This document shows positions 1-64,000 of a stretch of 64,000 nucleotides of DNA, piece after piece. The stretch is taken from NCBI GenBank assembly GCA_015075305.1, contig JABTUS010000001.1:248001-312000 (forward strand), in the 5' to 3' direction. Both the position numbers and the translations under genes were made by a program. Below the pieces are notes generated by a model. The model was not told the DNA's origin. It was given only the letters and a program-made list of their open reading frames with translations, and made no database searches. The stretch's first letter is position 1. Each line of letters opens with the position of its first letter. The DNA is from Opitutaceae bacterium. GTDB taxonomy: Bacteria > Verrucomicrobiota > Verrucomicrobiia > Opitutales > Opitutaceae.

Positions 1-2
1 GC

Positions 3-1973
3 CAGTTTGCCTACAATGGACGCGGGGAGTTGACTGCGGGCATCGGCTACCTCGGGATCAATGTCACCAGCCAGGCTGCGCCCCTGCCAGGTCGCCGGCA
101 TGAATACGCCTACGATTCCATCGGCAACCGCCAGTGGTCGAACAGCACAGGCGTCAGCGCGCTGCGCGACGATTACACGGCCAATGCGCTGAACCAGTAC
201 GTGGCGCGTGAGAACAACACGCTATCACTCTCAGGTACGGCGACCACCGATGCGGTGGTCGCCGTCAAGGGCCGCACGGTGACGGCTGGGCGGCAAGGGC
301 GGTTCTGGAGCGACGAGGTGACGGTTTCGAATGTGCTCGGTCCGTGGGCGGGTCCGCTTTCGGTCTACGCCACGAAGCCCTCGGGCGGGAGCAATGTCAT
401 GCGCATAGACTCGCGCGCGGCGCAGTTGCCCGCGGTGTCCCAGAGCTTCAGTTACGATCTCGATGGCAACACGCTCTCGGATGGGATCTGGGAGTACCAG
501 TGGGATGCCGAGAACCGGCTTGTCCGCTTGGAAACAACGGTAGCTGCCAGAAGCGCCGGCTTCGCGCATCGCATCCTGAATTTCACGTACGACTACCTCG
601 GACGCCGCGTCCAGAAGCAGGTGATGGACGGCGTCACCTCGACGGAGCTTTCGTCGCAACGCTTCATCTACAATGGCTGGGATGTGATCGCGGAATATTC
701 CGTGTCGGCGGGCACGACCTTGGACAAGCTCCAGCGCACCTATGCGTGGGGCATTGACCTTGCGTCATCGCTGACAAAGGCTGGCGGCGTGGGCGCCCTG
801 CTGCAATTTGCGAACACGCCGACCGGCCAGACCTACCTGCCGACCTACGACGGCAACGGCAACGTGGCGTCGCTCGTCAACCTCGGCACCGGAGCCCTCG
901 CCGCGTCCTACGAATACACGCCTTTCGGCGAAATGCTCCGCGACGAAGTGCTGGACAACGCCGTCAGTACGTATGCCTTCAAGTTCTCGACCAAGTGGCG
1001 GGATGCGGAGACTGGTTGGTCGTATTATGGGCGACGGTACTATGACGCCAGAAATGGGCGGTTTATTGGGCGAGATCCCGCAGGGGAGAAGGGCGGATTG
1101 AATTTGTACGGGTTTGTTCAAAATGATGTAGTTAATAGAATCGACAAGAACGGATGTACACCTTTGATCAGTGCAGGGCTTAGCGCTTTGGTTGATTTCG
1201 GCGTCCAATTATACTTCAACGGTTGGGACCTCACAGAAGTCAACTATGCTCAAATTGGAGTTACTTTTGCAGTTGGACTGACTGGGTTTGGTGCGATTTC
1301 GGCGATGACTAGTGCTATAAAAGCTGCGAGACTGGCTAAGCTCGCAAAAACTGCTGAACGTATTTGGCAGAATCAAAATGGCACGCTTATTGGTCTTCCA
1401 ATGACGACCATAGTTCGCCAAGAAGCCCTCGACGCAATTGTCGCAGAAGGGATGGCAGGAGTAGCGTTAGGTGCTGCAGCAGCAATAGTAGAGGAAGTCG
1501 GAAAAAAGTTGGTAGGCAGTGACAATGCGCCAAGTGATCAGGTCGATTCACAAGGCCCCGGCTCATCAAACCCGGCTCCTAGTGTGGAAAGGACTCTCTC
1601 CACAGGCTATAGAGTAGTGCAACCGTCGCCAGGGGACGACGGAGTTCGCGTATACTTCTTCAGCACTTCATTAAGATCAGCTAGCTCGTCGTCCGCGTCG
1701 GGTGAAATATTTGGACAAGGAATGGTCTCAGGGGCTCCCGCCATTGGGATGGCTCCAATGATAGTTACTCCAGATTCAAATCCTTCGAAGAGCGGTCAAG
1801 GTGGAACCAGTGGGTCTGGAAGCAAAGGGAATGACGGAAGAAAGAGTGACAATGATAGGAAAAGTGATGAAGAGGAAGAAGACGACGGAAATGCCATCTT
1901 TGTTTCCCCGTGGGAATTGAATATATCCGCGCACGATGATTTGGTAAAACTGAGGGAGCTTCATTTGAATTGA
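3..1973 (+). CDS. Rhs-repeat polymorphic toxin, 5'-truncated by window edge
   Basis: This is the C-terminal part (about 656 residues) of an RHS/YD-repeat protein. The frame is open to the left edge, so the real start lies outside the window. YD-type repeats are visible (HEYAYDSIGN, YDLDGNTLSDG, FTYDYLGRRVQKQ) and lead into the RHS-associated core boundary GRFIGRDPAGEKGG near nt 1060-1100. The variable tip begins after IDKNG (about nt 1155). It has two hydrophobic stretches, then a Gly/Ser-rich and acidic tail (nt 1790-1900), and I recognise no catalytic motif in it. Base composition drops clearly at the core/tip junction, as expected for exchanged Rhs tips. The core is duplicated almost exactly at 4279-5260. 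Family knowledge: Rhs proteins encapsulate and deliver a C-terminal toxin, often through type VI secretion. The tip activity is unknown. Confidence 0.9.
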   Translation, partial: QFAYNGRGELTAGIGYLGINVTSQAAPLPGRRHEYAYDSIGNRQWSNSTGVSALRDDYTANALNQYVARENNTLSLSGTATTDAVVAVKGRTVTAGRQGRFWSDEVTVSNVLGPWAGPLSVYATKPSGGSNVMRIDSRAAQLPAVSQSFSYDLDGNTLSDGIWEYQWDAENRLVRLETTVAARSAGFAHRILNFTYDYLGRRVQKQVMDGVTSTELSSQRFIYNGWDVIAEYSVSAGTTLDKLQRTYAWGIDLASSLTKAGGVGALLQFANTPTGQTYLPTYDGNGNVASLVNLGTGALAASYEYTPFGEMLRDEVLDNAVSTYAFKFSTKWRDAETGWSYYGRRYYDARNGRFIGRDPAGEKGGLNLYGFVQNDVVNRIDKNGCTPLISAGLSALVDFGVQLYFNGWDLTEVNYAQIGVTFAVGLTGFGAISAMTSAIKAARLAKLAKTAERIWQNQNGTLIGLPMTTIVRQEALDAIVAEGMAGVALGAAAAIVEEVGKKLVGSDNAPSDQVDSQGPGSSNPAPSVERTLSTGYRVVQPSPGDDGVRVYFFSTSLRSASSSSASGEIFGQGMVSGAPAIGMAPMIVTPDSNPSKSGQGGTSGSGSKGNDGRKSDNDRKSDEEEEDDGNAIFVSPWELNISAHDDLVKLRELHLN

Positions 1974-1981
1974 TCATTGAT

Positions 1982-2335
1982 ATGCGTGAAGCGATAGATC
2001 AATTGCCTTGGCTTGGGAAATCCGTTTTGGCGAAAGCACTATTCTTAATCCTGGTAGTTGGATTGTATTTTGCTATTAATAGAGTCTTTGGTAAACAGAG
2101 AGAGCTGGGTAAGCGAGTGATTCTGTTTCTTGGAGGTGGAGCATTCACTATTATGGGTGTATTCTTGTTTTTATATGCATTTTCTATAATTTATACTAAA
2201 GGTCTTAAGGCGATGACGATTAGTCTTCTTGCCTCTGTTTTTGTTCTTTGTGGCCTGTGGCTCGTAATTGTGTCGCTATTTGCGTCCAATGGCTATGTTT
2301 CGAATGTACTTTATGATTTCCTGAGGGGATTGTAG
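1982..2335 (+). CDS. small membrane protein, candidate Rhs immunity protein
   Basis: This 117-residue protein follows the Rhs toxin directly. It has three hydrophobic segments (about residues 14-32, 43-65 and 72-95) and no domain I recognise. I chose the ATG at 1982. A TTG at 1970 that overlaps the Rhs stop (TTGA) is an alternative and sits better behind the GAGGGAG at 1951-1957. The gene shares the AT-rich composition of the adjacent Rhs tip and differs from the GC-rich core, so the two probably arrived together. Position right behind a toxin tip is the classic place for the cognate immunity gene. A membrane immunity protein would suit a tip with hydrophobic segments. The function is inferred from position only. 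Confidence 0.6.
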   Translation: MREAIDQLPWLGKSVLAKALFLILVVGLYFAINRVFGKQRELGKRVILFLGGGAFTIMGVFLFLYAFSIIYTKGLKAMTISLLASVFVLCGLWLVIVSLFASNGYVSNVLYDFLRGL

Positions 2336-2375
2336 AACACCCCCACAAGTCATTCCCGGTAGGGCTCAGCCAAAG

Positions 2376-2386
2376 GGGTCAAACTT
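2376..2386. repeat. 11-bp target-site duplication, left copy
   Basis: GGGTCAAACTT stands immediately left of the IS end and is repeated exactly at 4238-4248. A related uninterrupted sequence exists at 6712-6740. Confidence 0.85.
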
Positions 2387-2395
2387 GAATGGCGC

Positions 2396-2728
2396 TTAGA
2401 TAAGGCGTAAAACTTTTTTGTTGAGAGGTTTGCGGCGGACTGGATCCGGGAAGCGAGCGCGCATGATTTGACGGGATAGCCTGTACATTTCCGCGAGGAT
2501 TTTTTTGAGACGGCGGTGTTCGGCAATGGCTTGATCAAACCAGTCGGCCTGTTCCTCTGACAATGCGAGGCTGACTGTCTTTGCGTTCACTTTTGTTGAC
2601 CAGTGAAAACGATTTCCAGGCCGGCCCGGGGGGCGTCGGTAAACTGAACCTTGGCTGAGGGGACCCAGGCTTGCGAGTTCGGCCCGAAGCTGGGCGTAGC
2701 GTTGTTCCAGTCTGTCAATCGAGGGCAT
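2396..2728 (-). CDS. DUF6788-type protein carried inside the IS
   Basis: This is a 110-residue protein starting at the ATG at 2728 (MPSIDRLEQRY). A longer start at 2791 would run into the divergent transposase. The layout matches what I know of DUF6788: an N-terminal helix ending in LRAELASLGPLSQGS, a middle segment with WSTKVNAKTVSLALSEEQ, then a basic helical C-terminus. Such proteins are often found beside DDE transposases, but their role is not known to me; nucleic-acid binding would fit the basic charge. The gene lies wholly inside the IS4 element and is divergent from the transposase, with about 60 bp between the start codons, so it looks like a true passenger gene of the element. Confidence 0.6.
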   Translation of the reverse strand: MPSIDRLEQRYAQLRAELASLGPLSQGSVYRRPPGRPGNRFHWSTKVNAKTVSLALSEEQADWFDQAIAEHRRLKKILAEMYRLSRQIMRARFPDPVRRKPLNKKVLRLI

Positions 2729-2789
2729 CGAGGAATTGTTGGCGATCGAGGGGAACAAAGTCAACACAGGACTGTCGATATACGGCCAC

Positions 2790-4175
2790 ATGCAAACGAC
2801 TCCCTATTTCCCCTCCATGCGGGCGCTCTGCGCCCCTTTGGGCTCCTGCCTCCGGCAGGCCGCCAGTTCAGCCGGTGACCTGGGCGGCCTGTCCGCTCTG
2901 TTCGGATCCTTTTTCCCAGGTCTGCTTGTTTCCTCTGAAAAAGGCCCGGGCAGCCGCAGGCGTCAGTTCGGAAGAGTGGACATCTTCTGGGCCTTTCTCG
3001 CCCAGGTGCTCAGGCGCGGTGATTCATGCCGGGCCGCCTTGATTCGCCTTCAGGCCGCCATGGTGGCGCGAGGCGCCGCCCGGCCTTCCGACAACACCAG
3101 CGCCTACTGCCAGGCTCGCCAGTCCCTTGATCTCTCTTGGCTTCAGTCGCTGTTCGCATCAGTCAACCGATGGTTCACTCCCCGCACTCCCGGCGACTGG
3201 CTCGGACGCACCGTGCGCATCATGGACGGGTCCTGTTTCTCGATGCCTGATTCAGCCGAAAACGCCCGCCAGTTTGACTATCCCGGATGCCAGAAGAAAG
3301 GCTGCGGCTTTCCTCTCGGAAAGTTTGTCGGGTTGTTCTGCCTTCACAGCGGTCACCTGATCACTTTCGCCTACGCAACATGGAAGACCCATGAGCTCAC
3401 GCTGGCCAGAATGATCACCCACCATCTCAAGCCCGGAATGTCCTCTCGCCGACCGCCTCTACTGCGGCTATGAGTTTCTCCCGAGCTGCTGCGCAGAAGG
3501 GTCGACTTCGTCATCCGCCTTCATGGTTCTCGCAAGACCATTCGCAACGGCTGCGGCAGCTGGTGCGAAACCTTCAAGCGCGGACCGAAATCCAAGGGAG
3601 TTTCCCTCGAGCGCCTCCAGCGCATGCCCGGTCAGATCACCGTGCGCCTTGTCCGCTTCAAGGCACCCTGTCGCGGATACCGCACACAAACCATGACAAT
3701 CGCCACCTCCCTGTTGGATCGCTCTGCGTTTCCCGATCACGCCATCGCGGCATTGTACATGCAGCGCTGGCACATCGAATTGCACTACCGCCAGATCAAG
3801 ACCAATCTCGGACTGGATGTTCTTCGCGGGCTTTCCCCCGCCACAGTCGAGCGGGAGCTTTGGATGCACGCCATCGCCTACAATCTGATCCGCGCACTCA
3901 TGCTCAAGGGCGCATTGACCGGCCAGATTCCCGTGGCGCGCCTCAGTTTCAAGGGCACCCTCGATCTTCTCATGAGCTGGGCGCCACTTGCGACACGCAA
4001 GCGACTCCTGCGTCATTTGAAGCAGGAACTGATTGATCGCATCATCTTCGATCTCGTCCCCTTCCGCCCCGGTCGCTCCGAACCACGGGCAAAAAAGCGC
4101 CGACCGAAAAACTACCAGTTCCTCACCAAACCTCGTCACATCTTCCGCGTATCTGCTTCTCGTGCCCTCAAATAA
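2790..4175 (+). pseudogene. IS4-family DDE transposase, broken by frameshifts
   Basis: The transposase reads from about 2790 in one frame. It carries the first catalytic Asp in RIMDGSCFSMPD and, near the end, the IS4 signature Y(2)R(3)E(6)K as YMQRWHIELHYRQIK. Between 3445 and 3480 the homologous reading (LADRLYCGYEFL, with the second catalytic Asp) is in another frame. The original frame hits a TGA at 3471-3473, and coding resumes in it at 3483. Single-base losses near 3435, 3445 and 3481 would explain this. The protein therefore cannot be made as one active enzyme unless these are sequencing errors. The C-terminus FRVSASRALK recurs as FRVSSSRALK in a remnant at 8590-8692. Confidence 0.85.
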
Positions 4176-4237
4176 TGCTTCCCTTCTCGCAACCATCACT
4201 GGATCGCTCCCCCTCGGGGCTTAACTTAGCGCCATTC

Positions 4238-4248
4238 GGGTCAAACTT
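4238..4248. repeat. 11-bp target-site duplication, right copy
   Basis: GGGTCAAACTT stands immediately right of the IS end and is identical to 2376-2386. It continues as CACCTTT, as in the uninterrupted relative at 6721-6738. Confidence 0.85.
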
Positions 4249-4278
4249 CACCTTTGGCATTATTCAATCCCAAGTGGC

Positions 4279-6212
4279 CATGAATACGCCTACGACTCCA
4301 TCGGCAACCGGCAGTAGTCCAACAGCACCGGAGTCAGCGGGCTACGCGACGACTACACGGCCAATGCGCTCAATCAGTACGTGGCGCGTGAGAACAACAC
4401 GCTCTCCCTATCGGGCACTGCTACGACCGATTCGGTCGTGGCGGTCAAGGGCCGCACCGCGACGGCTGGGCGGCAGGGGCGGTTCTGGAGCGACGAGGTG
4501 ACGGTCTCGAACGTGCTCGGTCCTTGGGCGGGTCCGCTTGCGGTTTACGCGACGAACCCTGCGGGCGGGAGCAATGTGATGCGCATAGACTCGCGCGCGG
4601 CGCAGTTGCCCGCGGTGTCCCAGAGCTTCAGTTACGATCTCGATGGCAACACGCTCTCGGATGGGATCTGGGAGTACCAATGGGATGCCGAGAACCGGCT
4701 CGTTCGTCTGGAAACAACAGTAGCCGCCAGAACCGCAGGCTTCGCGCATCGCATCCTTAATTTCACGTACGACTACCTCGGGCGCCGCGTCCAGAAGCAG
4801 GTGATGGACGGCGTCACCTCGACGGAAATTTCATCGCAGCGCTTCATCTACAATGGCTGGGATGTGATCGCGGAATATTCCGTGTCGGCGGGCACAACTT
4901 TGGACAAGCTCCAGCGCACCTACGCGTGGGGCATTGACCTTGCGTCATCGCTGACAAAGGCTGGCGGCGTGGGAGCCCTGCTGCAATTTGCGAACACGCC
5001 AACCGGCCAGAGCTACCTGCCGACCTACGACGGCAGGAACGTGGCGTCCCTCGTCAACCTCGGCACGGGAGCCCTCGCGGCCGCCTACGAATACACCCCT
5101 TCGGCGAAATGCTCCGCGACGAGGTGCTGGACAATGCCGTCAGTACGTATGCCTTCAAGTTCTCGTCCAAGTGGTGGGACGCCGAGACCGGCTGGTCGTA
5201 TTATGGGCGAAGGTATTATGACGCGAGGATGGGGCGGTTCGTCGGAAGGGATCCAATTGGGGAGGAAGGTGGGATCAACCTGTATGCTTTCGTGAGAAAC
5301 AATCCGGTTGATCGCTGGGATATGCTGGGCATGGAAGATCCGGTGACTTTTGATCCGTTTGAGTATTTGGCTAGTTTGCCGGAGAACTTGAGAAACGATC
5401 TACAACTGCGTTTGGCTACCAACACCGGCCTCGCGGACTGGTTTTTCGGCGGCCAAGGATCGTATTTTGACGATGAAGGCGATGAAATGAATCTCGGGAA
5501 TCTGTTCGGCGACGGTTCGATGAACTTGATGTATGACGGTATAGCTTCCGGCACGATCGATTCTTTTGGTGTGAGCAATGCAATGATTGCCGGTCGCCAG
5601 TTGGATCTGCTCGCAGAGGCAGCAAGAAATCTGCAGGTCCCGAACAGTGGAGGCCTTGCGGCAATCGGAAAGGCATCGCAGTTTGGAACGGGCACCTTGT
5701 TGAAGCCAGGAGCGGTTCCCGAGGTCGATGCGATGCTCACAAACGACAATGTCGTAAACCAACTCGGCGTACTGTATGGGCTAAACCAGAACTACGGTAT
5801 CCAGCAGAACGGTGGTAACGTTAGCGTGACTGAGTTCTTTGCCACCATTAACGGCACCTCTGCTACGTCGAATACATTGTACGGGAACACAATCACACTC
5901 TCATCGACTGACTTCGATGCTGGTGGCTGGACCGCCTCAGTCACACCCAGATTCACGATGGTCGATTTGACGGCTGTTGCACACACCCATCCAATCAACG
6001 GGGTGCCAAGCGATGGACATGACTTTGCTTTCCAGTTGCCTGTTCTCAGCTCAAGTGGTGTATGGTCGATTATTGTAACACCATCGAACGTCTACTTCAC
6101 CGGTCCCCAACAAGGGCAGTATTATTACTTGCCAGCGTCGGACTTCATCAACGCGGGGAAAGCAAATAACACAACGGTCACGATTCCTGCGCAGCCTCTC
6201 CCCGGCCCATGA
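4279..6212 (+). pseudogene. orphan Rhs C-terminal cassette with disrupted core
   Basis: From 4279 the sequence repeats the first Rhs core (nt 109-1080) almost base for base, without the N-terminal part of a full Rhs gene. Three lesions are visible against the first copy: a TAG at 4315-4317 where copy 1 has TGG, a 3-bp deletion near 5035, and loss of one T near 5100 (cctttcggc to ccttcggc) that shifts the frame. After the shift the core end GRFVGRDPIGEEGG leads into a different tip. This is the arrangement known for displaced Rhs tip cassettes: a core fragment giving homology, then an alternative toxin tip and its immunity gene. It would become expressible only by recombining with an intact core. 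Confidence 0.85.
5109..6212 (+). CDS. Rhs core end plus JAB/JAMM-like toxin tip
   Basis: This is the open part of the orphan cassette, 367 residues from an ATG inside the core, so it is not necessarily a natural start. Residues 1-75 are RHS core (YGRRYYDARMGRFVGRDPI). The tip after LGMEDPV is about 290 residues. Near its end stands HTHPINGVPSDGHD, which resembles the metal-binding HxHP...S...D motif of JAB/JAMM peptidases, followed by two predicted strands (SIIVTPSNVYFTGP). A Glu in TEFFATING, about 70 residues upstream, could be the catalytic Glu. JAB-like domains are known toxin tips in polymorphic toxin systems. Peptidase activity is inferred from this motif only. DUF4329-like domains are an alternative assignment. 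Confidence 0.6.
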   Translation: MLRDEVLDNAVSTYAFKFSSKWWDAETGWSYYGRRYYDARMGRFVGRDPIGEEGGINLYAFVRNNPVDRWDMLGMEDPVTFDPFEYLASLPENLRNDLQLRLATNTGLADWFFGGQGSYFDDEGDEMNLGNLFGDGSMNLMYDGIASGTIDSFGVSNAMIAGRQLDLLAEAARNLQVPNSGGLAAIGKASQFGTGTLLKPGAVPEVDAMLTNDNVVNQLGVLYGLNQNYGIQQNGGNVSVTEFFATINGTSATSNTLYGNTITLSSTDFDAGGWTASVTPRFTMVDLTAVAHTHPINGVPSDGHDFAFQLPVLSSSGVWSIIVTPSNVYFTGPQQGQYYYLPASDFINAGKANNTTVTIPAQPLPGP

Positions 6213-6625
6213 AAACGACCAACCGCCATGTTTTCCTCGTCGCATTGAACGTGCTGACGGCCTTGGTGCAGTTGGGAGCAGACGAGCCAAAAGCAAAGAA
6301 AGAGGAGCAAGTGCAATTAGAACCGTTTGCCCACGAATTTTACTGGGAGACCTTCGTCGTTACGAAGGACGCGCCCGTATCGCCGGATGGGCGTTATCGC
6401 CTGAAGAAAGTCACTCGCTGCGGTTTGGTCGAATTGATCTTTTCGTCCTCTCCGACTGAATCGGAAACCATTGTGGTGAAGCCGACACCGAAAAAACCGA
6501 AGAAAGGTGCGCGTCCTCCGACCATCGTGGTTGTCGAATCAGACGCCAAAGCTCAGACAGCGACGATCAAAGAGCTTCGGATGAATAGTCATTTCCACAG
6601 GGTCGGCCCCGAACGTTTGTGGTGA
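6209..6625 (+). CDS. putative immunity protein of the JAB-like tip
   Basis: This 138-residue protein starts with an ATG that overlaps the stop of the tip (ATGA), the tight coupling typical of toxin/immunity pairs. The N-terminus (MKTTNRHVFLVALNVLTALVQLG) looks like a signal peptide or membrane anchor. A charged body with a Lys/Pro stretch (KPTPKKPKKGARPP) follows. No family is recognised. The last codons (HRVGPERLW, stop) fall inside a 24-bp sequence at 6600-6624 that recurs at 6801-6824, so the 3' end may have been remodelled by rearrangement and the protein may be truncated or have a foreign tail. An exported immunity protein would fit a toxin acting in the periplasm, but this is inference. 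Confidence 0.5.
   Translation: MKTTNRHVFLVALNVLTALVQLGADEPKAKKEEQVQLEPFAHEFYWETFVVTKDAPVSPDGRYRLKKVTRCGLVELIFSSSPTESETIVVKPTPKKPKKGARPPTIVVVESDAKAQTATIKELRMNSHFHRVGPERLW
6600..6624. repeat. short direct repeat, copy 1 (partner 6801-6824)
   Basis: gggtcggccccgaacgtttg followed by tggtg recurs as gggtcgaccctaacgtttg followed by tggtg. The two copies bracket a 176-bp piece that contains an Rhs scrap and the GGGTCAAACTT sequence. Confidence 0.7.
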
Positions 6626-6661
6626 TCAAGAAGGCCGAGAGCACTCGAGGCGGGTTCCGCC

Positions 6662-6711
6662 TACCTGAACTTTGGCGACGCCACCAACCGACAGTTTGCC
6701 TACAATGGGCA
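6662..6711 (+). pseudogene. Rhs core scrap 1
   Basis: Reads YLNFGDATNRQFAYNGH, which matches the start of the window (QFAYNGRGEL, nt 3-32). The match breaks off into the cagccaaag-gggtcaaactt sequence found at the IS4 insertion site. It is a non-coding relic. Confidence 0.75.
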
Positions 6712-6800
6712 CAGCCAAAGGGGTCAAACTTCACCTTTCGCACTTTTGAAGACCAAACGACCATCGGTAATTTTAACGGCATGAAGGAGTCATTCTCAAT

Positions 6801-6824
6801 GGGTCGACCCTAACGTTTGTGGTG
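6801..6824. repeat. short direct repeat, copy 2 (partner 6600-6624)
   Basis: gggtcgaccctaacgtttg followed by tggtg. See the partner copy. Confidence 0.7.
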
Positions 6825-6848
6825 TTCGAGATGACCATGAATGCTGCA

Positions 6849-6981
6849 GTAGGGCTCCGCATATACGGGCTATGGCGACGCCACAAACCGCCAGTTTGCC
6901 TGCAATGGACGCGGGGAATTGACCGCGGGCATCGGCTACCTCGGCACGAATGTGACGAGCCAGGCCGCGCGGCTGCCGGAG
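6849..6981 (+). pseudogene. Rhs core scrap 2
   Basis: From about 6870 it reads GDATNRQFACNGRGELTAG and then IGYLGTNVTSQAARLPE, the same segment as nt 3-95 of the first Rhs gene. It ends abruptly at a 140-bp repeat. It shows that at least four copies or pieces of this core lie in 7 kb. Confidence 0.8.
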
Positions 6982-6994
6982 TGTCATCGCGCCT

Positions 6995-7135
6995 GTGATG
7001 GGAATTTCACTCGGAAAAACGAGCCGTAATCGGGTACATCGGCAATTGAGATCACATTGTGCGATGCTGTGGGGGAATTGAGCCGGCGGCGTCTCGCGAC
7101 GTACGTCCCCTGGTCACGACTGAGCGTGCCCCTGC
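6995..7135 (+). repeat. 140-bp dispersed repeat, copy A
   Basis: Aligns along its length with 9616-9757 at roughly three bases in four, with shared blocks such as ctcggaaaaac, gtgcgatgctg and ggcggcgtctcgcgacgtac. The last 24 bases are a divergent copy of the GGAGGGGCACGC unit (reverse orientation) that is abundant at 51-64 kb. The stretch 7136-7423 holds no gene I can support and is probably the 3' flank of the IS110 element. Confidence 0.75.
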
Positions 7136-7423
7136 TATGAAGCCGTAATGGGCAAGCGAAAAAAGCTACGCCCTTCGCACGCTATGGACGTGCGTTGAAA
7201 AAAGAGAATTGGGATTGTGGCGCCGGGGACGTTCTCCGCCGCTGACACGTCAGCGCAACTGACGGTCCAACCTGCTATCCAAAGCGCGTGATGTGCGCCG
7301 TTAAGATGACTTATGCGGAAAGAGTAGTGGCGGAAACAAAGCGGTTCGATCTCCAAGACGGGGTTCACCCAAGGGGCACGACGAACACACTCCGCCCCCG
7401 CCACCAAAGTCCCATTTAGGCGC

Positions 7424-8494
7424 TCAACCCACTTTCAGGCCCAGCTGTTCGGGCGTGCAGCGACCGGTGTGGATGCGCCATAAATCGATTGCGAGCCGTC
7501 GCGCGACTGCGACCACGGCTCGTTTGCGTCCACGGGCGCCGAGCGCCTGGCGCAGTTTTTTCAGCGGAGGGTAGTCGGGCTGCCAGCGCAGCAGACGCCA
7601 GGCGGCCTCGACGAGCAGGTGACGCATTCGAGGGTTTCCGTGCTTGGAGATGCTGCCCTGACGGCGACGTGTCCCCGTCGAGTACTCACTCGGGCACAAT
7701 CCGCTGTACCCTCCCACCTTTCGACGACCGCCAAAGCGGGCCCAATCGCACACCTCCATTCCCAGGAGTGTGTTCGTGAGCAGACCCAGTCCTTTCACCA
7801 GAATCTGTTTCTCGCCCATACTCTCAACCCGCTTGGTCCACGCTTCTATCTCGGATTCAAAATGCAGCGCTTGACGCTGCCAGGTCTCTATCCGTGCGCG
7901 CAGCTCCGGCGGCAATGTCTTCGCCAGCTCACTCCAGGCCTTGGGATGCCACCAGTCTGGATCCGCCTGCACACCGGCGGTCAGCATCAAGCCGTGACCC
8001 CGCACCACACAGCGCTGGCGCTCCTTCACCAGCATTCCCCGCTGCCGACCCAACGCTCGAGTCTCTTCCTGTTCCTCCGTCGGAACGTACACCACCGAAA
8101 AGGCAGTGGTGCTGCCTCGCAGGTATCGGTCCAGCGCATCACAGATCTCCCGGGCATCCCTGCGATCAGTTTTCACACGCCTGCCTTCCGCGTCCCATTT
8201 CCGAGGCACGATCACCCGATTGCGCGCTCCCATCTGGATCAACTTGCGATGCAACCCGTATCCGCACGGTCCGGCCTCGTAGCAACTCTCCACACGGTGT
8301 CCTGCAGCGATCAGCCCCGCAACCAGATCCAGCAACTCTTTGTGCGTCATTCTGCACACTGGCTTCGGCTGCTGCCCGTCATTCTGACGGCAGACCACCA
8401 CATCCCTAGCGTGCAGATCCAGCCCCAACTTAACCGTCATCGCCATCTCGACAGCGACACGCTCACCATCTATTTTATGTATGTTATTATTCAT
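7424..8494 (-). CDS. IS110-family transposase (DEDD recombinase)
   Basis: This protein of up to 356 residues has the two-domain IS110 layout. An N-terminal RuvC-like DEDD domain shows GLDLHARD, the Glu in CYEAGPCG and KTDRRDA. The C-terminal Transposase_20 region shows GLGLLTNTLLGME, YSGLCPSEYSTG and KHGNPRMRHLLVEAA. Length is normal for the family and no lesion is visible. The ATG at 8494 lies 3 bp from a strong hairpin. An internal ATG at 8446 (MAMTVKLGLD) is just as good a start and begins nearer the conserved region. Family knowledge: IS110 elements lack classical terminal repeats and are guided by a structured RNA from their non-coding ends. The element ends cannot be fixed here. Confidence 0.9.
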   Translation of the reverse strand: MNNNIHKIDGERVAVEMAMTVKLGLDLHARDVVVCRQNDGQQPKPVCRMTHKELLDLVAGLIAAGHRVESCYEAGPCGYGLHRKLIQMGARNRVIVPRKWDAEGRRVKTDRRDAREICDALDRYLRGSTTAFSVVYVPTEEQEETRALGRQRGMLVKERQRCVVRGHGLMLTAGVQADPDWWHPKAWSELAKTLPPELRARIETWQRQALHFESEIEAWTKRVESMGEKQILVKGLGLLTNTLLGMEVCDWARFGGRRKVGGYSGLCPSEYSTGTRRRQGSISKHGNPRMRHLLVEAAWRLLRWQPDYPPLKKLRQALGARGRKRAVVAVARRLAIDLWRIHTGRCTPEQLGLKVG

Positions 8495-8497
8495 AAC

Positions 8498-8533
8498 GCC
8501 GACAGGTTGGCTGCTTTTCAGCCGCCTGTCGGC
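8498..8533. other. strong hairpin next to the IS110 start codon
   Basis: GCCGACAGG at 8498-8506 pairs exactly with CCTGTCGGC at 8525-8533. Inside it GGCTG at 8509-8513 pairs with CAGCC at 8519-8523 around a CTTTT loop. It could be part of the non-coding IS110 end (guide RNA), an IS end structure or a translation-blocking hairpin. Confidence 0.6.
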
Positions 8534-8589
8534 TACATGTCATCTCCATTCCTTTTTTCAAGAGGAGCCATTTCTACAGGGTCAGCCCC

Positions 8590-8692
8590 GAATGGCGCTA
8601 AGACAAGCCGCGAGGGGTAGCGATCCGGTGATGATTGCGAGAAGGCGTGCACTATTTGAGCGCACGAGAGGAAGAGACGCGAAAGAGGGACT
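8590..8692 (-). mobile_element. IS4-family right-end remnant
   Basis: Starting with GAATGGCGCTAAG, this segment follows the reverse complement of the end of the IS at 2387-4237 (matching 4237 down to about 4140), including the last transposase codons (FRVSSSRALK). Homology ends near 8692. The differences scattered along it suggest an older, related copy rather than a product of the present one. The rest up to 8872 shows nothing I recognise. Confidence 0.8.
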
Positions 8693-8872
8693 GTAAACGG
8701 GTCAGTCTTTGCATCGCGCAGAGCCAGACTAAATCGCCTGTTGTGTGAATCGATCTTGAGCGGATGATGCCGGGAGCGGCGGGATGGCGGGAGTGGAGGC
8801 TCTCGGTTTTCAGCATTCGGTGGGCCGGATGCCCGGGGAGAACGGAAGTTTGCAGTTGCACGAAAGCCTTAT

Positions 8873-8893
8873 GTGCTACATCTTCTGTAGCAC
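8873..8893. promoter_or_regulatory. operator palindrome of the toxin-antitoxin operon
   Basis: GTGCTACA-tcttc-TGTAGCAC is a perfect 8-bp inverted repeat that ends one base before the antitoxin ATG. Phd/YefM antitoxins repress their own operon by binding such palindromes, so this is the likely autoregulatory site. Confidence 0.75.
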
Positions 8894-8894
8894 A

Positions 8895-9140
8895 ATGAAG
8901 ACGACGACCGTGCGCGAACTCCGCAACAACTATTCCAAGGTACTGAAATGGGTCTCGGCCGGACAGGAAGTCCAGGTGACGCGGCGGGGCAAGGTCGTGG
9001 CGAAGGTCGTGCTGCCAGACGAACCTTCCCTCAAGGTGGATTGGTCTCAGAGTGCGGCGCTGCGGATCACTGCTGAGGACAAGATCCTGACCGCCAGGCA
9101 GAGCGAACGTCTGCTCAAGGAAGCCCAGGGCAATTGCTGA
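8895..9140 (+). CDS. Phd/YefM-family antitoxin
   Basis: This is an 81-residue protein starting at ATG 8895, directly behind the palindrome. The N-terminus MKTTTVRELRNNYSKVLKWV and the following GQEVQVTRRGKVVAKVV form the typical Phd/YefM DNA-binding fold. The C-terminal part (SERLLKEAQGN) would be the toxin-neutralising tail. An upstream in-frame start at 8784 would read through the operator and is rejected. The stop is followed after 3 bp by the PIN toxin, so the two are co-transcribed. Such antitoxins bind and inhibit the toxin and repress the operon. The family call is firm; the functional state is not testable here. Confidence 0.85.
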   Translation: MKTTTVRELRNNYSKVLKWVSAGQEVQVTRRGKVVAKVVLPDEPSLKVDWSQSAALRITAEDKILTARQSERLLKEAQGNC

Positions 9141-9143
9141 CCC

Positions 9144-9575
9144 GTGCTCTGCGCCGATACCAGTTTCTTGTTTTCCCTCTACCGGAAGGACGTCCATACG
9201 GCGGCTGCGGCGGCGTTCCTTGTCAAGGCTGCCGAGCCTCTGGCGTTGTCGGCCTTGAATGAATACGAGCTGTGCAATGCGCTCCGTTTTGCGGAATTCC
9301 GGGGGTTGCTGCCCCCCGGCGAGGCGGTCCGTCGCCTGCGGGCATTTGCGGAGGACCGTGCCACCGGTCGCTGGCACTACAGCGCGATTGCACTTGATGA
9401 AATCGTGGCGCAGGCAGGGGTCATATCGGAGCTGCATACCGTCAAGCGCGGGCATCGCGCATTCGACATCCTCCATGTCGCCCACGCGAAGCTGGCAAGA
9501 CCGAAGGTGTTCCTCAGTTTCGACGTGAATCAGGTCTTGTTGGCGAAGCTGGTGGGGTTGCCTGTCAGGCCTTGA
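9144..9575 (+). CDS. vapC: VapC-like PIN-domain toxin
   Basis: This 143-residue PIN-domain ribonuclease starts at GTG 9144, 3 bp after the antitoxin. The acidic site is complete: Asp5 (MLCADTSFL), Glu40/Glu42 (SALNEYELCNAL), Asp108 (HRAFDILHVAHA) and Asp127 (LSFDVNQ). PIN toxins cleave RNA, often tRNA, in a Mg-dependent way and are held inactive by the partner antitoxin. Pairing of a PIN toxin with a Phd/YefM antitoxin is common. The pair lies between an IS4 remnant and a 140-bp repeat, which fits its mobile character. Confidence 0.88.
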   Translation: MLCADTSFLFSLYRKDVHTAAAAAFLVKAAEPLALSALNEYELCNALRFAEFRGLLPPGEAVRRLRAFAEDRATGRWHYSAIALDEIVAQAGVISELHTVKRGHRAFDILHVAHAKLARPKVFLSFDVNQVLLAKLVGLPVRP

Positions 9576-9615
9576 TCCTGCCCACGGCCGCTGCTGGGTC
9601 GCCGCCTTCGCATCG

Positions 9616-9757
9616 GTGATGAGGAATTTCTCTCGGAAAAACAAGCCATTGCCGGGTGCGGCGACAATTGGGATCAAATCGTGCGATGCTGATTAGGAAT
9701 TGAACTGGCGGCGTCTCGCGACGTACGTCCCCTGGGCACGACGGAGCGCGCCCCTCC
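9616..9757 (+). repeat. 140-bp dispersed repeat, copy B
   Basis: Same family and orientation as 6995-7135. The two copies bracket the IS110 transposase, the IS4 remnant and the toxin-antitoxin pair. It ends in a divergent reverse copy of the 24-bp unit (9734-9757). Confidence 0.75.
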
Positions 9758-9832
9758 ATTCTTTTTGTAAGTGCGGAAATTGATCATCGCGGGCGCTCTA
9801 TAATGGCCTGCGCACTGGACTCTCGGACTTCA

Positions 9833-12100
9833 TCAAGTCCTGTTCCGCGTTTCGATCCGGTTTGAACGCCTGGCCGCGGCGAATGCGCGGCGGGCGGTGG
9901 CGAACACGGTGCCTGCATGCACGCGCGCCGAACGCGGCCCAAATCGAAGTCTCTCCAAATCCTCCCGCGCGCGCACCATCTGCGGGTGACTGCGAAATGC
10001 CACGGATTGCGTTCGAATTCGCTGCAGCCAGCGGGCCGCCTCCTTTCGCACCGGCTCGCGATCCCCACGCGGGTGCCAGACAAACAGGAGCCTCCATGCC
10101 CAGCTCCGCCGCGCGGCTGACACCAGCCAGAACGCAGTCACCGCCAGGAAAAGCAGCAGGCTGTGAATCACCAGGCGTCGCGTGCTCCAAGGTTCGAGAA
10201 GCCAGTTCCTCGCCTGTGCATACCCGCTTCGAGCAGCCTTGTCCATCCACGTCAGCATGCGGTCAATCCCCCTCAGGGTTTCATAGGTCATCTCTCCCTG
10301 CGCCTCCCCATCGAAACTGATCACCCGCCGGTACCAGATGACCCGCAATCCATCGAGTTTCGCACCCCACCCGCTTTCGACAGGCCGGTCGCGCATTTCG
10401 GCAGCCGCAATCTCCCGAGCAGGCTCCCCCACCGCGGCAGTTGTCCCGGGTGTGGGATCGACCCGGATCCATGCGTCCCGCCCATTCCAGATCTCACACC
10501 AGGCATGCGCCTGCGTGTGGCGGACGATCAGGCTGTTGCTGAAGGTGTTCCATGCCCCTCCCTTGAATCCGGTGACAACGCGAACCGGAAACCCGGCGGC
10601 GTTCGCCAGGAGCGCAAATGAGCCGGCAAAGTACTCACAATGCCCGGGTGTGCCCGACTGGAGCCACCGCACCAGCGGGTCATCGCCGCCCGCAGGCAGT
10701 GTCGACTGAAGCGAATAGGCGTGTCGCCCCCAGAGCCATTCGCACGCCTTTCGTGAGAATTCCTCCGCTCCGAGCGCGACGTCGCCTGAAAACTCGCGCA
10801 CCATGCCGCTGAGGACACTCTCGGCGCCGGCATTCACGCGCATTCCGCGGAATCCCGGCACATGGCTGCCCGTGCTCCCGCGTGCGGTAAAACCAGGGTC
10901 AGGAAGGATCGCACTCATCCGGTGACCGTGAATCTGGTATCCAAGCAGCTCCGACGGTTCCGCCTTCAAGGCGACAAGGCGCAGCGCACGGTTGAATGAG
11001 AACGAGACTGGCCGGCTGAAATCGATGCGGCCGAATGAGCCTCCGAGCGGCAGATAGCGGCTCACCCCGGGTTCCAGAAAGATGCTCCATACGCCATTGT
11101 CCCCGGGTCCCGATCCCTGCCGCCCGCCGACAGACTGCACGAGTTCGTGTGTGGATTCCGAAAGGTAACGGCTGAGCTCGGCGGACATCCTGAATCCATC
11201 TTTTGAATACTCATCCAGCACAACCATCCGCCAGTAAGGCGTGCCGGGAATCAGCGAGGGGTCGCTGACGTCCACTGTCATCGCGATGCCGTCATCCTCC
11301 TGAATGTCGGTGACATCCCCGAAGCTGACGGTATCGGAAAATCCCGTCATCGTCGTCTTGCTGACCAGGCGATCGAGCAGAAAATCGTTTCCAATCTCGA
11401 ATCGCGGGATTGCAAAAAACAAAAGTCCCGAGGACCCCAGCAGTCCTCCAAACAACAGGCTTCCAAGCAGCAGAATGCGCCAGTCCAGCACGGCACAAAT
11501 TCGTTGGAGGAGCGTCCTCCATCTGACCTTGGCAGCCCAAGAAGGCACCGCTTGGGATGCGGCATCTGTCGATGGGGTAGAACCATCCGGACCGGTTCCC
11601 CTCCCCATTTCCGTCCCGCCGGATATCGTTGCCAGGAGGAGCAAGGCGAGTCCGCACACGGCGAACGCCAGTATCTGGGCGACAAAAAGCGGTGACGCGG
11701 AATAGACTCCCGACGCAACCACCAGCAGGAGCCCAAGGAGGATGAGCTGCAGGTCCTCGCGGGTGCGCCGATACGCAATCAGTCGAAGAACAATGAGCAG
11801 CAGTTCCGCCCGCACGAGGGACGGAAACGGCTGCCTGTTCATATGGAGGTCAAAGGCGAGATAGAGGCCAACAACCAGGAACGCGAGCCGGTGAACGGCC
11901 AACGGTATGCGGGCGGGAATCGATGGCCAGATCAGGACTGCGGCAGCCGCAATGAAAACGAGCGTGGTCGAAAATCGAAAATCAAGGCCGAGGTGGCAGA
12001 CGCTCCACGCGGAAATCGACGCAAGAAGCGAACCCAGCGCCCATTTGAGCTGCTGCAGCTCCTCCCACTTAAGCTGCGGCCGCTTTTTGACCATGAACAT
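9833..12100 (-). CDS. TgpA-like membrane transglutaminase (DUF3488/transglutaminase/DUF4129)
   Basis: This is a protein of about 755 residues. Five to six membrane segments lie in the first 160 residues and another near 220, followed by a large soluble domain and a late membrane helix (LLLFLAVTAFWLVSAA). The transglutaminase-like triad is visible: Cys in GHCEYFAG (about 488), His in TQAHAWCEIW (about 532) and Asp in WIRVDPTPG (about 548). The start ATG at 12100 overlaps the end of the DUF58 gene by about 30 bp. An ATG at 12094 is equally possible. Together with the upstream DUF58 and MoxR genes it forms the well-known moxR-DUF58-tgpA operon. TgpA-type proteins are periplasm-facing; their substrate is not settled. 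Confidence 0.88.
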   Translation of the reverse strand: MFMVKKRPQLKWEELQQLKWALGSLLASISAWSVCHLGLDFRFSTTLVFIAAAAVLIWPSIPARIPLAVHRLAFLVVGLYLAFDLHMNRQPFPSLVRAELLLIVLRLIAYRRTREDLQLILLGLLLVVASGVYSASPLFVAQILAFAVCGLALLLLATISGGTEMGRGTGPDGSTPSTDAASQAVPSWAAKVRWRTLLQRICAVLDWRILLLGSLLFGGLLGSSGLLFFAIPRFEIGNDFLLDRLVSKTTMTGFSDTVSFGDVTDIQEDDGIAMTVDVSDPSLIPGTPYWRMVVLDEYSKDGFRMSAELSRYLSESTHELVQSVGGRQGSGPGDNGVWSIFLEPGVSRYLPLGGSFGRIDFSRPVSFSFNRALRLVALKAEPSELLGYQIHGHRMSAILPDPGFTARGSTGSHVPGFRGMRVNAGAESVLSGMVREFSGDVALGAEEFSRKACEWLWGRHAYSLQSTLPAGGDDPLVRWLQSGTPGHCEYFAGSFALLANAAGFPVRVVTGFKGGAWNTFSNSLIVRHTQAHAWCEIWNGRDAWIRVDPTPGTTAAVGEPAREIAAAEMRDRPVESGWGAKLDGLRVIWYRRVISFDGEAQGEMTYETLRGIDRMLTWMDKAARSGYAQARNWLLEPWSTRRLVIHSLLLFLAVTAFWLVSAARRSWAWRLLFVWHPRGDREPVRKEAARWLQRIRTQSVAFRSHPQMVRAREDLERLRFGPRSARVHAGTVFATARRAFAAARRSNRIETRNRT

Positions 12101-13313
12101 ATGCGGCCACCCCGCGCATCCCAAGTGGAGCGAAGGTCAGCACATTTCTGAGCGGCCGGCGACCAGCCATTGATTCTGAACCAGCAGAGCTTCCCGCAAG
12201 ATCCGCCAGACGCACCTGCGACGGAGCCAACACCGCGAGCTCATCAAGAAAAACCTCGACATCGCTCAGGCGCCGCGCCCGCCGGACCGGGCCATATCCC
12301 ACAGCCAGCGAGTCGAGGTGGCCCGCTCTGAAAAGATCCTCCGCCAGGGAACCCGCAAACCGCAGCAGAAGCTCGAACTGATCGGGTCGGTACCAGAGAT
12401 CCGCAATGGGATTCAGCCAGATCGAGAACCCTTCCTCGCTCTCGGCGGAAAATTGCCTCACGAGCAGCTGGCCTGCCCTGGCGCTCGCCTTCCAGTGGAT
12501 GAGGCGATAGGAGTCTCCGCGGACATAGGAGCGCAGGCCATGCAGGTCCCCCCCGTGTCCATGCCGGGCTAGGGCGCGGCCCTGCGGGGAGCGGGTTCGC
12601 GACAGGATCGGAAAACGAAGGTAGTTCAGCGGAGCGGGCCACACAATGACATCGCGCCGCAAACCGCCGCGAAAACGCTTCCTCAGAAATCCAAACGGAA
12701 ACACTGAAACAACACTGGAAAGCTCGACAGGCACGGCGCCACGGTGGTCCGGCCGCCAAATCCACTCCAGCCGTATCCGGCCGCCGCCTGGTTCAAGTCT
12801 CTCAGTCAGTGGGAGCACGACAGGCGGGTTGCTCCGGGTGCCGGCGCGAAGCTCAAAGGACAATCCATAGGACGGCAGCATCCGCTTCCGGTTGCGCACT
12901 TCGAGGATCAGCAGCGTCTCCACGCCAGCGCGCAATGTCGGCTCGATTCGAAGCCGCCAAGCGACTTTCGCGAGATTCAGCCAGGATAGCACGCCGCTCA
13001 AGAGAATGCACGAGAGCAGGACCGAAAGTGCGATGAACAGGATGTTGCTCGCCGTATTGTACGCCGCAAAGCCGATGCCAAGCGAAAGCGCAATCAACAC
13101 CACTCCCGAAAGCGTGGGCACGACACGATGATCCGGTGATGGCATGAGCATCCTCCACACGAACCTCCGCCACTTGAAGTGCGGCCTTCCAAATCCAGAG
13201 GAATCTGGACCGTGCCAGGCTCTGCCCTCCCGACGCGCGTTCGCCATCTCACGAATGCTCGGTGCATCCCGTGTCGAACGCGGATCTGCCGCCGGCCTGT
13301 GAACGTTTCGCAT
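12069..13313 (-). CDS. DUF58 domain protein
   Basis: This protein has about 414 residues. Two adjacent membrane helices (VVLIALSLGIGFAAY and ILFIALSVLLSCILL) are followed by a soluble part with the DUF58 core GDLHGLRSYVRGDSYRLIHW and KASARAGQLLVRQF. The start is uncertain: TTG 13337, ATG 13313 or ATG 13247 are all possible, and none has a strong Shine-Dalgarno. The gene lies between moxR (about 40 bp upstream) and the transglutaminase gene, which it overlaps. DUF58 proteins work with MoxR ATPases and often carry a vWA-like fold; a role in envelope protein assembly or chaperoning is inferred from that association. Confidence 0.88.
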   Translation of the reverse strand: MRNVHRPAADPRSTRDAPSIREMANARREGRAWHGPDSSGFGRPHFKWRRFVWRMLMPSPDHRVVPTLSGVVLIALSLGIGFAAYNTASNILFIALSVLLSCILLSGVLSWLNLAKVAWRLRIEPTLRAGVETLLILEVRNRKRMLPSYGLSFELRAGTRSNPPVVLPLTERLEPGGGRIRLEWIWRPDHRGAVPVELSSVVSVFPFGFLRKRFRGGLRRDVIVWPAPLNYLRFPILSRTRSPQGRALARHGHGGDLHGLRSYVRGDSYRLIHWKASARAGQLLVRQFSAESEEGFSIWLNPIADLWYRPDQFELLLRFAGSLAEDLFRAGHLDSLAVGYGPVRRARRLSDVEVFLDELAVLAPSQVRLADLAGSSAGSESMAGRRPLRNVLTFAPLGMRGVAAYVHGQKAAAA

Positions 13314-13354
13314 TGGAAGGAAAGCGCGAAGCCTCAATCGGCACCAGCGCCGGC

Positions 13355-14326
13355 TTAGGTGGGCAGCGGCACCGTCGCCAGAATCCGCTTGAGTATTGCC
13401 GTGACCGCGCGCCTTTCCTCAAGTGCATCGCTCGACTGGCGCCCCATCGCCAGACGATGAGCGAGCACTGGCAACACCAGCGCGACAACGTCGTCGGGCA
13501 GGACAAAGTCCCGTCCAAGAATCAAGGCCCTCGCCTGCGCCGCCGCCTTCAGGGCGAGCCCGCCCCGGACGCTGATGCCGGCCTTGAACTCGGTTTCGGT
13601 GCGGGTGGCCGCGACAAGCCTTAGCAGATACTCAAGGACAGTCTCTTCAACAAAGACCTGCCCCGCCACCACCTGAAGCTTAAGGATTTCGTCGAGCGAC
13701 ACGACGTGGTTCAGTTTGATGTCGTCATAGGAACCACGCGCCGCACGCAGAATTTCCATTTCGTCCGCCGGCTGTGGGTACCCCATGTGGACGCGCATCA
13801 GAAAGCGATCCATCTGGCTTTCGGGCAGGGGAAAGGTGCCTTCGTAGTCGACGGGGTTCTGCGTTGCAAAAACCATGAACGGCAAGCCCACCGCATGCGT
13901 TTCACCGTCGACGGTCACACGGGACCGGTCCATGACCTCCAGAAGCGCCGACTGCGTCTTCGGCGTTGCGCGATTGATTTCATCCGCCAGCACGATGTTC
14001 GCAAACACCGGGCCGGGCCTGAACACGAACTCCCTCACGGAGTCGTCATAAATCGCAACACCCGTCACATCCCCCGGCAGCAGGTCGCTCGTGAACTGCA
14101 CGCGGGAAAACTCCCCGTCCATCGATCTTGCGAGGGAATAGGCGAGCGTCGTCTTGCCGAGTCCGGGAAGGTCCTCCATGAGAAGGTGGCCTCCCGCAAC
14201 CAGGCATGTCAGCACATCCTGAATGACATCGTCCTTTCCCTTGATGGTCAGCCGCATGTTGGTGCGGATGCGATCAATGGCGGTCCTTGCCTCGGTGACC
14301 GCGCTGGTGGAAATGAAATCACTCAT
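13355..14326 (-). CDS. MoxR-family AAA+ ATPase
   Basis: This 323-residue AAA+ ATPase shows Walker A in [12 protein letters not shown], the MoxR pattern [15 protein letters not shown], Walker B in [19 protein letters not shown] and sensor [17 protein letters not shown]. Length and motifs are normal for the family. It is the first gene of a three-gene operon with the DUF58 and TgpA-like genes. MoxR proteins act as ATP-driven chaperones, probably on proteins containing vWA domains. The start ATG 14326 is followed directly by a typical N-terminal helix. No oddity is seen. Confidence 0.93.
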
Positions 14327-14457
14327 GTTGGAGACGCTGGAAGCCTGGACAACCTGGTCAACCTGCTCCGGGTTCTTCGGTCATATTTGCGGCAGGCTTT
14401 ACGTTCTCTTCGCAATTGGACGGATTGGGAGGATAAAATCCAGCAGCGCGTGACGCT

Positions 14458-15156
14458 CTACCGGAGCACCGCGATGAGCCGCGTGAAAATGTCGTTAACC
14501 TTTCGCTGGTTTTCCTTCACGAGATTCCTGAAGACCTGAAAATCGATCGATGTCCCCTCGAGGCCGTTCGCATAGTTGTCGATGATCGCCAGGCTGTTGT
14601 ACCGGATGCCGAGTTCCGAGCAGAGATCCGCCTCGTGAGCGGCGGTCATTCCAACGACATCCCCCCAGTGGCGCAGGATGGCAATCTCCGCCTTGGTCTC
14701 GAATCTTGGGCCGCGCATCTGGACATAGATCTTTCCAGTCTCAACGACAAACTCGGGGGCGAGCGCCGCAGTGATCTTGGGAATCAGCGTATTCGCGATT
14801 CCCGGCGCCCCACCCTTCAGCTCTTCATCGAAAAAAGTCTGCGGGGCTCCCTGCAGGTTCACGTAGTCGCTGCAGGACACCAGCGTTCCCGGTGGCAGTT
14901 CCGGCTTCAGGGATCCCACTGAGTTGAAGGAGACGACATCCTCGATACCGAGCTCCGCAATGGCCCGGATGTTTGCGCGATGGTTGATTGAATGCGGAGG
15001 CAGCGGCACCCCGAAGCCGTGACGGTTCAGCAGGACCTGGTTTGCCTGCGACTTGAAAGTGACGGGACCATGCGGCGTCAGGACCGTGCGCGTATCCCAG
15101 TCCTTGAAAAGCGTCGAATTGACTATGCTGGTTCCGCTAACAAGCGCAACTTTCAC
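14458..15156 (-). CDS. purine nucleoside / methylthioadenosine phosphorylase
   Basis: This is a protein of about 232 residues of the PNP/MTAP family. I start it at GTG 15156 (VKVALVSGTSIV), since the 39 residues of the longer reading up to 15273 look non-coding. Motifs include SGTSI at the phosphate site, PPHSINHRANI, YVQMRGPRFETKAEI, and GMTAAHEADLCSELGIRY with the methylthioadenosine-type base/ribose residues. It would cleave 5'-methylthioadenosine or a 6-oxopurine nucleoside with phosphate. Which substrate it takes cannot be fixed from sequence. It stands alone between the moxR operon and an EamA transporter gene, all on the minus strand. Confidence 0.85.
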   Translation of the reverse strand: MKVALVSGTSIVNSTLFKDWDTRTVLTPHGPVTFKSQANQVLLNRHGFGVPLPPHSINHRANIRAIAELGIEDVVSFNSVGSLKPELPPGTLVSCSDYVNLQGAPQTFFDEELKGGAPGIANTLIPKITAALAPEFVVETGKIYVQMRGPRFETKAEIAILRHWGDVVGMTAAHEADLCSELGIRYNSLAIIDNYANGLEGTSIDFQVFRNLVKENQRKVNDIFTRLIAVLR

Positions 15157-15293
15157 CTGACGATCCAAGCGATCCGGGCAACGCAGGTCAACGCCCGCCC
15201 GCTTCGTAGTATTCCGATCGTGCGTGCAACGGAGACTACGTAAAATGGTCCCGCGCTGCAGCACCAGCGGCACGCCTGACCGGTCCCGAAATG

Positions 15294-16178
15294 TCAGGGA
15301 ACACCGATGAGTCCGATCGCGGCAAGCATCAGGATTGCGCCGACGAGGCGATTTCTCAGCAGGGCCGGAGGCAGCGACTTTTCCTCATTCTCAAACCAAT
15401 GGCCGATCATCCAAACAGCCACGACACTCCAGAGCCCGCGGGAGGAGTACACGATGTTGACCGCTGTTGCGTCGCCGTACACCGCCAGCGCATACGCCAC
15501 GCTGGCCGCCTGAACTGCCAGCAGGACCGCGCCCGGCCCAAGCCAGGGCCAGGCTGCACGTGGTACTGAAGTGAGCGGAGCGTGGAATCGGTGAATGATG
15601 CCAAAAGAGTAGATCGCAAGACTTCCGAACATGATGGGCAGATAGACTCCCGCCCCCCACGCAGGCGCCCATTTCTGCACAAGCACATCCGTCAGCGCAA
15701 ACGCCGCGGCGGCGACAGAGCCCCACACAACGGTCGTCCCGACGCGACGATGCGGGATGCCCCTGGCTCCCAGGTTCAGCAGGACAATCGCCAGAGTGCT
15801 GAGCGCCGCCGCCAGCCACCACTTGAGAGGCACCGGATCGGCGAGCAGAATCGCGCTGAATAGCGCTACCAGCATGATTTTCAGGCCGAGAACAGGCGTC
15901 GCTATCGAAACATCACCCTCGATCGCGAGGAACGTGGCAATCTGCCCGACAAAGAACATCAGGCCGGTAAGCGCAGGCTGCCAAAGCATCGCATGGGGTT
16001 GTCCCGTGCCGCCGACAAGCAGGAGCGGTGAGAAGCACACGGCCATCGCCCAGTTGGAGACAAACGTGGTTCGCCACAATCCCACGCCGTACGCGGAGGC
16101 ACGCTTCACCAGAAGCACGGCAATGACATAGCCGAAGCTGCTCGCCAGTGGAAACAGCAGATGAACGGGAAATCTCAC
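15294..16178 (-). CDS. EamA/DMT-superfamily transporter
   Basis: This 294-residue polytopic membrane protein has about ten hydrophobic helices arranged as two repeated halves of five, as in drug/metabolite transporters. A typical C-terminal half motif is seen in VYSSRGLWSVVAVWMIGHW. The substrate is unknown. The gene starts 57 bp downstream of the thioredoxin-like gene and reads the same way, so they may share a transcript. The ATG at 16178 begins directly before the first helix, which supports this start. Confidence 0.82.
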   Translation of the reverse strand: MRFPVHLLFPLASSFGYVIAVLLVKRASAYGVGLWRTTFVSNWAMAVCFSPLLLVGGTGQPHAMLWQPALTGLMFFVGQIATFLAIEGDVSIATPVLGLKIMLVALFSAILLADPVPLKWWLAAALSTLAIVLLNLGARGIPHRRVGTTVVWGSVAAAAFALTDVLVQKWAPAWGAGVYLPIMFGSLAIYSFGIIHRFHAPLTSVPRAAWPWLGPGAVLLAVQAASVAYALAVYGDATAVNIVYSSRGLWSVVAVWMIGHWFENEEKSLPPALLRNRLVGAILMLAAIGLIGVP

Positions 16179-16235
16179 GTCAGGAGACGACCATCACCGT
16201 CTGGATGCACAAAGCAATGACCGGTCCGCCGGCAA

Positions 16236-16784
16236 TCAAAGATAGGACTCGATCAGCTTCTCAAATGCAGCCTCATCCGAGACCGCACCTATCTTTCGGT
16301 GCCGTATCCGCCCGTCGCGATCGATCACAAACGTGGTCGGCATGACCTCAACCTGGTAGGCGGAGGTAACCTCGTCATCACCCATCACGATCGGATAGTT
16401 GATGCCCATGGATGCGACAAACTTCCTGACAACACCGGGCCCCTGCGCGTCGAGGGAGATGCCGACAATCACAAGACCTCGTTCGGCCAGCTTCTTGTAC
16501 AGATCGACGTAGAATGGCATCTCGGCACGGCACGGCGGACACCAGGTCGCCCAGAAATCCACGATCACGACCTTGCCTTTGAATTGGGAGAGCTTCACCT
16601 CCGCTCCAGCGAGATCCTTCAGGCGCCATTCGGCGGCCGCTGGCAACCCGGCATCCTTCCGCGCGGCCTCGTGCGGCTCCTGTCGCTCCTTGCATCCCCC
16701 GAGGGACGTGAAGCCGGCAAGAGCGATGACCATGCAAACGAGCGGGCGAACAACCGGAAATTGATTCATCGAGGAATGAGTCAT
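16236..16784 (-). CDS. TlpA-like thioredoxin lipoprotein
   Basis: This is a protein of about 182 residues, from ATG 16784 (MTHSSMNQF; MNQF at 16769 is an alternative). It has a lipoprotein signal ending in LAGFTSLGGC, then a thioredoxin fold of the TlpA/ResA type with the active site FWATWCPPCRAEMP and the cis-Pro loop VMPTTFVIDRDGRI. It would be an envelope-anchored thiol reductase, for example for cytochrome c maturation or another periplasmic target. No such target gene lies nearby. No lesion is visible. Confidence 0.9.
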   Translation of the reverse strand: MTHSSMNQFPVVRPLVCMVIALAGFTSLGGCKERQEPHEAARKDAGLPAAAEWRLKDLAGAEVKLSQFKGKVVIVDFWATWCPPCRAEMPFYVDLYKKLAERGLVIVGISLDAQGPGVVRKFVASMGINYPIVMGDDEVTSAYQVEVMPTTFVIDRDGRIRHRKIGAVSDEAAFEKLIESYL

Positions 16785-16834
16785 TGTTGAAATCGCTGAA
16801 CCGTCAAACGTCCTGCGTCGAAAAGCCACCCGAC

Positions 16835-17737
16835 CTAGAGCTCCCTCGCCTCTGGCAGGTCCATGCCCAGTGTATCGACAAATTTCTTCATCGCCGGCGT
16901 CAGCACGCGCCCTTTGCGGTGGAGAATGGCGAGCGGCCGCGTGAACTCCCTCTCCTTGAATCTAAGAACAGCGAGCGTGCCCTGCCTGCTTTCCTGAATG
17001 ACAGTCGCATGGGGAACGATCGCGATGCCGTGATCTATCTCCACCGCTCGTTTGACCGTCTCGATATTGTCGAATTCCATCACCGGTTCAATCTCGAGCC
17101 GGTTGTCGCGGAAAATCTGGTCGACCGCCTTGCGGGTGGGAATGTCCGGGTCGAAGCCAATGAACTTCTGGGCGGCCAGATCACTCAACTGGATCTCCGC
17201 GGACTGTTTTGCCAGTGGGTGGCTGGGATGCGTGATCACCACCAGCCGGTCATTCCGGAAGGGTATCGCTTCAATCTGCCGCTGCTTGACGGGAAAGGCC
17301 ACAAGGCCGAAATCGACGGAATTGTGGAGAATGTCCTCATAGACCAGATTCGACCGCCGGTACTCCACGCGCACGTTGACGGACGGGAAATCATTCAGGA
17401 ATCGCTTGATGTAGGGAGGGAGCTCGTGCAGGCCGATCGAATAAATTGTGGAAATCCGAATCACACCGCTGATGACCTTCTTCATTTCCTGAAGCTCGGA
17501 ATTGAGCTTGTCATAGGTGTGCAGCAATTCCTTGGCGGACTCGTACACGCGCTGCCCCTCCCGGGTGAGTTGAAACTGCTTTTGGCTGCGGTCTATCAGC
17601 AAGGCCTTGAAATGGCGTTCCATCGCCCGGGCCTGCTGACTGACAGCGGACTGTGTGATACCGTTGATTTTGGCCGATTTCGAAAAACTCTTGGTTTCGA
17701 CCAGATCCGAGAAAATCTTGAAATTATCTATCTGCAT
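16835..17737 (-). CDS. LysR-family transcriptional regulator
   Basis: This 300-residue regulator starts at ATG 17737 (MQIDNFKIFSDLVETKSFSK). The winged HTH (SAKINGITQSAVSQQARAMERH) lies at residues 18-40. The inducer-binding domain follows and resembles CysB/CbbR-type receptors in length. It is divergent from yggS with about 70 bp between the starts, the usual place for LysR operators. That spacer holds no clear T-N11-A palindrome that I would defend. The target genes and ligand are unknown. Confidence 0.92.
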   Translation of the reverse strand: MQIDNFKIFSDLVETKSFSKSAKINGITQSAVSQQARAMERHFKALLIDRSQKQFQLTREGQRVYESAKELLHTYDKLNSELQEMKKVISGVIRISTIYSIGLHELPPYIKRFLNDFPSVNVRVEYRRSNLVYEDILHNSVDFGLVAFPVKQRQIEAIPFRNDRLVVITHPSHPLAKQSAEIQLSDLAAQKFIGFDPDIPTRKAVDQIFRDNRLEIEPVMEFDNIETVKRAVEIDHGIAIVPHATVIQESRQGTLAVLRFKEREFTRPLAILHRKGRVLTPAMKKFVDTLGMDLPEAREL

Positions 17738-17807
17738 GATGAGACCGGAATCTCCCGAGTTATAATCTGACCTTATCAAAGGGCAATCCATTAAAACTTC
17801 TTTATTG

Positions 17808-18509
17808 ATGCAAACATCGTATGAGGATTTTCACGCAGCCGCCTGTCGCGTCGTTGAAAAAATTTCCGAGGCCTGCGCTCGTTGCGGTCGCTCCGAGCGA
17901 GACGTGAGCCTCATGGCGGTGACAAAAACCCATCCGGTTGAAGCCGCCCACCACGCAGCCCGATTCGGACTCAAGAGCGTGGGGGAGAACCGGGTTCAGG
18001 AGGCTTGCGAAAAAATTCCTCTGGGGCCGCCCGGCCTCCGCTGGGAATTGATCGGACACCTGCAATCAAACAAGGCGCGGCTCGCGGTCAGATGGTTTGA
18101 CCGGATTCAGAGCGTCGACAGTGAGAAACTCGTCCGGGCCCTGCAGCGGGAGGCGGCAGCGATCGGGAAGATTCTTCCCATTCTGCTGCAGGTAAACTCC
18201 GGCAATGATCCCGCCAAGTTCGGCATCGATCCCGAAGATGCACCAGGACTGATCGAAGGCGCGCTCCAGCAGCCGAACCTCCGGGTGGAAGGCCTCATGA
18301 CAATTGCTCCGCTCAGCGAGGATTCCGAGGTCGCAAGGCGCACATTTTCAAGATTGCGGGAAATCCGGGATGAACTCTGCGCGCGCTTTTCTGTCGCCCT
18401 TCCGGAGCTGTCGATGGGAATGAGTTCGGATATGGAAATTGCAATTGCCGAAGGAAGCACGCAGGTGCGCGTAGGCTCCGCCCTGTTCGGTGCGCGGCCT
18501 CCCATTTAG
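17808..18509 (+). CDS. yggS: YggS-type pyridoxal phosphate homeostasis protein
   Basis: This 233-residue single-domain protein has the alanine-racemase-like TIM barrel. The PLP lysine is in SLMAVTKTHPVE, followed by GENRVQEACEKI, ELIGHLQSNKA, VNSGNDPAKFG and the closing SMGMSSDMEIAIAEGSTQVRVG with phosphate-binding loop. YggS/PLPHP keeps the free PLP pool in balance and has no known catalytic turnover. The ATG at 17808 is preferred over a TTG one codon upstream. It is divergent from the LysR gene and followed by the SirB1-like gene. Confidence 0.95.
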   Translation: MQTSYEDFHAAACRVVEKISEACARCGRSERDVSLMAVTKTHPVEAAHHAARFGLKSVGENRVQEACEKIPLGPPGLRWELIGHLQSNKARLAVRWFDRIQSVDSEKLVRALQREAAAIGKILPILLQVNSGNDPAKFGIDPEDAPGLIEGALQQPNLRVEGLMTIAPLSEDSEVARRTFSRLREIRDELCARFSVALPELSMGMSSDMEIAIAEGSTQVRVGSALFGARPPI

Positions 18510-18579
18510 AATCAATGGCTTCAGTCCGGAAACTCCCTTTGCTGTTGGCATCAGGAATGAAAGAACCTTTCCTTCAAAC

Positions 18580-19446
18580 GTGCCCGCGCCCTCCTTCGAT
18601 TCCAGGCAGAAAGCCGCGCTTCTGACGCTGCTCGACGATCAGTCAGCAGCAACGCGCAAGGCGCTGCTTGCCCACTTCACTGCGCAATCGATTGCGGCGG
18701 CACAACTGCTCAAGGAGATCGCCATCGGTTCAAACCGGATCCTGGCTTCGCATGCGCGCTGGTACCTGAACGAGCTCAAGATTCGCGATCCCATCGAGGA
18801 GTTTCGCGCCTTCGTGAGGTCGCTGAGCTACGAACTGGAGACCGGGGCATTGTTGATGGGGCGCACCATCTACCCCGACATCGAAGTCGCCGACGTCTGC
18901 CGGCAGCTCGATGAAATCGCCTCGCGCTGCCGCGAGCTCACAGCCGAACCGTCCAGTGCGAGGGAGAAGTGCCGGGTGATGAACCGCGTGCTCTTTCACG
19001 AGTTCGGATTCCACGCCAACCTTGAGCACTACTCGGATCCCGAAAACAGCTTCCTTCACAAGGTGCTGCTTCGCCGCAAGGGCATTCCCATTTCACTTTG
19101 CACGGTGTACCTCCTGGTGGCCCAGAGGCTCGGATTTTCCCTGGAGCCGGTCGGTCTGCCGAGCCATTTCGTGATCGGCTGTTTTCTCGATGAAAAGCCC
19201 TTCTTTGTCGACGCCTTCGACGGCGGCACCTTTCGCAATGCCGGCGAAATGGCGCTTCGATTCAAGCTCTACGGGCACCCTGCGAATCCCGGCCAGCTTG
19301 CACCCACGCCCGTTCGTGAGGTGCTCTGCCGGACCTGCCGCAACCTGATCAATCATTTCACCGCCGCGGGACTCCTCGAACAGGCGAAGCTCTTCGCCTC
19401 CTTTGTTGAGGAATTTGAGAATACGCACGCCCGTCATTCGGCTTGA
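18580..19446 (+). CDS. SirB1-family transglutaminase-like protein
   Basis: This is a protein of about 288 residues. The core matches the SirB1/Transglut_core2 family: LHKVLLRRKGIPISLCTVYLLVAQRLG followed by the conserved GLPSHFVIGC and FFVDAFDGG, giving Cys, His and Asp positions as in a transglutaminase-like fold. The start is uncertain. The open frame reaches back to 18490 inside yggS, and I use the GTG at 18580 (VPAPSFDSRQ). Function in the cell is not established for the family. The gene follows yggS on the same strand. Confidence 0.85.
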   Translation: MPAPSFDSRQKAALLTLLDDQSAATRKALLAHFTAQSIAAAQLLKEIAIGSNRILASHARWYLNELKIRDPIEEFRAFVRSLSYELETGALLMGRTIYPDIEVADVCRQLDEIASRCRELTAEPSSAREKCRVMNRVLFHEFGFHANLEHYSDPENSFLHKVLLRRKGIPISLCTVYLLVAQRLGFSLEPVGLPSHFVIGCFLDEKPFFVDAFDGGTFRNAGEMALRFKLYGHPANPGQLAPTPVREVLCRTCRNLINHFTAAGLLEQAKLFASFVEEFENTHARHSA

Positions 19447-19545
19447 GCAGCTGTCCCGGTCGCCGCGCTGACAGACACCGCCTCGCGGAGCCTCTGCGGA
19501 ATTGAATTGCAGCGCATTCCCTGCAACACCTGCCTGCAACCGTTC

Positions 19546-20454
19546 ATGGCTACAAGCGCGGTCCTCACCCTCAATGACCTGGATGCATGGCGTCCGGATG
19601 GCGTCCATCTGGCGGTGCTGGGTCATCCGATCAGGCACTCAATCAGTCCGGCGATGCACAACGCCGCGCTGGCCGAAATGGCCCTTCGGAATCCCGGATT
19701 CTCCAACTGGAGTTATGTTCGATTCGATGTCCCTCCCCAGGATTTGCCCACGGCTTTGCACCGCCTGCATGCCCGTGGTTTTCTCGGATTGAATCTGACG
19801 GTTCCACACAAGGTCCTGGCCTTCGCACAGGTGGCGTCCATCGACCCCGCCGCAGTGCCCATCGGAGCTGTCAATACCCTGAAGCGCGAATCCGGAGGTT
19901 GGAAGGGTTTCAACACGGACGGCTACGGCCTTACCATGGCGGTCAAGGAAACGCTTGGCATTCACCTGAGGGACAAGGAAATCATCCTCCTTGGCGCCGG
20001 AGGTGCCGCGCGCGGCGCAGCGGTGGAATGCCTGCGCCAGGAATGCCGGGCCCTGTGGATCGGCAACCGTACCCAGGAAAACCTTGTTCGCCTGCTCAGC
20101 GAGCTCCATGGGACCGCCGGCCGGATTCCCTTGCACGGCTTCAATCCATCGTCCCCTCCGGCAGACCTGCCGTTGCACGCGCTGGTCATCAACGCCACGA
20201 GTGCCGGCCTTCGTCCCGATGACGCGCCTCCCATCATTCTCGAATCAATCCCCCCGCCTTCCGGTGTCTATGACATGATCTACAATCCTGCGGAGACTCC
20301 TTTGCTGGCCAGTGCGAGTCGAATGGGAATTCCCACCGCCAACGGGCTGTCAATGCTTGTCCACCAGGGAGTGCGTGCGCTCGAAATCTGGTCGGAATCC
20401 GACGTGCCCGTCAGAGCCATGCGCACGGCGGCCGTGCAGGCGATGGGACGGTGA
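19546..20454 (+). CDS. aroE: shikimate dehydrogenase
   Basis: This 302-residue enzyme reduces 3-dehydroshikimate to shikimate with NADPH in the aromatic amino acid pathway. Visible motifs are LGHPIRHSISPAMHNAAL (shikimate binding), NLTVPHK with the catalytic Lys, NTDGYG with the partner Asp, the dinucleotide loop LLGAGGAARGA, the adenine-phosphate site GNRTQEN, and NGLSMLVHQG near the C-terminus. The ATG at 19546 is preferred over a TTG/ATG-like start at 19507 because homology begins just after it. It is followed by the prepilin peptidase gene 33 bp later. Confidence 0.95.
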   Translation: MATSAVLTLNDLDAWRPDGVHLAVLGHPIRHSISPAMHNAALAEMALRNPGFSNWSYVRFDVPPQDLPTALHRLHARGFLGLNLTVPHKVLAFAQVASIDPAAVPIGAVNTLKRESGGWKGFNTDGYGLTMAVKETLGIHLRDKEIILLGAGGAARGAAVECLRQECRALWIGNRTQENLVRLLSELHGTAGRIPLHGFNPSSPPADLPLHALVINATSAGLRPDDAPPIILESIPPPSGVYDMIYNPAETPLLASASRMGIPTANGLSMLVHQGVRALEIWSESDVPVRAMRTAAVQAMGR

Positions 20455-20487
20455 CAGCTATTTGACATCGGTTCTCCGATCGTCGAA

Positions 20488-21429
20488 ATGCACCCATCCA
20501 TGTTTTCCGAGTACGCCGGCCTGGTTGAGGCATTTCCCGTGTTCTTTGCAGTTCTGTCCGGGATTCTGGGCGCTGTGGTCGGAAGTTTCCTAAACGTCGT
20601 CATTCACCGCGTACCCATGGGCAGATCGATTGTCCGCCCTCGCTCGCAATGCGCCTGCGGCACTCCCATCGCATTCCACGACAACATCCCCGTCCTGAGC
20701 TGGTTCATCCTCAGGGGCAGGGCGCGCTGCTGCGGCCGCCCCTATTCGTTTCGCTACCCGTTCGTAGAAATGCTCGTCGCCGGGCTGTTTCTGTGGAGCT
20801 GGCTCGTCTTTCCGCCAGCCAAGGCGATTGCGGGCTGGGTGTTTCTGAGCGGTTTGGTTTGCGCGACGTTCATAGATCTGGATCACCTGATCATTCCCGA
20901 CGCTTTCACCGTCGGCGGCGCGGTGGCCGGCATGCTGATGTCGCTGGCCGTGCCAGCGCTGCACGGCCACCAGGGTGGCGATCACCTCGCCAATGTCATC
21001 CAGGCCGGAACAGATTCCATGCTGGGTATTCTGATCGGTTCCGGAATGGTCCTATGGATAGCCCTGCTCGCTGAAGCAGTCCTGAAAAAGGAGGCCATGG
21101 GCTTCGGCGACGTCAAATTCATGGGTGCGATTGGAGCGTTCTGCGGCTGGCAGGGCACGCTTTTCAGCCTATTTGGAGGAGCCATGGTCGGGACGGTCTG
21201 GTTCGTGCTCGCCCTCCTCTGGAAACAGATTGCCGGTCCGCGCGCCAACATCGCTCCTCCTGCCGAAACTCCCGACGGCAAACCGGCCGAACTGGCTCTG
21301 GGCATGCATGTCCCCTTTGGACCGATGCTCGCGATTGCGGCAGGCATCTACTTCCTGATCGCACATGGCCGGTTTGATCGCTACCTCTCGGATCTCGCGC
21401 TGATCCTGCACGCGATCACGTCGCGGTGA
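20488..21429 (+). CDS. pilD: prepilin peptidase (PilD/GspO)
   Basis: This 313-residue membrane peptidase of the A24 family processes type IV prepilins or type II pseudopilins and can N-methylate them. The N-terminal cytoplasmic loop carries the Cys residues CACGTPI and CCGRPY after the conserved VGSFLNVVIHRVP. Both catalytic Asp sites are present: TFIDLDHLIIPD and MGFGDVKFMGAIG. About eight membrane helices are visible. It contains a longer insert between the last helices (PRANIAPPAETPDGKP). No pilin gene is near, so the substrates lie elsewhere. Confidence 0.95.
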   Translation: MHPSMFSEYAGLVEAFPVFFAVLSGILGAVVGSFLNVVIHRVPMGRSIVRPRSQCACGTPIAFHDNIPVLSWFILRGRARCCGRPYSFRYPFVEMLVAGLFLWSWLVFPPAKAIAGWVFLSGLVCATFIDLDHLIIPDAFTVGGAVAGMLMSLAVPALHGHQGGDHLANVIQAGTDSMLGILIGSGMVLWIALLAEAVLKKEAMGFGDVKFMGAIGAFCGWQGTLFSLFGGAMVGTVWFVLALLWKQIAGPRANIAPPAETPDGKPAELALGMHVPFGPMLAIAAGIYFLIAHGRFDRYLSDLALILHAITSR

Positions 21430-21456
21430 GCAAATTGCTTTGCGACGGCTGAAGCC

Positions 21457-22404
21457 TCAAAGACTCCCGCCCGAACTGGACGCGACAATCGAACGCGTCG
21501 CTTCGATCTCTGTCGCAGAAGCGCGTGTCGAGCGTGTTGTGCTGCCCCGCCGCGACGATGCGCAACGCGCACGAAGCAGATCCAAACCCGGCCGATCGAC
21601 GCCCTCGGGCGTCGCCCGCACCAAGCCATACTGGAATGCGCGTGAAATCAACGCCCCCCTGTGCTGGATCCCAAGCTTGGTGTGGAGCCGCTTGCGGTAG
21701 GAGTGAACCGACTGCTCCGACAGGTTTACCATCGCGCCCGCCACATCGTCGCTGCATCCATCGCCAAGAATCGCGAACAGGTACAACTCCCGGGGTGTCA
21801 GGCGGCGAAGCGCCGCCGCCGCGGGTGCCGAGCCTTCGAGCATCGGCCGAAGGCTCCCGCTCCAATAGTTCTGCCCACTGTCGATTCGCCGAAGCGCATT
21901 TCGGAAACCACCGATGTCATCCGACGTCGTATCAACGGCCCCGCATGCGCGGAGCAGGCGCATCGACTGTACAATCTGATAGTTGCAGCGCGGAGTGAGG
22001 AATAAGAAACGATTGCAGGCGGACTCGGATCGCAGCGTGCTCAACACGGAGAAGAGGTCCCCACCCGGCAGGTCAACAGATGCGATCACCAGGTCAGGAG
22101 ACGCGGCAAGCACGCTGTTCCGCAGTGAAGTGACCGACGACGATTCCCCTGTGCTCGCCCAGGGAAACTCCAGCGACAGGGACCGCCGCAGGATGCCGAT
22201 GACCATGCGGTCGTCATGCGCGACCAACACGGATCTGACTCTGTGCCGACTCGGACTATTCGCGGATGCTTCATCCAACGAATCCCATTGAGTTGGGTGT
22301 GACGCACAGGAGTCGACCGTACTTTCGGGTTTGCAATCCGGACAGGAAGGAGTCGGGACGCATTGATGTAAGGATTCCTTGATCATGATGCAGGCAAACA
22401 TCAC
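21457..22404 (-). CDS. LuxR-type regulator with degenerate receiver domain
   Basis: This protein has up to 315 residues (ATG 22404 or 22386). A receiver-like domain spans about residues 56-170 and a LuxR/GerE HTH about 196-260 (LTPRELYLFAILGDG, NLSEQSVHSYRKRLHTKLG). In the receiver the acidic pair is kept (VAHDDRMV), but the phosphoacceptor position in DLVIASVDLPGG is Ser instead of Asp, and the usual late GAxGYLxK Lys is missing (CGAVDTTSDD). An Arg/Ser-rich tail of about 50 residues follows the HTH. It is the last gene of a small operon with two double-glycine-leader peptides and a membrane peptide, so it may control them by a signal other than phosphorylation. Confidence 0.8.
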   Translation of the reverse strand: MMFACIMIKESLHQCVPTPSCPDCKPESTVDSCASHPTQWDSLDEASANSPSRHRVRSVLVAHDDRMVIGILRRSLSLEFPWASTGESSSVTSLRNSVLAASPDLVIASVDLPGGDLFSVLSTLRSESACNRFLFLTPRCNYQIVQSMRLLRACGAVDTTSDDIGGFRNALRRIDSGQNYWSGSLRPMLEGSAPAAAALRRLTPRELYLFAILGDGCSDDVAGAMVNLSEQSVHSYRKRLHTKLGIQHRGALISRAFQYGLVRATPEGVDRPGLDLLRARCASSRRGSTTRSTRASATEIEATRSIVASSSGGSL

Positions 22405-22458
22405 GATGCAACTTCAGTGCATTAAAAGCTTATTCCACTCAATTTTCCGATTTGCCCA

Positions 22459-22572
22459 TCAGAACAGGGAATGGAGGAAATCCTTAATCTGAATCCAGTA
22501 TTTCGTCAGGATCATGGCTCCAATCCAGCCGATCACGACGCCAATGATGATTTCTTTGTATCTAAGTTTCAT
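22459..22572 (-). CDS. 37-residue membrane peptide
   Basis: The start ATG is at 22572 and the stop TGA at 22459-22461, giving a peptide of 37 residues (MKLRYKEIIIGVVIGWIGA, then MILTKYWIQIKDFLHSLF). It has a basic N-terminus, one membrane helix and an amphipathic C-terminal part. It has no double-glycine leader. It sits 66 bp after the second leader peptide and 54 bp before the regulator, all reading leftward. There is no good Shine-Dalgarno. In two-peptide bacteriocin operons a small membrane protein at this position can be the immunity protein; that role is inference only. The codon reading is clean, but a chance ORF cannot be excluded. Confidence 0.5.
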   Translation of the reverse strand: MKLRYKEIIIGVVIGWIGAMILTKYWIQIKDFLHSLF

Positions 22573-22638
22573 GGGGTGTGAGGAGGCGAACAAGCCGCAG
22601 ACTCCCGCAATTCCTGTTCGCCCCTTGCTGATTAATTT

Positions 22639-22821
22639 CTAGTCTTCAAAGGCATACGCAAGCGAATCAAAGAAGGCATAGGTCCCGGCCAATGGTCCAA
22701 GGTACCAGTGCTGAACGATGGATTTCGCGTAGCCTCCCACAAACTGGCCTATGTCGACATAGACCGGCTCTCCTCCACCACCCGAGACCAAGGTAAGTTC
22801 ATTTTGAGGAAGTGTTTTCAT
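22639..22821 (-). CDS. double-glycine-leader peptide B
   Basis: This 60-residue peptide starts at ATG 22821 and is preceded by a strong Shine-Dalgarno (GAGGAGG, about 9 bp upstream). The first 15 residues, MKTLPQNELTLVSGG, form a typical double-glycine leader (Leu4, Glu8, Val12, Gly14-Gly15). The remaining 45 residues are Gly- and aromatic-rich (GQFVGGYAKSIVQHWYLG), lack Cys and contain a GxxxG-type motif (GQFVG). Leaders of this kind are cut by C39-peptidase ABC exporters during secretion of class II bacteriocins, microcins or signal peptides. It starts 13 bp after peptide A ends, so they are co-transcribed. Confidence 0.75.
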   Translation of the reverse strand: MKTLPQNELTLVSGGGGEPVYVDIGQFVGGYAKSIVQHWYLGPLAGTYAFFDSLAYAFED

Positions 22822-22834
22822 TTCAAGATCCTCC

Positions 22835-23008
22835 TCAAACGTTGTTCCAGCCGTCAGCGACGGCATCTTTGAACTCGCCCCAATGCTGGTAGATGTCTTT
22901 TCCAACATATGCCGCAGCACCAAATATCGCAATCGCGATCGCCGTACTCAACGAGAACGGCTCCCCTCCGGTTACGCGCGATGCTTCCTCCTGAGTCAGT
23001 GTTTTCAT
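22835..23008 (-). CDS. double-glycine-leader peptide A
   Basis: This 57-residue peptide starts at ATG 23008 (a TTG four codons upstream is possible). Its leader MKTLTQEEASRVTGG has the same length and pattern as peptide B (MKTLxQxE...VxGG). The 42-residue remainder starts with a hydrophobic helix (LSTAIAIAIFGAAAYVG) and ends in an amphipathic part (YQHWGEFKDAVADGW). There is no Cys. No clear Shine-Dalgarno is seen. The two peptides, different in body but alike in leader, look like the pair of a two-peptide bacteriocin or two related secreted signals. No C39 exporter gene is in the window. Confidence 0.75.
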   Translation of the reverse strand: MKTLTQEEASRVTGGEPFSLSTAIAIAIFGAAAYVGKDIYQHWGEFKDAVADGWNNV

Positions 23009-23238
23009 TGTATTGATCAACTGGTCACGCAGGGCTCGAGGCTTTTGATTTCAACGCGAAACCCTAAGCTTCCCCCCGCGCGCCGACCAACTTAATGAAA
23101 CCCCATCCCGCCAAACGGAAGGCTGCAAATGACCCGGTTTAGGGCGCTCCGGACATGTCTCCGGAAAGCAAGCGACTCCTTCGCCGGAAGTTTCGGCTTT
23201 GCCCTCTGCGGAAGCCCGTCCAAACCTCGCACACGCCT

Positions 23239-24747
23239 ATGAGTTCCTCGTTGGGGTCCCCCCTTCCCACGCATCCATCAAACGCACGCACTGAGATCTT
23301 GGGTCACCCTCGCGGCCTCGCTCCACTGTTTCTGACGGAAATGTGGGAGCGTTTCAGCTACTACGGCATGCGGGCCCTGCTCGTGCTTTACATGGTGGAA
23401 TCCGTTTCCCGCGGTGGAATGGGGTACCAGACCCGCCAGGCCACATCGATCTATGGCACCTACACGATGAGCGTGTATCTGCTCTGCATTCTCGGCGGAT
23501 TCATCGCCGACAATTTCATCGGTGCAAGGCGGGCGGTCCTTTGGGGAGGGGTGATCATAGCCTGCGGTCACTTCTCCATGGCGGTACCGTCGACACCCAC
23601 GTTCTTCGCCGGACTCACCTTGATCGCCATCGGGACCGGCCTGCTGAAGCCCAACATATCCACCATGGTCGGCAGTCTCTACTCGGACGCCGATGAACGC
23701 CGCGATGCGGGCTTTTCGATCTTCTATATGGGGATCAATATCGGCGCCTTTGCCGCACCGCTCGTCACCGGCTACCTGGCGCAGAGCGCTGGATGGAAAA
23801 GCATCCTTGAGTCCTGGGGAATCACACCGCACTCATCCTGGCACTGGGGCTTTGCAGCCGCTGGAATCGGCATGACCCTTGGACTGTTCATCTATCTGAA
23901 AAGGCTGCACTGGCTGTCCCATGTCGGAAACGCCCCGGCGCACGCGGACGGACGGCGACGGCCCTGGGGAAAACTCGCCCTCGTCGCCCTGGGTTCGCTC
24001 GCCCTCATCATTGTCATGCGGCTGAGTGACGACCATGCCAGCCTGGTCTGGTTCATCTTTGCCGTGCAGGTGGGAGCCGTCATCTTCTTCGCCTTTCGCC
24101 CCAGCCCCGATAGCAAGCGCATCGCCGCAATACTGATCTTCTTCATCGCGGCTGAAATCTTCTGGGCGCTGTTTGAACAGACCGGCTCGTCGATCAGTCT
24201 TTTTGCGGATCGCCTCACGCAAAATGACCTGGGCGGCCATGCCTTCCCCTCGTCCTGGTGGCAGTCCGTGAATTCGATCTGGGTCATCATCCTCGCACCG
24301 ATCTTCGCCTGGCTCTGGCTTCGGCTCGGTCCCCGGCAACCATCCAGCCCGCTGAAATTCACCCTCGGAATTTTCTTCGTCGGCCTGTCGTTCCTCTGGA
24401 TGGTGCCCGCCGCCAGATTGACGGTCGAGGGCAAGGTCGCACCGTACTGGCTGCTCGTTCTTTTCTTTCTCCAGACCGTGGGGGAGATGCTGCTGAGCCC
24501 TGTCGGCCTGAGCACGATGACAAAGCTGGCGCCGCCAAGACTGATGGGGCTCGTGATGGGAATCTGGTTCCTTGCCGCAGCGCTGGGAAACAAGCTCGCG
24601 GGTGTTCTCGCCGGCAACTTCACATCCACAAACCCGGACCGCCTCGCCCAATTCTTCCTCAATCAGGCGCTCTTTGTCGGAGCGGCAACCCTGGCCATGC
24701 TGGTCCTCGTTCCCTGGACCCGGAGACTGATGGGTGGAGTCCGATGA
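23239..24747 (+). CDS. POT-family proton-dependent oligopeptide transporter
   Basis: This 502-residue polytopic protein of the POT/PTR2 family imports di- and tripeptides with protons. The family signature ETCERFSYYG appears here as TEMWERFSYYGMRALLVLYM. It is followed by GGFIADNFIGARRAV and the second signature region FSIFYMGINIGAFAAPLVTGYLA. Twelve to fourteen helices are visible. The ATG at 23239 is chosen over the reading from 23155, whose first 28 residues look non-coding. The gene is divergent from the double-glycine peptide operon, but a link to it is not supported. Confidence 0.93.
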   Translation: MSSSLGSPLPTHPSNARTEILGHPRGLAPLFLTEMWERFSYYGMRALLVLYMVESVSRGGMGYQTRQATSIYGTYTMSVYLLCILGGFIADNFIGARRAVLWGGVIIACGHFSMAVPSTPTFFAGLTLIAIGTGLLKPNISTMVGSLYSDADERRDAGFSIFYMGINIGAFAAPLVTGYLAQSAGWKSILESWGITPHSSWHWGFAAAGIGMTLGLFIYLKRLHWLSHVGNAPAHADGRRRPWGKLALVALGSLALIIVMRLSDDHASLVWFIFAVQVGAVIFFAFRPSPDSKRIAAILIFFIAAEIFWALFEQTGSSISLFADRLTQNDLGGHAFPSSWWQSVNSIWVIILAPIFAWLWLRLGPRQPSSPLKFTLGIFFVGLSFLWMVPAARLTVEGKVAPYWLLVLFFLQTVGEMLLSPVGLSTMTKLAPPRLMGLVMGIWFLAAALGNKLAGVLAGNFTSTNPDRLAQFFLNQALFVGAATLAMLVLVPWTRRLMGGVR

Positions 24748-24748
24748 C

Positions 24749-25366
24749 ATGAGCACACGCGCCTGGTTTTCCACGTTCATCTATTGCGAACCGCTTCAGG
24801 CCGCCGGCATCGAACGCCTGAATGCCGATCTTGCCGAGGAGTGCCGCAAGCTCCGGGCATTCGACCGCGCGGGCCGGAAATGGTCCGAGAGAAACTACCC
24901 GGATGGCTACACGAGCTACGCGTCGATGAACACCCTGCATCGCTTTTCGAGCTCCTTCGAACGGCTGGAAAAAAAGCTGACGCGGCATGTCCGGGCGTTC
25001 GCCCGCGAACTCGACATGGATCTCGCCGGCAGGACGATCACGATGTCGGACTGCTGGGTGAACATCATGCCACGGAACGCAGCCCACTCCATGCACCTGC
25101 ATCCGCTTTCCTTCATCAGCGGGACCTACTACGTTGTCACCCCCCAGTCATGCCCCGGGCTCAAGTTCGAGGACCCGCGCCTCGCCCACCTGATGGCCGC
25201 GCCACCCAAGCGCGCGGACGCCCGCGACGTCAATCGCACCCATGTCACCTACCCCGCGACCGCGGGCAGTGTGATTCTCTTCGAGAGCTGGCTGCGGCAT
25301 GAAGTCGCGCAAAATCGCTCCGGCGCCGAGCGGATAAGCATAAGCTTCAACTACACCTGGTCCTGA
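24749..25366 (+). CDS. putative 2OG-Fe(II) oxygenase (TIGR02466 type)
   Basis: This 205-residue protein resembles the TIGR02466 family of putative 2-oxoglutarate/Fe(II) oxygenases. Conserved stretches are SDCWVNIMPRNAAHSMHLHP with the first His positions, SGTYYVVTP, and the C-terminal GSVILFESWLRHEV with the second His, then ERISISFNYTW. The ATG at 24749 follows the transporter stop by one base, so the two genes are probably translated from one message. The substrate is unknown. Confidence 0.85.
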   Translation: MSTRAWFSTFIYCEPLQAAGIERLNADLAEECRKLRAFDRAGRKWSERNYPDGYTSYASMNTLHRFSSSFERLEKKLTRHVRAFARELDMDLAGRTITMSDCWVNIMPRNAAHSMHLHPLSFISGTYYVVTPQSCPGLKFEDPRLAHLMAAPPKRADARDVNRTHVTYPATAGSVILFESWLRHEVAQNRSGAERISISFNYTWS

Positions 25367-25374
25367 CTATTCCG

Positions 25375-26286
25375 TCAGATCGCCGTCAGAATGACGGCCA
25401 GGGAGCCCATCGAGAGCAGCGTGCTCAGCACGATTGCACCCGCCGCGATGTTTTCATCACCGCCGAGCTCCCTCACCATCGTGTACGAGGCGGCGGCCGT
25501 GGGACACGCCATCAGCACAAGAACGACCCTCATCTCCCCTGCATCCAGTCCCGAGATCCGGCCCACCGCGTATCCAATAAGTGGAGACGCGATCGTCTTG
25601 AAGACCGCGGCAAGCAGCGCGATCCCGCGGCCCTCGCGAATCGGCGTCGCCACCAGCGATCCTCCAATGCACATGAGCGCAAGCGGCACCGCCATCCGCG
25701 AAACCAGCTCAAGGCTTCTGTCAGCCGGCAGCCAGAGGGAGAACTTCAGAAAATGCGCCACGCCGCCGGCCGCGCTGGCAATGATGATCGGATTGCGCAC
25801 GATTCCGCCCAGCACCATGAGACCCATGCCTGCGGAGCCGCGATGCTGGCTGAAAAGCAGCAGCCCGATCGAGAATCCATTGTAAACGACCAGGAGGGGT
25901 GCGAGCGCGACAATCGCGGCGGCGACCGGCACGCCCGGCATGGTCAGGATCAGGGGCAATCCGACAAACACCAGATTGCCGCGGAACGCCGCCTGGGTCC
26001 AGGTTCCCATCCCCTCCGGCTTCACTCCAAGAGCGCGTGACGTCAGCGCGCCAAGCACGACACAAAGGAACGTGGCCAGCAGCAGCGTCACCATCAGCCG
26101 GCTCCCCGCAACCGTGCCATAGTCCGCCTTCGCGAGGTTGAGAAAAATGAGGGCGGGCAGCCCGACCCAATAGGTCAGCCGGTTGGCATCCCCAAGGAAC
26201 GAGGAGCCAAAGAATTGGGCGCGCTGGAGGCCGGCCCCGAGCCCAATGAGCAGAAAAACCGGCCCGAGTATGACGAAGATTTCCAC
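25375..26286 (-). CDS. AEC-family (auxin efflux carrier-like) transporter
   Basis: This is a membrane protein of about 303 residues with ten helices in two halves, of the AEC/MdcF type. Recognisable parts are VFLLIGLGAGLQR at the start, FRGNLVFVGLPL in the middle and the conserved ACPTAAASYTMVRELGGD near the end. I start it at GTG 26286 (VEIFVILGPVF), since the longer reading overlaps the glycosyltransferase gene. It would be a carrier for organic acids or similar anions. The substrate is unknown. Confidence 0.85.
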   Translation of the reverse strand: MEIFVILGPVFLLIGLGAGLQRAQFFGSSFLGDANRLTYWVGLPALIFLNLAKADYGTVAGSRLMVTLLLATFLCVVLGALTSRALGVKPEGMGTWTQAAFRGNLVFVGLPLILTMPGVPVAAAIVALAPLLVVYNGFSIGLLLFSQHRGSAGMGLMVLGGIVRNPIIIASAAGGVAHFLKFSLWLPADRSLELVSRMAVPLALMCIGGSLVATPIREGRGIALLAAVFKTIASPLIGYAVGRISGLDAGEMRVVLVLMACPTAAASYTMVRELGGDENIAAGAIVLSTLLSMGSLAVILTAI

Positions 26287-26312
26287 GATGATGAAGCGCG
26301 TGCGGCACCCAC

Positions 26313-27173
26313 TCAGGCCCGCCAGTGCCCGGGGCGGTAAAACAGCGGCCCTCCCAGCCGCCTCCTGCAGAACACGTAGGGCCACCAGGCCAGGCCATAA
26401 AGGCGGTCACCCTGGGTGCCGGGCAGCAACCGGGCCAGCCACCCATCGCACTCGTCGCGCTGGTGGCGGAGCGACTGCTCCCACCAGTTGCGTCCGCAGT
26501 AGCCTAGGTGCCGCATTTGCATCATTCGGATCTCCCTGAAGATCGCTCCGCGCTGGCGCTGCGTTTTTGTCGCCGGATGCTCCCGCGACGCGGCAAGATC
26601 CGCCGAGAGATAATGGAAACGCGCCCCCTGGTTCGCCAGGCGCAGCCAGAATTCATAGTCGAAGGCGTTGTCATAGCCGGCGTCAAACCATCCCCACCGT
26701 TCATGCACCGAGCGCCGCCAGAACGCCGCTGGCTGACAGATGAAACAGTGCTGGACCAGCGTCTCCAAATCGAAAGGCACCGTCGGATACCGGCGCAGGC
26801 GCCTGCCTTCAGCATCGATGAACCAGGCGTCGCCATAGACGACATCCACCTCGGGGAACCTCTCAAAGACCTCCTCCACCGCTGCCAGGGTGCCAGGCTC
26901 AAGAACGTCGTCGCTGTTGAGGTAGGCGCAGATGTCACCGCTCGTTTCCCGAAGACCTGCATTGATCGCAGCGGCCTGACCACCATCGGGACCGCTGCAC
27001 CAGCGGAGCTTCGACCCATAGCCAGAGAGAATCGCCAGCGATCCGTCTTTCGATCCGCCATCGCGCACGACGTGCTCGACCGAGACGCCGTCCTGCGCAC
27101 GCACGCTCTCAATCGAGGCGCGAAGAAAGTCCGCCTGATCCAGCGAAGGCGTGACAATTGAAAATCGAGCCAT
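26313..27173 (-). CDS. family 2 glycosyltransferase
   Basis: This 286-residue GT-A enzyme shows the nucleotide-sugar start FSIVTPSLDQADFL, the DGGSKDGS loop, and the metal-binding region YLNSDDVLEPG. An acceptor region with GYDNAFDYEFWLRLA follows. It has no membrane anchor apart from a weak C-terminal hydrophobic stretch. Such enzymes add a sugar to polysaccharide or glycan chains. It is not in an obvious polysaccharide cluster; the downstream neighbour is a transporter gene and the upstream neighbour is a methyltransferase ending in a strong terminator. Confidence 0.9.
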   Translation of the reverse strand: MARFSIVTPSLDQADFLRASIESVRAQDGVSVEHVVRDGGSKDGSLAILSGYGSKLRWCSGPDGGQAAAINAGLRETSGDICAYLNSDDVLEPGTLAAVEEVFERFPEVDVVYGDAWFIDAEGRRLRRYPTVPFDLETLVQHCFICQPAAFWRRSVHERWGWFDAGYDNAFDYEFWLRLANQGARFHYLSADLAASREHPATKTQRQRGAIFREIRMMQMRHLGYCGRNWWEQSLRHQRDECDGWLARLLPGTQGDRLYGLAWWPYVFCRRRLGGPLFYRPGHWRA

Positions 27174-27218
27174 ACCTGCAGTCCTTCCAGAATGTCGCGC
27201 AAACGCCGGTTCGCCGAC

Positions 27219-27255
27219 AAAAAAAGTCTCCGCCTCTTTTTCAGCAGGCGGAGAC
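27219..27255 (-). terminator. rho-independent terminator of the methyltransferase gene
   Basis: GTCTCCGCC at 27226-27234 pairs exactly with GGCGGAGAC at 27247-27255. On the minus strand the hairpin is followed by seven T (27225-27219). It stands 22 bp after the methyltransferase stop. Confidence 0.9.
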
Positions 27256-27277
27256 GAAGAGTCGGGTTGATCCGGAC

Positions 27278-28864
27278 TTAGGCGGACTGCAGGAACGCCA
27301 TGTGCGAAACCTGGACGATGACAGCGTTCACGCGCGGCAGGAGGAGCGCCTTCAACTGCTCGGTGTCCGTGACGTTCTTGCCGCCGTCCTGAACCGTGAA
27401 GAGGCCGGCCTTCACCTTCTCGGCCATTCCCTCCGCGATCTGATTCGCATCACGGGTGCCGTCAATCAACGAAAGCACGTGGCGGGAGAAGGCATCCATG
27501 CGGATCGACACATGGCGGAGGTTGGTGACATGCCGGGGCTCATTGAGCGCCTGATAGCGCGCAAAGGCCGTGGCTTTCAGGTGGCCTTCGTTCTTGATTG
27601 TCACACTGGGATGCGCCGTGAAGACAATCTCCACCAGTCCGCGGCTGTACAGGAGCAGCAGCTGCTGGGCGATGACGGCCTCCTCGCGGGCTTCGTGTCC
27701 CGCCTCGCGGATCGCCGAACCACCCTGATTCAGGCGTCCGCGCACCGCCGCCATGAGTTCGCCAAACGAGATGTGGTTCAGCCCGGCCTGATGGAGCGAC
27801 AGAATGATCGCCTTCACCAAGGCGCTGTCCGACGTGAAGGTGACGCCGCTGGACAACCGGAATTCCTCCTTCTGGCCCGCCTGGAGGTTGACATCCTCCT
27901 TCGTGGGACGCGCCAGGGCGCCGAAGGCGAGCTCCTTCAGAATTGCCGCGTCAATCGTGCGGCTCAGCTTGGAATCCTTCTTCACAAGGAGAGTCATGCG
28001 GAACATGCGATTGCGCAGGAAATCCATGTACTGCTCCATCGCGATGATGTTGCGCCCGACCTTCTGCAGGGTCTCCTGCACCTGCTGCGAAAAATTCGAC
28101 GCCAGCATCGCGCTGAGCTCGGGTTCACCGAGATACTGCAGGTTGTGCTTCGCCGCGGTCTCCACGAAATCGTGGAAATAGAACGCCTTGTTTTCCTCCT
28201 CGAGGAAGTCGTGCCGCAGATAGCCGTCAGCCCAGCCCTGCATCGACGTCAGCTCGTTCTTGAGGAACTGCCCGTAGGGATTGTTTTCCGTTGGAACCGA
28301 ATCCGCCAGGAACTTGACCAGCGCACGGGACTGACCGATGCGCTGCTGAATGTCCGCAAACTGCTGCGTATGGAACAACATCATGTCGCGAATCATGCCG
28401 CGCATGTGCCATCCCGGCAGCGCATTGTAACTGATGTAGGCGACGCCGTTGTCGGTCAGCGTGTTTTCGCAAATGCTGAGGATCTTGTTGCGGACATCCT
28501 CCGGAACCCAGCTGAAGATTCCGTGCACAATGATGAAATCAAATTTCTTACCTTCCGGATCAAACTCCAGGATGTTCTTGTTCTGAAGGGTGACATTCGT
28601 CAGGCCCACTTCGGCGATGGCCTTCTGGCCGCTTTCCACCTGACGGGCCGAAAGATCGACACCCACAAATGAGCTGTTCGGATAGAGCTGCGCGAATGGA
28701 ATAATATTTGCACCATCAGCGCAACCCAGCTCCAGCACATTGCAATTGTCAGGGCGTGCGGGGCTCATGCCAAACAGGCGGGCGATCGTGGCCAGCTTGA
28801 TGGGATGGGTCTGAGGAAAGGATGAACTTGGGTAAGGGACTTCGTCGTAAGTGTTAATGGACAT
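27278..28864 (-). CDS. SAM methyltransferase with methyltransferase regulatory domain
   Basis: This 528-residue protein starts at ATG 28864 (MSINTYDEVPYPSSSF). An N-terminal class I methyltransferase domain (residues 20-170) shows the SAM loop VLELGCADGANIIP, acidic VGVDLSARQ and DFIIVHGIFSWV. A second region from about 200 to 310 (YLRHDFLEEENKAFYFHDFV) matches the methyltransferase regulatory domain (PF10119 type). The C-terminal part has a winged-helix look. This architecture is known from rickettsial protein lysine methyltransferases that modify outer-membrane proteins, so a protein substrate is possible here. The gene ends at a strong terminator and stands alone. Confidence 0.85.
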   Translation of the reverse strand: MSINTYDEVPYPSSSFPQTHPIKLATIARLFGMSPARPDNCNVLELGCADGANIIPFAQLYPNSSFVGVDLSARQVESGQKAIAEVGLTNVTLQNKNILEFDPEGKKFDFIIVHGIFSWVPEDVRNKILSICENTLTDNGVAYISYNALPGWHMRGMIRDMMLFHTQQFADIQQRIGQSRALVKFLADSVPTENNPYGQFLKNELTSMQGWADGYLRHDFLEEENKAFYFHDFVETAAKHNLQYLGEPELSAMLASNFSQQVQETLQKVGRNIIAMEQYMDFLRNRMFRMTLLVKKDSKLSRTIDAAILKELAFGALARPTKEDVNLQAGQKEEFRLSSGVTFTSDSALVKAIILSLHQAGLNHISFGELMAAVRGRLNQGGSAIREAGHEAREEAVIAQQLLLLYSRGLVEIVFTAHPSVTIKNEGHLKATAFARYQALNEPRHVTNLRHVSIRMDAFSRHVLSLIDGTRDANQIAEGMAEKVKAGLFTVQDGGKNVTDTEQLKALLLPRVNAVIVQVSHMAFLQSA

Positions 28865-29036
28865 TCCCGCAAATCTCCCAGATGCGATCACGGAGCGCCA
28901 GCAAAAATCTCCCGACTTTCTGAAGTTTCCGCTCCACAAAAACTTCCGCTGCGCAAAGTCGCTCGGTCAGCGCGCGATTACTCATCCTTTCGGATGGCAA
29001 ATTTTGGGCTGTCCGCCAGGTGCGGATGAACTCCGA

Positions 29037-29525
29037 TCAAACGGTCGATGCCTTCACTTTCGCGGTTTGAGCCGCGCGGAATTCCTTCAAGGCGCCATCG
29101 ATGCGTTGATCCGTTCCGGCGAGAATCGACGCAGCAAACAGACCCGCATTGATTGCACCAGCCTTGCCAATGGCAAACGTGGCCACAGGAACGCCACCGG
29201 GCATCTGAACAATCGAGTAGAGCGAATCCACCCCTTTGAGCGACGCACTCTCAACCGGCACTCCGAGGACCGGAAGCGTGGTCAGTGACGCCGTCATGCC
29301 AGGGAGGTGCGCGGCTCCACCCGCTCCGGCAATGATGACCCGGATCCCGCGCGACTCCGCAGACCTCGCGTAGTCAAACATGACCTCCGGGGTCCGGTGC
29401 GCGCTGACCACCCGCTTTTCAAACGGTATTTCGAGTTGCTCGAGAATCTGCGCGGCATGCTCCATCGTCGCCCAGTCCGACGTGCTGCCCATGATGATCC
29501 CAACGCGCGGTGTGGTGGTGGTCAT
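29037..29525 (-). CDS. purE: N5-CAIR mutase, class I PurE
   Basis: This 162-residue enzyme converts N5-carboxyaminoimidazole ribonucleotide to CAIR in purine synthesis. It shows [11 protein letters not shown], the catalytic His region [23 protein letters not shown] and the class I pattern [10 protein letters not shown]. The ATG at 29525 (MTTTTPRVG) is preferred over one two codons upstream. No purK is adjacent in the window. Confidence 0.95.
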
Positions 29526-29598
29526 GTACAAGGCTCATCCGACAAACGGCCCGTTGCCAACGCCTAAGTCATGCCATCCCGCGCGGACTGCACTCCCA

Positions 29599-31341
29599 TC
29601 ACACCAGGGAAACACCGGCAGGGACCCGCACAACCACAGTGCCGGCAATCTTGTCATGCCACGCCTGCTTCTCGTCATCAAAGGCCACCCAGATGAACCC
29701 CAGCCCGGCCACGAATGCGGAGAGAAAGCAGCCCAGGGCGCGCACGATCGAGACAGTCCAGTCCATGGGCCGGTCATCCGATCTCACAACCTTCAAGCCA
29801 CACACGATCCCGCCGATCGTCGTTCCCTTGAGTTTCCACATGACGGCACCGTACGCGCCTGCGAGGAGGAAGAACATTGCTCCCATTGACATCATCACCG
29901 CCATCGAACCAACCAGCACAAGATCGATCGCGAGCGCGGCCATGCGAAGCCAGAAACCGGCGCGTTCATAACTTGATGCTCCAGGAACCGGAGGAACCGC
30001 GGCGGGTGCGCGCAATGGTTCGCCTGATGGCACCGCCGGCAGAGGCGGAGCCTCCTGCGCCTGCATGTTTTCCCCGATCGGACCAGATGAGGCGGCGAAG
30101 CCGGCTCGCGCACCCGCGCGTGACGATGCATCCAGCGCAGATTCAGCCTCCGCCCGGGTCGAAGCCTGGCGATGTTCCGCCTCCGCCGGAACGGCGGGTC
30201 CCGCAGCCCGCGGCCGGCGCAGGCTCAGCAGGAGCGTGTAGACCCCGATTCCGTGCGCGAGAATGAGCATGAGCATCCAGGCCATCATGCCTGCGACGGG
30301 AACAAGGTAGATGGCCGCCGCAAGCGCGCCGCCCAGCAGCACCGCAAGGGCCGTGGCCGCCTGCAGGCCGCTCAGGCCGAGCCCGCGCATCATTCGCCTG
30401 CCAAGCCATCCCAGCACCGCAGCCTTCCCAAAAATGATCGCGAAGGCGATCAATGCCACGGCGAGGAAAAATCCAACCACGGTGAGCGAGAGCACGACCG
30501 CAACGACCGGCACAAGGACCAGGCTGACGACCGCGGCAAAGAAACTGCGGCCCGGCCGTGTATCAAGCGTTTCAATACAGCGCTCGACCCCGCGCGGGAA
30601 AACAAGGGCGAACAGGACATAGATCCCGAGAAAGATGCCGGCCACGCTCCACGCCCAGCCCAGGTGGGTGCCGGTCGCCAGGGGACGGGCCAGGAACAAG
30701 CCCTTCCTCACCCAGGCGCGGAAGCCTGTGTAGTCCGGAAGTGCCGACACTATGCTCAGTTCGTTGAGCGTGCCAAGCACCTGGGATCCCGGCTGGCGGA
30801 CGACCGGGCCTCCCACCGAGACAACCTGCCTCACCACAGCCTTTGGACCGAGTTCCACCCCGCCAAAAACCGCCACGGCAACATCGGTCCGGTTGTTGAT
30901 GTAGGTGTTTCCAAACACGGCGACAACCGACTGGCCCACCTCACCGTCGACACGGGCGTCGCCGAGAACCGCCACGACCGCATCGCGGACGTTGCCTTCC
31001 ACAAGGCATGACCCGCCCACGGCAACGACCGCCTCCGGGGTCTCTTCTCCAGCCGCGTGACGGGCATCGCGATTGAAGGCAAAAACGACATCGGAGTGGC
31101 GGCCGCGATGCGCACCCGAACGGACGCGTGCCGGTGCGGGCTTCGACGGCGCATCGTCAGGAGGCGGCGCCTCCGCATGCGCATCGGGGGCTGGAGCGGG
31201 GCCCGCGCGTTCAGGCACCGGCGGCGTTTCCGGCTGCACCGGCGCAACCGCCGGCTCCTGGGAATGCATCCCCAGTGGGATCAGAAGGACTGTGAGGCTG
31301 AAAATTCCGCCGGCGATGCGGCGGCGAAGAAAGGAGATCAT
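29599..31341 (-). CDS. RDD-family membrane protein with N-terminal repeat domain
   Basis: This is a protein of about 580 residues. A signal peptide is followed by a Pro/Ala-rich linker and a bactofilin-like stretch of short beta repeats (AVVAVGGSCLVEGNVRDAVV, AVLGDARVDGEVGQ, VAVFGNTYINNRTD). Several membrane helices come next, a second Ala/Pro linker, and an RDD domain at the C-terminus (ERAGFWLRMAALAIDLVLVG, GGIVCGLKVV, FDDEKQAWHDKIAGT). It follows the ECF sigma and partner gene by 42 bp and is probably in their operon. The role is unknown; the repeats suggest a polymer- or surface-associated sensor. Confidence 0.8.
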   Translation of the reverse strand: MISFLRRRIAGGIFSLTVLLIPLGMHSQEPAVAPVQPETPPVPERAGPAPAPDAHAEAPPPDDAPSKPAPARVRSGAHRGRHSDVVFAFNRDARHAAGEETPEAVVAVGGSCLVEGNVRDAVVAVLGDARVDGEVGQSVVAVFGNTYINNRTDVAVAVFGGVELGPKAVVRQVVSVGGPVVRQPGSQVLGTLNELSIVSALPDYTGFRAWVRKGLFLARPLATGTHLGWAWSVAGIFLGIYVLFALVFPRGVERCIETLDTRPGRSFFAAVVSLVLVPVVAVVLSLTVVGFFLAVALIAFAIIFGKAAVLGWLGRRMMRGLGLSGLQAATALAVLLGGALAAAIYLVPVAGMMAWMLMLILAHGIGVYTLLLSLRRPRAAGPAVPAEAEHRQASTRAEAESALDASSRAGARAGFAASSGPIGENMQAQEAPPLPAVPSGEPLRAPAAVPPVPGASSYERAGFWLRMAALAIDLVLVGSMAVMMSMGAMFFLLAGAYGAVMWKLKGTTIGGIVCGLKVVRSDDRPMDWTVSIVRALGCFLSAFVAGLGFIWVAFDDEKQAWHDKIAGTVVVRVPAGVSLV

Positions 31342-31383
31342 GGTGAGGATCGGAGAGGGTTTCAATTGGATCGCGCCGGACGT

Positions 31384-31851
31384 TCACTGCGGGCGCACGA
31401 AAATGCGGTAGAGCGCTGCACCGGTGCCGATCAAGGTCGCGTAGCAGAGCGCAACAAGTCCAAGACCGGCGAAAATCCAGAGCTGCGCCGCGGGGGAAAG
31501 CGAATCGACCGCCATTCTGGCCGCGCCACCCATTGCCGAGCGCGCGTCGCTCCACCAGCGAAAGACGGAACCCACCGAGTCCTGGAGCGACATCATCGGA
31601 GCGCTGCCTGCGCCACGCACGAAAAACCATGCGGTGGCGACGATCACCGCGGCGCTGGCGACCAGGAAGGCGACGCGTGCAGCCGCCGGCCAGAAGGCAA
31701 ACCCCTTCTGCCACCAGGGCTTCGCCTGATGAGCGGCTATCGCGGTGAGCACGCGATCCTCAAGCGACGCGGGAGCCTTGCGCGGTGGCAGATTCCTCAA
31801 GGCTGAATCAAGGGCGTCCTCCCAGGAATTTCTGAAATCAGGGGATTTCAT
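31384..31851 (-). CDS. membrane partner of ECF sigma factor (anti-sigma-like)
   Basis: This 155-residue protein overlaps the sigma factor gene by 4 bp (ATGA). A soluble N-terminal segment of about 55 residues (DSALRNLPPRKAPASLEDRV) could bind the sigma factor. Two membrane helices (about 58-80 and 122-145) follow. There is no zinc-binding HxxxCxxC motif. Position and layout are those of an anti-sigma factor, but no anti-sigma family is clearly recognised. Confidence 0.7.
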   Translation of the reverse strand: MKSPDFRNSWEDALDSALRNLPPRKAPASLEDRVLTAIAAHQAKPWWQKGFAFWPAAARVAFLVASAAVIVATAWFFVRGAGSAPMMSLQDSVGSVFRWWSDARSAMGGAARMAVDSLSPAAQLWIFAGLGLVALCYATLIGTGAALYRIFVRPQ

Positions 31852-32456
31852 GCGAGTGTCTCCTCCGAAGTTTCGTAGGCGGTTCGACTGCGAACCAGAA
31901 TCTGCGCCAACGCCGCACGTGCGCGCAGAATGTCGGTCTTCACCTTGGCGAGCGAGATCCTCAGCCGCTTCGCGATCTCGTCGTAGGGAAGCTCTTCAAA
32001 ATGGAAGAGCACGAGCGGCACGCGCTGGTGTTCAGGCAGCCTGGCAAGCGCGTCCTCGATCCATTGGCGGCGCTCCACCTGCGTGAGCGAGGCGAGCACA
32101 TCTGAATCGACGGCGGGGAATTCCACGGGCGATGAATCCTCGCCGTCATCATCCGTCTTCGCGAACTCCGAGAAAAACTTCCAGCGGCGGCGATAGCGCT
32201 GGAGGTGATTGATGGAAAGATTTGTGGCCACCGTCTTGAGCCAGCCTCCGGCCGTGGAGCTTTCCTTCAACATGTCGAAATGCTGAAAGGCCTTGAGAAA
32301 CACATCCTGGGAAATGTCCTCCGCCTGGGCGTCGTTGCCGGTAAGTCGCACCGCCGTGGAATAAACCATGTCCTGATAGGCGCGCATGAAGGTGGTGAAG
32401 TCGGACGGCGGCTTCAGCTCCGCGGAGGAAGGTTGCACTGTGGGTTCATCGTTCAT
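31848..32456 (-). CDS. ECF RNA polymerase sigma factor
   Basis: This 202-residue sigma-70 factor of the ECF group starts at ATG 32456 (MNDEPTVQPSS). Region 2 is seen in YQDMVYSTAVRLTGN and DISQDVFLKAFQHFD followed by WLKTVATNLSINHLQRYRRR. Region 4 is seen in ALARLPEHQRVPLVLFHFEE followed by PYDEIAKRLRISLAKVKTDI and LRARAAL. It overlaps the next gene by 4 bp, so sigma and partner are translationally coupled. The regulon is unknown; the RDD membrane protein downstream is a likely member. Confidence 0.93.
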   Translation of the reverse strand: MNDEPTVQPSSAELKPPSDFTTFMRAYQDMVYSTAVRLTGNDAQAEDISQDVFLKAFQHFDMLKESSTAGGWLKTVATNLSINHLQRYRRRWKFFSEFAKTDDDGEDSSPVEFPAVDSDVLASLTQVERRQWIEDALARLPEHQRVPLVLFHFEELPYDEIAKRLRISLAKVKTDILRARAALAQILVRSRTAYETSEETLA

Positions 32457-32627
32457 GCGCAGAACACGGCACCGAACGGGGGAGTTGCAGAAAATCGAGC
32501 TCGAGCATGCGGCCGGCATTGCCCGCGTGCCAAGCCTCAACCGCCGTCCGTTTGCGATTCACCCCGCTCCGACATCAACCGTGGCCACCCGCGGTCGCAC
32601 GAGCGCCCACTCAAGTCAGCGCATGAT

Positions 32628-34445
32628 TCACATCCGGCAGATCAACAGCTCGCGCTCGTACACGAGCTCCTTGGGAAGATGATCGTGCAGGTCGATGAAA
32701 AGCTCTTCATGTCCAATAATTTCCGCGCGCCAGGCCCTGCGGTCGACCGCCTGAAGCTGCTCGAATTTCTCCTTGGAGAAATCCAGGTCCTTCCACTCGA
32801 TGTCCTCGTAACGGGGCTGCCAGCCAATTGGCGTTTCCTTGCCCACCGTCCTGCCCCGGGCGCGGTCAACGATCCACTTCAACACGCGCATGTTCTCCCC
32901 AAAACCCGGCCAGATGTACTTCCCGTCCGCATCCTTGCGGAACCAGTTCACATGAAAAATGCGGGGCGTCTCCGTCAGCGAGCGCTGCATCTTGATCCAG
33001 TGCCGGAAATAGTCGCCCATGTGATAACCACAGAAGGGAAGCATCGCAAAGGGGTCGCGCCGGACCTTGCCGACCGTGCCCGCTGCCGCTGCCGTCATTT
33101 CCGAGCCCATCGTCGCGCCGGTGTAGACACCCGCGCTCCAGTTGAACGCCTGATAGACCAGAGGCATCGTCGTGGCCCGCCGCCCGCCAAAGATGAACGC
33201 CTTGATCGGCACTCCCGTGGGTTTCTCCCAGTCGGGATCGATCGTCGGACATTGCGAAGCCGGAGCCGTGAAGCGCGCATTGGGATGCGCGGCCTTCGCG
33301 CCGGTCGTGCGGGCGATCTCCGGCGTCCACCGCCTGCCCTGCCAGTCGAGACATTCCGCCGGCGGTGTTTCCGTCATGCCCTCCCACCAGACGCCGCCGT
33401 CCGGTGTCAGCGCGACATTCGTGAAAATCGTGTTCCTGGCCAGCGCCGCCATGGCGTTCGGATTTGTCTTCACCGACGTGCCCGGGGCGACGCCGAAGAA
33501 GCCGGCCTCGGGGTTGATGGCGTGCAGGTGGCCATGCTCATCCGGTTTGATCCATGCAATGTCGTCGCCCACGGTCCAGATTTTCCAGCCTTCAAACGCC
33601 GGTGGCGGGATCATCATCGCGAAATTCGTCTTGCCGCACGCGCTCGGAAACGCGGCCGCCACATAGGTTTTTTCGCCCTCGGGATTCTCCACGCCAAGGA
33701 TCAGCATGTGCTCGGCCATCCATCCCTCGTCGCGCGCAAGGTTCGACGCAATGCGCAGGGCAAAGCACTTCTTCCCAAGCAGCGCATTGCCGCCGTATCC
33801 CGAGCCATACGACCAGATCTCGCGCGTCTCGGGGAAATGGACGATGTACTTCTCGGGATTGCAGGGCCAGGGAACATCCTTCTGCCCCGGATCCAGCGGC
33901 GCGCCGACCGAATGCAGGCAGGGCACCACGCGCTTCTCGGCCTTGTCGATCTCCTTGAAAACCGTCAGCCCGATCCGCGCCATGATGCGCATGTTGACGA
34001 CCACGTAGGGCGAATCCGTAAGCTGCACGCCGATCTGCGCCATCGGCGAGCCCACGGGCCCCATGCTGAACGGAAGCACATACATCGTGCGACCCCGCAT
34101 CGAGCCGGCAAAAAGGCGCTTGAGCTTCTTGCGCATCTCAAACGGATCCTCCCAGTTGTTTGTCGGCCCCGCCGCGTCCTTGGAAAGCGAGCAGATGAAG
34201 GTGCGGTCCTCCACGCGCGCCACATCGCCGGCGTCCGACCGCGCATAGTGGCACCCCGGCCAGAGTGATTCGTTCAGCTTGATGAACGTGCCGTTCGCCA
34301 CCATCTGGCTGCAGATTGCCTCGTTCTCCTCCTGTGAGCCGTCCACCCAGTGGATTGATGCAGGCTGGGTCAGATCCGCCATCTTGGCCACCCATTTCAG
34401 GAGATTGGGATTCGAACTGATGGGAAGGGTGACATCGCGTTTCAT
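32628..34445 (-). CDS. pckG: phosphoenolpyruvate carboxykinase (GTP)
   Basis: This enzyme of about 605 residues converts oxaloacetate and GTP to phosphoenolpyruvate, the first step of gluconeogenesis. It is the GTP-dependent form, with the kinase loop [13 protein letters not shown], the metal site region [21 protein letters not shown], and SGWSY-type substrate loops such as [14 protein letters not shown]. The length is normal. The start is [10 protein letters not shown] at 34445 or ATG 34454. It stands alone. The opposite strand has a 687-codon open frame, which is a GC-rich shadow. Confidence 0.96.
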
Positions 34446-34630
34446 GGAAAACATGGTAGGCAGCCCGGCTCACCGCGGCAAACCGTAAAGCCGCCCGCGC
34501 TTCAATTTAAAGGCATGAAATACCATGCAGAATCCTATTGAATGCCCGCCGCCTCCCCCCCAGGGCCTGCGCCTTGGATTGACCGCACCACCACCCTCCC
34601 ACAGCATGGTTCGCCAATCTCGCCAATCTC

Positions 34631-35083
34631 ATGGACGTCACGACCTCAACCACCAGCGATCCAGTAAAACAGTTTTCTGTTTTCGCCGAAAACCGGGTGG
34701 GACGCCTCCATGATCTCATCGCCCTCCTGAAGTCGAACGAGGTCCATGTCGTGGCACTCACCGTCCTCGACACCACTGACAGCGCCATTGTTCGCTTGAT
34801 CGTTGACGATCCCGACAAGGCCCGCGAACTGATGATCAACAATGATTTTCCGTTTGGCGAAAGCGATGTGCTCGCGGTCGAAATCAACGACGAAGGCGAC
34901 CTTGAGGCGGTGCTGAGGGCCCTTTTGATGACGGAGATCAACATCCATTACGTCTACTCCTTCATCAAGCGCCCCGGAGATCGCACGGCGCTCGCGCTGA
35001 ATGTGGAGGATGCCGACGTCGCAGCGCAGTCGCTGGGTCAACAGGGATTCAAGGTCCTGACCCAGCGGGACATCTCGCGGTAG
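34631..35083 (+). CDS. tandem ACT-domain protein
   Basis: This 150-residue protein is made of two ACT domains. The first (KQFSVFAENRVGRLHDLIAL) has the typical beta-alpha-beta start with the Gly-Arg ligand turn. The second starts near DVLAVEINDEGDLEAVLRAL and ends at GFKVLTQRDI. There is no catalytic domain. Stand-alone tandem ACT proteins bind amino acids and act as sensors or regulatory subunits. No partner enzyme is adjacent, so the target is unknown. It is divergent from pckG; the 180-bp gap holds no feature I can support. Confidence 0.85.
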   Translation: MDVTTSTTSDPVKQFSVFAENRVGRLHDLIALLKSNEVHVVALTVLDTTDSAIVRLIVDDPDKARELMINNDFPFGESDVLAVEINDEGDLEAVLRALLMTEINIHYVYSFIKRPGDRTALALNVEDADVAAQSLGQQGFKVLTQRDISR

Positions 35084-35158
35084 CCATCGCACCCTGCTTC
35101 ACGCCGGGCACAGCAGCGGCTGGCGCGCAACTCCCGCCACAGTCGCGGGCACCCGCGA

Positions 35159-35851
35159 CTACTCCTGAATCTCGCCCATCTTGTCGCAGTCGAGCGCGTA
35201 GATGCCCGTCATGTAGCCGTTCTCAAACATCGCGCCGACCTTCAGATCGCCAAAAAACGACACTGGCACATCCTGAATGGGTTTCACGCCACCCTTCTTC
35301 ATCTTCACGACGATCCACTGGTTCATCTCGGGAACCGCACCGTAACAACACATCATGGGATCGCTGAGCAGGAGGAATTCGGTGACGAGGCTGTCCTCGA
35401 GTTTTGTCGGCAGCATGAAGCCCGTGACCTTTGCCTTGCGACCACTCAGCTCCTTCAGCCAGGCGGGAATCTGCTCTTCGCCAGTGGGAGGAGACACATT
35501 AGGGTTCGCCGCAGGATCAAACTCGGGCACCCTGAAGGCATAACTCGCGAGGCGGTCAAAGCCGATCTTGACGTATCCATTCTCCTGCTCGAGGTCCGGT
35601 CGCGACTCCCGCTTGTCCGAAGCGACCTCCGTCGCCGCGGAGGGGGCCGCGGCCGCCACAACGGCCAGGGCGGGCGAAAATCTTGAAGGCGGATCTCCCA
35701 TAGCGTGAAGCGCAGTCTTCGCATCCGTACCGCAGCACAGGATGTGATCCATGATTGCCCCAGACGGGAACAATGCAGCCTGGACGGAAAGAGACGCCGC
35801 CCCGGCGGCAGCGGCGGAAATCGCGAAAATTCTCATGAAGCGGGCATTCAT
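35159..35851 (-). CDS. exported DUF3299-type protein
   Basis: This is a protein of about 230 residues with an N-terminal signal peptide (MRIFAISAAAAGAASLSVQA). The C-terminal 130 residues match the DUF3299 pattern: VTGFMLPTKLEDSLVTEFLL followed by SDPMMCCYGAVPEMNQWIVV, including the paired Cys and the Pro-x-x-Asn. Family members are periplasmic proteins of unknown function, sometimes near lipoprotein transport genes. The start at 35851 is preferred to 35869 because it puts the signal peptide at the usual distance. It stands alone. Confidence 0.75.
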   Translation of the reverse strand: MNARFMRIFAISAAAAGAASLSVQAALFPSGAIMDHILCCGTDAKTALHAMGDPPSRFSPALAVVAAAAPSAATEVASDKRESRPDLEQENGYVKIGFDRLASYAFRVPEFDPAANPNVSPPTGEEQIPAWLKELSGRKAKVTGFMLPTKLEDSLVTEFLLLSDPMMCCYGAVPEMNQWIVVKMKKGGVKPIQDVPVSFFGDLKVGAMFENGYMTGIYALDCDKMGEIQE

Positions 35852-35921
35852 TTCAGACCAAAACTGCACAAGGGCGCTGCTTCGTCAAAATCTCAATTCA
35901 CACCGGAACATGCCGGCACAC

Positions 35922-37073
35922 TCACCTGCCCATGACAAAACCGAGATCAAGCGTTGCAACCGCACGCTTGCGGGAAGAGGAACGCAGTTCGACGCCGCCC
36001 TCAATCGCACGCACATCACTCACAACATCAAAGCCCGCCGGAACCGGCACCGCCGCGATGATCGTTGCGACCCGCAACGGAACGCGCGGCGAAAGCGTCA
36101 CCGACGTCGGGATTCCCCGTCTTGAGAGCGGATTGGGCCGGGCCGATTCCGCAAGCCCGAGATGGAAATAGGCGGTGACTTCCTCCAACCCCAGAACATT
36201 GACATGCCGTCCATTCCACGGCGCATAGTGCCTCCCGCCATTGGAAATCCACAGAATCGTGTGCCGAAGCACCCGGGGATTCTTCAACTGAAGGAAGACA
36301 TAGCGCTCATCGGCAAACGTCACCGCGCTCCACCCAAACGGCGCGCCGCCATCGCCCACCAGCATCACAAGATCCTCAAATCCACGCCTCGCTGGATAAG
36401 TCGACAGGTCGGTGTAACCGCCACGCGCAAGCGGCACCTTGGAAAGCGATTTGAAGACCGCTCCCTGCCTGAGGCTTGAATACCCCTTGGATGCGGGGCT
36501 CTCAAACTCCACGGGAAGCACCTGGCCCCAGTGCCAGTGACCGACCGAGATTCGCCCCGCTCCCTCCTTGTCCGGAAACTGCAGGCACGGATGCGTTCCA
36601 ATGGCCATCCGTCCGGAATATCCCTGCATGACCTGTTCGCAGTACACTGCGGACTGGCCTTGTCGCAGGGTGACGCGCTTGTCGATGCGTCCTCGTCGCA
36701 CCGCCGTCTTGAGATGCGCGTGAAGAGTGACCGCATCGCCGGCGTGGGTAGTCGCATCAAGCGTCCAGCGACTGTTTGCCGGCTCACCATGCGGCGGATG
36801 TTTCTCGCTCTTGAAAGGTGTCGCGTTGCCACCAAACGGGGCGCAGAAAAAATCCCCCCTGAGATTCTGCAGCAAGGGAGGCAGGTCGCCCGGCAGCTCC
36901 TCCCCTGACCAAGGTGCCACCGCCAGAGGAGAAACCACTCTTCCACCTGAAAGCCTGAACTTGACCGGCCCCAGCATGCCTCCGACCTCCGTCAGGGAGG
37001 CTTCGACCGCGTCATTTTGCAATGACCAGGTTGGAATCAATCGAGAGGGGGTCCGGAGCGCTTGTTTCTTCAT
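35922..37073 (-). CDS. galactose-mutarotase-like protein of unknown function
   Basis: This 383-residue protein has no membrane segments. Beta-rich composition, LTEVGGMLGPVKFRLSGGR at the start and HPCLQFPDKEG / GHWHWGQVLPVEF in the middle suggest the aldose-1-epimerase-like beta-sandwich fold. I do not see a convincing His/Glu catalytic pair. It could be a carbohydrate-binding or mutarotase-like protein. It is divergent from the PLP enzyme gene with 144 bp between the starts. Confidence 0.6.
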   Translation of the reverse strand: MKKQALRTPSRLIPTWSLQNDAVEASLTEVGGMLGPVKFRLSGGRVVSPLAVAPWSGEELPGDLPPLLQNLRGDFFCAPFGGNATPFKSEKHPPHGEPANSRWTLDATTHAGDAVTLHAHLKTAVRRGRIDKRVTLRQGQSAVYCEQVMQGYSGRMAIGTHPCLQFPDKEGAGRISVGHWHWGQVLPVEFESPASKGYSSLRQGAVFKSLSKVPLARGGYTDLSTYPARRGFEDLVMLVGDGGAPFGWSAVTFADERYVFLQLKNPRVLRHTILWISNGGRHYAPWNGRHVNVLGLEEVTAYFHLGLAESARPNPLSRRGIPTSVTLSPRVPLRVATIIAAVPVPAGFDVVSDVRAIEGGVELRSSSRKRAVATLDLGFVMGR

Positions 37074-37217
37074 ATGGGCAGTGCTGCCACCTCACCCGAT
37101 CTGCGCAAGAGGTCAACGTCACGTTGTGGAGGAAAGCCGGCGATCGTGGATCGCTTCAATGTATCAGGAGTTGCCATCAACCGACACCAGGCGCGAAGCT
37201 GGGGGTTCGCATCATCC

Positions 37218-38714
37218 ATGGCCTTCTCCCATCTGCCGCTCGGACAACGTATTCCCGACAGCCTGCACGGCGTCTCCTGCAGCCTGCCCACAATGCGTGC
37301 CGTCATCGGCTACGAAGAGAAGGATCCGGCCATCACAAGCCGGATGACGTCCGGCTACCCTCGATTCGTCCAGCATCCACTACTCCGGCAGGTCGCAGGG
37401 CACCTTCTCAAGCTGCACGGACTCGACGGCCATCAGCTCTGGCTGACGTCCTCGATCAGGGCAGCCCGTCAATTGACCCAATGGCTTTCCCCCGCGGCCT
37501 GCACCGTAGTCTCCCGCCACGGCATGCAGGGCGTCGCATTCCCCGCTGATCCAGACACCTTCGCGCGGGCGAAGACCTGGCTTCAGCATGCCGGTGCCCT
37601 GCCTTCAAGTCGCGCGGCCGAGGACTACCTGATCCGCGTCGGCGAAAAGTCTGCCGCGGAGCCGGAACTCGCCCTGAGGGATGATGCGGAGGGACGAATC
37701 CGGCGCTACCTCCGCGGAGCGTTCGCTCCAGCCCAGGACTCCGACATCCTTCTTGCGAACAGCGGAATGAACGCGATCTGGGCGGGCTATCATGCCATCT
37801 CAAAATTGCAGGCGACCCGCGGGCGCAGACTGTGGGTTCAACTTGGCTGGCTCTACCTCGATACGATTGCGATTCTCAGGAAGTTCAGCGGAGGACCTGA
37901 AAACTATCACTTTCACGGAAACGTCTTTGACCTCGAAGGCCTGCGACGTGTCTTCGCGGAGCGCGGATCCGAAATCGCCGGCATGGTCACGGAGGTTCCC
38001 ACCAACCCCCTCATTCAGACTCCCGATCTGCCAGCGGTGCATGAACTCTGTCGATCCGCCGGCGCCTTTCTTGTGGTCGATCCCACGGTGGTTTCGCCGC
38101 TCAACATCGATGTGCTCCCGCATGCCGACCTGGTGGTCAACTCATTGACCAAATATTCGGCCAATGAAGGCGACATCCTCTTCGGCGCCGTCATCGTGAA
38201 TCCGTCGAATCCCGACGCCCGGTCCCTGCGCGAGGCGATCGCGACGGAACTGGAACCGATCTATCCACGGGACATGCATCGCCTCGCCGCCCAGATAGGC
38301 GACACTTCGACCGTCGTCAAAACAACGAACGCGAATGCCGCGGCGGTGGTACGGTTTCTTGAAAGCCATCCGCGCATTGAGTCAGTCCTGTGGACGCTCA
38401 GAGCGGAGTCACGGGCCAACTACCTCAATCTGGCCCGCTCCCCGGAATGCATCGGCAGTGTGCTCAGCTTTACCGTAAAGGGCGACTTCGCCGATTTCTA
38501 CGATCGTCTGCGGCTGCCGAAGGGTCCGAGCTTCGGGATGAAGACGACGCTGATCTGTCCCTTCATCTACCTCGCCCACTACGATCTGGTCGTCTCGGAG
38601 GAGGGCCGGAAGGTTCTGCGGGCAAACAACCTTCCTCCCGACCTCATGCGGCTTTCCGTCGGATGCGAACCCGCCGATGAAATAATTGCCGCGCTTCGCG
38701 AGGCGCTGGAATAG
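37218..38714 (+). CDS. Cys/Met-metabolism-type PLP-dependent enzyme
   Basis: This is a 498-residue enzyme of the cystathionine gamma-synthase-like PLP family. The ATG at 37218 (MAFSHLPLGQRIPDS) is chosen over the 37062 reading. The PLP Lys is in VVNSLTKYSANEGD. Preceding motifs are ANSGMNAIWAGYHAI, TEVPTNPLIQTPDL and the PLP-Asp region LVVDPTVVSPLN. About 120 extra residues at the N-terminus (AVIGYEEKDPAI, then GYPRFVQHP) distinguish it from classical MetB/MetC. It is probably a gamma-synthase or lyase acting on activated homoserine, but the reaction cannot be fixed. Confidence 0.85.
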   Translation: MAFSHLPLGQRIPDSLHGVSCSLPTMRAVIGYEEKDPAITSRMTSGYPRFVQHPLLRQVAGHLLKLHGLDGHQLWLTSSIRAARQLTQWLSPAACTVVSRHGMQGVAFPADPDTFARAKTWLQHAGALPSSRAAEDYLIRVGEKSAAEPELALRDDAEGRIRRYLRGAFAPAQDSDILLANSGMNAIWAGYHAISKLQATRGRRLWVQLGWLYLDTIAILRKFSGGPENYHFHGNVFDLEGLRRVFAERGSEIAGMVTEVPTNPLIQTPDLPAVHELCRSAGAFLVVDPTVVSPLNIDVLPHADLVVNSLTKYSANEGDILFGAVIVNPSNPDARSLREAIATELEPIYPRDMHRLAAQIGDTSTVVKTTNANAAAVVRFLESHPRIESVLWTLRAESRANYLNLARSPECIGSVLSFTVKGDFADFYDRLRLPKGPSFGMKTTLICPFIYLAHYDLVVSEEGRKVLRANNLPPDLMRLSVGCEPADEIIAALREALE

Positions 38715-38727
38715 GGTTTCGCCGATC

Positions 38728-39003
38728 ATGGCCTCCCCCTGCTGCCGCCTTGCCATCAAAGTCGTGCCCAACGCGAGTCGCGATTCAATTGGCGAATGGC
38801 AGGGGGCGCTGCTCAAGGTCAAGCTGCGCGCACCGGCTCTCGAAGGCCGGGCCAACGAGGCGCTGCGTCAGTTTCTCTCTGCCGCGCTTGGCATTCCGCC
38901 GCGCCGGATCACGCTGCTCCAAGGCGAAAAATCCCGCCAGAAACTCGTTGGCATCGAAGGACTCTCCCTCGAGGAAACGAAGGCTCGACTGCGGACGGAT
39001 TGA
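38728..39003 (+). CDS. yggU: YggU/DUF167 family protein
   Basis: This 91-residue protein of the YggU family starts at ATG 38728. It shows the family core KVVPNASRDSIGEWQGALLK followed by KLRAPALEGRANEALRQFLS and the GEKSRQKLVGIEGL end. The function is not established in bacteria. It lies 13 bp after the PLP enzyme gene and is probably in one operon with it, and it runs head-on towards surA. Confidence 0.9.
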   Translation: MASPCCRLAIKVVPNASRDSIGEWQGALLKVKLRAPALEGRANEALRQFLSAALGIPPRRITLLQGEKSRQKLVGIEGLSLEETKARLRTD

Positions 39004-39026
39004 TCCCGGTCAGTCGCCCGAACGAC

Positions 39027-40046
39027 CTAGAAATGCTTCACGTAGCCGTTGCGGCGAAGGCGCTCCAGCCACCGCTCCTGTGACACGCGCGCGCTCTGCT
39101 GGATGAGAATGCGCTCGATCTGCTCGCGCACGTCGTCGATGGGCTGGATGCCGGCATACTTGCGATCATCCACGTGGAGTAGAAAGGCTCCCTCCGGCGT
39201 AAGGATGATGTCGCTCGTTTCACCCTTCTTGAGCTTGAACAGCGGATCGCTGAATTCCGGCTTCAGGTCCGATCGTCTCTGCCAGTCCCAGTCGCCTCCC
39301 TTGGCCCGTCGCGACTCCTGCGAGACTTCGCGGGCGACGTCCTCGAATTTCTCTCCGGCATGTATCCGGTCGAGCGCGGCCTGCGCAATCGTCCGGAGTT
39401 CCGCATCGGTCTGCCCGGCCCTGCGTGTGAATTGAATCAGGCGCATGTGGGCCTGGTCCTCCTGGAAAAACCGCTCCTTGTTCTCGTTGTAGAAGGTCTC
39501 GATCTTCACCGGACTCACGGTGCTTTGCGACTTGCGCTGCTGCTGGCGCATGTAGCCGAATATGATGTTCTCCTCCACTTCGCGGCGGTAGTCGCGCAGC
39601 GTCTGGCCGCGGCTGCGCAGGTACGCCAGAAACTTCGAGCGATCCCCGTCGAACTGGGTGATCTGCGTCTCCGCAACCTCGTTGTCCACGTAACTCTCCG
39701 GGATCCGCTTTTTCTCATCCTTGCGAAACTCCTTCACGATCAGCTCGCGATCGATGATTCCCTGGATGATTTCATCCTGCGCCGCCTCAAGCTTCTGGTT
39801 GAACTCCTGTTCGTTCTTGGCATCGCGCCGGATTTCCGGAACCAGCGGGGCAATGTCACGACGGATGTCCTCCACCGTGATGATCTTGCTCTCCACAATG
39901 GCGGCGATGCCATTTGCAAACTGAAAGTCATCCTTGCCGTCCGCCCCCGCAGCCTGGGCCCGGACAAGAATCAGGGACCCCGCAAGCACGGCCAGGGCCG
40001 CAATGCTGAGCCAGGATGCGCATGGTTTTCTTCGAGAGCCGGTCAT
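39027..40046 (-). CDS. surA: SurA-like periplasmic peptidyl-prolyl isomerase
   Basis: This 339-residue protein has a signal peptide (LSIAALAVLAGSLILVRAQA), a SurA N-terminal helical domain (NGIAAIVESKIITVEDIRRD; RGQTLRDYRREVEENIIFGY) and one parvulin domain (HMRLIQFTRR, AGEKFEDVAREVSQESRRA, KPEFSDPLFKLKKGE). SurA is the main chaperone for outer-membrane beta-barrel proteins. The start overlaps the stop of mfd by 4 bp (ATGA), a conserved-looking coupling in this genome. Only one parvulin domain is present, against two in E. coli. Confidence 0.9.
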   Translation of the reverse strand: MTGSRRKPCASWLSIAALAVLAGSLILVRAQAAGADGKDDFQFANGIAAIVESKIITVEDIRRDIAPLVPEIRRDAKNEQEFNQKLEAAQDEIIQGIIDRELIVKEFRKDEKKRIPESYVDNEVAETQITQFDGDRSKFLAYLRSRGQTLRDYRREVEENIIFGYMRQQQRKSQSTVSPVKIETFYNENKERFFQEDQAHMRLIQFTRRAGQTDAELRTIAQAALDRIHAGEKFEDVAREVSQESRRAKGGDWDWQRRSDLKPEFSDPLFKLKKGETSDIILTPEGAFLLHVDDRKYAGIQPIDDVREQIERILIQQSARVSQERWLERLRRNGYVKHF

Positions 40047-43000
40047 TCGGATTTTGGCAGATTGTTCAAGAATGTGACTATTTCCCTCAAACGTAGAAGT
40101 GGTTTCGGGGCGGTCAATCGCGGAAACCGGGCACCCGGCATAACAAAGTCATCCCGGCGGCCGCTCGCCCTGAGACATTTCAATCGCGTGGATTCTGTTT
40201 CGACGGAAATGATGCCCTTTTGTTCCGCTCGGATTCGTATTTCCGTCACGAGGAGCAACGCCCTGATGCCATCGCCAAACTTGCCAAACCGGTCGCGCAG
40301 CTCGTTTTCAATGTGTTTCAGTTGATCCAAGCTCTCCGCCATCGCCAGTTTGCGATAGAAATCGATTCGCAGGCGGGTCTCCGATAGGTAGGTGCTGGGT
40401 ATCCGGGCCTGGATGCTGTCGACGGGCACCGCTCCATCGGCGTCATGCTCGGCAGCCTTGACAGCCGTGTAGCTGACCCCATGTCCGCGGGTCCGGGCGC
40501 CGACACCCACGGCAGGATCGCCCTCTCCGACAAAGACGAAGTCAAGTTTGACAGCGGCCCGGATGGCCGCCGCCCGCTTCTCCCCGCGCAGGCGTGCAAC
40601 CGACTGTCGCAGCAACTGGCAGTACAATTCAAATCCCACACCCACAATGTGGCCGCTCTGCTCGGAACCCAGCAGATTGCCCGCGCCGCGCAGCTCAAGA
40701 TCGCGCATCGCAATGCGGAAGCCCGCTCCAAGCTGGTTGTGCGTGCGCAGGGCGTTCAGACGCTGGCGCGCAATCTCCAGCATGCGGGTGTGACGATGAA
40801 GCAGCAGGTAGGCGTACGCCTGGTGCTTGAACCGCCCCACGCGGCCCCGCAACTGATAGAGCTGCGACAGCCCGAATCTGTCCGCACCTTCGATGATGAT
40901 CGTATTGCAGTTCGGAATATCGAGTCCGCTCTCAATGATCGTCGTGCAGACAAGGACTTGGTAGTTGCCGGCCACAAACTCAGTCATGAGTTTCTCAAGT
41001 TCATCGGACTCCATCTGGCCATGCCCGACTCCTATGCTGAGATCCGGCATGAGGCCGCGCAGCCGGGTCGCAACGAGATCTATGGTCTGCACCCGGTTGT
41101 GAAGATAAAACACCTGCCCTCCCCGCGCGATCTCGTGTCGCACCGCATCGACGACGAGCTTCTCATCGTAGGTCTTCACGATCGTCTGAATGGGATGCCG
41201 GTTGGTGGGGGCGGTCTCGATCACACTGATGTCCCTGGCCCCCGTCATCGCCATGTAGAGCGTGCGCGGAATCGGCGTCGCGCTCATCGACATCACATCG
41301 ACCGTCGAGCGCATCGTTTTGAAACGTTCCTTGTGCCGCACGCCAAAGCGCTGCTCCTCGTCGATCACCACAAGCCCCAGATCCTTGAACACAACATCCC
41401 GCTGCAGGAGTCGATGCGTGCCCACCAAAATGTCCACCTGCCCGACGGCGGCCGCCGCGAGCACCCTGGCGATTTCGGTTCGCGTGCGGAAGCGGCTGAC
41501 CATCTCCACGGCGATGGGATATCCCGCCATGCGCTCGCGGAAGGTGTTGAGGTGCTGCTGGGCCAGAACCGTCGTCGGAACAAGGATCGCCACCTGCCTC
41601 CCGCCCTGCACCGCCTTGAACGCCGCGCGCAGGGCCACCTCGGTCTTGCCGAAACCAACATCGCCGCAGATGAGCCTGTCCATCGGGCGGGTCCGCTCCA
41701 TGTCGGATTTCGTTTCCTCTATCGCCTTCAATTGATCCCGCGTCTCCGTGTAGGGAAACGACGCCTCAAACTCCTTCTGCCACTCCCCATCCGGCGGAAA
41801 GGCATGCCCAGGCTGCGCCTCGCGCGAGGCCTGGATCCGCAAAAGTTCCGCAGCCAGATCCAGCGTGGCCCGCTCCGCCGCCTGACGTGTCTTTTCCCAG
41901 CGGCCCGAACCGACCCGCCCCAGTTGCGGTCGCGTCTTGGAAAGGCCGACATAACGGCTGATCAAGTGCGACTCCTGAAGGGGCACGTGCAGGGTCACGC
42001 CATCATCGAACTCCACCGAGATCACCTCGCGCACACCCTGGGCCGTGTCGATTTTCGCGAGTCCGCGAAAAATGGCTATGCCATGCTGCAGGTGGACCAC
42101 GTGATCGCCCTCGACCAGCTCCGAGAAGTCGAGCAGTTGATCGACCTGCGCCCGCTGCACGATCGCGCGTTTTGCCCCGCCGGTGCGTCTTGCGCGCTGC
42201 CGGCCGAACAGCTCGGTCTCGGTCACCACGACAAGGCCGCGCTTTCGGGTCAGACTGCTCCAGCCCAATCGCGCGGTCCCCTCTCCTTCACCCTGCACAT
42301 GGTCCAGATCCGCGATGCCGAAAGTCACCCGAAACCCCTCATTCAACCCGCCTCGCATCCACACGGGTTGAAGTTTTCCGGACATGCCCTCCTCCTCGAG
42401 AATTTCCCTGACCCGCTTCTCCTCGCCCTCCTTCGAGACGACAAATGCCAGCCCGTATCCCAGTCGCTGCCATCCGCCCAGCGTCGTGAGAAACGCCCGG
42501 CGCGCCTCGGCCTCGCCGTGCAGGCGCTCCTGCGCGACCAGCGCATCGCCGGGATAGGAGCGATGATGCTGCAGGCTTTCCGCAGCCCAGACCACCTCCT
42601 CCACATCGTCTCCCTCGAACAGCGCGGAGGTCTCGTCAAACTCACTCAACCCAAGAAGGCGCGCCGTGCGCCCCAGCAGCCCGCTGAACATGCCAGGCGT
42701 TTCGCGCTCCACCGAACTGATCGCCGGCTCGATGCCCGCGGGCTCGACCACGACCAGATGGATCCCGGATGGGAGATAATCCGCGATTCCAATGTTCGAG
42801 GTCGCCAGCTTCAGTCTTGGCGACGCCGACAGCATGATGCGATCCACTCCCGCGCCCGAGCGCTGTGTCACCGGATCAAACGCCCGGATGTCCTCGATCT
42901 CGTCCCCGAAAAAATCGAGCCGGTACGGTTCCGTGGCGGTGATGGGATAGACATCGATGATGCCTCCCCTGACGGCGTAGTGACCCGGCGACTCGCACAC

Positions 43001-43507
43001 CGCCTCGCAGTCATAGTCGATGGCGCGCAGGGTTTCGAGGAGCCCCTGAAACGACTGCACCTGGCCGCGTGCGAGCGAAAACTCGCGTTTGGCGAACGCC
43101 TCCAGCGCAGGCACCGGCTGCGACAGGGCGGCGGGCGTTGTGACCACCATCAGGCCCGGCTCATTCGCCGACATCGCGCCCATCTCGTTCATCCGCCGCG
43201 CCCGCAGCCTTGAGAGCACGGTCTGGCGGTCGGCCGACGCCGAAAACGCCTCGCGCATTTCCATCACACCGGCCCGTGCCTCCGGAAACAGGAGCACATC
43301 AAGACCTCGAGTGTCTCCGCCTGCTCCATGAAAAAAGGCAATGTCCTCCGCGAGTTGTTCAGCCATCCTCAAGTCCTGGGCAAGCACCACCCAGACAGAC
43401 CGCGGATGATCGCGGGTCAGTTGATCGATGACCGCACCGCGGGCCGCCTGACATATCCCAACATGCTTCTGGCGATGAATCCCACTGAGGACGGACATGA
43501 GAAACAA
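40043..43507 (-). CDS. mfd: transcription-repair coupling factor Mfd
   Basis: This 1154-residue protein has full Mfd length. The N-terminal UvrB-like module includes the ESPGHYAVRGGIIDVYP region. The RNA-polymerase-interacting domain begins at GDHVVHLQHGIAIFRG. The RecG-like translocase motor shows CGDVGFGKTEVALRAA near residue 615 and VIDEEQRFGVRHKE near 715. SATPIPRTLYM and QLRGRVGRF follow, then the C-terminal TRCF domain. Mfd removes stalled RNA polymerase and recruits UvrA. Surplus open frames on the other strand (922 codons) are composition shadows. It is followed by surA with a 4-bp overlap. Confidence 0.97.
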   Translation of the reverse strand: MFLMSVLSGIHRQKHVGICQAARGAVIDQLTRDHPRSVWVVLAQDLRMAEQLAEDIAFFHGAGGDTRGLDVLLFPEARAGVMEMREAFSASADRQTVLSRLRARRMNEMGAMSANEPGLMVVTTPAALSQPVPALEAFAKREFSLARGQVQSFQGLLETLRAIDYDCEAVCESPGHYAVRGGIIDVYPITATEPYRLDFFGDEIEDIRAFDPVTQRSGAGVDRIMLSASPRLKLATSNIGIADYLPSGIHLVVVEPAGIEPAISSVERETPGMFSGLLGRTARLLGLSEFDETSALFEGDDVEEVVWAAESLQHHRSYPGDALVAQERLHGEAEARRAFLTTLGGWQRLGYGLAFVVSKEGEEKRVREILEEEGMSGKLQPVWMRGGLNEGFRVTFGIADLDHVQGEGEGTARLGWSSLTRKRGLVVVTETELFGRQRARRTGGAKRAIVQRAQVDQLLDFSELVEGDHVVHLQHGIAIFRGLAKIDTAQGVREVISVEFDDGVTLHVPLQESHLISRYVGLSKTRPQLGRVGSGRWEKTRQAAERATLDLAAELLRIQASREAQPGHAFPPDGEWQKEFEASFPYTETRDQLKAIEETKSDMERTRPMDRLICGDVGFGKTEVALRAAFKAVQGGRQVAILVPTTVLAQQHLNTFRERMAGYPIAVEMVSRFRTRTEIARVLAAAAVGQVDILVGTHRLLQRDVVFKDLGLVVIDEEQRFGVRHKERFKTMRSTVDVMSMSATPIPRTLYMAMTGARDISVIETAPTNRHPIQTIVKTYDEKLVVDAVRHEIARGGQVFYLHNRVQTIDLVATRLRGLMPDLSIGVGHGQMESDELEKLMTEFVAGNYQVLVCTTIIESGLDIPNCNTIIIEGADRFGLSQLYQLRGRVGRFKHQAYAYLLLHRHTRMLEIARQRLNALRTHNQLGAGFRIAMRDLELRGAGNLLGSEQSGHIVGVGFELYCQLLRQSVARLRGEKRAAAIRAAVKLDFVFVGEGDPAVGVGARTRGHGVSYTAVKAAEHDADGAVPVDSIQARIPSTYLSETRLRIDFYRKLAMAESLDQLKHIENELRDRFGKFGDGIRALLLVTEIRIRAEQKGIISVETESTRLKCLRASGRRDDFVMPGARFPRLTAPKPLLRLREIVTFLNNLPKSE

Positions 43508-43605
43508 GCATCAATGAGAACTGTTGCCGTCAGACGCAACCCCCCGGCCTGTCCGCCAACCGCCTGACTTCATTTGTCCAATGGACTAATTCCATGTCCC
43601 ACCTG

Positions 43606-43677
43606 CTAAAACTTCAGCAAAGCGGGATTTCGGCGATTGTCCCAGATTCGGATAATTTCTACCACACCGGTGGTCAG
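43606..43677 (-). pseudogene. C-terminal scrap of a RelE/ParE-like toxin
   Basis: Read leftward from 43677 this gives LTTGVVEIIRIWDNRRNPAL and then LKF before a TAG at 43606-43608. That looks like the last strand and tail of a RelE/ParE or plasmid-stabilisation toxin. Nothing of the N-terminal part is present; the scrap follows the antitoxin gene at once. Confidence 0.5.
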
Positions 43678-43686
43678 CTTCGTCGG

Positions 43687-43929
43687 TCAACGCGACTTGC
43701 CAGCCCATCGCCGAACTTTGTTTTCGAGTTCCTCGCGGGTCGTTGCCCGAGCGCCTTTTGACTCCAGCGAGTGCAAGCCTTGATCAATGGCCGCCAGGAG
43801 TTCGGGCGACTCCTCATCCTGTTCAGCAAGCCAGTCGCGAACCTTCGACAGTTCTTGCGGAGGCAGAATCTGAAGCTGATGAATCACGTCAGTTGCTGTC
43901 ATAAATGCATTCTGGGCGTCTGCTGACAT
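43687..43929 (-). CDS. orphan antitoxin-like small protein
   Basis: This 80-residue acidic helical protein (MTATDVIHQLQILPPQELSK, DWLAEQDEESPELLAAIDQG, then SLESKGARATTREELENKVR) has the layout of addiction-module antitoxins of the unstable type that pair with RelE/ParE toxins. The ATG at 43929 or 43902 may be used. Directly downstream only a 24-residue toxin tail remains, so this is probably an orphan antitoxin left after loss of its toxin. It may be kept because it still protects against related toxins, but that is inference. Confidence 0.6.
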   Translation of the reverse strand: MSADAQNAFMTATDVIHQLQILPPQELSKVRDWLAEQDEESPELLAAIDQGLHSLESKGARATTREELENKVRRWAGKSR

Positions 43930-44242
43930 TCCGCAAGCCCTCCATCTTTGATGCTCTCATAGTCATGCGCAATGCCATGCGCAACAACGATGCGTCAGGG
44001 GAATTTTTCCCGGGCTTTGAACGGATTTTCATCCGCTGCGTCATTCCTTGTGGCGGTGTTTCCTGCGCTGCTCGTTCTTTTTGTATAGTTCATGTTGTTG
44101 TTTGTTTAGTCGGCGAAGGCGCCGGGCGTGCAAGCTCCCGGCGCCTTCACTGTTTCCGCGGCAGGCGACGGGGCGCAACCGTGCCCGGTGACTCTTTCTT
44201 GCGCACACGAAATCGCCCCCGCACGATCAACCCTGCGCGTTC
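43930..44242. other. intergenic region with a perfect 12-bp hairpin
   Basis: No gene is supported here. GAAGGCGCCGGG at 44115-44126 pairs exactly with CCCGGCGCCTTC at 44137-44148 around a 10-nt loop. No T-run follows on the plus strand, and on the minus strand the sequence after it is A/C-rich. It could be the core of a small structured RNA or a leader of rsmE rather than a simple terminator. Confidence 0.6.
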
Positions 44243-45040
44243 ATGTCCGACTACCGAGTCCATTGCCAGCCCGTGGCCGTCAGCGCTGCGGAAATTCATC
44301 TCTCGCCGCAGGAATCCCATCATCTCGTGGTGGTGAATCGCGCGTCGGCTGGCGCCCGCGTCGTCGCGTTCGACGGCCACGGACGGGAGTGGGAAACCCA
44401 GCTTGTCAAGGCCGACAAACGCGGCGCGCGCCTCCTGATCCGCGCAACACACACCGCCCCGCCGCTTCCCTGCACGATCGAGCTCGCCCAGGCACTGCCC
44501 AAGGGGACGCTCATGGACTCGATCGTTCAGAAGGCGACGGAACTCGGCGTGCGTCGAATCCATCCGATCCTGAGTGAACGCAGCCAGGTTCACCTCGACG
44601 GCGATCGCCGCGACCGCAAGCACGAGCGTTGGCAGACCAGTGCGCTCGAAGCAGCCAAGCAGTGCGGAAACCCCTGGCTTCCCGAGATCGCGCCCATTGC
44701 AGACATGACGGCTTTCCTCGGGCGTGCGTCGACCCACGATCTCGGCCTGATCGCCTCGTTGCAGCCGGAGGCCCGACCGCTTAAGGTCGTGCTCGAAAAA
44801 CACCGCGAGCACCACGGTCGCATGCCCGAACGGACCATCATCCTCATTGGTCCGGAGGGCGATTTCAGTCCTGATGAACTCTCGGCGGCAAAGGCAGCTG
44901 GGTTTCAAGCCGTGACACTGGGTCCGCTCGTGCTCCGCTGTGAAACCGCCACCGTCGCGGCCATCGCGATTCTCCGCCACGAGCTTCTGTCCGCAAAAGA
45001 AAAGGAGGGCGACCTTGCAGGGTCGCCCTCCGGCATATGA
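44243..45040 (+). CDS. rsmE: 16S rRNA m3U1498 methyltransferase
   Basis: This 265-residue SPOUT-class methyltransferase modifies U1498 of 16S rRNA with SAM. It has an N-terminal PUA-like part (HLSPQESHHLVVVNRASAGA), then QALPKGTLMDSIVQKATELG and IHPILSERSQV, and the knot region ILIGPEGDFSPDELSAAKAA with LGPLVLRCETA. The C-terminal tail (KEKEGDLAGSPSGI) is unlike the family because its codons coincide with a terminator hairpin that serves the opposite strand. Confidence 0.95.
   Translation: MSDYRVHCQPVAVSAAEIHLSPQESHHLVVVNRASAGARVVAFDGHGREWETQLVKADKRGARLLIRATHTAPPLPCTIELAQALPKGTLMDSIVQKATELGVRRIHPILSERSQVHLDGDRRDRKHERWQTSALEAAKQCGNPWLPEIAPIADMTAFLGRASTHDLGLIASLQPEARPLKVVLEKHREHHGRMPERTIILIGPEGDFSPDELSAAKAAGFQAVTLGPLVLRCETATVAAIAILRHELLSAKEKEGDLAGSPSGI
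44993..45030 (-). terminator. terminator of the VPD-CTERM gene, inside the rsmE 3' end
   Basis: GGAGGGCGACC (45003-45013) pairs exactly with GGTCGCCCTCC (45020-45030). On the minus strand the hairpin is followed by TTTTCTTTT. It therefore fits as terminator of the gene at 45066-45800, although it is also the last coding part of rsmE. Confidence 0.8.
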
Positions 45041-45065
45041 AAAACAAATGGCTGGCTGAAAAAAC

Positions 45066-45800
45066 TTACTCGCGACGCCTGCTCAGGCGCCGGATTCCGG
45101 CGATGGCTGCGAGTCCGAGGCCAAGAAGGCCCAGCGTTGACGCCGCATCGGGCACCGAAACGTAGAGCTGCGACTGTTTGTTGTGGCCGCTGTCGTCGGT
45201 GAGATTGAGGACCTTCACTCCGTAGGCGCCATTGGAATCAGCCTTGGCATTGGCGACCGAACCAAAATACGTCACGGCGGCATTTAGAAACACGTTTCCG
45301 CTTCCCGTGCCGTACGAGCCATAACTCGAAATGAGCGGGGTCTCATCTTCAAAGAACCAAAACGCGAGCTGCAGATCGTTGTTACTCGTCTTCCGACCGG
45401 ACCCATAGTCGAATCCGCTCAGGGTGCCACTCGCGAACTGCGAATACAGCCAAGCCGTTCCCATGGATATTGGATCCTGCCCGCCCACGGCCCCACCGCT
45501 GCCGGCCGTGGCCGCACCCGAGATGGTATAATTGTAGGTCGAGCCGGGACTGAAATACTCCGTATACTCCAGGCAAAAGGACTCGAATGTGCCCGCTCCT
45601 CCAACAAGACTTACGGGAGCATAGGCTGAGGTGTCCAAAGACGAATTGCTGATCGTGTAGGAGCCCCCTCCCAAGCCATTGCCGTTTGAGTACGCGTTGG
45701 TTGAAATCTTTAGCGTTGCGCCGATGCCGGTTGATGCGAATGCCGCTGCCATGGCGAGCGCGGCGAAGGACCGTGAGATCTTGAAATGAGAAATGGTCAT
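45066..45800 (-). CDS. VPD-type PEP-CTERM exported protein
   Basis: This 244-residue exported protein has an N-terminal signal peptide (AALAMAAAFASTGIGA) and a low-complexity Gly/Ser/Thr/Asn-rich body with many aromatic residues. Its sorting tail VPDAASTLGLLGLGLAA is followed by a basic end (IRRLSRRRE). This is the VPDxxST variant of PEP-CTERM known from Verrucomicrobia, recognised and cut by an exosortase. The exosortase gene at 55.3-56.2 kb is the obvious partner. The role is probably surface or matrix; a thioester or adhesin function is not visible. Confidence 0.88.
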   Translation of the reverse strand: MTISHFKISRSFAALAMAAAFASTGIGATLKISTNAYSNGNGLGGGSYTISNSSLDTSAYAPVSLVGGAGTFESFCLEYTEYFSPGSTYNYTISGAATAGSGGAVGGQDPISMGTAWLYSQFASGTLSGFDYGSGRKTSNNDLQLAFWFFEDETPLISSYGSYGTGSGNVFLNAAVTYFGSVANAKADSNGAYGVKVLNLTDDSGHNKQSQLYVSVPDAASTLGLLGLGLAAIAGIRRLSRRRE

Positions 45801-46162
45801 GATGGTGGGTGAAGTTGGAATTGCCAGTGACCTCCGAGTAAGCTGGACCGGTGCCAGCTTCAGAATTTCACACGCAGGTTTTGCAAATAGACTCGCATCT
45901 ATTTGATGATAAAAGCTTTGAACAATTGCTAATCCACGGCTAGAATAAATACGTACCGGCGAAATGCCTCACTCCAAATCATGAATGTGTCACGCCACCC
46001 GACGCTTTCCTGGAAACGCGTAAATACTGTGTGAAGAAACAAGACACGTAGTTACACGTAGGGTCCGCTGGGAATTCCGCGCAGTTGCGCCGACCCTCAA
46101 ATCGCCGCCCGACTCAGCCAGTCTTTCGTGGAATTCGTCCCCTGCCCGCCGCTTCGAGAGCG
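45801..46162. other. 362-bp intergenic region
   Basis: It lies upstream of the VPD-CTERM gene and downstream of the KASIII fusion. It is AT-richer than its surroundings between 45880 and 45960 and probably holds the promoter of the VPD-CTERM gene. I see no RNA gene or repeat in it. Short open frames on both strands are not convincing. Confidence 0.5.
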
Positions 46163-47782
46163 CTACCAAACCAGCAGGCCGCCCGCAAACGTCAGGCCCG
46201 CCCCCACGCTGCAGAAAATGATGCGGTCGCCGGGCTGGAAAATACCTTCCTGCGCCGCCCACCCGAGCGCCATGGAGACCGAAGCCCCGCTCGTGTTTCC
46301 ATAGCGAGAAATCGTCATCACGACCCTTTCGAATGGAATGCCGATGCGCTTGCTGACGGCCCGAAGGATTCTCTCATTCGCCTGATGGGGCACCACCCAC
46401 GCAATATCGTCCGGCGCAAGCCCGTGCCGCTTCAGCGTCGCCTCTATCTGATCCGCAAACCCCACCACGGCGCTCTTGAAAACCAGCGCACCGTTCATCT
46501 GAAGGTAGAAGTCCGCCTGGTCCGCTCCGCCCGGGGCAAGAAACGGCCGCTTCGCCCCCCCTCCGCGGCGCTGAATCGCGGCGAATTGCGTCGCGTCTCC
46601 CGAAAGGGCCATGCGGTGCAGCCGGTGTCCACCCGGAGCGTCGGTCAGAATGGCCGCCCCGGCACCATCTCCAAACAGGAACGCAGTCTCATGATCCTTG
46701 GGATTCGTGATCCGGGAAAGCAGCTCCGCCGTCACCACAATGATATGGCGCGCCGTACCACCGCGTATGAAGGACCGCCCAATCTCAAGCGCATACAGCC
46801 ATCCCGAACACGCGGCATTGATGTCAAACGCCAGCGCCTTCGGGATGCCCAGGTGCATCGCAAGCGCCGAAGCCATGGACGGCACGGGCTGGTCCGGGAT
46901 GATCGTCGCAAGAATGATTCCATCGATCTGCTCGACGGACATCCCCGCCTGCTCCAGCGCATGCTTCACCGCCGTCGCCGCAAGGCTCGTCGCCGTCTCA
47001 TCGTCGCTCGCATACCGGCGTTCCTTGATCCCCGTCAGTCTGAGCATCTCCTCCTCCGTGCGATCGGGAAACGCCCGCAGGATCTCGCTCGTCGGCCGGA
47101 TGTTCTGGGGAACCGCGTACCCCACCCCGGCAATGCACACGGTCTCAGCCGCACAGGAAGCATCCATCGCAGGCTCCACTGCCGGCTTCGCAACACCCCT
47201 GACCGGCACCTGCGCAAGGTACCGGGTGACATCGTCACCCGAAATTCTGCCACCAGGTCCGGTGGCCTGTATACCGGACACCGACGCCGGATCCAGCCCG
47301 GCTTCCTGCACAAGTTTCAACGCCCGGGGAGTCCATTGAGCCCCATTCACTTGCGGCGCGGGGATGGCTGTTGGAGCCCGGCGCACGGGCGCAGGCGACA
47401 CCGAAACCGCAGCCACCGTTGGAGCATGCGTCACCGCGGTCTTGATCGTCTGCGATGGTGCGGCCGCCGTCCCATGGCCGGCCGGAACCACAGCCTCGAT
47501 CGGATCCGTCGATTCAAGGTGCTTCATCGCAATGTCACCCGTCGAAATCTTCAGAAACGGACCGTTGGTCGGAACAATATCACCCGCACGGCAGCGCACG
47601 GCCACGATCTGGCCGTCGCACGGCGCCTCATACTCGAAAACCGACTTGTCGCTCTCCAGTTCGGCTATCTTTTCGCCCTTGGCGATCCTGGAGCCGGGAA
47701 CCACCTTGACATCAATCACGGTGAGCTCGCTGACAGTAGCCCCCATGGAGGGCATCGGTACATCGATAAGAAACGTTTCCAT
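46163..47782 (-). CDS. lipoyl domain - E3-binding domain - KASIII (FabH-like) fusion
   Basis: This 539-residue protein has three parts. Residues 1-82 form a biotinyl/lipoyl domain with the attachment Lys46 in LESDKSVFEYEAP. Residues 85-148 are an Ala/Pro-rich swinging linker. Residues 150-189 form a peripheral-subunit-binding (E3-binding) domain (TPRALKLVQEAGLDPASVSG, TGPGGRISGDDVTRYL). Residues 214-539 form a complete FabH-type ketoacyl synthase III with Cys325 (INAACSGWLY), His466 (VVPHQANERIL) and Asn496 (SRYGNTSGASV). The first two are normally the N-terminus of E2 acyltransferases of 2-oxoacid dehydrogenases, here with the catalytic domain replaced by KASIII. It could channel an acyl-lipoyl group into a condensation with malonyl-ACP. 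The domains are clear; the pathway is inference. Confidence 0.88.
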   Translation of the reverse strand: METFLIDVPMPSMGATVSELTVIDVKVVPGSRIAKGEKIAELESDKSVFEYEAPCDGQIVAVRCRAGDIVPTNGPFLKISTGDIAMKHLESTDPIEAVVPAGHGTAAAPSQTIKTAVTHAPTVAAVSVSPAPVRRAPTAIPAPQVNGAQWTPRALKLVQEAGLDPASVSGIQATGPGGRISGDDVTRYLAQVPVRGVAKPAVEPAMDASCAAETVCIAGVGYAVPQNIRPTSEILRAFPDRTEEEMLRLTGIKERRYASDDETATSLAATAVKHALEQAGMSVEQIDGIILATIIPDQPVPSMASALAMHLGIPKALAFDINAACSGWLYALEIGRSFIRGGTARHIIVVTAELLSRITNPKDHETAFLFGDGAGAAILTDAPGGHRLHRMALSGDATQFAAIQRRGGGAKRPFLAPGGADQADFYLQMNGALVFKSAVVGFADQIEATLKRHGLAPDDIAWVVPHQANERILRAVSKRIGIPFERVVMTISRYGNTSGASVSMALGWAAQEGIFQPGDRIIFCSVGAGLTFAGGLLVW

Positions 47783-47861
47783 GCTCGCTGGTATTCTTGG
47801 TAACGTGGCGCTCCCGGAGAGCCGGTCAATTCCGGTGACTGGGTCGCAAACGGTACCTGTA

Positions 47862-48656
47862 TCAGCCGCGAACGCTGTGCCAAACTCCGAGGCACCGCGA
47901 GATCAATTCCGGCAAATGATTGATCTGAATCATGTTGGGACCATCACTAATGGCATGGTCAGGATCGGGGTGGGTTTCCACAAAAAGCCCGTCCGCCCCC
48001 GCGGCCAGCGCCGCCATTGCAAGCGGCGGTACAAATTCGCGCTGTCCGCCACTTTTCCCCCCAGCCGCACCCGGAAGCTGCACGGCATGCGTGGCATCGA
48101 AAATCGCAGGACACCCATTTGTCTTGAGAATGCCGAACGATCGCATGTCCACCACGAGATTCTGATAACCAAATGTGGTGCCACGCTCCGTCTGCCAAAT
48201 TTCGCCCGCACCGCCCTCCCTCAGCTTGGCAACGACGTGGGTCATTTCCTGCGGCGACAGGAACTGCCCCTTCTTCACATTGACCACCCGCCCTGTGCCC
48301 GCCGCCGCCAGCAGTAGATCAGTCTGGCGACACAGGAAGGCGGGGATCTGCACGGCATCACAGACCGCCGCGACCGGCGCCACCTGATGGCTCTCGTGCA
48401 CGTCGGTGATGATGGGAAACACATAGTCCTTCCGCATCAGGGCCAGCAGTCTCAGGCCCTCGTCCATCCCCGTGCCCCGCTCACCGGCGAGTGACGTGCG
48501 GTTGGCCTTGTCGAAGGATCCCTTGAAAACAATGTTCAGCTCGTGGTGTTTCTCCCGCAGGCGCACGAGCGTCTCGGCAACCGCGCGGCAGACGGACTCG
48601 TTCTCAAGCGAACAGGGGCCCGCGATCAGCAGCAGGCGTTTGGTGTCGAAAAGCAT
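47862..48656 (-). CDS. kdsA: 3-deoxy-8-phosphooctulonate synthase
   Basis: This 264-residue enzyme condenses phosphoenolpyruvate and arabinose-5-phosphate to Kdo-8-phosphate for lipopolysaccharide inner core. It shows [12 protein letters not shown], the substrate loop [34 protein letters not shown] and the C-terminal [20 protein letters not shown] / [17 protein letters not shown]. It starts 6 bp after pyrG ends, a pairing seen in many Gram-negative bacteria. The Cys in the GPCS motif is kept. Confidence 0.96.
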
Positions 48657-48662
48657 GGCGGA

Positions 48663-50294
<1,632 letters not shown>

Positions 50295-50372
50295 TTAACC
50301 GGGCCGGTCCGACAGGGGCAAGAAAAAGCCCGGAATTCTGTCGCGGGCCCGGCCACGCCCCCGCCCGCAACC

Positions 50373-50564
50373 TCACCCGATCAGTGCGGCAGCCATCAGC
50401 GCCACCAACCCGATCACGGCGACAATCGCCAGAGTCCAGAGGCTCCACTTCAAAACCTTGGACAGAATCCACAAGATGCCAATGCCTGCCAGGATCAAAC
50501 AGGGCACAACAAACCAGCGCGGGTAGGCCGAGAGTGCATCCAGCATCGCCGCAGAAAAGATCAT
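50373..50564 (-). CDS. small membrane protein, function unknown
   Basis: This 63-residue protein has two membrane helices (FVVPCLILAGIGILWIL and TLAIVAVIGLVALMAAAL) separated by a short basic loop (SKVLKWS). No family is recognised. It lies 87 bp upstream of pyrG on the same strand. The open frame is clean and the composition is clearly membrane-like, but expression is not certain. Confidence 0.5.
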   Translation of the reverse strand: MIFSAAMLDALSAYPRWFVVPCLILAGIGILWILSKVLKWSLWTLAIVAVIGLVALMAAALIG

Positions 50565-50661
50565 CCTGGCGATTGAACGCCGCGCCTCTCATTTCGCCAG
50601 CCAAATGCCCCGCGGATTAGTCGCTTGCCCCTCACCCGCTCAACCGGGCACGCTGCGAATA

Positions 50662-51720
50662 ATGCAATCATCTGGTTCCGCACGCTCGCACTTCGATCTC
50701 ATCGGGGTCGGCTCGCCCATCATGGATCTTATGGCGCCCATTCCTGACGCTTTCCTCAGGCGGGTCGCCGGAGAAAAGGGCGGCATGGTGCTCGTCAATG
50801 ACGCGGAAATGCAGTCGATCCTTCAAATGCTGCCGACAGCCCCGGCGCAGTCGACGGGCGGCTCGGCCGCGAACGTGACCTTCAATGCGAGCCGTCTCGG
50901 CCTGCGCACAACCTTTCTCGGAAAACTGGGAAACGATGCCGTTGCGCGGCGCTACCGTTCGGAATTCGAGGGCGCCGGCGTTGACGGATCCCGCTTCAAG
51001 CAGGGCGACCAGGCCAATGCCCGGTGTCTGGCCATGGTGACTCCGGACGCGCAGCGCACGCTGCGCACCGACTTGGGGGCCGCCCTGACGCTGGCCCCGG
51101 AGGAGATTCGCGTGTCAGACTTCGCAGGCTGCCGGCATGCGCACATCGAGGGCTACCTGGCTTTCAATCGAGCACTCGCGGAAAGCGCCCTGGCGGCGGC
51201 CCGCGGGGCCGGAAGCACCGTCAGTTTCGACCTCTCCTCCTTTGAAGTCGTGGGTGCCACGCGCGACTGGCTTTTTTCCCAGTTCAAGCACGGGATCGAT
51301 GTCGTGTTCGCCAACGAGGACGAAATTCGCGCCCTGTTTCCCTCCCGCGCCACGGCAACCTACGACGACCTTGCCAGGGAACTCGGTTCACTCGGGGTCC
51401 TGGCCGCGGTCAAAGTCGGCGCCGACGGCGCATGGCTGGCGCAGAATGGTTCGATCGAACGCATCGAGCCGGTGCGCGTGCCCGATGTCGTCGACACCAA
51501 CGGCGCGGGCGATGCCTGGGCCGCGGGTTTTCTCTACGGCTACCTGCACGGCTGGCCGCACCGCCGCAGCGGCGCCCTCGCATCCCACATGGGAGCCGAA
51601 ACCGTCCGCCACATGGGCCCCATCATCCCCTCGACCCATTGGTCTGAAGTAAAGACCCGCGGACTTTCACCCGCCGCCGTCCGATCCCCGACCGAATTGG
51701 AGGGGCACGCTCCGTCGTGA
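50662..51720 (+). CDS. adenosine-kinase-like PfkB sugar kinase, tail from a repeat
   Basis: This is a 352-residue PfkB-family kinase. Substrate binding is seen in LIGVGSPIMDLMA and the GG switch STGGSAANVTFNAS. The middle has GKLGNDAVARRY, NEDEIRALFP and VKVGADGAWLA. The ATP site and catalytic base lie in VVDTNGAGDAWAAGFLYGYL. The pattern fits adenosine kinase-like enzymes best. The ATG at 50662 is used. The family-like sequence ends near STHWSEVK. The last codons, LEGHAPS and the stop, are the first bases of a dispersed MITE-like repeat (51699-51845), so the element has replaced the original end of the gene. Confidence 0.88.
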   Translation: MQSSGSARSHFDLIGVGSPIMDLMAPIPDAFLRRVAGEKGGMVLVNDAEMQSILQMLPTAPAQSTGGSAANVTFNASRLGLRTTFLGKLGNDAVARRYRSEFEGAGVDGSRFKQGDQANARCLAMVTPDAQRTLRTDLGAALTLAPEEIRVSDFAGCRHAHIEGYLAFNRALAESALAAARGAGSTVSFDLSSFEVVGATRDWLFSQFKHGIDVVFANEDEIRALFPSRATATYDDLARELGSLGVLAAVKVGADGAWLAQNGSIERIEPVRVPDVVDTNGAGDAWAAGFLYGYLHGWPHRRSGALASHMGAETVRHMGPIIPSTHWSEVKTRGLSPAAVRSPTELEGHAPS

Positions 51721-51845
51721 CCAGGGGACGCGCTTCGCGCTACAACGCCGGCTGATTCTTCATTCGATCCATCAATTCACGACGCCGCTCCAAATTCCGA
51801 TTTTCGTACAATCATCGATCCGGTCACGACGAAGCGTGCCCCTCC
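51699..51845. repeat. MITE-like element, copy 1
   Basis: A 147-bp element. Its left end GGAGGGGCACGC-tccgtcgtgacc (51699-51722) is the inverted repeat of its right end (51822-51845) with one or two mismatches. The inner part contains attcgatccatcaattcacg and atcatcgatccgg. Two further copies are at 60826-60972 and 62131-62276. The left end forms the stop of the kinase gene. Confidence 0.8.
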
Positions 51846-52033
51846 AATCTACAAAAAAATTCCTTCTCCGCGTGCTCCGCGGCTCCGCGTGAAACTTTCC
51901 GTCTCCGTTATGCATCACCCGTCCCCTGGTCACGACAAAGCGTGCCCCTCCAGTTGGCAAAAGTCCCCCTCCCTCCGCGTCCCCGCGCCTCCGCGTTTAA
52001 CCCCTCCGATCTCCGCCTCCCGACTCCCTGCAC
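51846..52033. repeat. CTCCGCG arrays with one 24-bp unit
   Basis: Two stretches of CTCCGCG-type repeats (about 51864-51893 and 51974-52000) flank a reverse copy of the 24-bp unit at 51928-51951. There is no gene here. The region ends at the stop of the TPR lipoprotein gene. Confidence 0.75.
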
Positions 52034-55000
52034 CTATTCCCCATCCTTGATCCGCAGACGTTCGATCCGCTTCCGCGCGTCCTCCGCAAGCTCGGACGAC
52101 AGCCCGCCGAGTTGCACCGCGGTCTCCAGCGCGGTCCTTGCCGAATCCCGGCTTCCCACTCCTTGCCGGGTCACACCCAGGTAGTACCACAGCTTCGCGT
52201 CGCTCTTGTTCGCCTCGACCGCACGCTCCAGCAGCGGCAGCGCCACCTGGTAGCGGCCAAGGCGCGCCGTTGAAAGCGCGAGCACCTTCACCAGCGCGAG
52301 ATCACCATGATAAACATCCAGCGCCTGCGAGGCGATTTTGACCACCCGGTCATCGTTCTTCTCCGACTGCCTCGCCAGAAAGAGCGCAAGCTCACGCTTC
52401 GCCGGCGCAAAATCCGGATAGAGCTTCAGCACGGTCTCAAGCGCCTGAGCCGTCTCCCCAGCCTCCCCCGCACCCGCCACCACCATCAGCGACGGCACAT
52501 CCTCCGGATGGCTCCTCAATCGGACCCGCGCCAGAGCGACAACCGACGCCGCGTACGGCGCACCGCCGGCTTGGGCGCGAATCAGTTCCACCTGCTCCTC
52601 CAGGTCCTTCGTCGGTGAACGCGCCGCCACAACCGCAAAAACCCGAAGCGCATCCTCGATTCTTCCCTGGCTGTAGGCGGCCCGCGCGGCATCCAGCGCG
52701 ATCGAGGGATCGGTGGCGCGCTGCCGAAAGGCGTCCTGCAGCAGCGTGCTGGCCCAGGTAAAATCGCCCGAGGCGAAGGCCAGCCTCCCCAGCAGGGCAA
52801 GGGCATCAACGCTCTCCGGCATCAGGGTCCGCGCGTCACGCGCATAATCCAGAGCACGGGACGTGTTGCCGCGCGCAAACTCCGCCCGCGCAAGCCCCAT
52901 CTGGGCGAGCCCGTTCTGGGGACTCGACAGCGCCGCCTCATGGTAGCTCTCCATCGCCTGATCGGGCTGCCCGCGCGCGAGAGCAAAATCTCCGCGCGTG
53001 ATCAGCGCAAGCGGATCCGACGGGTGTGCCGCGAGCCGCGCCCGCAGCACCGCGTCATCCGCCTTTTCCGCCCCGCCGGCCCTCAGCTCAAGTATTGAAA
53101 TCCTGGATACCGCATCCTCCCTTCCGTCCGCCGCCAGGCCGAGCCGCACCGCCTGCGACAGCTCCGCCAGCGCCTCCTTCTCGCTGCCAAGGAGATACAG
53201 GACCATGCCCAGCCGGTGATGCGCCTCCGCCGCGGCCGGCGACTTCGCCGCGCTTTCGCGCAGCATCGCCAGCGCCAGTTTGTATTCACCTTTCCGATAC
53301 AGGATCCAGCCCAGCGTGTCGGCGACCGACGCATCGCCCGGCAGCAGCTCGCGGGCGCGCCGCGCGAGTTCGTAGGCGCGCTCCAGCTCCTTCGTGTGCT
53401 TCTCCAGGAGGCACGCGAGGTTGTTCAGGGCGGGTGCCGCATTGGGCACCGCCTGGATCAGGTTCTCATACGCCTTCCTGGCGCTGCCGATGTCGCCGCG
53501 CTTTTCATAAAGTGACGCCAGCAGCATCGCCGCGCCTTCGTCGCGCGGATTCAACGCCACCACCTCGACCAGGCTCGCGATCGCCAGATCCTGCCTGTCC
53601 GTGTCCAGATACAGGCGGGCCAGCAGGACATGCGCCAGCGAAGACTTCGGATCCAGCATCACCGCCTGCTTCAACTGCTCCTCGGCCCGCGCCGGATCCC
53701 TTCGGATGAGATTCAGCTTTCCGAGCGTGGTGCGGAGCCCCGCCACATCCGGTCTTCGCCGGACCTCGGCCTGCACCCGCGCCACCGCCTGCTCGAGATG
53801 GCGGTCCTGCACGTCGAGGATGACGAGTTCGTCGAGCGCGCGCACCGAGTTCGGATCACGGATGAGCGCCTGCTCGAACGCCGCGCGGGCCTCGACCGGG
53901 CGGTTCAACTGCCGCAGCAGCTCGCCGCGCAGGTAGGCCACTGCTTCACGATTCGGATGGTAGCGCTCCAGCGTCTCGCAGGTCTCCAGCGCGGCGGACA
54001 GGTTCTTCTGCGCGCGCCAGGCGTCGACGAGCAGGAAGAGCGCGTCCCCGTTTGCCGGCTGTTTTTCCAGCAGACCGGTCAGGAGTTTGCCGGCCATCAC
54101 AGCCTCACCCTGGTTCAGGTGCACGCGCGCCTTGAGCAGGATGGCGTCCCAGTACTCCGGGTTCGCTTCGATCGCGAGGTGCAGGCTGTCGAGGGCGCGC
54201 GCCGGATCACCCTTGGCAAGAAAAACCCGGGCCGCCTCAAAGTGCGCCTCGGGCGAATTCGGATACATGCGCGTCAGAAGATCCACATCGACGCCAGCCT
54301 TGTCCGGGCGCCCTTCCGCGAGATAGATCCGGCTCCTCACCAGCAGTGCTTCCGGATGGTTGGGCACACGGGTCAGAATCGGCTGGAGCACCTTCTCCGC
54401 CTCCGCGTACTGCCCCTCCTTCGCCATGACATCGGCCAGCCGCAGGACCGCCGGCACGTAGTCCGGTGCCTGCTTGATCACGTCCTCCAATATGCGGCGC
54501 GCACCAGGCACATCGCCCGAGCGCGCCTTGAACAGCGCATACTGCAGCGTTTTCGGAGACCTCGGTCCGGCGAGCTCAGACGCCCGGGCAAACTCGCGCT
54601 CCGCCTGCGCCGTTTGTTCCCTGGCAACATGCAGCGCCGCCAGTGCCGAGTGCGCGGGGGCGAAGGCGTCGTCGATTTCCACCGCCTTCGTCAGCGCCTG
54701 CAGCGCGTCCCCGGGTTTGCCCTCCTTCGCCAGAAGAATCCCGCGCGCCGCCCACGCCGCGGCACTCGACTCCCTGCCCTCACCCGCCCGGTCGAGGCGG
54801 TCCATGACCTTCCTGATCTCGTCCGGGGTCGACGCGCACTCCGCAAGCATCACGATGGCCTCCGGGTGGCCCGGATCCTGTTCCAGAATCTTCTCCGCTT
54901 CAGTGGCCGCCTGGGTGCGGTTGCCCACGGAGAGCAGCAGCGAGGCGAGTTTGGCACGGGAGGTCAGATCCTTTCCATTGATCTCAATGGCCCGCGCAAG

Positions 55001-55255
55001 ATATGGCAGCGCGCGCCCGAGCTGTCCCTGTTCGAAATAAATCAGCCCCAGTTTTCCCAGTGGATCGCCCGCCTTGGGGTCGAGCCTGAGCACATTCAGA
55101 TACTCGATCTCGGCGCGATCCAGCCTGCCCTCCGCGAGATACTCCTCCGCACGCCGCGTGTGGCTCGCCTTGCGCGACTCCACGGAACAGCCCGCGACAA
55201 GCAGCAGTGCCACGCACACCCCCAGAAACGAAATGCCTGTTTGTCGATTCAGCAC
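52034..55255 (-). CDS. PrsT-like TPR lipoprotein of the exosortase system
   Basis: This 1073-residue lipoprotein has a signal and lipobox ending in LLLVAGC (Cys23), followed by about 25 TPR units over nearly the whole length (for example LDRAEIEYLNVLRLDPKAGD and YAEAEKVLQPILTRVPNHPE). Length and layout match the PEP-CTERM-associated TPR lipoproteins (PrsT, TIGR02917 type). Such proteins accompany exosortase and exopolysaccharide genes. It would sit in the envelope and scaffold export or assembly. It starts 21 bp after the exosortase gene ends, so the two form an operon. A long antisense open frame is a shadow. Confidence 0.87.
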   Translation of the reverse strand: MLNRQTGISFLGVCVALLLVAGCSVESRKASHTRRAEEYLAEGRLDRAEIEYLNVLRLDPKAGDPLGKLGLIYFEQGQLGRALPYLARAIEINGKDLTSRAKLASLLLSVGNRTQAATEAEKILEQDPGHPEAIVMLAECASTPDEIRKVMDRLDRAGEGRESSAAAWAARGILLAKEGKPGDALQALTKAVEIDDAFAPAHSALAALHVAREQTAQAEREFARASELAGPRSPKTLQYALFKARSGDVPGARRILEDVIKQAPDYVPAVLRLADVMAKEGQYAEAEKVLQPILTRVPNHPEALLVRSRIYLAEGRPDKAGVDVDLLTRMYPNSPEAHFEAARVFLAKGDPARALDSLHLAIEANPEYWDAILLKARVHLNQGEAVMAGKLLTGLLEKQPANGDALFLLVDAWRAQKNLSAALETCETLERYHPNREAVAYLRGELLRQLNRPVEARAAFEQALIRDPNSVRALDELVILDVQDRHLEQAVARVQAEVRRRPDVAGLRTTLGKLNLIRRDPARAEEQLKQAVMLDPKSSLAHVLLARLYLDTDRQDLAIASLVEVVALNPRDEGAAMLLASLYEKRGDIGSARKAYENLIQAVPNAAPALNNLACLLEKHTKELERAYELARRARELLPGDASVADTLGWILYRKGEYKLALAMLRESAAKSPAAAEAHHRLGMVLYLLGSEKEALAELSQAVRLGLAADGREDAVSRISILELRAGGAEKADDAVLRARLAAHPSDPLALITRGDFALARGQPDQAMESYHEAALSSPQNGLAQMGLARAEFARGNTSRALDYARDARTLMPESVDALALLGRLAFASGDFTWASTLLQDAFRQRATDPSIALDAARAAYSQGRIEDALRVFAVVAARSPTKDLEEQVELIRAQAGGAPYAASVVALARVRLRSHPEDVPSLMVVAGAGEAGETAQALETVLKLYPDFAPAKRELALFLARQSEKNDDRVVKIASQALDVYHGDLALVKVLALSTARLGRYQVALPLLERAVEANKSDAKLWYYLGVTRQGVGSRDSARTALETAVQLGGLSSELAEDARKRIERLRIKDGE

Positions 55256-55276
55256 GGATATCGGAGTTCAACAGCC

Positions 55277-56173
55277 TCAGACCCCGGAGGAGCTGGATTC
55301 GCTCGCGGGTTTTCCCGCAATTCCATCAGCCGCTCCCTTGCGTCGCTCCCATTTCATCAGGAGCCACACGAATCCGAAGAAGGGAATCAGCGACAGCAGG
55401 AAGAAAATCGGGCCGCCCTGATGATGGATGGCGCTGTCGATCATGTGCGGCCCGACATGCACGCAAAGCTCGCCCAGAACAAAGACCCGGAATCCATTGC
55501 GCACCAGCGCCAGCGGAATCACAAAAAGCGCCAGGGCCACACGATTCACCTTCGATCGGAGGAAGAGCTGCCCGCCGACGATGCTCGTGATGAGCAGCAC
55601 GAGCGAGGAGCGGATGCCGCTGCATTCGGGTGCGACCTGCAGGCTGATGCCGGGAAGGTTGAAGACCAGCCCCTCCCGGTAGAGCGTCGTGTCCGCGAGG
55701 CTGAACATCCCGTACGCGCACTCGGCCGATCCATACTGGAGAAACCGCTCGATGCCCGCCTCCACCTGCGTTGGAAAGGGAATGATGAACAACAGGAACA
55801 GCAGGGGGAAAAGGAGCCGCTTGAGATTCGCGCGACCGAGCGTGAGCAGCGCCGCGGTCCAGATGCAGGCCACATAGGCAAACGCAACCGCAGCCATCGC
55901 ATTTTCCGGCGACGCCGGCTGCCCGGCCAGGCGATAGTACAGACTCGCCCCGGCGCCCAGCAGTGTGACAACAGCGAGCCACTGAATGCCTCCCAAGTTC
56001 GCCTCGAATTTTTCCCTCCTCAGGTAGATGAAGTAGGCGCTGACGAACGGTATGAGTATGACGTGCGAATACAGCGTATTCTCGAGCGAGAACGAGAAGA
56101 ACGGCACCAGCAACGGCAGCATCGCAAGCGTCACACCCGCGGATGCAATCAGGAATTTTTTCAGGTGAGGCAC
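55277..56173 (-). CDS. exosortase
   Basis: This is a transpeptidase of about 298 residues with roughly eight membrane helices. The catalytic triad of the family is visible: Cys184 in VAPECSGIRSSLVLL, Arg229 in LVRNGFRVFVLGE and His250/251 in DSAIHHQGGPIFF. The start is GTG 56173 (VPHLKKFLIAS). The 77 residues upstream in the open frame are encoded by repeats and are not real. It would process the VPD-CTERM protein at 45.1-45.8 kb and others, cutting before the membrane helix and passing the protein to the cell surface. The C-terminal tail is Ser-rich (KPASESSSSGV). Confidence 0.9.
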   Translation of the reverse strand: MPHLKKFLIASAGVTLAMLPLLVPFFSFSLENTLYSHVILIPFVSAYFIYLRREKFEANLGGIQWLAVVTLLGAGASLYYRLAGQPASPENAMAAVAFAYVACIWTAALLTLGRANLKRLLFPLLFLLFIIPFPTQVEAGIERFLQYGSAECAYGMFSLADTTLYREGLVFNLPGISLQVAPECSGIRSSLVLLITSIVGGQLFLRSKVNRVALALFVIPLALVRNGFRVFVLGELCVHVGPHMIDSAIHHQGGPIFFLLSLIPFFGFVWLLMKWERRKGAADGIAGKPASESSSSGV

Positions 56174-56962
56174 GGTGGGAAATATGGCGGAAGACAGAAG
56201 TTCACCCCAAAAACTGGAGGGGCACGCTCCGTCCTGACCCGGGGACGCGCATTGCGCAACGGCACCGGAGGTCCACTCCGCAAACTGGATGGGCACGCTC
56301 CGTCCTGACCAAGGGACGCGCTTCGCGCCACAACGCCGGAGGTCCCATCCGCAAATTGGAGGGGCACGCTTCGTCGTGACCAGGGGACGCGACTCGCGGA
56401 ACAACGCCGGAGATTCTCACGCAAAGACGCGAAATTGAGAGGACAATTCCGACTGACCTCTGACCGCCTTCCGTCCTCCGCGATCTCCGCGCCTCCGCGT
56501 GAAACCCTCCGTCTCCGTTTCGCGACGCCCGTCCCCAGGTCACGACAAAGCGTGCCCCTCCAATAATCAAAAATCTGACATCCAACCTCCAAATCCATTC
56601 CTCGTCTTCTCCGCGCCCTCCGCGCCTCCGCGTGAAAAATTCCGTCTTCCGAGCTCCACCTTTCAAATTGACCCAATGCCGACTGCGGGCTGGAAGCCCG
56701 AGCCACCCTGCTCTCCATCCTCCGCGTGAAACCCTCCGTCTCCGTTTCGCGACGCCCGTCCCCCTGGTCACGACAAAGCGTGCCCCTCCATTTGAAAAAG
56801 ATATTCCTTCCTCCCCTTCGCTCTTCCTCCGCGCCTCCGCGCCTTCACGTTTAACTCTCCGCTGCCGTCGCGCGACGCGAATCCCCTGGGCACGACGAAG
56901 CGTACCCCTCCAGTTGAAAAGGCCTCCCTGTCGCCAGGCTGCTCCGGAGCGACCCTTCACTT
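56174..56962. repeat. repeat-filled intergenic region
   Basis: About 790 bp without a gene. It carries six copies of the 24-bp unit: forward at 56216, 56287 and 56358, reverse at 56538, 56766 and 56888. CTCCGCG arrays lie near 56475, 56607, 56712 and 56826, and one copy of gactgcgggctggaagcccg at 56681-56700. The forward copies come first and the reverse copies later, so pairs could fold on each other. Confidence 0.8.
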
Positions 56963-58234
56963 TCAATAGGACCATCCAACACTGAGACCCCAGATTGTGC
57001 TCGTCCGGCCAAAGCCAAACGTGTTGGACAGGTTTCTCGCGCGGGTCCAGTTGAGCCCGACGGAAATGCGCTGCCTGAGCACGGTCGACAACGACAGCGA
57101 TGCCGACTGATACTCGTCCTTCCTTTGAGTTATGCCCGCCGAGGCGTCCTTCAGGACATACCTCGATTTGCTCCAGGAAAGCCCCGCGCCCAGATTCAGC
57201 CGCCCGAGCAGTCGCTGACTCAGCCCGAGCGTGTATCCCTCGGCCTGGTTCATCTGATTCGCGTAGTAGGAGGAATTCACCCCCCGGTTCGCACCGAGGC
57301 TGAGGGTCGTGACATCCGTCAATTTGTAGCTGATGTCCCCACTGTACACGGGACTGGTTCGATTGTCCCCGGACCCCTCGAACTTGCTGGAGTCCACGCC
57401 GACGTTGACGTCAACACTCAGCTTTGGCCCCGGTTGCCAAACCGCGCCAATCTTCGCCTGTCTGGACGTGATGTCTGCGCCTTGATCAACCATGTTCTTC
57501 GAGCCGCCCAGGCCTGCGGAGAGACTGAGAGTCGTTCCCACCTTCCGGCGCAGCCAGACGAAGGAGTTGACCGACTGCATGTTCGTAAACTCCTCGGTAT
57601 TGCGACCTCCCCACCCGAGCGTCACGTCCAGATCGGTCCGCTCGCCCAGCGCAACCACCGCACCGCCATTGACCGACCAGGCCTCCTCGATCGTCTGGCG
57701 TCCCGTCTCAACCAGCGGCAAACTCGTGAGGCTGTACGACGCTCCCACACTCAAATCCGTATTGCCCACACCCGCTCCCGCATTCACGGACGCGGTGTGA
57801 TCGGTGCGATCCTTCAGCGCCTTGCTGGAGTACCAGATGAAGGTCGGAGAATAGCGAAACGTCACACGGTCGGCGGCGCGCACCATGATCGCCGGCGACA
57901 ACTGATGGATCGTGCTGTTCGCATCGCTGCCGGTGTATCCCGCCAGATTGTCGCCATAGGAAAGCGTGTACTGGAGGGAAGGGTTGAGCATGCGCGCAAA
58001 CTTTCCCGCCGCCTCTTCGGGAGGCACGCCCGTGAACGGTCGGAAAATGCTCGTGCCGAGCAGGCCCTGCGGCGCGGATGAGGTGACACTGCGCCGCTCC
58101 GTCATCGATGGCGCACGTTGCGGACTCGATGAGGCACCCGTCGCCGTCTGTCCCGGCGCCGCCGCCACAAGACTCAAGACCATCGCCTGAAGGGAGATCC
58201 AGGAAAGAACCGCAGACGCTGATAATGTTTTCAT
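56963..58234 (-). CDS. outer-membrane beta-barrel protein (EpsL-like)
   Basis: This 423-residue exported protein starts at ATG 58234. It has a signal peptide (MKTLSASAVLSWISLQAMVL) and then, from about residue 80, many alternating strands with aromatic girdles (VTFRYSPTFIWYSS, LSVGASYSLTSLPL, SLGANRGVNSSYYANQ) up to a final strand ending in aromatic Tyr (STIWGLSVGWSY). This is the layout of outer-membrane barrels such as the EpsL-like proteins found beside exosortases. The upstream part of the open frame (to 58633) is repeat-derived. It may act in exopolysaccharide export. Family assignment is moderate. Confidence 0.75.
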   Translation of the reverse strand: MKTLSASAVLSWISLQAMVLSLVAAAPGQTATGASSSPQRAPSMTERRSVTSSAPQGLLGTSIFRPFTGVPPEEAAGKFARMLNPSLQYTLSYGDNLAGYTGSDANSTIHQLSPAIMVRAADRVTFRYSPTFIWYSSKALKDRTDHTASVNAGAGVGNTDLSVGASYSLTSLPLVETGRQTIEEAWSVNGGAVVALGERTDLDVTLGWGGRNTEEFTNMQSVNSFVWLRRKVGTTLSLSAGLGGSKNMVDQGADITSRQAKIGAVWQPGPKLSVDVNVGVDSSKFEGSGDNRTSPVYSGDISYKLTDVTTLSLGANRGVNSSYYANQMNQAEGYTLGLSQRLLGRLNLGAGLSWSKSRYVLKDASAGITQRKDEYQSASLSLSTVLRQRISVGLNWTRARNLSNTFGFGRTSTIWGLSVGWSY

Positions 58235-58751
58235 GCAGAAATCATGGGCATCTTCTAGCCGGAGATTGGGCGGACACAATCCGGATATAAGCCGGAAACC
58301 GGAGACCGGTACATTGCCAAATGGAGGGGCACGCTCTGTCGTGACCTGGGAACGTGCGTCGCGCAACTGCGTCGGAATTTCCAACGCAAGGAAGCAAAGG
58401 CGCAAAGTGGATGGGTCTGAAACCGGAATGCCAATCTCCGACCCCTGACATCTGACTTCTGACATCTGACTTCCGCTCGTCATCCCGTTATCCATGCTTG
58501 CCTTCTCTTCGCCCCATCCGCGGTCGCACTCAAATGCCCGGCCCAGCTTCAAATCACTTTCCACAATCATCCCCAAATTCCGCGTTTCCCACGATTTTCC
58601 CGAACAAACCGCTTCATCCGCTTTCAATCGCACCGAAACTATTCATTTGAGGAATTCATCTCGAACCCCGGAATAAATCCAAGATATCATCCTTGAAAAC
58701 CGTGGACAGGATCTCCCCGGGATCAATGGTTCACATCCAGACCAATACCTT
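58235..58751. other. intergenic region between barrel protein and glmS
   Basis: It holds one forward 24-bp unit at 58323-58346 and short low-complexity pieces (ctgacatctgacttctgac repeated near 58444-58470). Both divergent genes must have their promoters here. I see no RNA gene or riboswitch, and no glmS ribozyme core. Confidence 0.6.
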
Positions 58752-60611
58752 ATGTGCGGAATCGTCGGATATGTCGGAAAACAGAAGGCGGCCTCGATCC
58801 TGATCGACGGCCTCAAGCGGCTTGAGTACCGGGGTTATGACTCGGCGGGCCTCGCCGTGCACGATGGCAGCAGGCTCACCATCGTGAAGAAGGTCGGCCG
58901 CGTCGCCACGCTGGCCAAGGAGGCCGCGCGCCAGCCGCTCGGCAGCACCACCGGAATCAGTCACACCCGCTGGGCCACCCACGGCGGCGTCACCGACGCC
59001 AACGCGCACCCCCACCTCAGTTCCGACGGCAAAATTGCGATCGTGCACAATGGCGTGATCGAAAACTACAATTCGATCAAACGCTTCCTGCTCACCAAGG
59101 GACACACCTTCAGCTCCGAGACCGACACGGAGGTCCTCTGCAATCTCATCGCCTATCACTACGCCAAGGAACCCGTTGCGAACGGATCCAGCGAACACAG
59201 CCGGCTGGTTGAAAGCGTTCGCAAGGCGCTATTCCATGTCGAGGGAACCTACGGCATTGCCGTGCTCTGCATCGACTGCCCCTCCGAAATCGTGGCCGCG
59301 CGCAAGGGCTCGCCCCTCATTCTGGGCGTCGGCTCCGATGAACTCCTGCTCGCCAGCGATGTCTCGGCCATGATCAGCCGCACCCAGAATGTTGTTTACC
59401 TCAAGGACAGCGAGATCGTCCACCTCACGTCAAAGGGCTTCCACATCACCACGCTCGATCAGGCGGACGTCGCACCGGTCATCGACACGGTCAACTGGTC
59501 GGTCGCGGACGCGGAGCTGGGCGACTTCTCCCACTACATGGAGAAGGAGATCTTCGACCAGCCTGTCGCCCTGGAAAACACCATGCGCGGGCGCTTCTCC
59601 GAGGACGGCAGCACCGCCAAGTTCGGCGGACTCAACATCACCGCCAGCGACTTCCGCTCCTCTGACCGCTTCGTGTTCTGCGGCTGCGGCACGGCCTGGC
59701 ACGCCTGCCTGGTCGCCGAGCACCTGATCGAGCGCTTCGCCCGCATCCCCGTCGAGGTCGACTACGCCTCCGAGTTCCGCTACCGCAACGTCCCGCTCTC
59801 GAACAATTCGCTCTTCTTCGTGATGAGCCAGTCGGGCGAGACCATCGACACCCTGGCCGCCCTGCGCGAAGCCAAACGCAAGGGCTTCCGCGTGATGGCG
59901 ATCAACAATGTCGTCGGCTCGACCATCGCCCGCGAGGCGGATGGCGGCGTCTACCAGCACGTGGGACCCGAGATCGGCGTCGCCTCGACGAAGGCGTTCA
60001 CGTCCCAGCTCATGGTGGCCGCCATGCTCGCGCTGCACGTCGCCCGCATGCGCGACATGTCGTTCAGCGACGGCGTCGAATACGTCAACGCGCTCAAGAG
60101 CGCGCCGGATTTGGTCCGCAAGGTCCTCACCCAGGCGGCGCACATCAAGGTCATCGCGGAGAAGTACGCCCGCGTGACCGACATGCTGTTTCTGGGCCGG
60201 CTCTCGCTATTCCCCATCGCGCTCGAAGGCGCGCTCAAGCTGAAGGAGATTTCCTACATTCACGCGGAGGGCTACCCCGCGGCGGAGATGAAGCACGGCC
60301 CCATCGCGCTCATCAGCGAGCACTGTCCGTCGGTCTTCTTCGCGCCCAAGGGGGAGCTCTTCAACAAGATCGTTTCCTCAATGCAGGAGATCAAGGCGCG
60401 CAAGGGGAGGATCATCGCGATCGTGACCGAGGGCGCCGAACTCCCGCCAAACCTCGCCGACGAGACTATTCCGATTCCCGACTGCCACGAGTCGATCCTG
60501 CCGATCATCGCCACCGTGCCCGTGCAGCTCCTCAGCTACTACATCGCCTGCGCCCGCGGCTGCGACGTCGACAAGCCCCGCAACCTGGCCAAGTCCGTGA
60601 CGGTCGAGTAG
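58752..60611 (+). CDS. glmS: glutamine-fructose-6-phosphate aminotransferase
   Basis: This 619-residue enzyme makes glucosamine-6-phosphate from fructose-6-phosphate and glutamine, the entry to UDP-GlcNAc for peptidoglycan, lipopolysaccharide and exopolysaccharide. The N-terminal nucleophile Cys2 is in MCGIVGYVG. GYDSAGLAV, HTRWATHGGVTDANAHPH and HNGVIENY follow. Two SIS domains (FCGCGTAWHACL, MSQSGETIDTLAALREA, GRLSLFPIALEGALKLKEIS) lead to the C-terminal DKPRNLAKSVTVE. The length is normal. It stands in an envelope/exopolysaccharide neighbourhood. Confidence 0.97.
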   Translation: MCGIVGYVGKQKAASILIDGLKRLEYRGYDSAGLAVHDGSRLTIVKKVGRVATLAKEAARQPLGSTTGISHTRWATHGGVTDANAHPHLSSDGKIAIVHNGVIENYNSIKRFLLTKGHTFSSETDTEVLCNLIAYHYAKEPVANGSSEHSRLVESVRKALFHVEGTYGIAVLCIDCPSEIVAARKGSPLILGVGSDELLLASDVSAMISRTQNVVYLKDSEIVHLTSKGFHITTLDQADVAPVIDTVNWSVADAELGDFSHYMEKEIFDQPVALENTMRGRFSEDGSTAKFGGLNITASDFRSSDRFVFCGCGTAWHACLVAEHLIERFARIPVEVDYASEFRYRNVPLSNNSLFFVMSQSGETIDTLAALREAKRKGFRVMAINNVVGSTIAREADGGVYQHVGPEIGVASTKAFTSQLMVAAMLALHVARMRDMSFSDGVEYVNALKSAPDLVRKVLTQAAHIKVIAEKYARVTDMLFLGRLSLFPIALEGALKLKEISYIHAEGYPAAEMKHGPIALISEHCPSVFFAPKGELFNKIVSSMQEIKARKGRIIAIVTEGAELPPNLADETIPIPDCHESILPIIATVPVQLLSYYIACARGCDVDKPRNLAKSVTVE

Positions 60612-60825
60612 AGTCGGAAGCCAGCGCTCGGAAGTCAGAGATCGGATGTAGGATATAGGGCCGCTGACCTCTGATCTCCGCCCTCTGCCCACAGAGCGCC
60701 AAAGGCGCGGACCATGCCAGCCCATGGCAACGCCATGGGTATTGGCGGTTACATCAATCGTGAGCCCTGAAGGGGCGACCCAAGGTACATCGCCGAGAAA
60801 ACGGACGCGTCAAAAAAAATCCCTT
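60612..60825. other. glmS 3' flank with small palindromes
   Basis: CCCATGGC-aac-GCCATGGG (60721-60739) is a perfect 8-bp hairpin with a 3-nt loop. A second short palindrome of the type ccctgaaggggcg follows near 60766. They may end the glmS transcript or belong to another repeat family. No gene is seen. Confidence 0.55.
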
Positions 60826-60972
60826 GGAGGGGCACGCTTTGTCGTGACCAGGGGACGCACATCGCGCAACAGCGCCGGCTGATTCGCCATTCGATCCATC
60901 AATTCACGACGCCGTTCCAAATTCCGATTTTCGTACAATCATCGATCCGGTCACGACAAAGCGTGCCCCTCC
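60826..60972. repeat. MITE-like element, copy 2
   Basis: A 147-bp copy of the element at 51699-51845, with inverted ends at 60826-60849 and 60949-60972. The inner part is nearly identical (cattcgatccatcaattcac; attttcgtacaatcatcg). Confidence 0.8.
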
Positions 60973-61278
60973 AGTTGATAACCAATTCCTCCCTCCGCGA
61001 TCTCCGCGCCTCCGCGTGAAACCCTCCGGCATCCCTATGCATCACCCGTCCCCAGGTCACGACAAAGCGTGCCCCTCCGGTTGAAAACCAATTCCTCCCT
61101 CCGCGATCTCCGCGGCTCCGCGTGAAACCCTCCGATTCCCGACCTCTGAAATCCACCCTCCAACTGACTAAAGACCACTGCAGGCTGGAAGCCCGAGCCA
61201 CCCCTCCCCCCCCTTCGCTCTTCCTCCGCGCCTCCGCGCCTCCGCGTTTAACGCCTCGATCTCCGCCCTCATGCGGCA
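60973..61278. repeat. CTCCGCG arrays, one 24-bp unit, one GGGCTGGAAGCCC unit
   Basis: CTCCGCG-type arrays lie near 60988, 61100 and 61224, a reverse 24-bp unit at 61055-61078, and an actgcaggctggaagcccg copy at 61177-61195. There is no gene. Open frames crossing it (to 62101) are composition artefacts. Confidence 0.75.
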
Positions 61279-62097
61279 TCAGAGAATGTCCGCAAAGGTG
61301 CGCTCGATGGCCCTGAAGTAGGCGACGCCAGCGCCCAGGAGCACGGCGACGACCACCGCTGAAATGACGACGCTTTCCACCGCAACCGGGTACGCGTCTC
61401 CGAGGATCGACCAGCGGAAGCCGTCGATGATCCCCACCATCGGGTTCAGCGAATAGAGAAGCCGAAATTGCTCGGGAACGATCCGCGTCTGCATGCCCAC
61501 GGGCGAAAGGAACAAGCCCATCTGCACCGCGAACGGGAGGATGTATCGGATATCCCGATACCGCGCGATCAACGCCGAGAGGCCGATGCCCATCGCGAGC
61601 GAAGCCGCGAGCGCCAGGACAATGAAGAGCGGAAGAAACACGAGGTTGGGCGACGGCGCATACCCGTGGAAGAGCATCAACCCAGACAGCAACCCCAGGG
61701 ATGCCAGGAAATCCATGCAAGCCGGGACCAGACTGCTGATGGGGACGATCAGGCGGGGAAAATAGACCTTGGCTATCAGGTACGAGCTGTTGACCAGGCT
61801 GTTGCCGCTTTCGGACATCGCGGCGGAAAAAAACTGCCACGGCAGTAGCCCGCAGAGCACCATGAGCGCGTACGGTGCGGGTCCGGACGGGAGCTTTCCA
61901 AAATAACTGAAGACGAGAGTCAGGATCAGCATCGACAAAAGCGGCCGCAGAAGCGCCCACAGAATGCCAAGGCTCGTCTGCTTGTAGCGCACCAGCAGAT
62001 CCCTCCAGGCAAGCAAGCCGAGCAACTCGCGAAATTTCCACACCTCGGCCCAATAATGCACGCTCGAGCGCCGCGGACGAATGACAACGGGGTCCAT
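61279..62097 (-). CDS. ABC-2 type polysaccharide export permease
   Basis: This 272-residue membrane protein of the ABC-2 class (Wzm/RfbA-type) begins with ELLGLLAWRDLLVRYKQTSL, the typical amphipathic start before the first helix. LLRPLLSMLILTLVFSYFG follows, then PYALMVLCGLLPWQFFSAAM, and near the end LYSLNPMVGIIDGFRWSILG. It would export a polysaccharide (O-antigen, teichoic acid or capsule) together with an ATPase subunit. The ATPase gene is not in the window. It lies between two repeat-filled gaps. Confidence 0.92.
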   Translation of the reverse strand: MDPVVIRPRRSSVHYWAEVWKFRELLGLLAWRDLLVRYKQTSLGILWALLRPLLSMLILTLVFSYFGKLPSGPAPYALMVLCGLLPWQFFSAAMSESGNSLVNSSYLIAKVYFPRLIVPISSLVPACMDFLASLGLLSGLMLFHGYAPSPNLVFLPLFIVLALAASLAMGIGLSALIARYRDIRYILPFAVQMGLFLSPVGMQTRIVPEQFRLLYSLNPMVGIIDGFRWSILGDAYPVAVESVVISAVVVAVLLGAGVAYFRAIERTFADIL

Positions 62098-62130
62098 ACA
62101 ATTATCGGGAGTCAGAGGTCAGTTTATCAT

Positions 62131-62276
62131 GGAGGGGCACGCTTTGTCGTGACCAGGCAACGCGCTCCGCGCAACAGCACCGGCTGATTCACCATTCGAT
62201 CCATCAATTCACGACGCCGTTCCAAATTCCAATTTCAAACAATCATCGATCCGGTCACGACAGAGCGTGCCCCTCC
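62131..62276. repeat. MITE-like element, copy 3
   Basis: A 146-bp copy with inverted ends at 62131-62154 and 62253-62276. The inner part is the same as in copies 1 and 2 with a few changes (ccaaattccaatttcaaac). Confidence 0.8.
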
Positions 62277-62451
62277 AGTTGATAACCAATTCCTCCCTCC
62301 GCGATCTCCGCGTCTCCGCGTGAAACTCTCCGTCTCCGTTATGCATCACCCGTCCCCCGGTCACGACGGAGCGTGCCCCTCCAGTTGAAAGAGAAATCTC
62401 TTCCTCCGCGTCCTCGCGCCTTCGCGTTTAATCCTCCGACTTCCGACCTCC
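62277..62451. repeat. CTCCGCG arrays with one 24-bp unit
   Basis: Arrays lie near 62292-62325 and 62403-62430, and a reverse 24-bp unit at 62359-62382. There is no gene. The region ends at the stop of the glycosyltransferase gene. Confidence 0.75.
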
Positions 62452-63645
62452 TCACCTCCGGCGCAGGCAGTCCTGCGCCGCCTCGACGATCCGCGGTCGA
62501 ATGGCCTGCCAGGTCCACTTATTCTGAAACGCCTTGAACGCCCGATCCGCCATCTCCGCGGCCTCTCTCGGATTGGCCAGGATGCCGTTGCAGGCTTCCG
62601 CAAACGCCGTGTCGCTGTCGGCCAGGCGCAGGTGCACGCGGTCGGTCACCTCGTAGCCGAACGCGCCGAGCGAGGTCGCCACCACAGGGCATTTCCTAGC
62701 AAAACCCTCCGCGATCTTGATGCGCGTCCCTCCGCCCTCGCGGACCGGCACGATCATGAGCGACCAGGTGGCGATCTCCGCCGCCGCATCCGCCACGAAA
62801 CCGAGCCTGTCGACGTCCGGTGCATCCGGCACGTCCAGCAACTCGCTGCCGCGTCCAGCCAGCCGCAGCCGCGCCTGAGGGAAAGCCCTCTTGATCTGCG
62901 GCCACACCAGCCTCCAGAACCATTCCACCCCGCGGCGATTCGGTGCGTACGAATAGAGCCCGATGAAACCCACGCGAAAGAATTCATCGGCGTTCCGCGA
63001 AGGTTCGTGCGCCGGCGCATCGTAGCCATTGGGGATGACGTGCATGCGTTCGCCGCCGCCCAGGTAGGCCTTGTCCGCCTCGCTGCAGACTGAAAGCGTG
63101 CTGAAGCGCTCCGGGAACAGGACCTCGCGCCGCTTCAGGGACGCCTCCTCCAGGCGCAGTTTGCCCCTCGCCAGCCAACCCCGCACCGCCTGTCGCGCCG
63201 AACGCGCATAGGTGCTGGGCACGTCATCGATGTCGAGGTGCGTGCGCGGCCAGTTCCAGATGCCGAGGATGTTGGCGGTCCTTGAATTGAAAACCCAGAC
63301 GAGATCGTAGGCGCCCAGCGAGGCCATGAACCGCTGCCGCTCAGCCGGATCCACGCTTAGCCCGTGCACGTTCATGAACCGCGGATCCAGCATGCGACGC
63401 AGCTTGGCGGCCACGGAGCGATTCGGGGTGGAAAGCCCGGGGACGACCTGTCCGACGGCAAACTCCTCCGCGGTCAGCCGCCGCGCCTCGGCATCGTCAG
63501 CCGCCGACCCGACAACGGAAACCGTTACCGGCCCCAGCGTGCCCAATGCGCGCGCCAGATTGAGCGACCGAATCTGCCCACCAAAGCTCCCTCCGTGAGG
63601 CCAGGATGAACCGACAAAAAGTATTCGCGGACCGCAGATGCTCAT
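62452..63645 (-). CDS. GT4-type glycosyltransferase
   Basis: This is a 397-residue GT-B glycosyltransferase. The N-terminal domain begins ILFVGSSWPHGGSFGGQIRS (acceptor domain). The link region is VIPNGYDAPAHEPS. The C-terminal nucleotide-sugar domain has FIGLYSYAPNRRGVEWFW, LAGRGSELLDVPDAPDVDRL and the conserved PVREGGGTRIKIAEGFARKC followed by PVVATSLGAFG. It resembles family 4 enzymes of exopolysaccharide synthesis. Start MSICGPRILF at 63645, or ATG 63651. It is near the ABC-2 permease and a nucleotide-sugar dehydrogenase, so all three probably serve one polysaccharide. Confidence 0.9.
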   Translation of the reverse strand: MSICGPRILFVGSSWPHGGSFGGQIRSLNLARALGTLGPVTVSVVGSAADDAEARRLTAEEFAVGQVVPGLSTPNRSVAAKLRRMLDPRFMNVHGLSVDPAERQRFMASLGAYDLVWVFNSRTANILGIWNWPRTHLDIDDVPSTYARSARQAVRGWLARGKLRLEEASLKRREVLFPERFSTLSVCSEADKAYLGGGERMHVIPNGYDAPAHEPSRNADEFFRVGFIGLYSYAPNRRGVEWFWRLVWPQIKRAFPQARLRLAGRGSELLDVPDAPDVDRLGFVADAAAEIATWSLMIVPVREGGGTRIKIAEGFARKCPVVATSLGAFGYEVTDRVHLRLADSDTAFAEACNGILANPREAAEMADRAFKAFQNKWTWQAIRPRIVEAAQDCLRRR

Positions 63646-63674
63646 GGGCAAAAACGAGAAGAAGAGGTCAGTCC

Positions 63675-63700
63675 GTGGCTCGGGCTTCCAGCCCGCAGTC
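63675..63700. repeat. GGGCTGGAAGCCC unit, reverse copy
   Basis: The reverse complement reads gactgcgggctggaagcccg followed by agccac, as at 56681-56707 and 61177-61203. The core GGGCT-gga-AGCCC is itself a small palindrome. Confidence 0.7.
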
Positions 63701-63725
63701 AGCTTTAGAGATTAAACAGAGGGCC

Positions 63726-63802
63726 TCACGCGGAGTCGCGGAGCACGCGGAGAAATCGGATGCGAAAAAACTCTTCTCCGCGTGCTCCGCGTCTCCGCGT
63801 GA
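63726..63802. repeat. 29-bp fold-back made of CTCCGCG arrays
   Basis: The array at 63726-63754 is the reverse complement of that at 63774-63802 at 28 of 29 positions, with a 19-nt loop between. A reverse 24-bp unit follows at 63833-63856. There is no gene in 63652-63886. Confidence 0.8.
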
Positions 63803-63886
63803 AATTTCCGCGCCACGCGTCGCGCGTTCCCAGGTCACGACAAAGCGTGCCCCTCCAGTTGACAAGGCGAACCTCCGACCTCCGTC

Positions 63887-64000
63887 CTACGCCTTCCGCA
63901 CCTGCCCTGGCGTCGTGCGCACGGGCGCCATCGCGTTGCGCGTATCGATGATGCACGGCGCCCAGTCGGCCAGTTCCTGATAGTTCACGGACGCGTGGTT
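63887..64000 (-). CDS. nucleotide-sugar dehydrogenase, C-terminal end only
   Basis: The last 37 residues of a gene that enters from the right edge and stops at TAG 63887-63889. NYQELADWAPCIIDTRNAMA matches the C-terminus of UDP-glucose/UDP-GlcNAc dehydrogenases (the DTRN element), followed by the short tail PVRTTPGQVRKA. These enzymes oxidise a UDP-sugar to the uronic acid for polysaccharide synthesis, which fits the glycosyltransferase and exporter next to it. With only the end visible, the exact sugar cannot be told. Confidence 0.8.
   Translation of the reverse strand, partial: NHASVNYQELADWAPCIIDTRNAMAPVRTTPGQVRKA

Follow-up and report, generated by a model that had tools for sequence, protein, structure and literature searches.

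Acyl groups made by 2-oxoacid dehydrogenases leave these complexes as acyl-CoA, by way of the E2 acyltransferase. A gene of an Opitutaceae bacterium raises the question of whether they could also pass from lipoate straight to a condensing enzyme. The gene (46163..47782 (-), ATG start; coordinates without a contig or locus label refer to the window, the whole stretch of 64,000 nucleotides that was analysed) encodes a 539-aa protein in which lipoyl and E3-binding domains are joined to a ketoacyl synthase III (KAS III).

Domain Organization of the Fusion Protein

The order of domains described in the initial annotation, lipoyl, E3-binding and KAS III in a single open reading frame, was borne out by Pfam matches, all above their cut-offs. 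The lipoyl domain (residues 7-79, 47546..47764 (-)) matched Biotin_lipoyl (PF00364) with 48.5 bits at a cut-off of 22.1, and the E3-binding, or peripheral subunit-binding, domain (residues 151-185, 47228..47332 (-)) matched E3_binding (PF02817) with 30.8 bits at a cut-off of 23.7. The KAS III domain (residues 213-539, 46166..47146 (-)) was recognized by ACP_syn_III at residues 319-392 and by ACP_syn_III_C at residues 450-539 (PF08545/PF08541). The top NCBIfam models were beta-ketoacyl-ACP synthases III: PRK09352 scored 312.7 bits, above its cut-off of 249, and TIGR00747 (fabH) scored 288.8, just below its cut-off of 292.1. No 2-oxoacid_dh acyltransferase core (PF00198) was found in the protein by Pfam at E ≤ 0.001, and an ACP (phosphopantetheine) domain was absent among its Pfam matches.

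Lys46 in the motif ESDKS (47645..47647 (-)), the predicted lipoylation site, and the catalytic residues Cys325 (46808..46810 (-)), His466 (46385..46387 (-)) and Asn496 (46295..46297 (-)), which correspond to C112, H244 and N274 of E. coli FabH, all lie at the positions first assigned to them. In an alignment of 48 rows (A1), Lys46 is a lysine in each of the 40 rows that span the lipoyl part, and the triad is unchanged in each of the 38 that span the KAS part. The ESDKS motif is present in 63/63 lipoyl frames collected (41/41 fused and 22/22 separate). The Ala/Pro-rich linker (residues 80-150, 47333..47545 (-)) differs in length between relatives in the same alignment. The AF2 model was confident for the lipoyl and E3-binding domains (blocks with pLDDT of 86-98 and 92-95, respectively) and of low confidence for the linkers between them, with pLDDT <50 over residues 99-145. 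As the model was mediocre for the KAS part (pTM 0.40) and the superposition in the Foldseek rows, which comprised FabHs and other KAS III proteins, was poor, we gave the structure search no weight.

Like PDH E2 and SucB, the protein thus consists of an N-terminal lipoyl domain, an Ala/Pro linker and an E3-binding domain, but it has a KAS III where their catalytic 2-oxoacid_dh domain would be. Lacking the acyltransferase core, it does not fall under the definition of an E2.

Fused and Separate Forms among Relatives

From Opitutaceae-like Verrucomicrobia loci, with frames sorted individually, we collected 41 distinct fused frames. In 17 relatives, the KAS III was encoded by a gene of its own, and the gene next upstream encoded the lipoyl and E3-binding domains (lipoyl-E3BD) in 15 of them; for the remaining two, L017 and L022, the sequence retrieved contains only part of the lipoyl partner or none of it. 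It had been foreseen that the proposal would fall if relatives had the two parts as separate genes and the fusion was an assembly error. Separate genes do exist, but an assembly error as the source of the fusion is ruled out, since the identical fused layout recurs across many independent assemblies.

A scan of bacterial genomes gave 27 loci, of which 26 were close and nearly all were titled Verrucomicrobia or Opitutaceae; L027 (Denitrovibrio), where the match was in the KAS part only (38%), was left out. This one scan, which picks up close relatives only, is also the sampling of phyla beyond Verrucomicrobia. The coverage "1-539" at the 27 loci overstates the fusion, because at 11 of them tblastn joined two neighbouring genes; judged by frames, the 26 close loci comprised 13 single fused proteins and 13 cases with the KAS as its own frame. 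Within the phylum we used the same set of 288 genomes in each query, 25 in the family and 263 outside. None of the 263 matched the fusion query at E ≤ 1e-90, and among the matches listed, those of lipoyl-E3BD outside the family were in frames of at least 400 aa, with one exception of 212 aa (G252). In the search of plasmids, no record covered 80% of the fusion query in one place.

In a tree of KAS domains, made by a quick method and with some long branches flagged, fused and separate forms fell on one side of a split with support 100 and 16 ordinary family FabHs on the other. Of the 17 separate forms, 16 fell into one clade (support 99), which suggests few changes between the fused and split states. 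The KAS domains of L002, a Verrucomicrobia locus, and of L003, a contig titled Candidatus Sumerlaeota, are identical, and L003 is probably mis-binned.

A Third E1 without an E2 of Its Own

In the genome that carries the fusion gene (4.87 Mb, 97.6% complete), E1_dh matches are of two kinds: three are strong (151-280 bits) and four weak (24-35 bits). Because the weak ones fall next to or inside frames that match Transket_pyr, we took them as transketolase-like. Two of the strong E1s belong to systems with an E2: contig C6 carries PdhA-PdhB-PDH E2 (NCBIfam names, PdhB being named by its place and a Transket_pyr match), and contig C3 carries SucA-SucB-lipoamide dehydrogenase (NCBIfam). The third E1 is a fused alpha-beta chain (C1:967409-969442; Pfam E1_dh, Transket_pyr and Transketolase_C), encoded about 670 kb from the fusion gene. 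A profile search of the genome gave no 2-oxoacid_dh match on C1, and the only two PF00198 matches that it gave anywhere were PDH E2 and SucB, so that no hidden third E2 was found. The search for an E1 lacking a normal E2, recommended in the initial annotation, thus turned one up.

The third E1 reaches no NCBIfam cut-off. In a comparison with solved structures, its alpha half scored best with human branched-chain E1 alpha (101 bits, where the top PDH E1 alpha reached 75), and its beta half scored alike with branched-chain and PDH E1.

Co-Occurrence of the Third E1 and the Lipoyl-E3BD Protein

Matches to the third E1 with at least 56% identity were found in 23 of the 25 family genomes. The fusion query matched at E ≤ 1e-90 in 15 of the 25, none of which lacks the E1. 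Of these genomes, 11 encode a fused KAS and 4 (G010, G099, G160 and G283) have a separate KAS gene next to the lipoyl-E3BD gene. The other 8 of the 23 E1-bearing genomes encode a stand-alone lipoyl-E3BD protein without this KAS (solo genomes). A lipoyl-E3BD protein is thus present in 23/23 family genomes with the third E1, and the two family genomes without the E1 gave no lipoyl-E3BD match at E ≤ 1e-5. In a larger set of 252 family genomes, many of them incomplete, both partners were found in 206, the E1 only in 11, the lipoyl-E3BD protein only in 15 and neither in 20 (Fisher p = 7e-13, with genomes counted as independent); at the thresholds used, one partner therefore occurs without the other in 26 of the 252.

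In the fused, split and solo lipoyl-E3BD proteins scanned, the E3-binding domain was found and the E2 core domain was absent. At E ≤ 1e-48, PF00198 matched twice in every one of the 25 family genomes; in G283, the weaker match is in a 336-aa frame. The second match adjoins SucA in the 9 genomes whose fetched stretch shows both, and the stretch of G060 starts at SucB. A third, weaker PF00198 match is present in 9/25 genomes, in frames of 1033-1580 aa. Classified by frame size, these large frames occur in 0/11 fused, 2/4 split, 5/8 solo and 2/2 E1-less genomes (Fisher p = 0.009 for presence of the large frame vs. presence or absence of the KAS, with genomes counted as independent). The one large frame read, that of G018 (L229, partial), has E1, lipoyl and E2 in one chain. 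Another frame, of 1105 aa, in G060 (L228 2236-5550 (-)) comprises E1 alpha-beta and a C-terminal lipoyl domain, with no E2 core, and is thus a further dehydrogenase with rearranged parts.

The 8 of 23 E1 genomes without this KAS speak against a general rule. Since these solo genomes have no such KAS and their FabHs retain the CoA contacts described below, the lipoyl arm must there hand over its acyl group in another way. The group could be taken by the E2 core of another complex or, in 5 of the 8, by the extra large 2-oxoacid_dh frames. These genomes may have gone back to the CoA route by losing the KAS; alternatively, the lipoyl-E3BD protein and the E1 may be the more ancient pair, to which the KAS was joined afterwards.

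The KAS Domain Has Lost Four CoA Contacts of FabH

Thr28, Trp32, Arg36, Arg151 and two asparagines of FabH are named as CoA contacts in the portion consulted of a study that draws them from E. coli structures superposed on the Yersinia enzyme, and Asn247 is named there as a pantetheine contact (PMC4606726). We aligned 58 KAS domains from fused and separate frames to E. coli FabH (L230). All four of Thr28, Trp32, Arg36 and Arg151 were replaced in 58/58 domains: position 28 is R, M or K, position 32 is E in 57 and A in 1, position 36 is L, I or V, and position 151 is H, Q, K, N or F. In the fusion protein itself, R241, E245 and L249 stand at the sites of T28, W32 and R36 (residues 241-249, 47036..47062 (-)), and His364 (46691..46693 (-)) at that of R151, the adenine contact. 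By comparison, all four residues were retained in 16/16 stand-alone FabHs examined from the family and in 7/7 plasmid-borne KAS III proteins of other phyla. Asn247 was retained in 58/58 KAS domains, and Asn210 was lost in them, as it was in the family FabHs. At position 87, Phe in E. coli, all 58 have V or I; this says little, as Phe is present in only 1 of the 16 family FabHs as well.

The Cys-His-Asn triad was present in 58/58 KAS domains, as was R249, and position 214 was K in 56 and R in 2. We take K214 and R249 to be ACP docking residues, and the malonyl-ACP side therefore looks unchanged. The domain resembles FabH in its fold family, catalytic triad and ACP-side residues, but differs from it in the N-terminal lipoyl-E3BD extension and in the replacement of all four contacts; by sequence, it is an altered KAS III. 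The loss of the four contacts is what would be expected if the acyl donor were no longer CoA.

Two further KAS III-like genes of the same genome offer a comparison. An ordinary FabH is encoded on contig C4 (NCBIfam), beside a frame that we take to be PlsX-like. The second, on contig C5 (L030 1501-2529 (-)), matches PRK09258 with 435 bits (cut-off 285) and is presumably OleA-like; it, too, is without the clamp residues, and also without the ACP-side residues. OleA enzymes use acyl-CoA. The loss of the clamp residues is therefore no proof against the use of CoA.

These observations bear on the possibility that the third E1 charges the arm, the acyl group is transferred to CoA on the E2 core of PDH or OGDH, and the KAS uses the acyl-CoA, as if the fusion served proximity only. 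Two E2 cores do exist, 8 of 23 genomes have the lipoyl-E3BD protein without this KAS, and 9 of 25 have the further 2-oxoacid_dh match in a large frame, in one case an E1-lipoyl-E2 chain. Against this stand the loss of the four contacts in every KAS domain of the set and the want, in the lipoyl-E3BD proteins scanned, of a core domain by which they could join an E2 core, and we consider this route unlikely. It is improbable, too, that the KAS is an acyltransferase like ChlB3, which would move the acyl group from lipoyl to ACP or another acceptor with no condensation. Acyltransferases of the KS III fold are described in the excerpt consulted (PMC9573744), and the retained ACP-side residues would suit such a role, but the full triad of condensing KAS III enzymes in 58/58 domains and the beta-ketoacyl-ACP synthases III as best NCBIfam models argue against it.

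A Proposed Lipoate-Primed Condensation

The reading that we hold to be probable is that of a 2-oxoacid dehydrogenase complex in which a KAS III would have replaced the acyltransferase, and an acyl-dihydrolipoyl group would prime condensation with malonyl-ACP directly. In such a cycle, the fused alpha-beta E1 would decarboxylate a 2-oxoacid, which is most likely branched, and carry out the reductive acylation of the lipoyl group on Lys46. The flexible linkers would bring the acyl-dihydrolipoyl arm to the KAS site, where the acyl group would pass to Cys325 without ever becoming acyl-CoA. The KAS would condense it with malonyl-ACP, so that a branched 3-oxoacyl-ACP would enter type II fatty-acid synthesis, and lipoamide dehydrogenase docked on the E3-binding domain would re-oxidise the arm. 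The parts of this cycle that we infer are the lipoylation, the pairing with the E1, the substrate, the direct transfer, the independence of CoA and the product, the last of which is probably used for iso/anteiso fatty acids.

The earlier suggestion that acyl groups made by an E1 on lipoate prime a condensation directly gains support from the E1 without an E2, the co-occurrence and the lost CoA contacts, all read from sequence. With the condensing enzyme at the place of the acyltransferase and the four contacts gone, channelling from lipoate to fatty acids could occur. The solo genomes, the kept Asn247, the OleA-like paralogue, the distant E1 gene, whose product falls below every NCBIfam cut-off, and the 26 of 252 genomes with an unpaired partner are points against this reading.

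The E1 partner could instead be that of PDH or OGDH, in which case the arm would carry acetyl or succinyl and the KAS would make straight-chain or unusual starters. Although the genes for the third E1 and the fusion lie far apart and this E1 is weakly placed among E1 families, its co-occurrence with the lipoyl-E3BD protein and the E2s that PDH and OGDH each have beside them make this very unlikely. A lipoyl domain that serves redox or structural purposes and takes no part in acyl transfer is hardly credible, given the ESDKS lysine in every lipoyl frame collected, the E3-binding domain in fused, split and solo proteins and the strong link to the third E1 in the 252 family genomes.

For the proposed lipoate-primed condensation, the nearest precedent is, by analogy, the BkdABC system of Photorhabdus, in which BkdA is the E1 and BkdC the ketosynthase. 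In the parts consulted of two papers, this branched-chain system is said to form a condensed 5-methyl-3-oxohexanoyl thioester and not only acyl-CoA, BkdB is given an acyl-carrier-protein domain (both PMC4578411), and BkdB is called a holo-ACP (PMC4901931). BkdABC serves the synthesis of iso-fatty acids, stilbene and photopyrones; common to it and the system proposed here is a dehydrogenase system tied to condensation. The two differ, as far as they can be compared by description, in the carrier, which is an ACP in BkdABC and a lipoyl-E3BD protein with no ACP domain by Pfam here. With this carrier, the present system would be an analogue of BkdABC and at most a candidate member. In the Bacillus-type Bkd complex with a free FabH, as described in the text consulted, a 2-oxoacid dehydrogenase likewise supplies KAS III with branched primers (PMC6461809). 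There, however, the E2 releases free acyl-CoA, which FabH takes, whereas here no E2 core was found for the third E1 and the KAS is without the four CoA contacts of FabH.

Branched fatty acids are recorded in the accessible parts of two reports. Iso-C15:0 is the main fatty acid in two of three Lacunisphaera species (Opitutaceae), at 33% and 49%, and these two also contain iso-C13:0 3-OH; the third has iso-C14:0 first and 9% iso-C15:0 (PMC5303756). Anteiso- or iso-C15:0 is high in several tabulated strains (PMC12193912). No description of a lipoyl-KAS III fusion was found in the titles and abstract starts among the matches listed, most subscription journals lying outside this set.

If the proposal is true, enzymes of the KAS III fold would accept acyl groups from lipoate as well as from CoA and ACP. 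The proposal could explain how iso/anteiso chains are primed in these Verrucomicrobia by an E1 without an E2, and would offer a compact module for the production of branched lipids.

Gene Neighbourhoods Hint at an Envelope Role

The gene directly upstream of the fusion, across a 79-bp gap, is kdsA (KDO-8-phosphate synthase; 47862..48656 (-), NCBIfam), and the next one upstream is pyrG (CTP synthase; 48663..50285 (-), NCBIfam and synteny). On the other side, within the conserved neighbourhood, lies the convergent rsmE (44243..45040 (+), NCBIfam and synteny). Among 32 loci with sufficient sequence, 26 have kdsA immediately upstream of the lipoyl gene. The 8 solo genomes share this order: their lipoyl-E3BD gene comes directly after kdsA, and rsmE is on the far side, at most 6 kb away. 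Immediately downstream of the third E1, 18 of 21 loci have kdsC. Further along, lptB is present in 16 of 22 E1 loci, and some of the 22 stop before it could be seen.

As both the fusion and the E1 tend to sit with LPS/KDO genes, their gene context hints at a role in the envelope, such as in branched 3-hydroxy chains of lipid A; envelope chains are suggested by the place of the fusion after kdsA and of its E1 ahead of kdsC and lptB. Taking these hints in, we lean slightly towards a CoA-free complex in which the lipoyl arm would be the acyl donor for C-C bond formation, with a KAS III in place of the E2 acyltransferase, and which may serve branched (3-hydroxy) envelope chains.

On contig C1 of the fusion-bearing genome (L056 9250-18356), the genes after the orphan E1 are kdsC, two small open reading frames, lptB, an hprK-like gene and, later, succinyl-CoA synthetase-like genes, the hprK-like and succinyl-CoA synthetase-like identities being our assumption. 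Adjoining the fusion gene is one for a 244-aa protein that has a VPDSG-CTERM sorting domain (NCBIfam TIGR03778; 45066-45800 (-)). Two long antisense open reading frames, of 572 aa (46085-47803 (+)) opposite the fusion gene and of 922 aa (40445-43213 (+)) opposite a neighbouring gene, are most likely a side effect of codon use at high GC.
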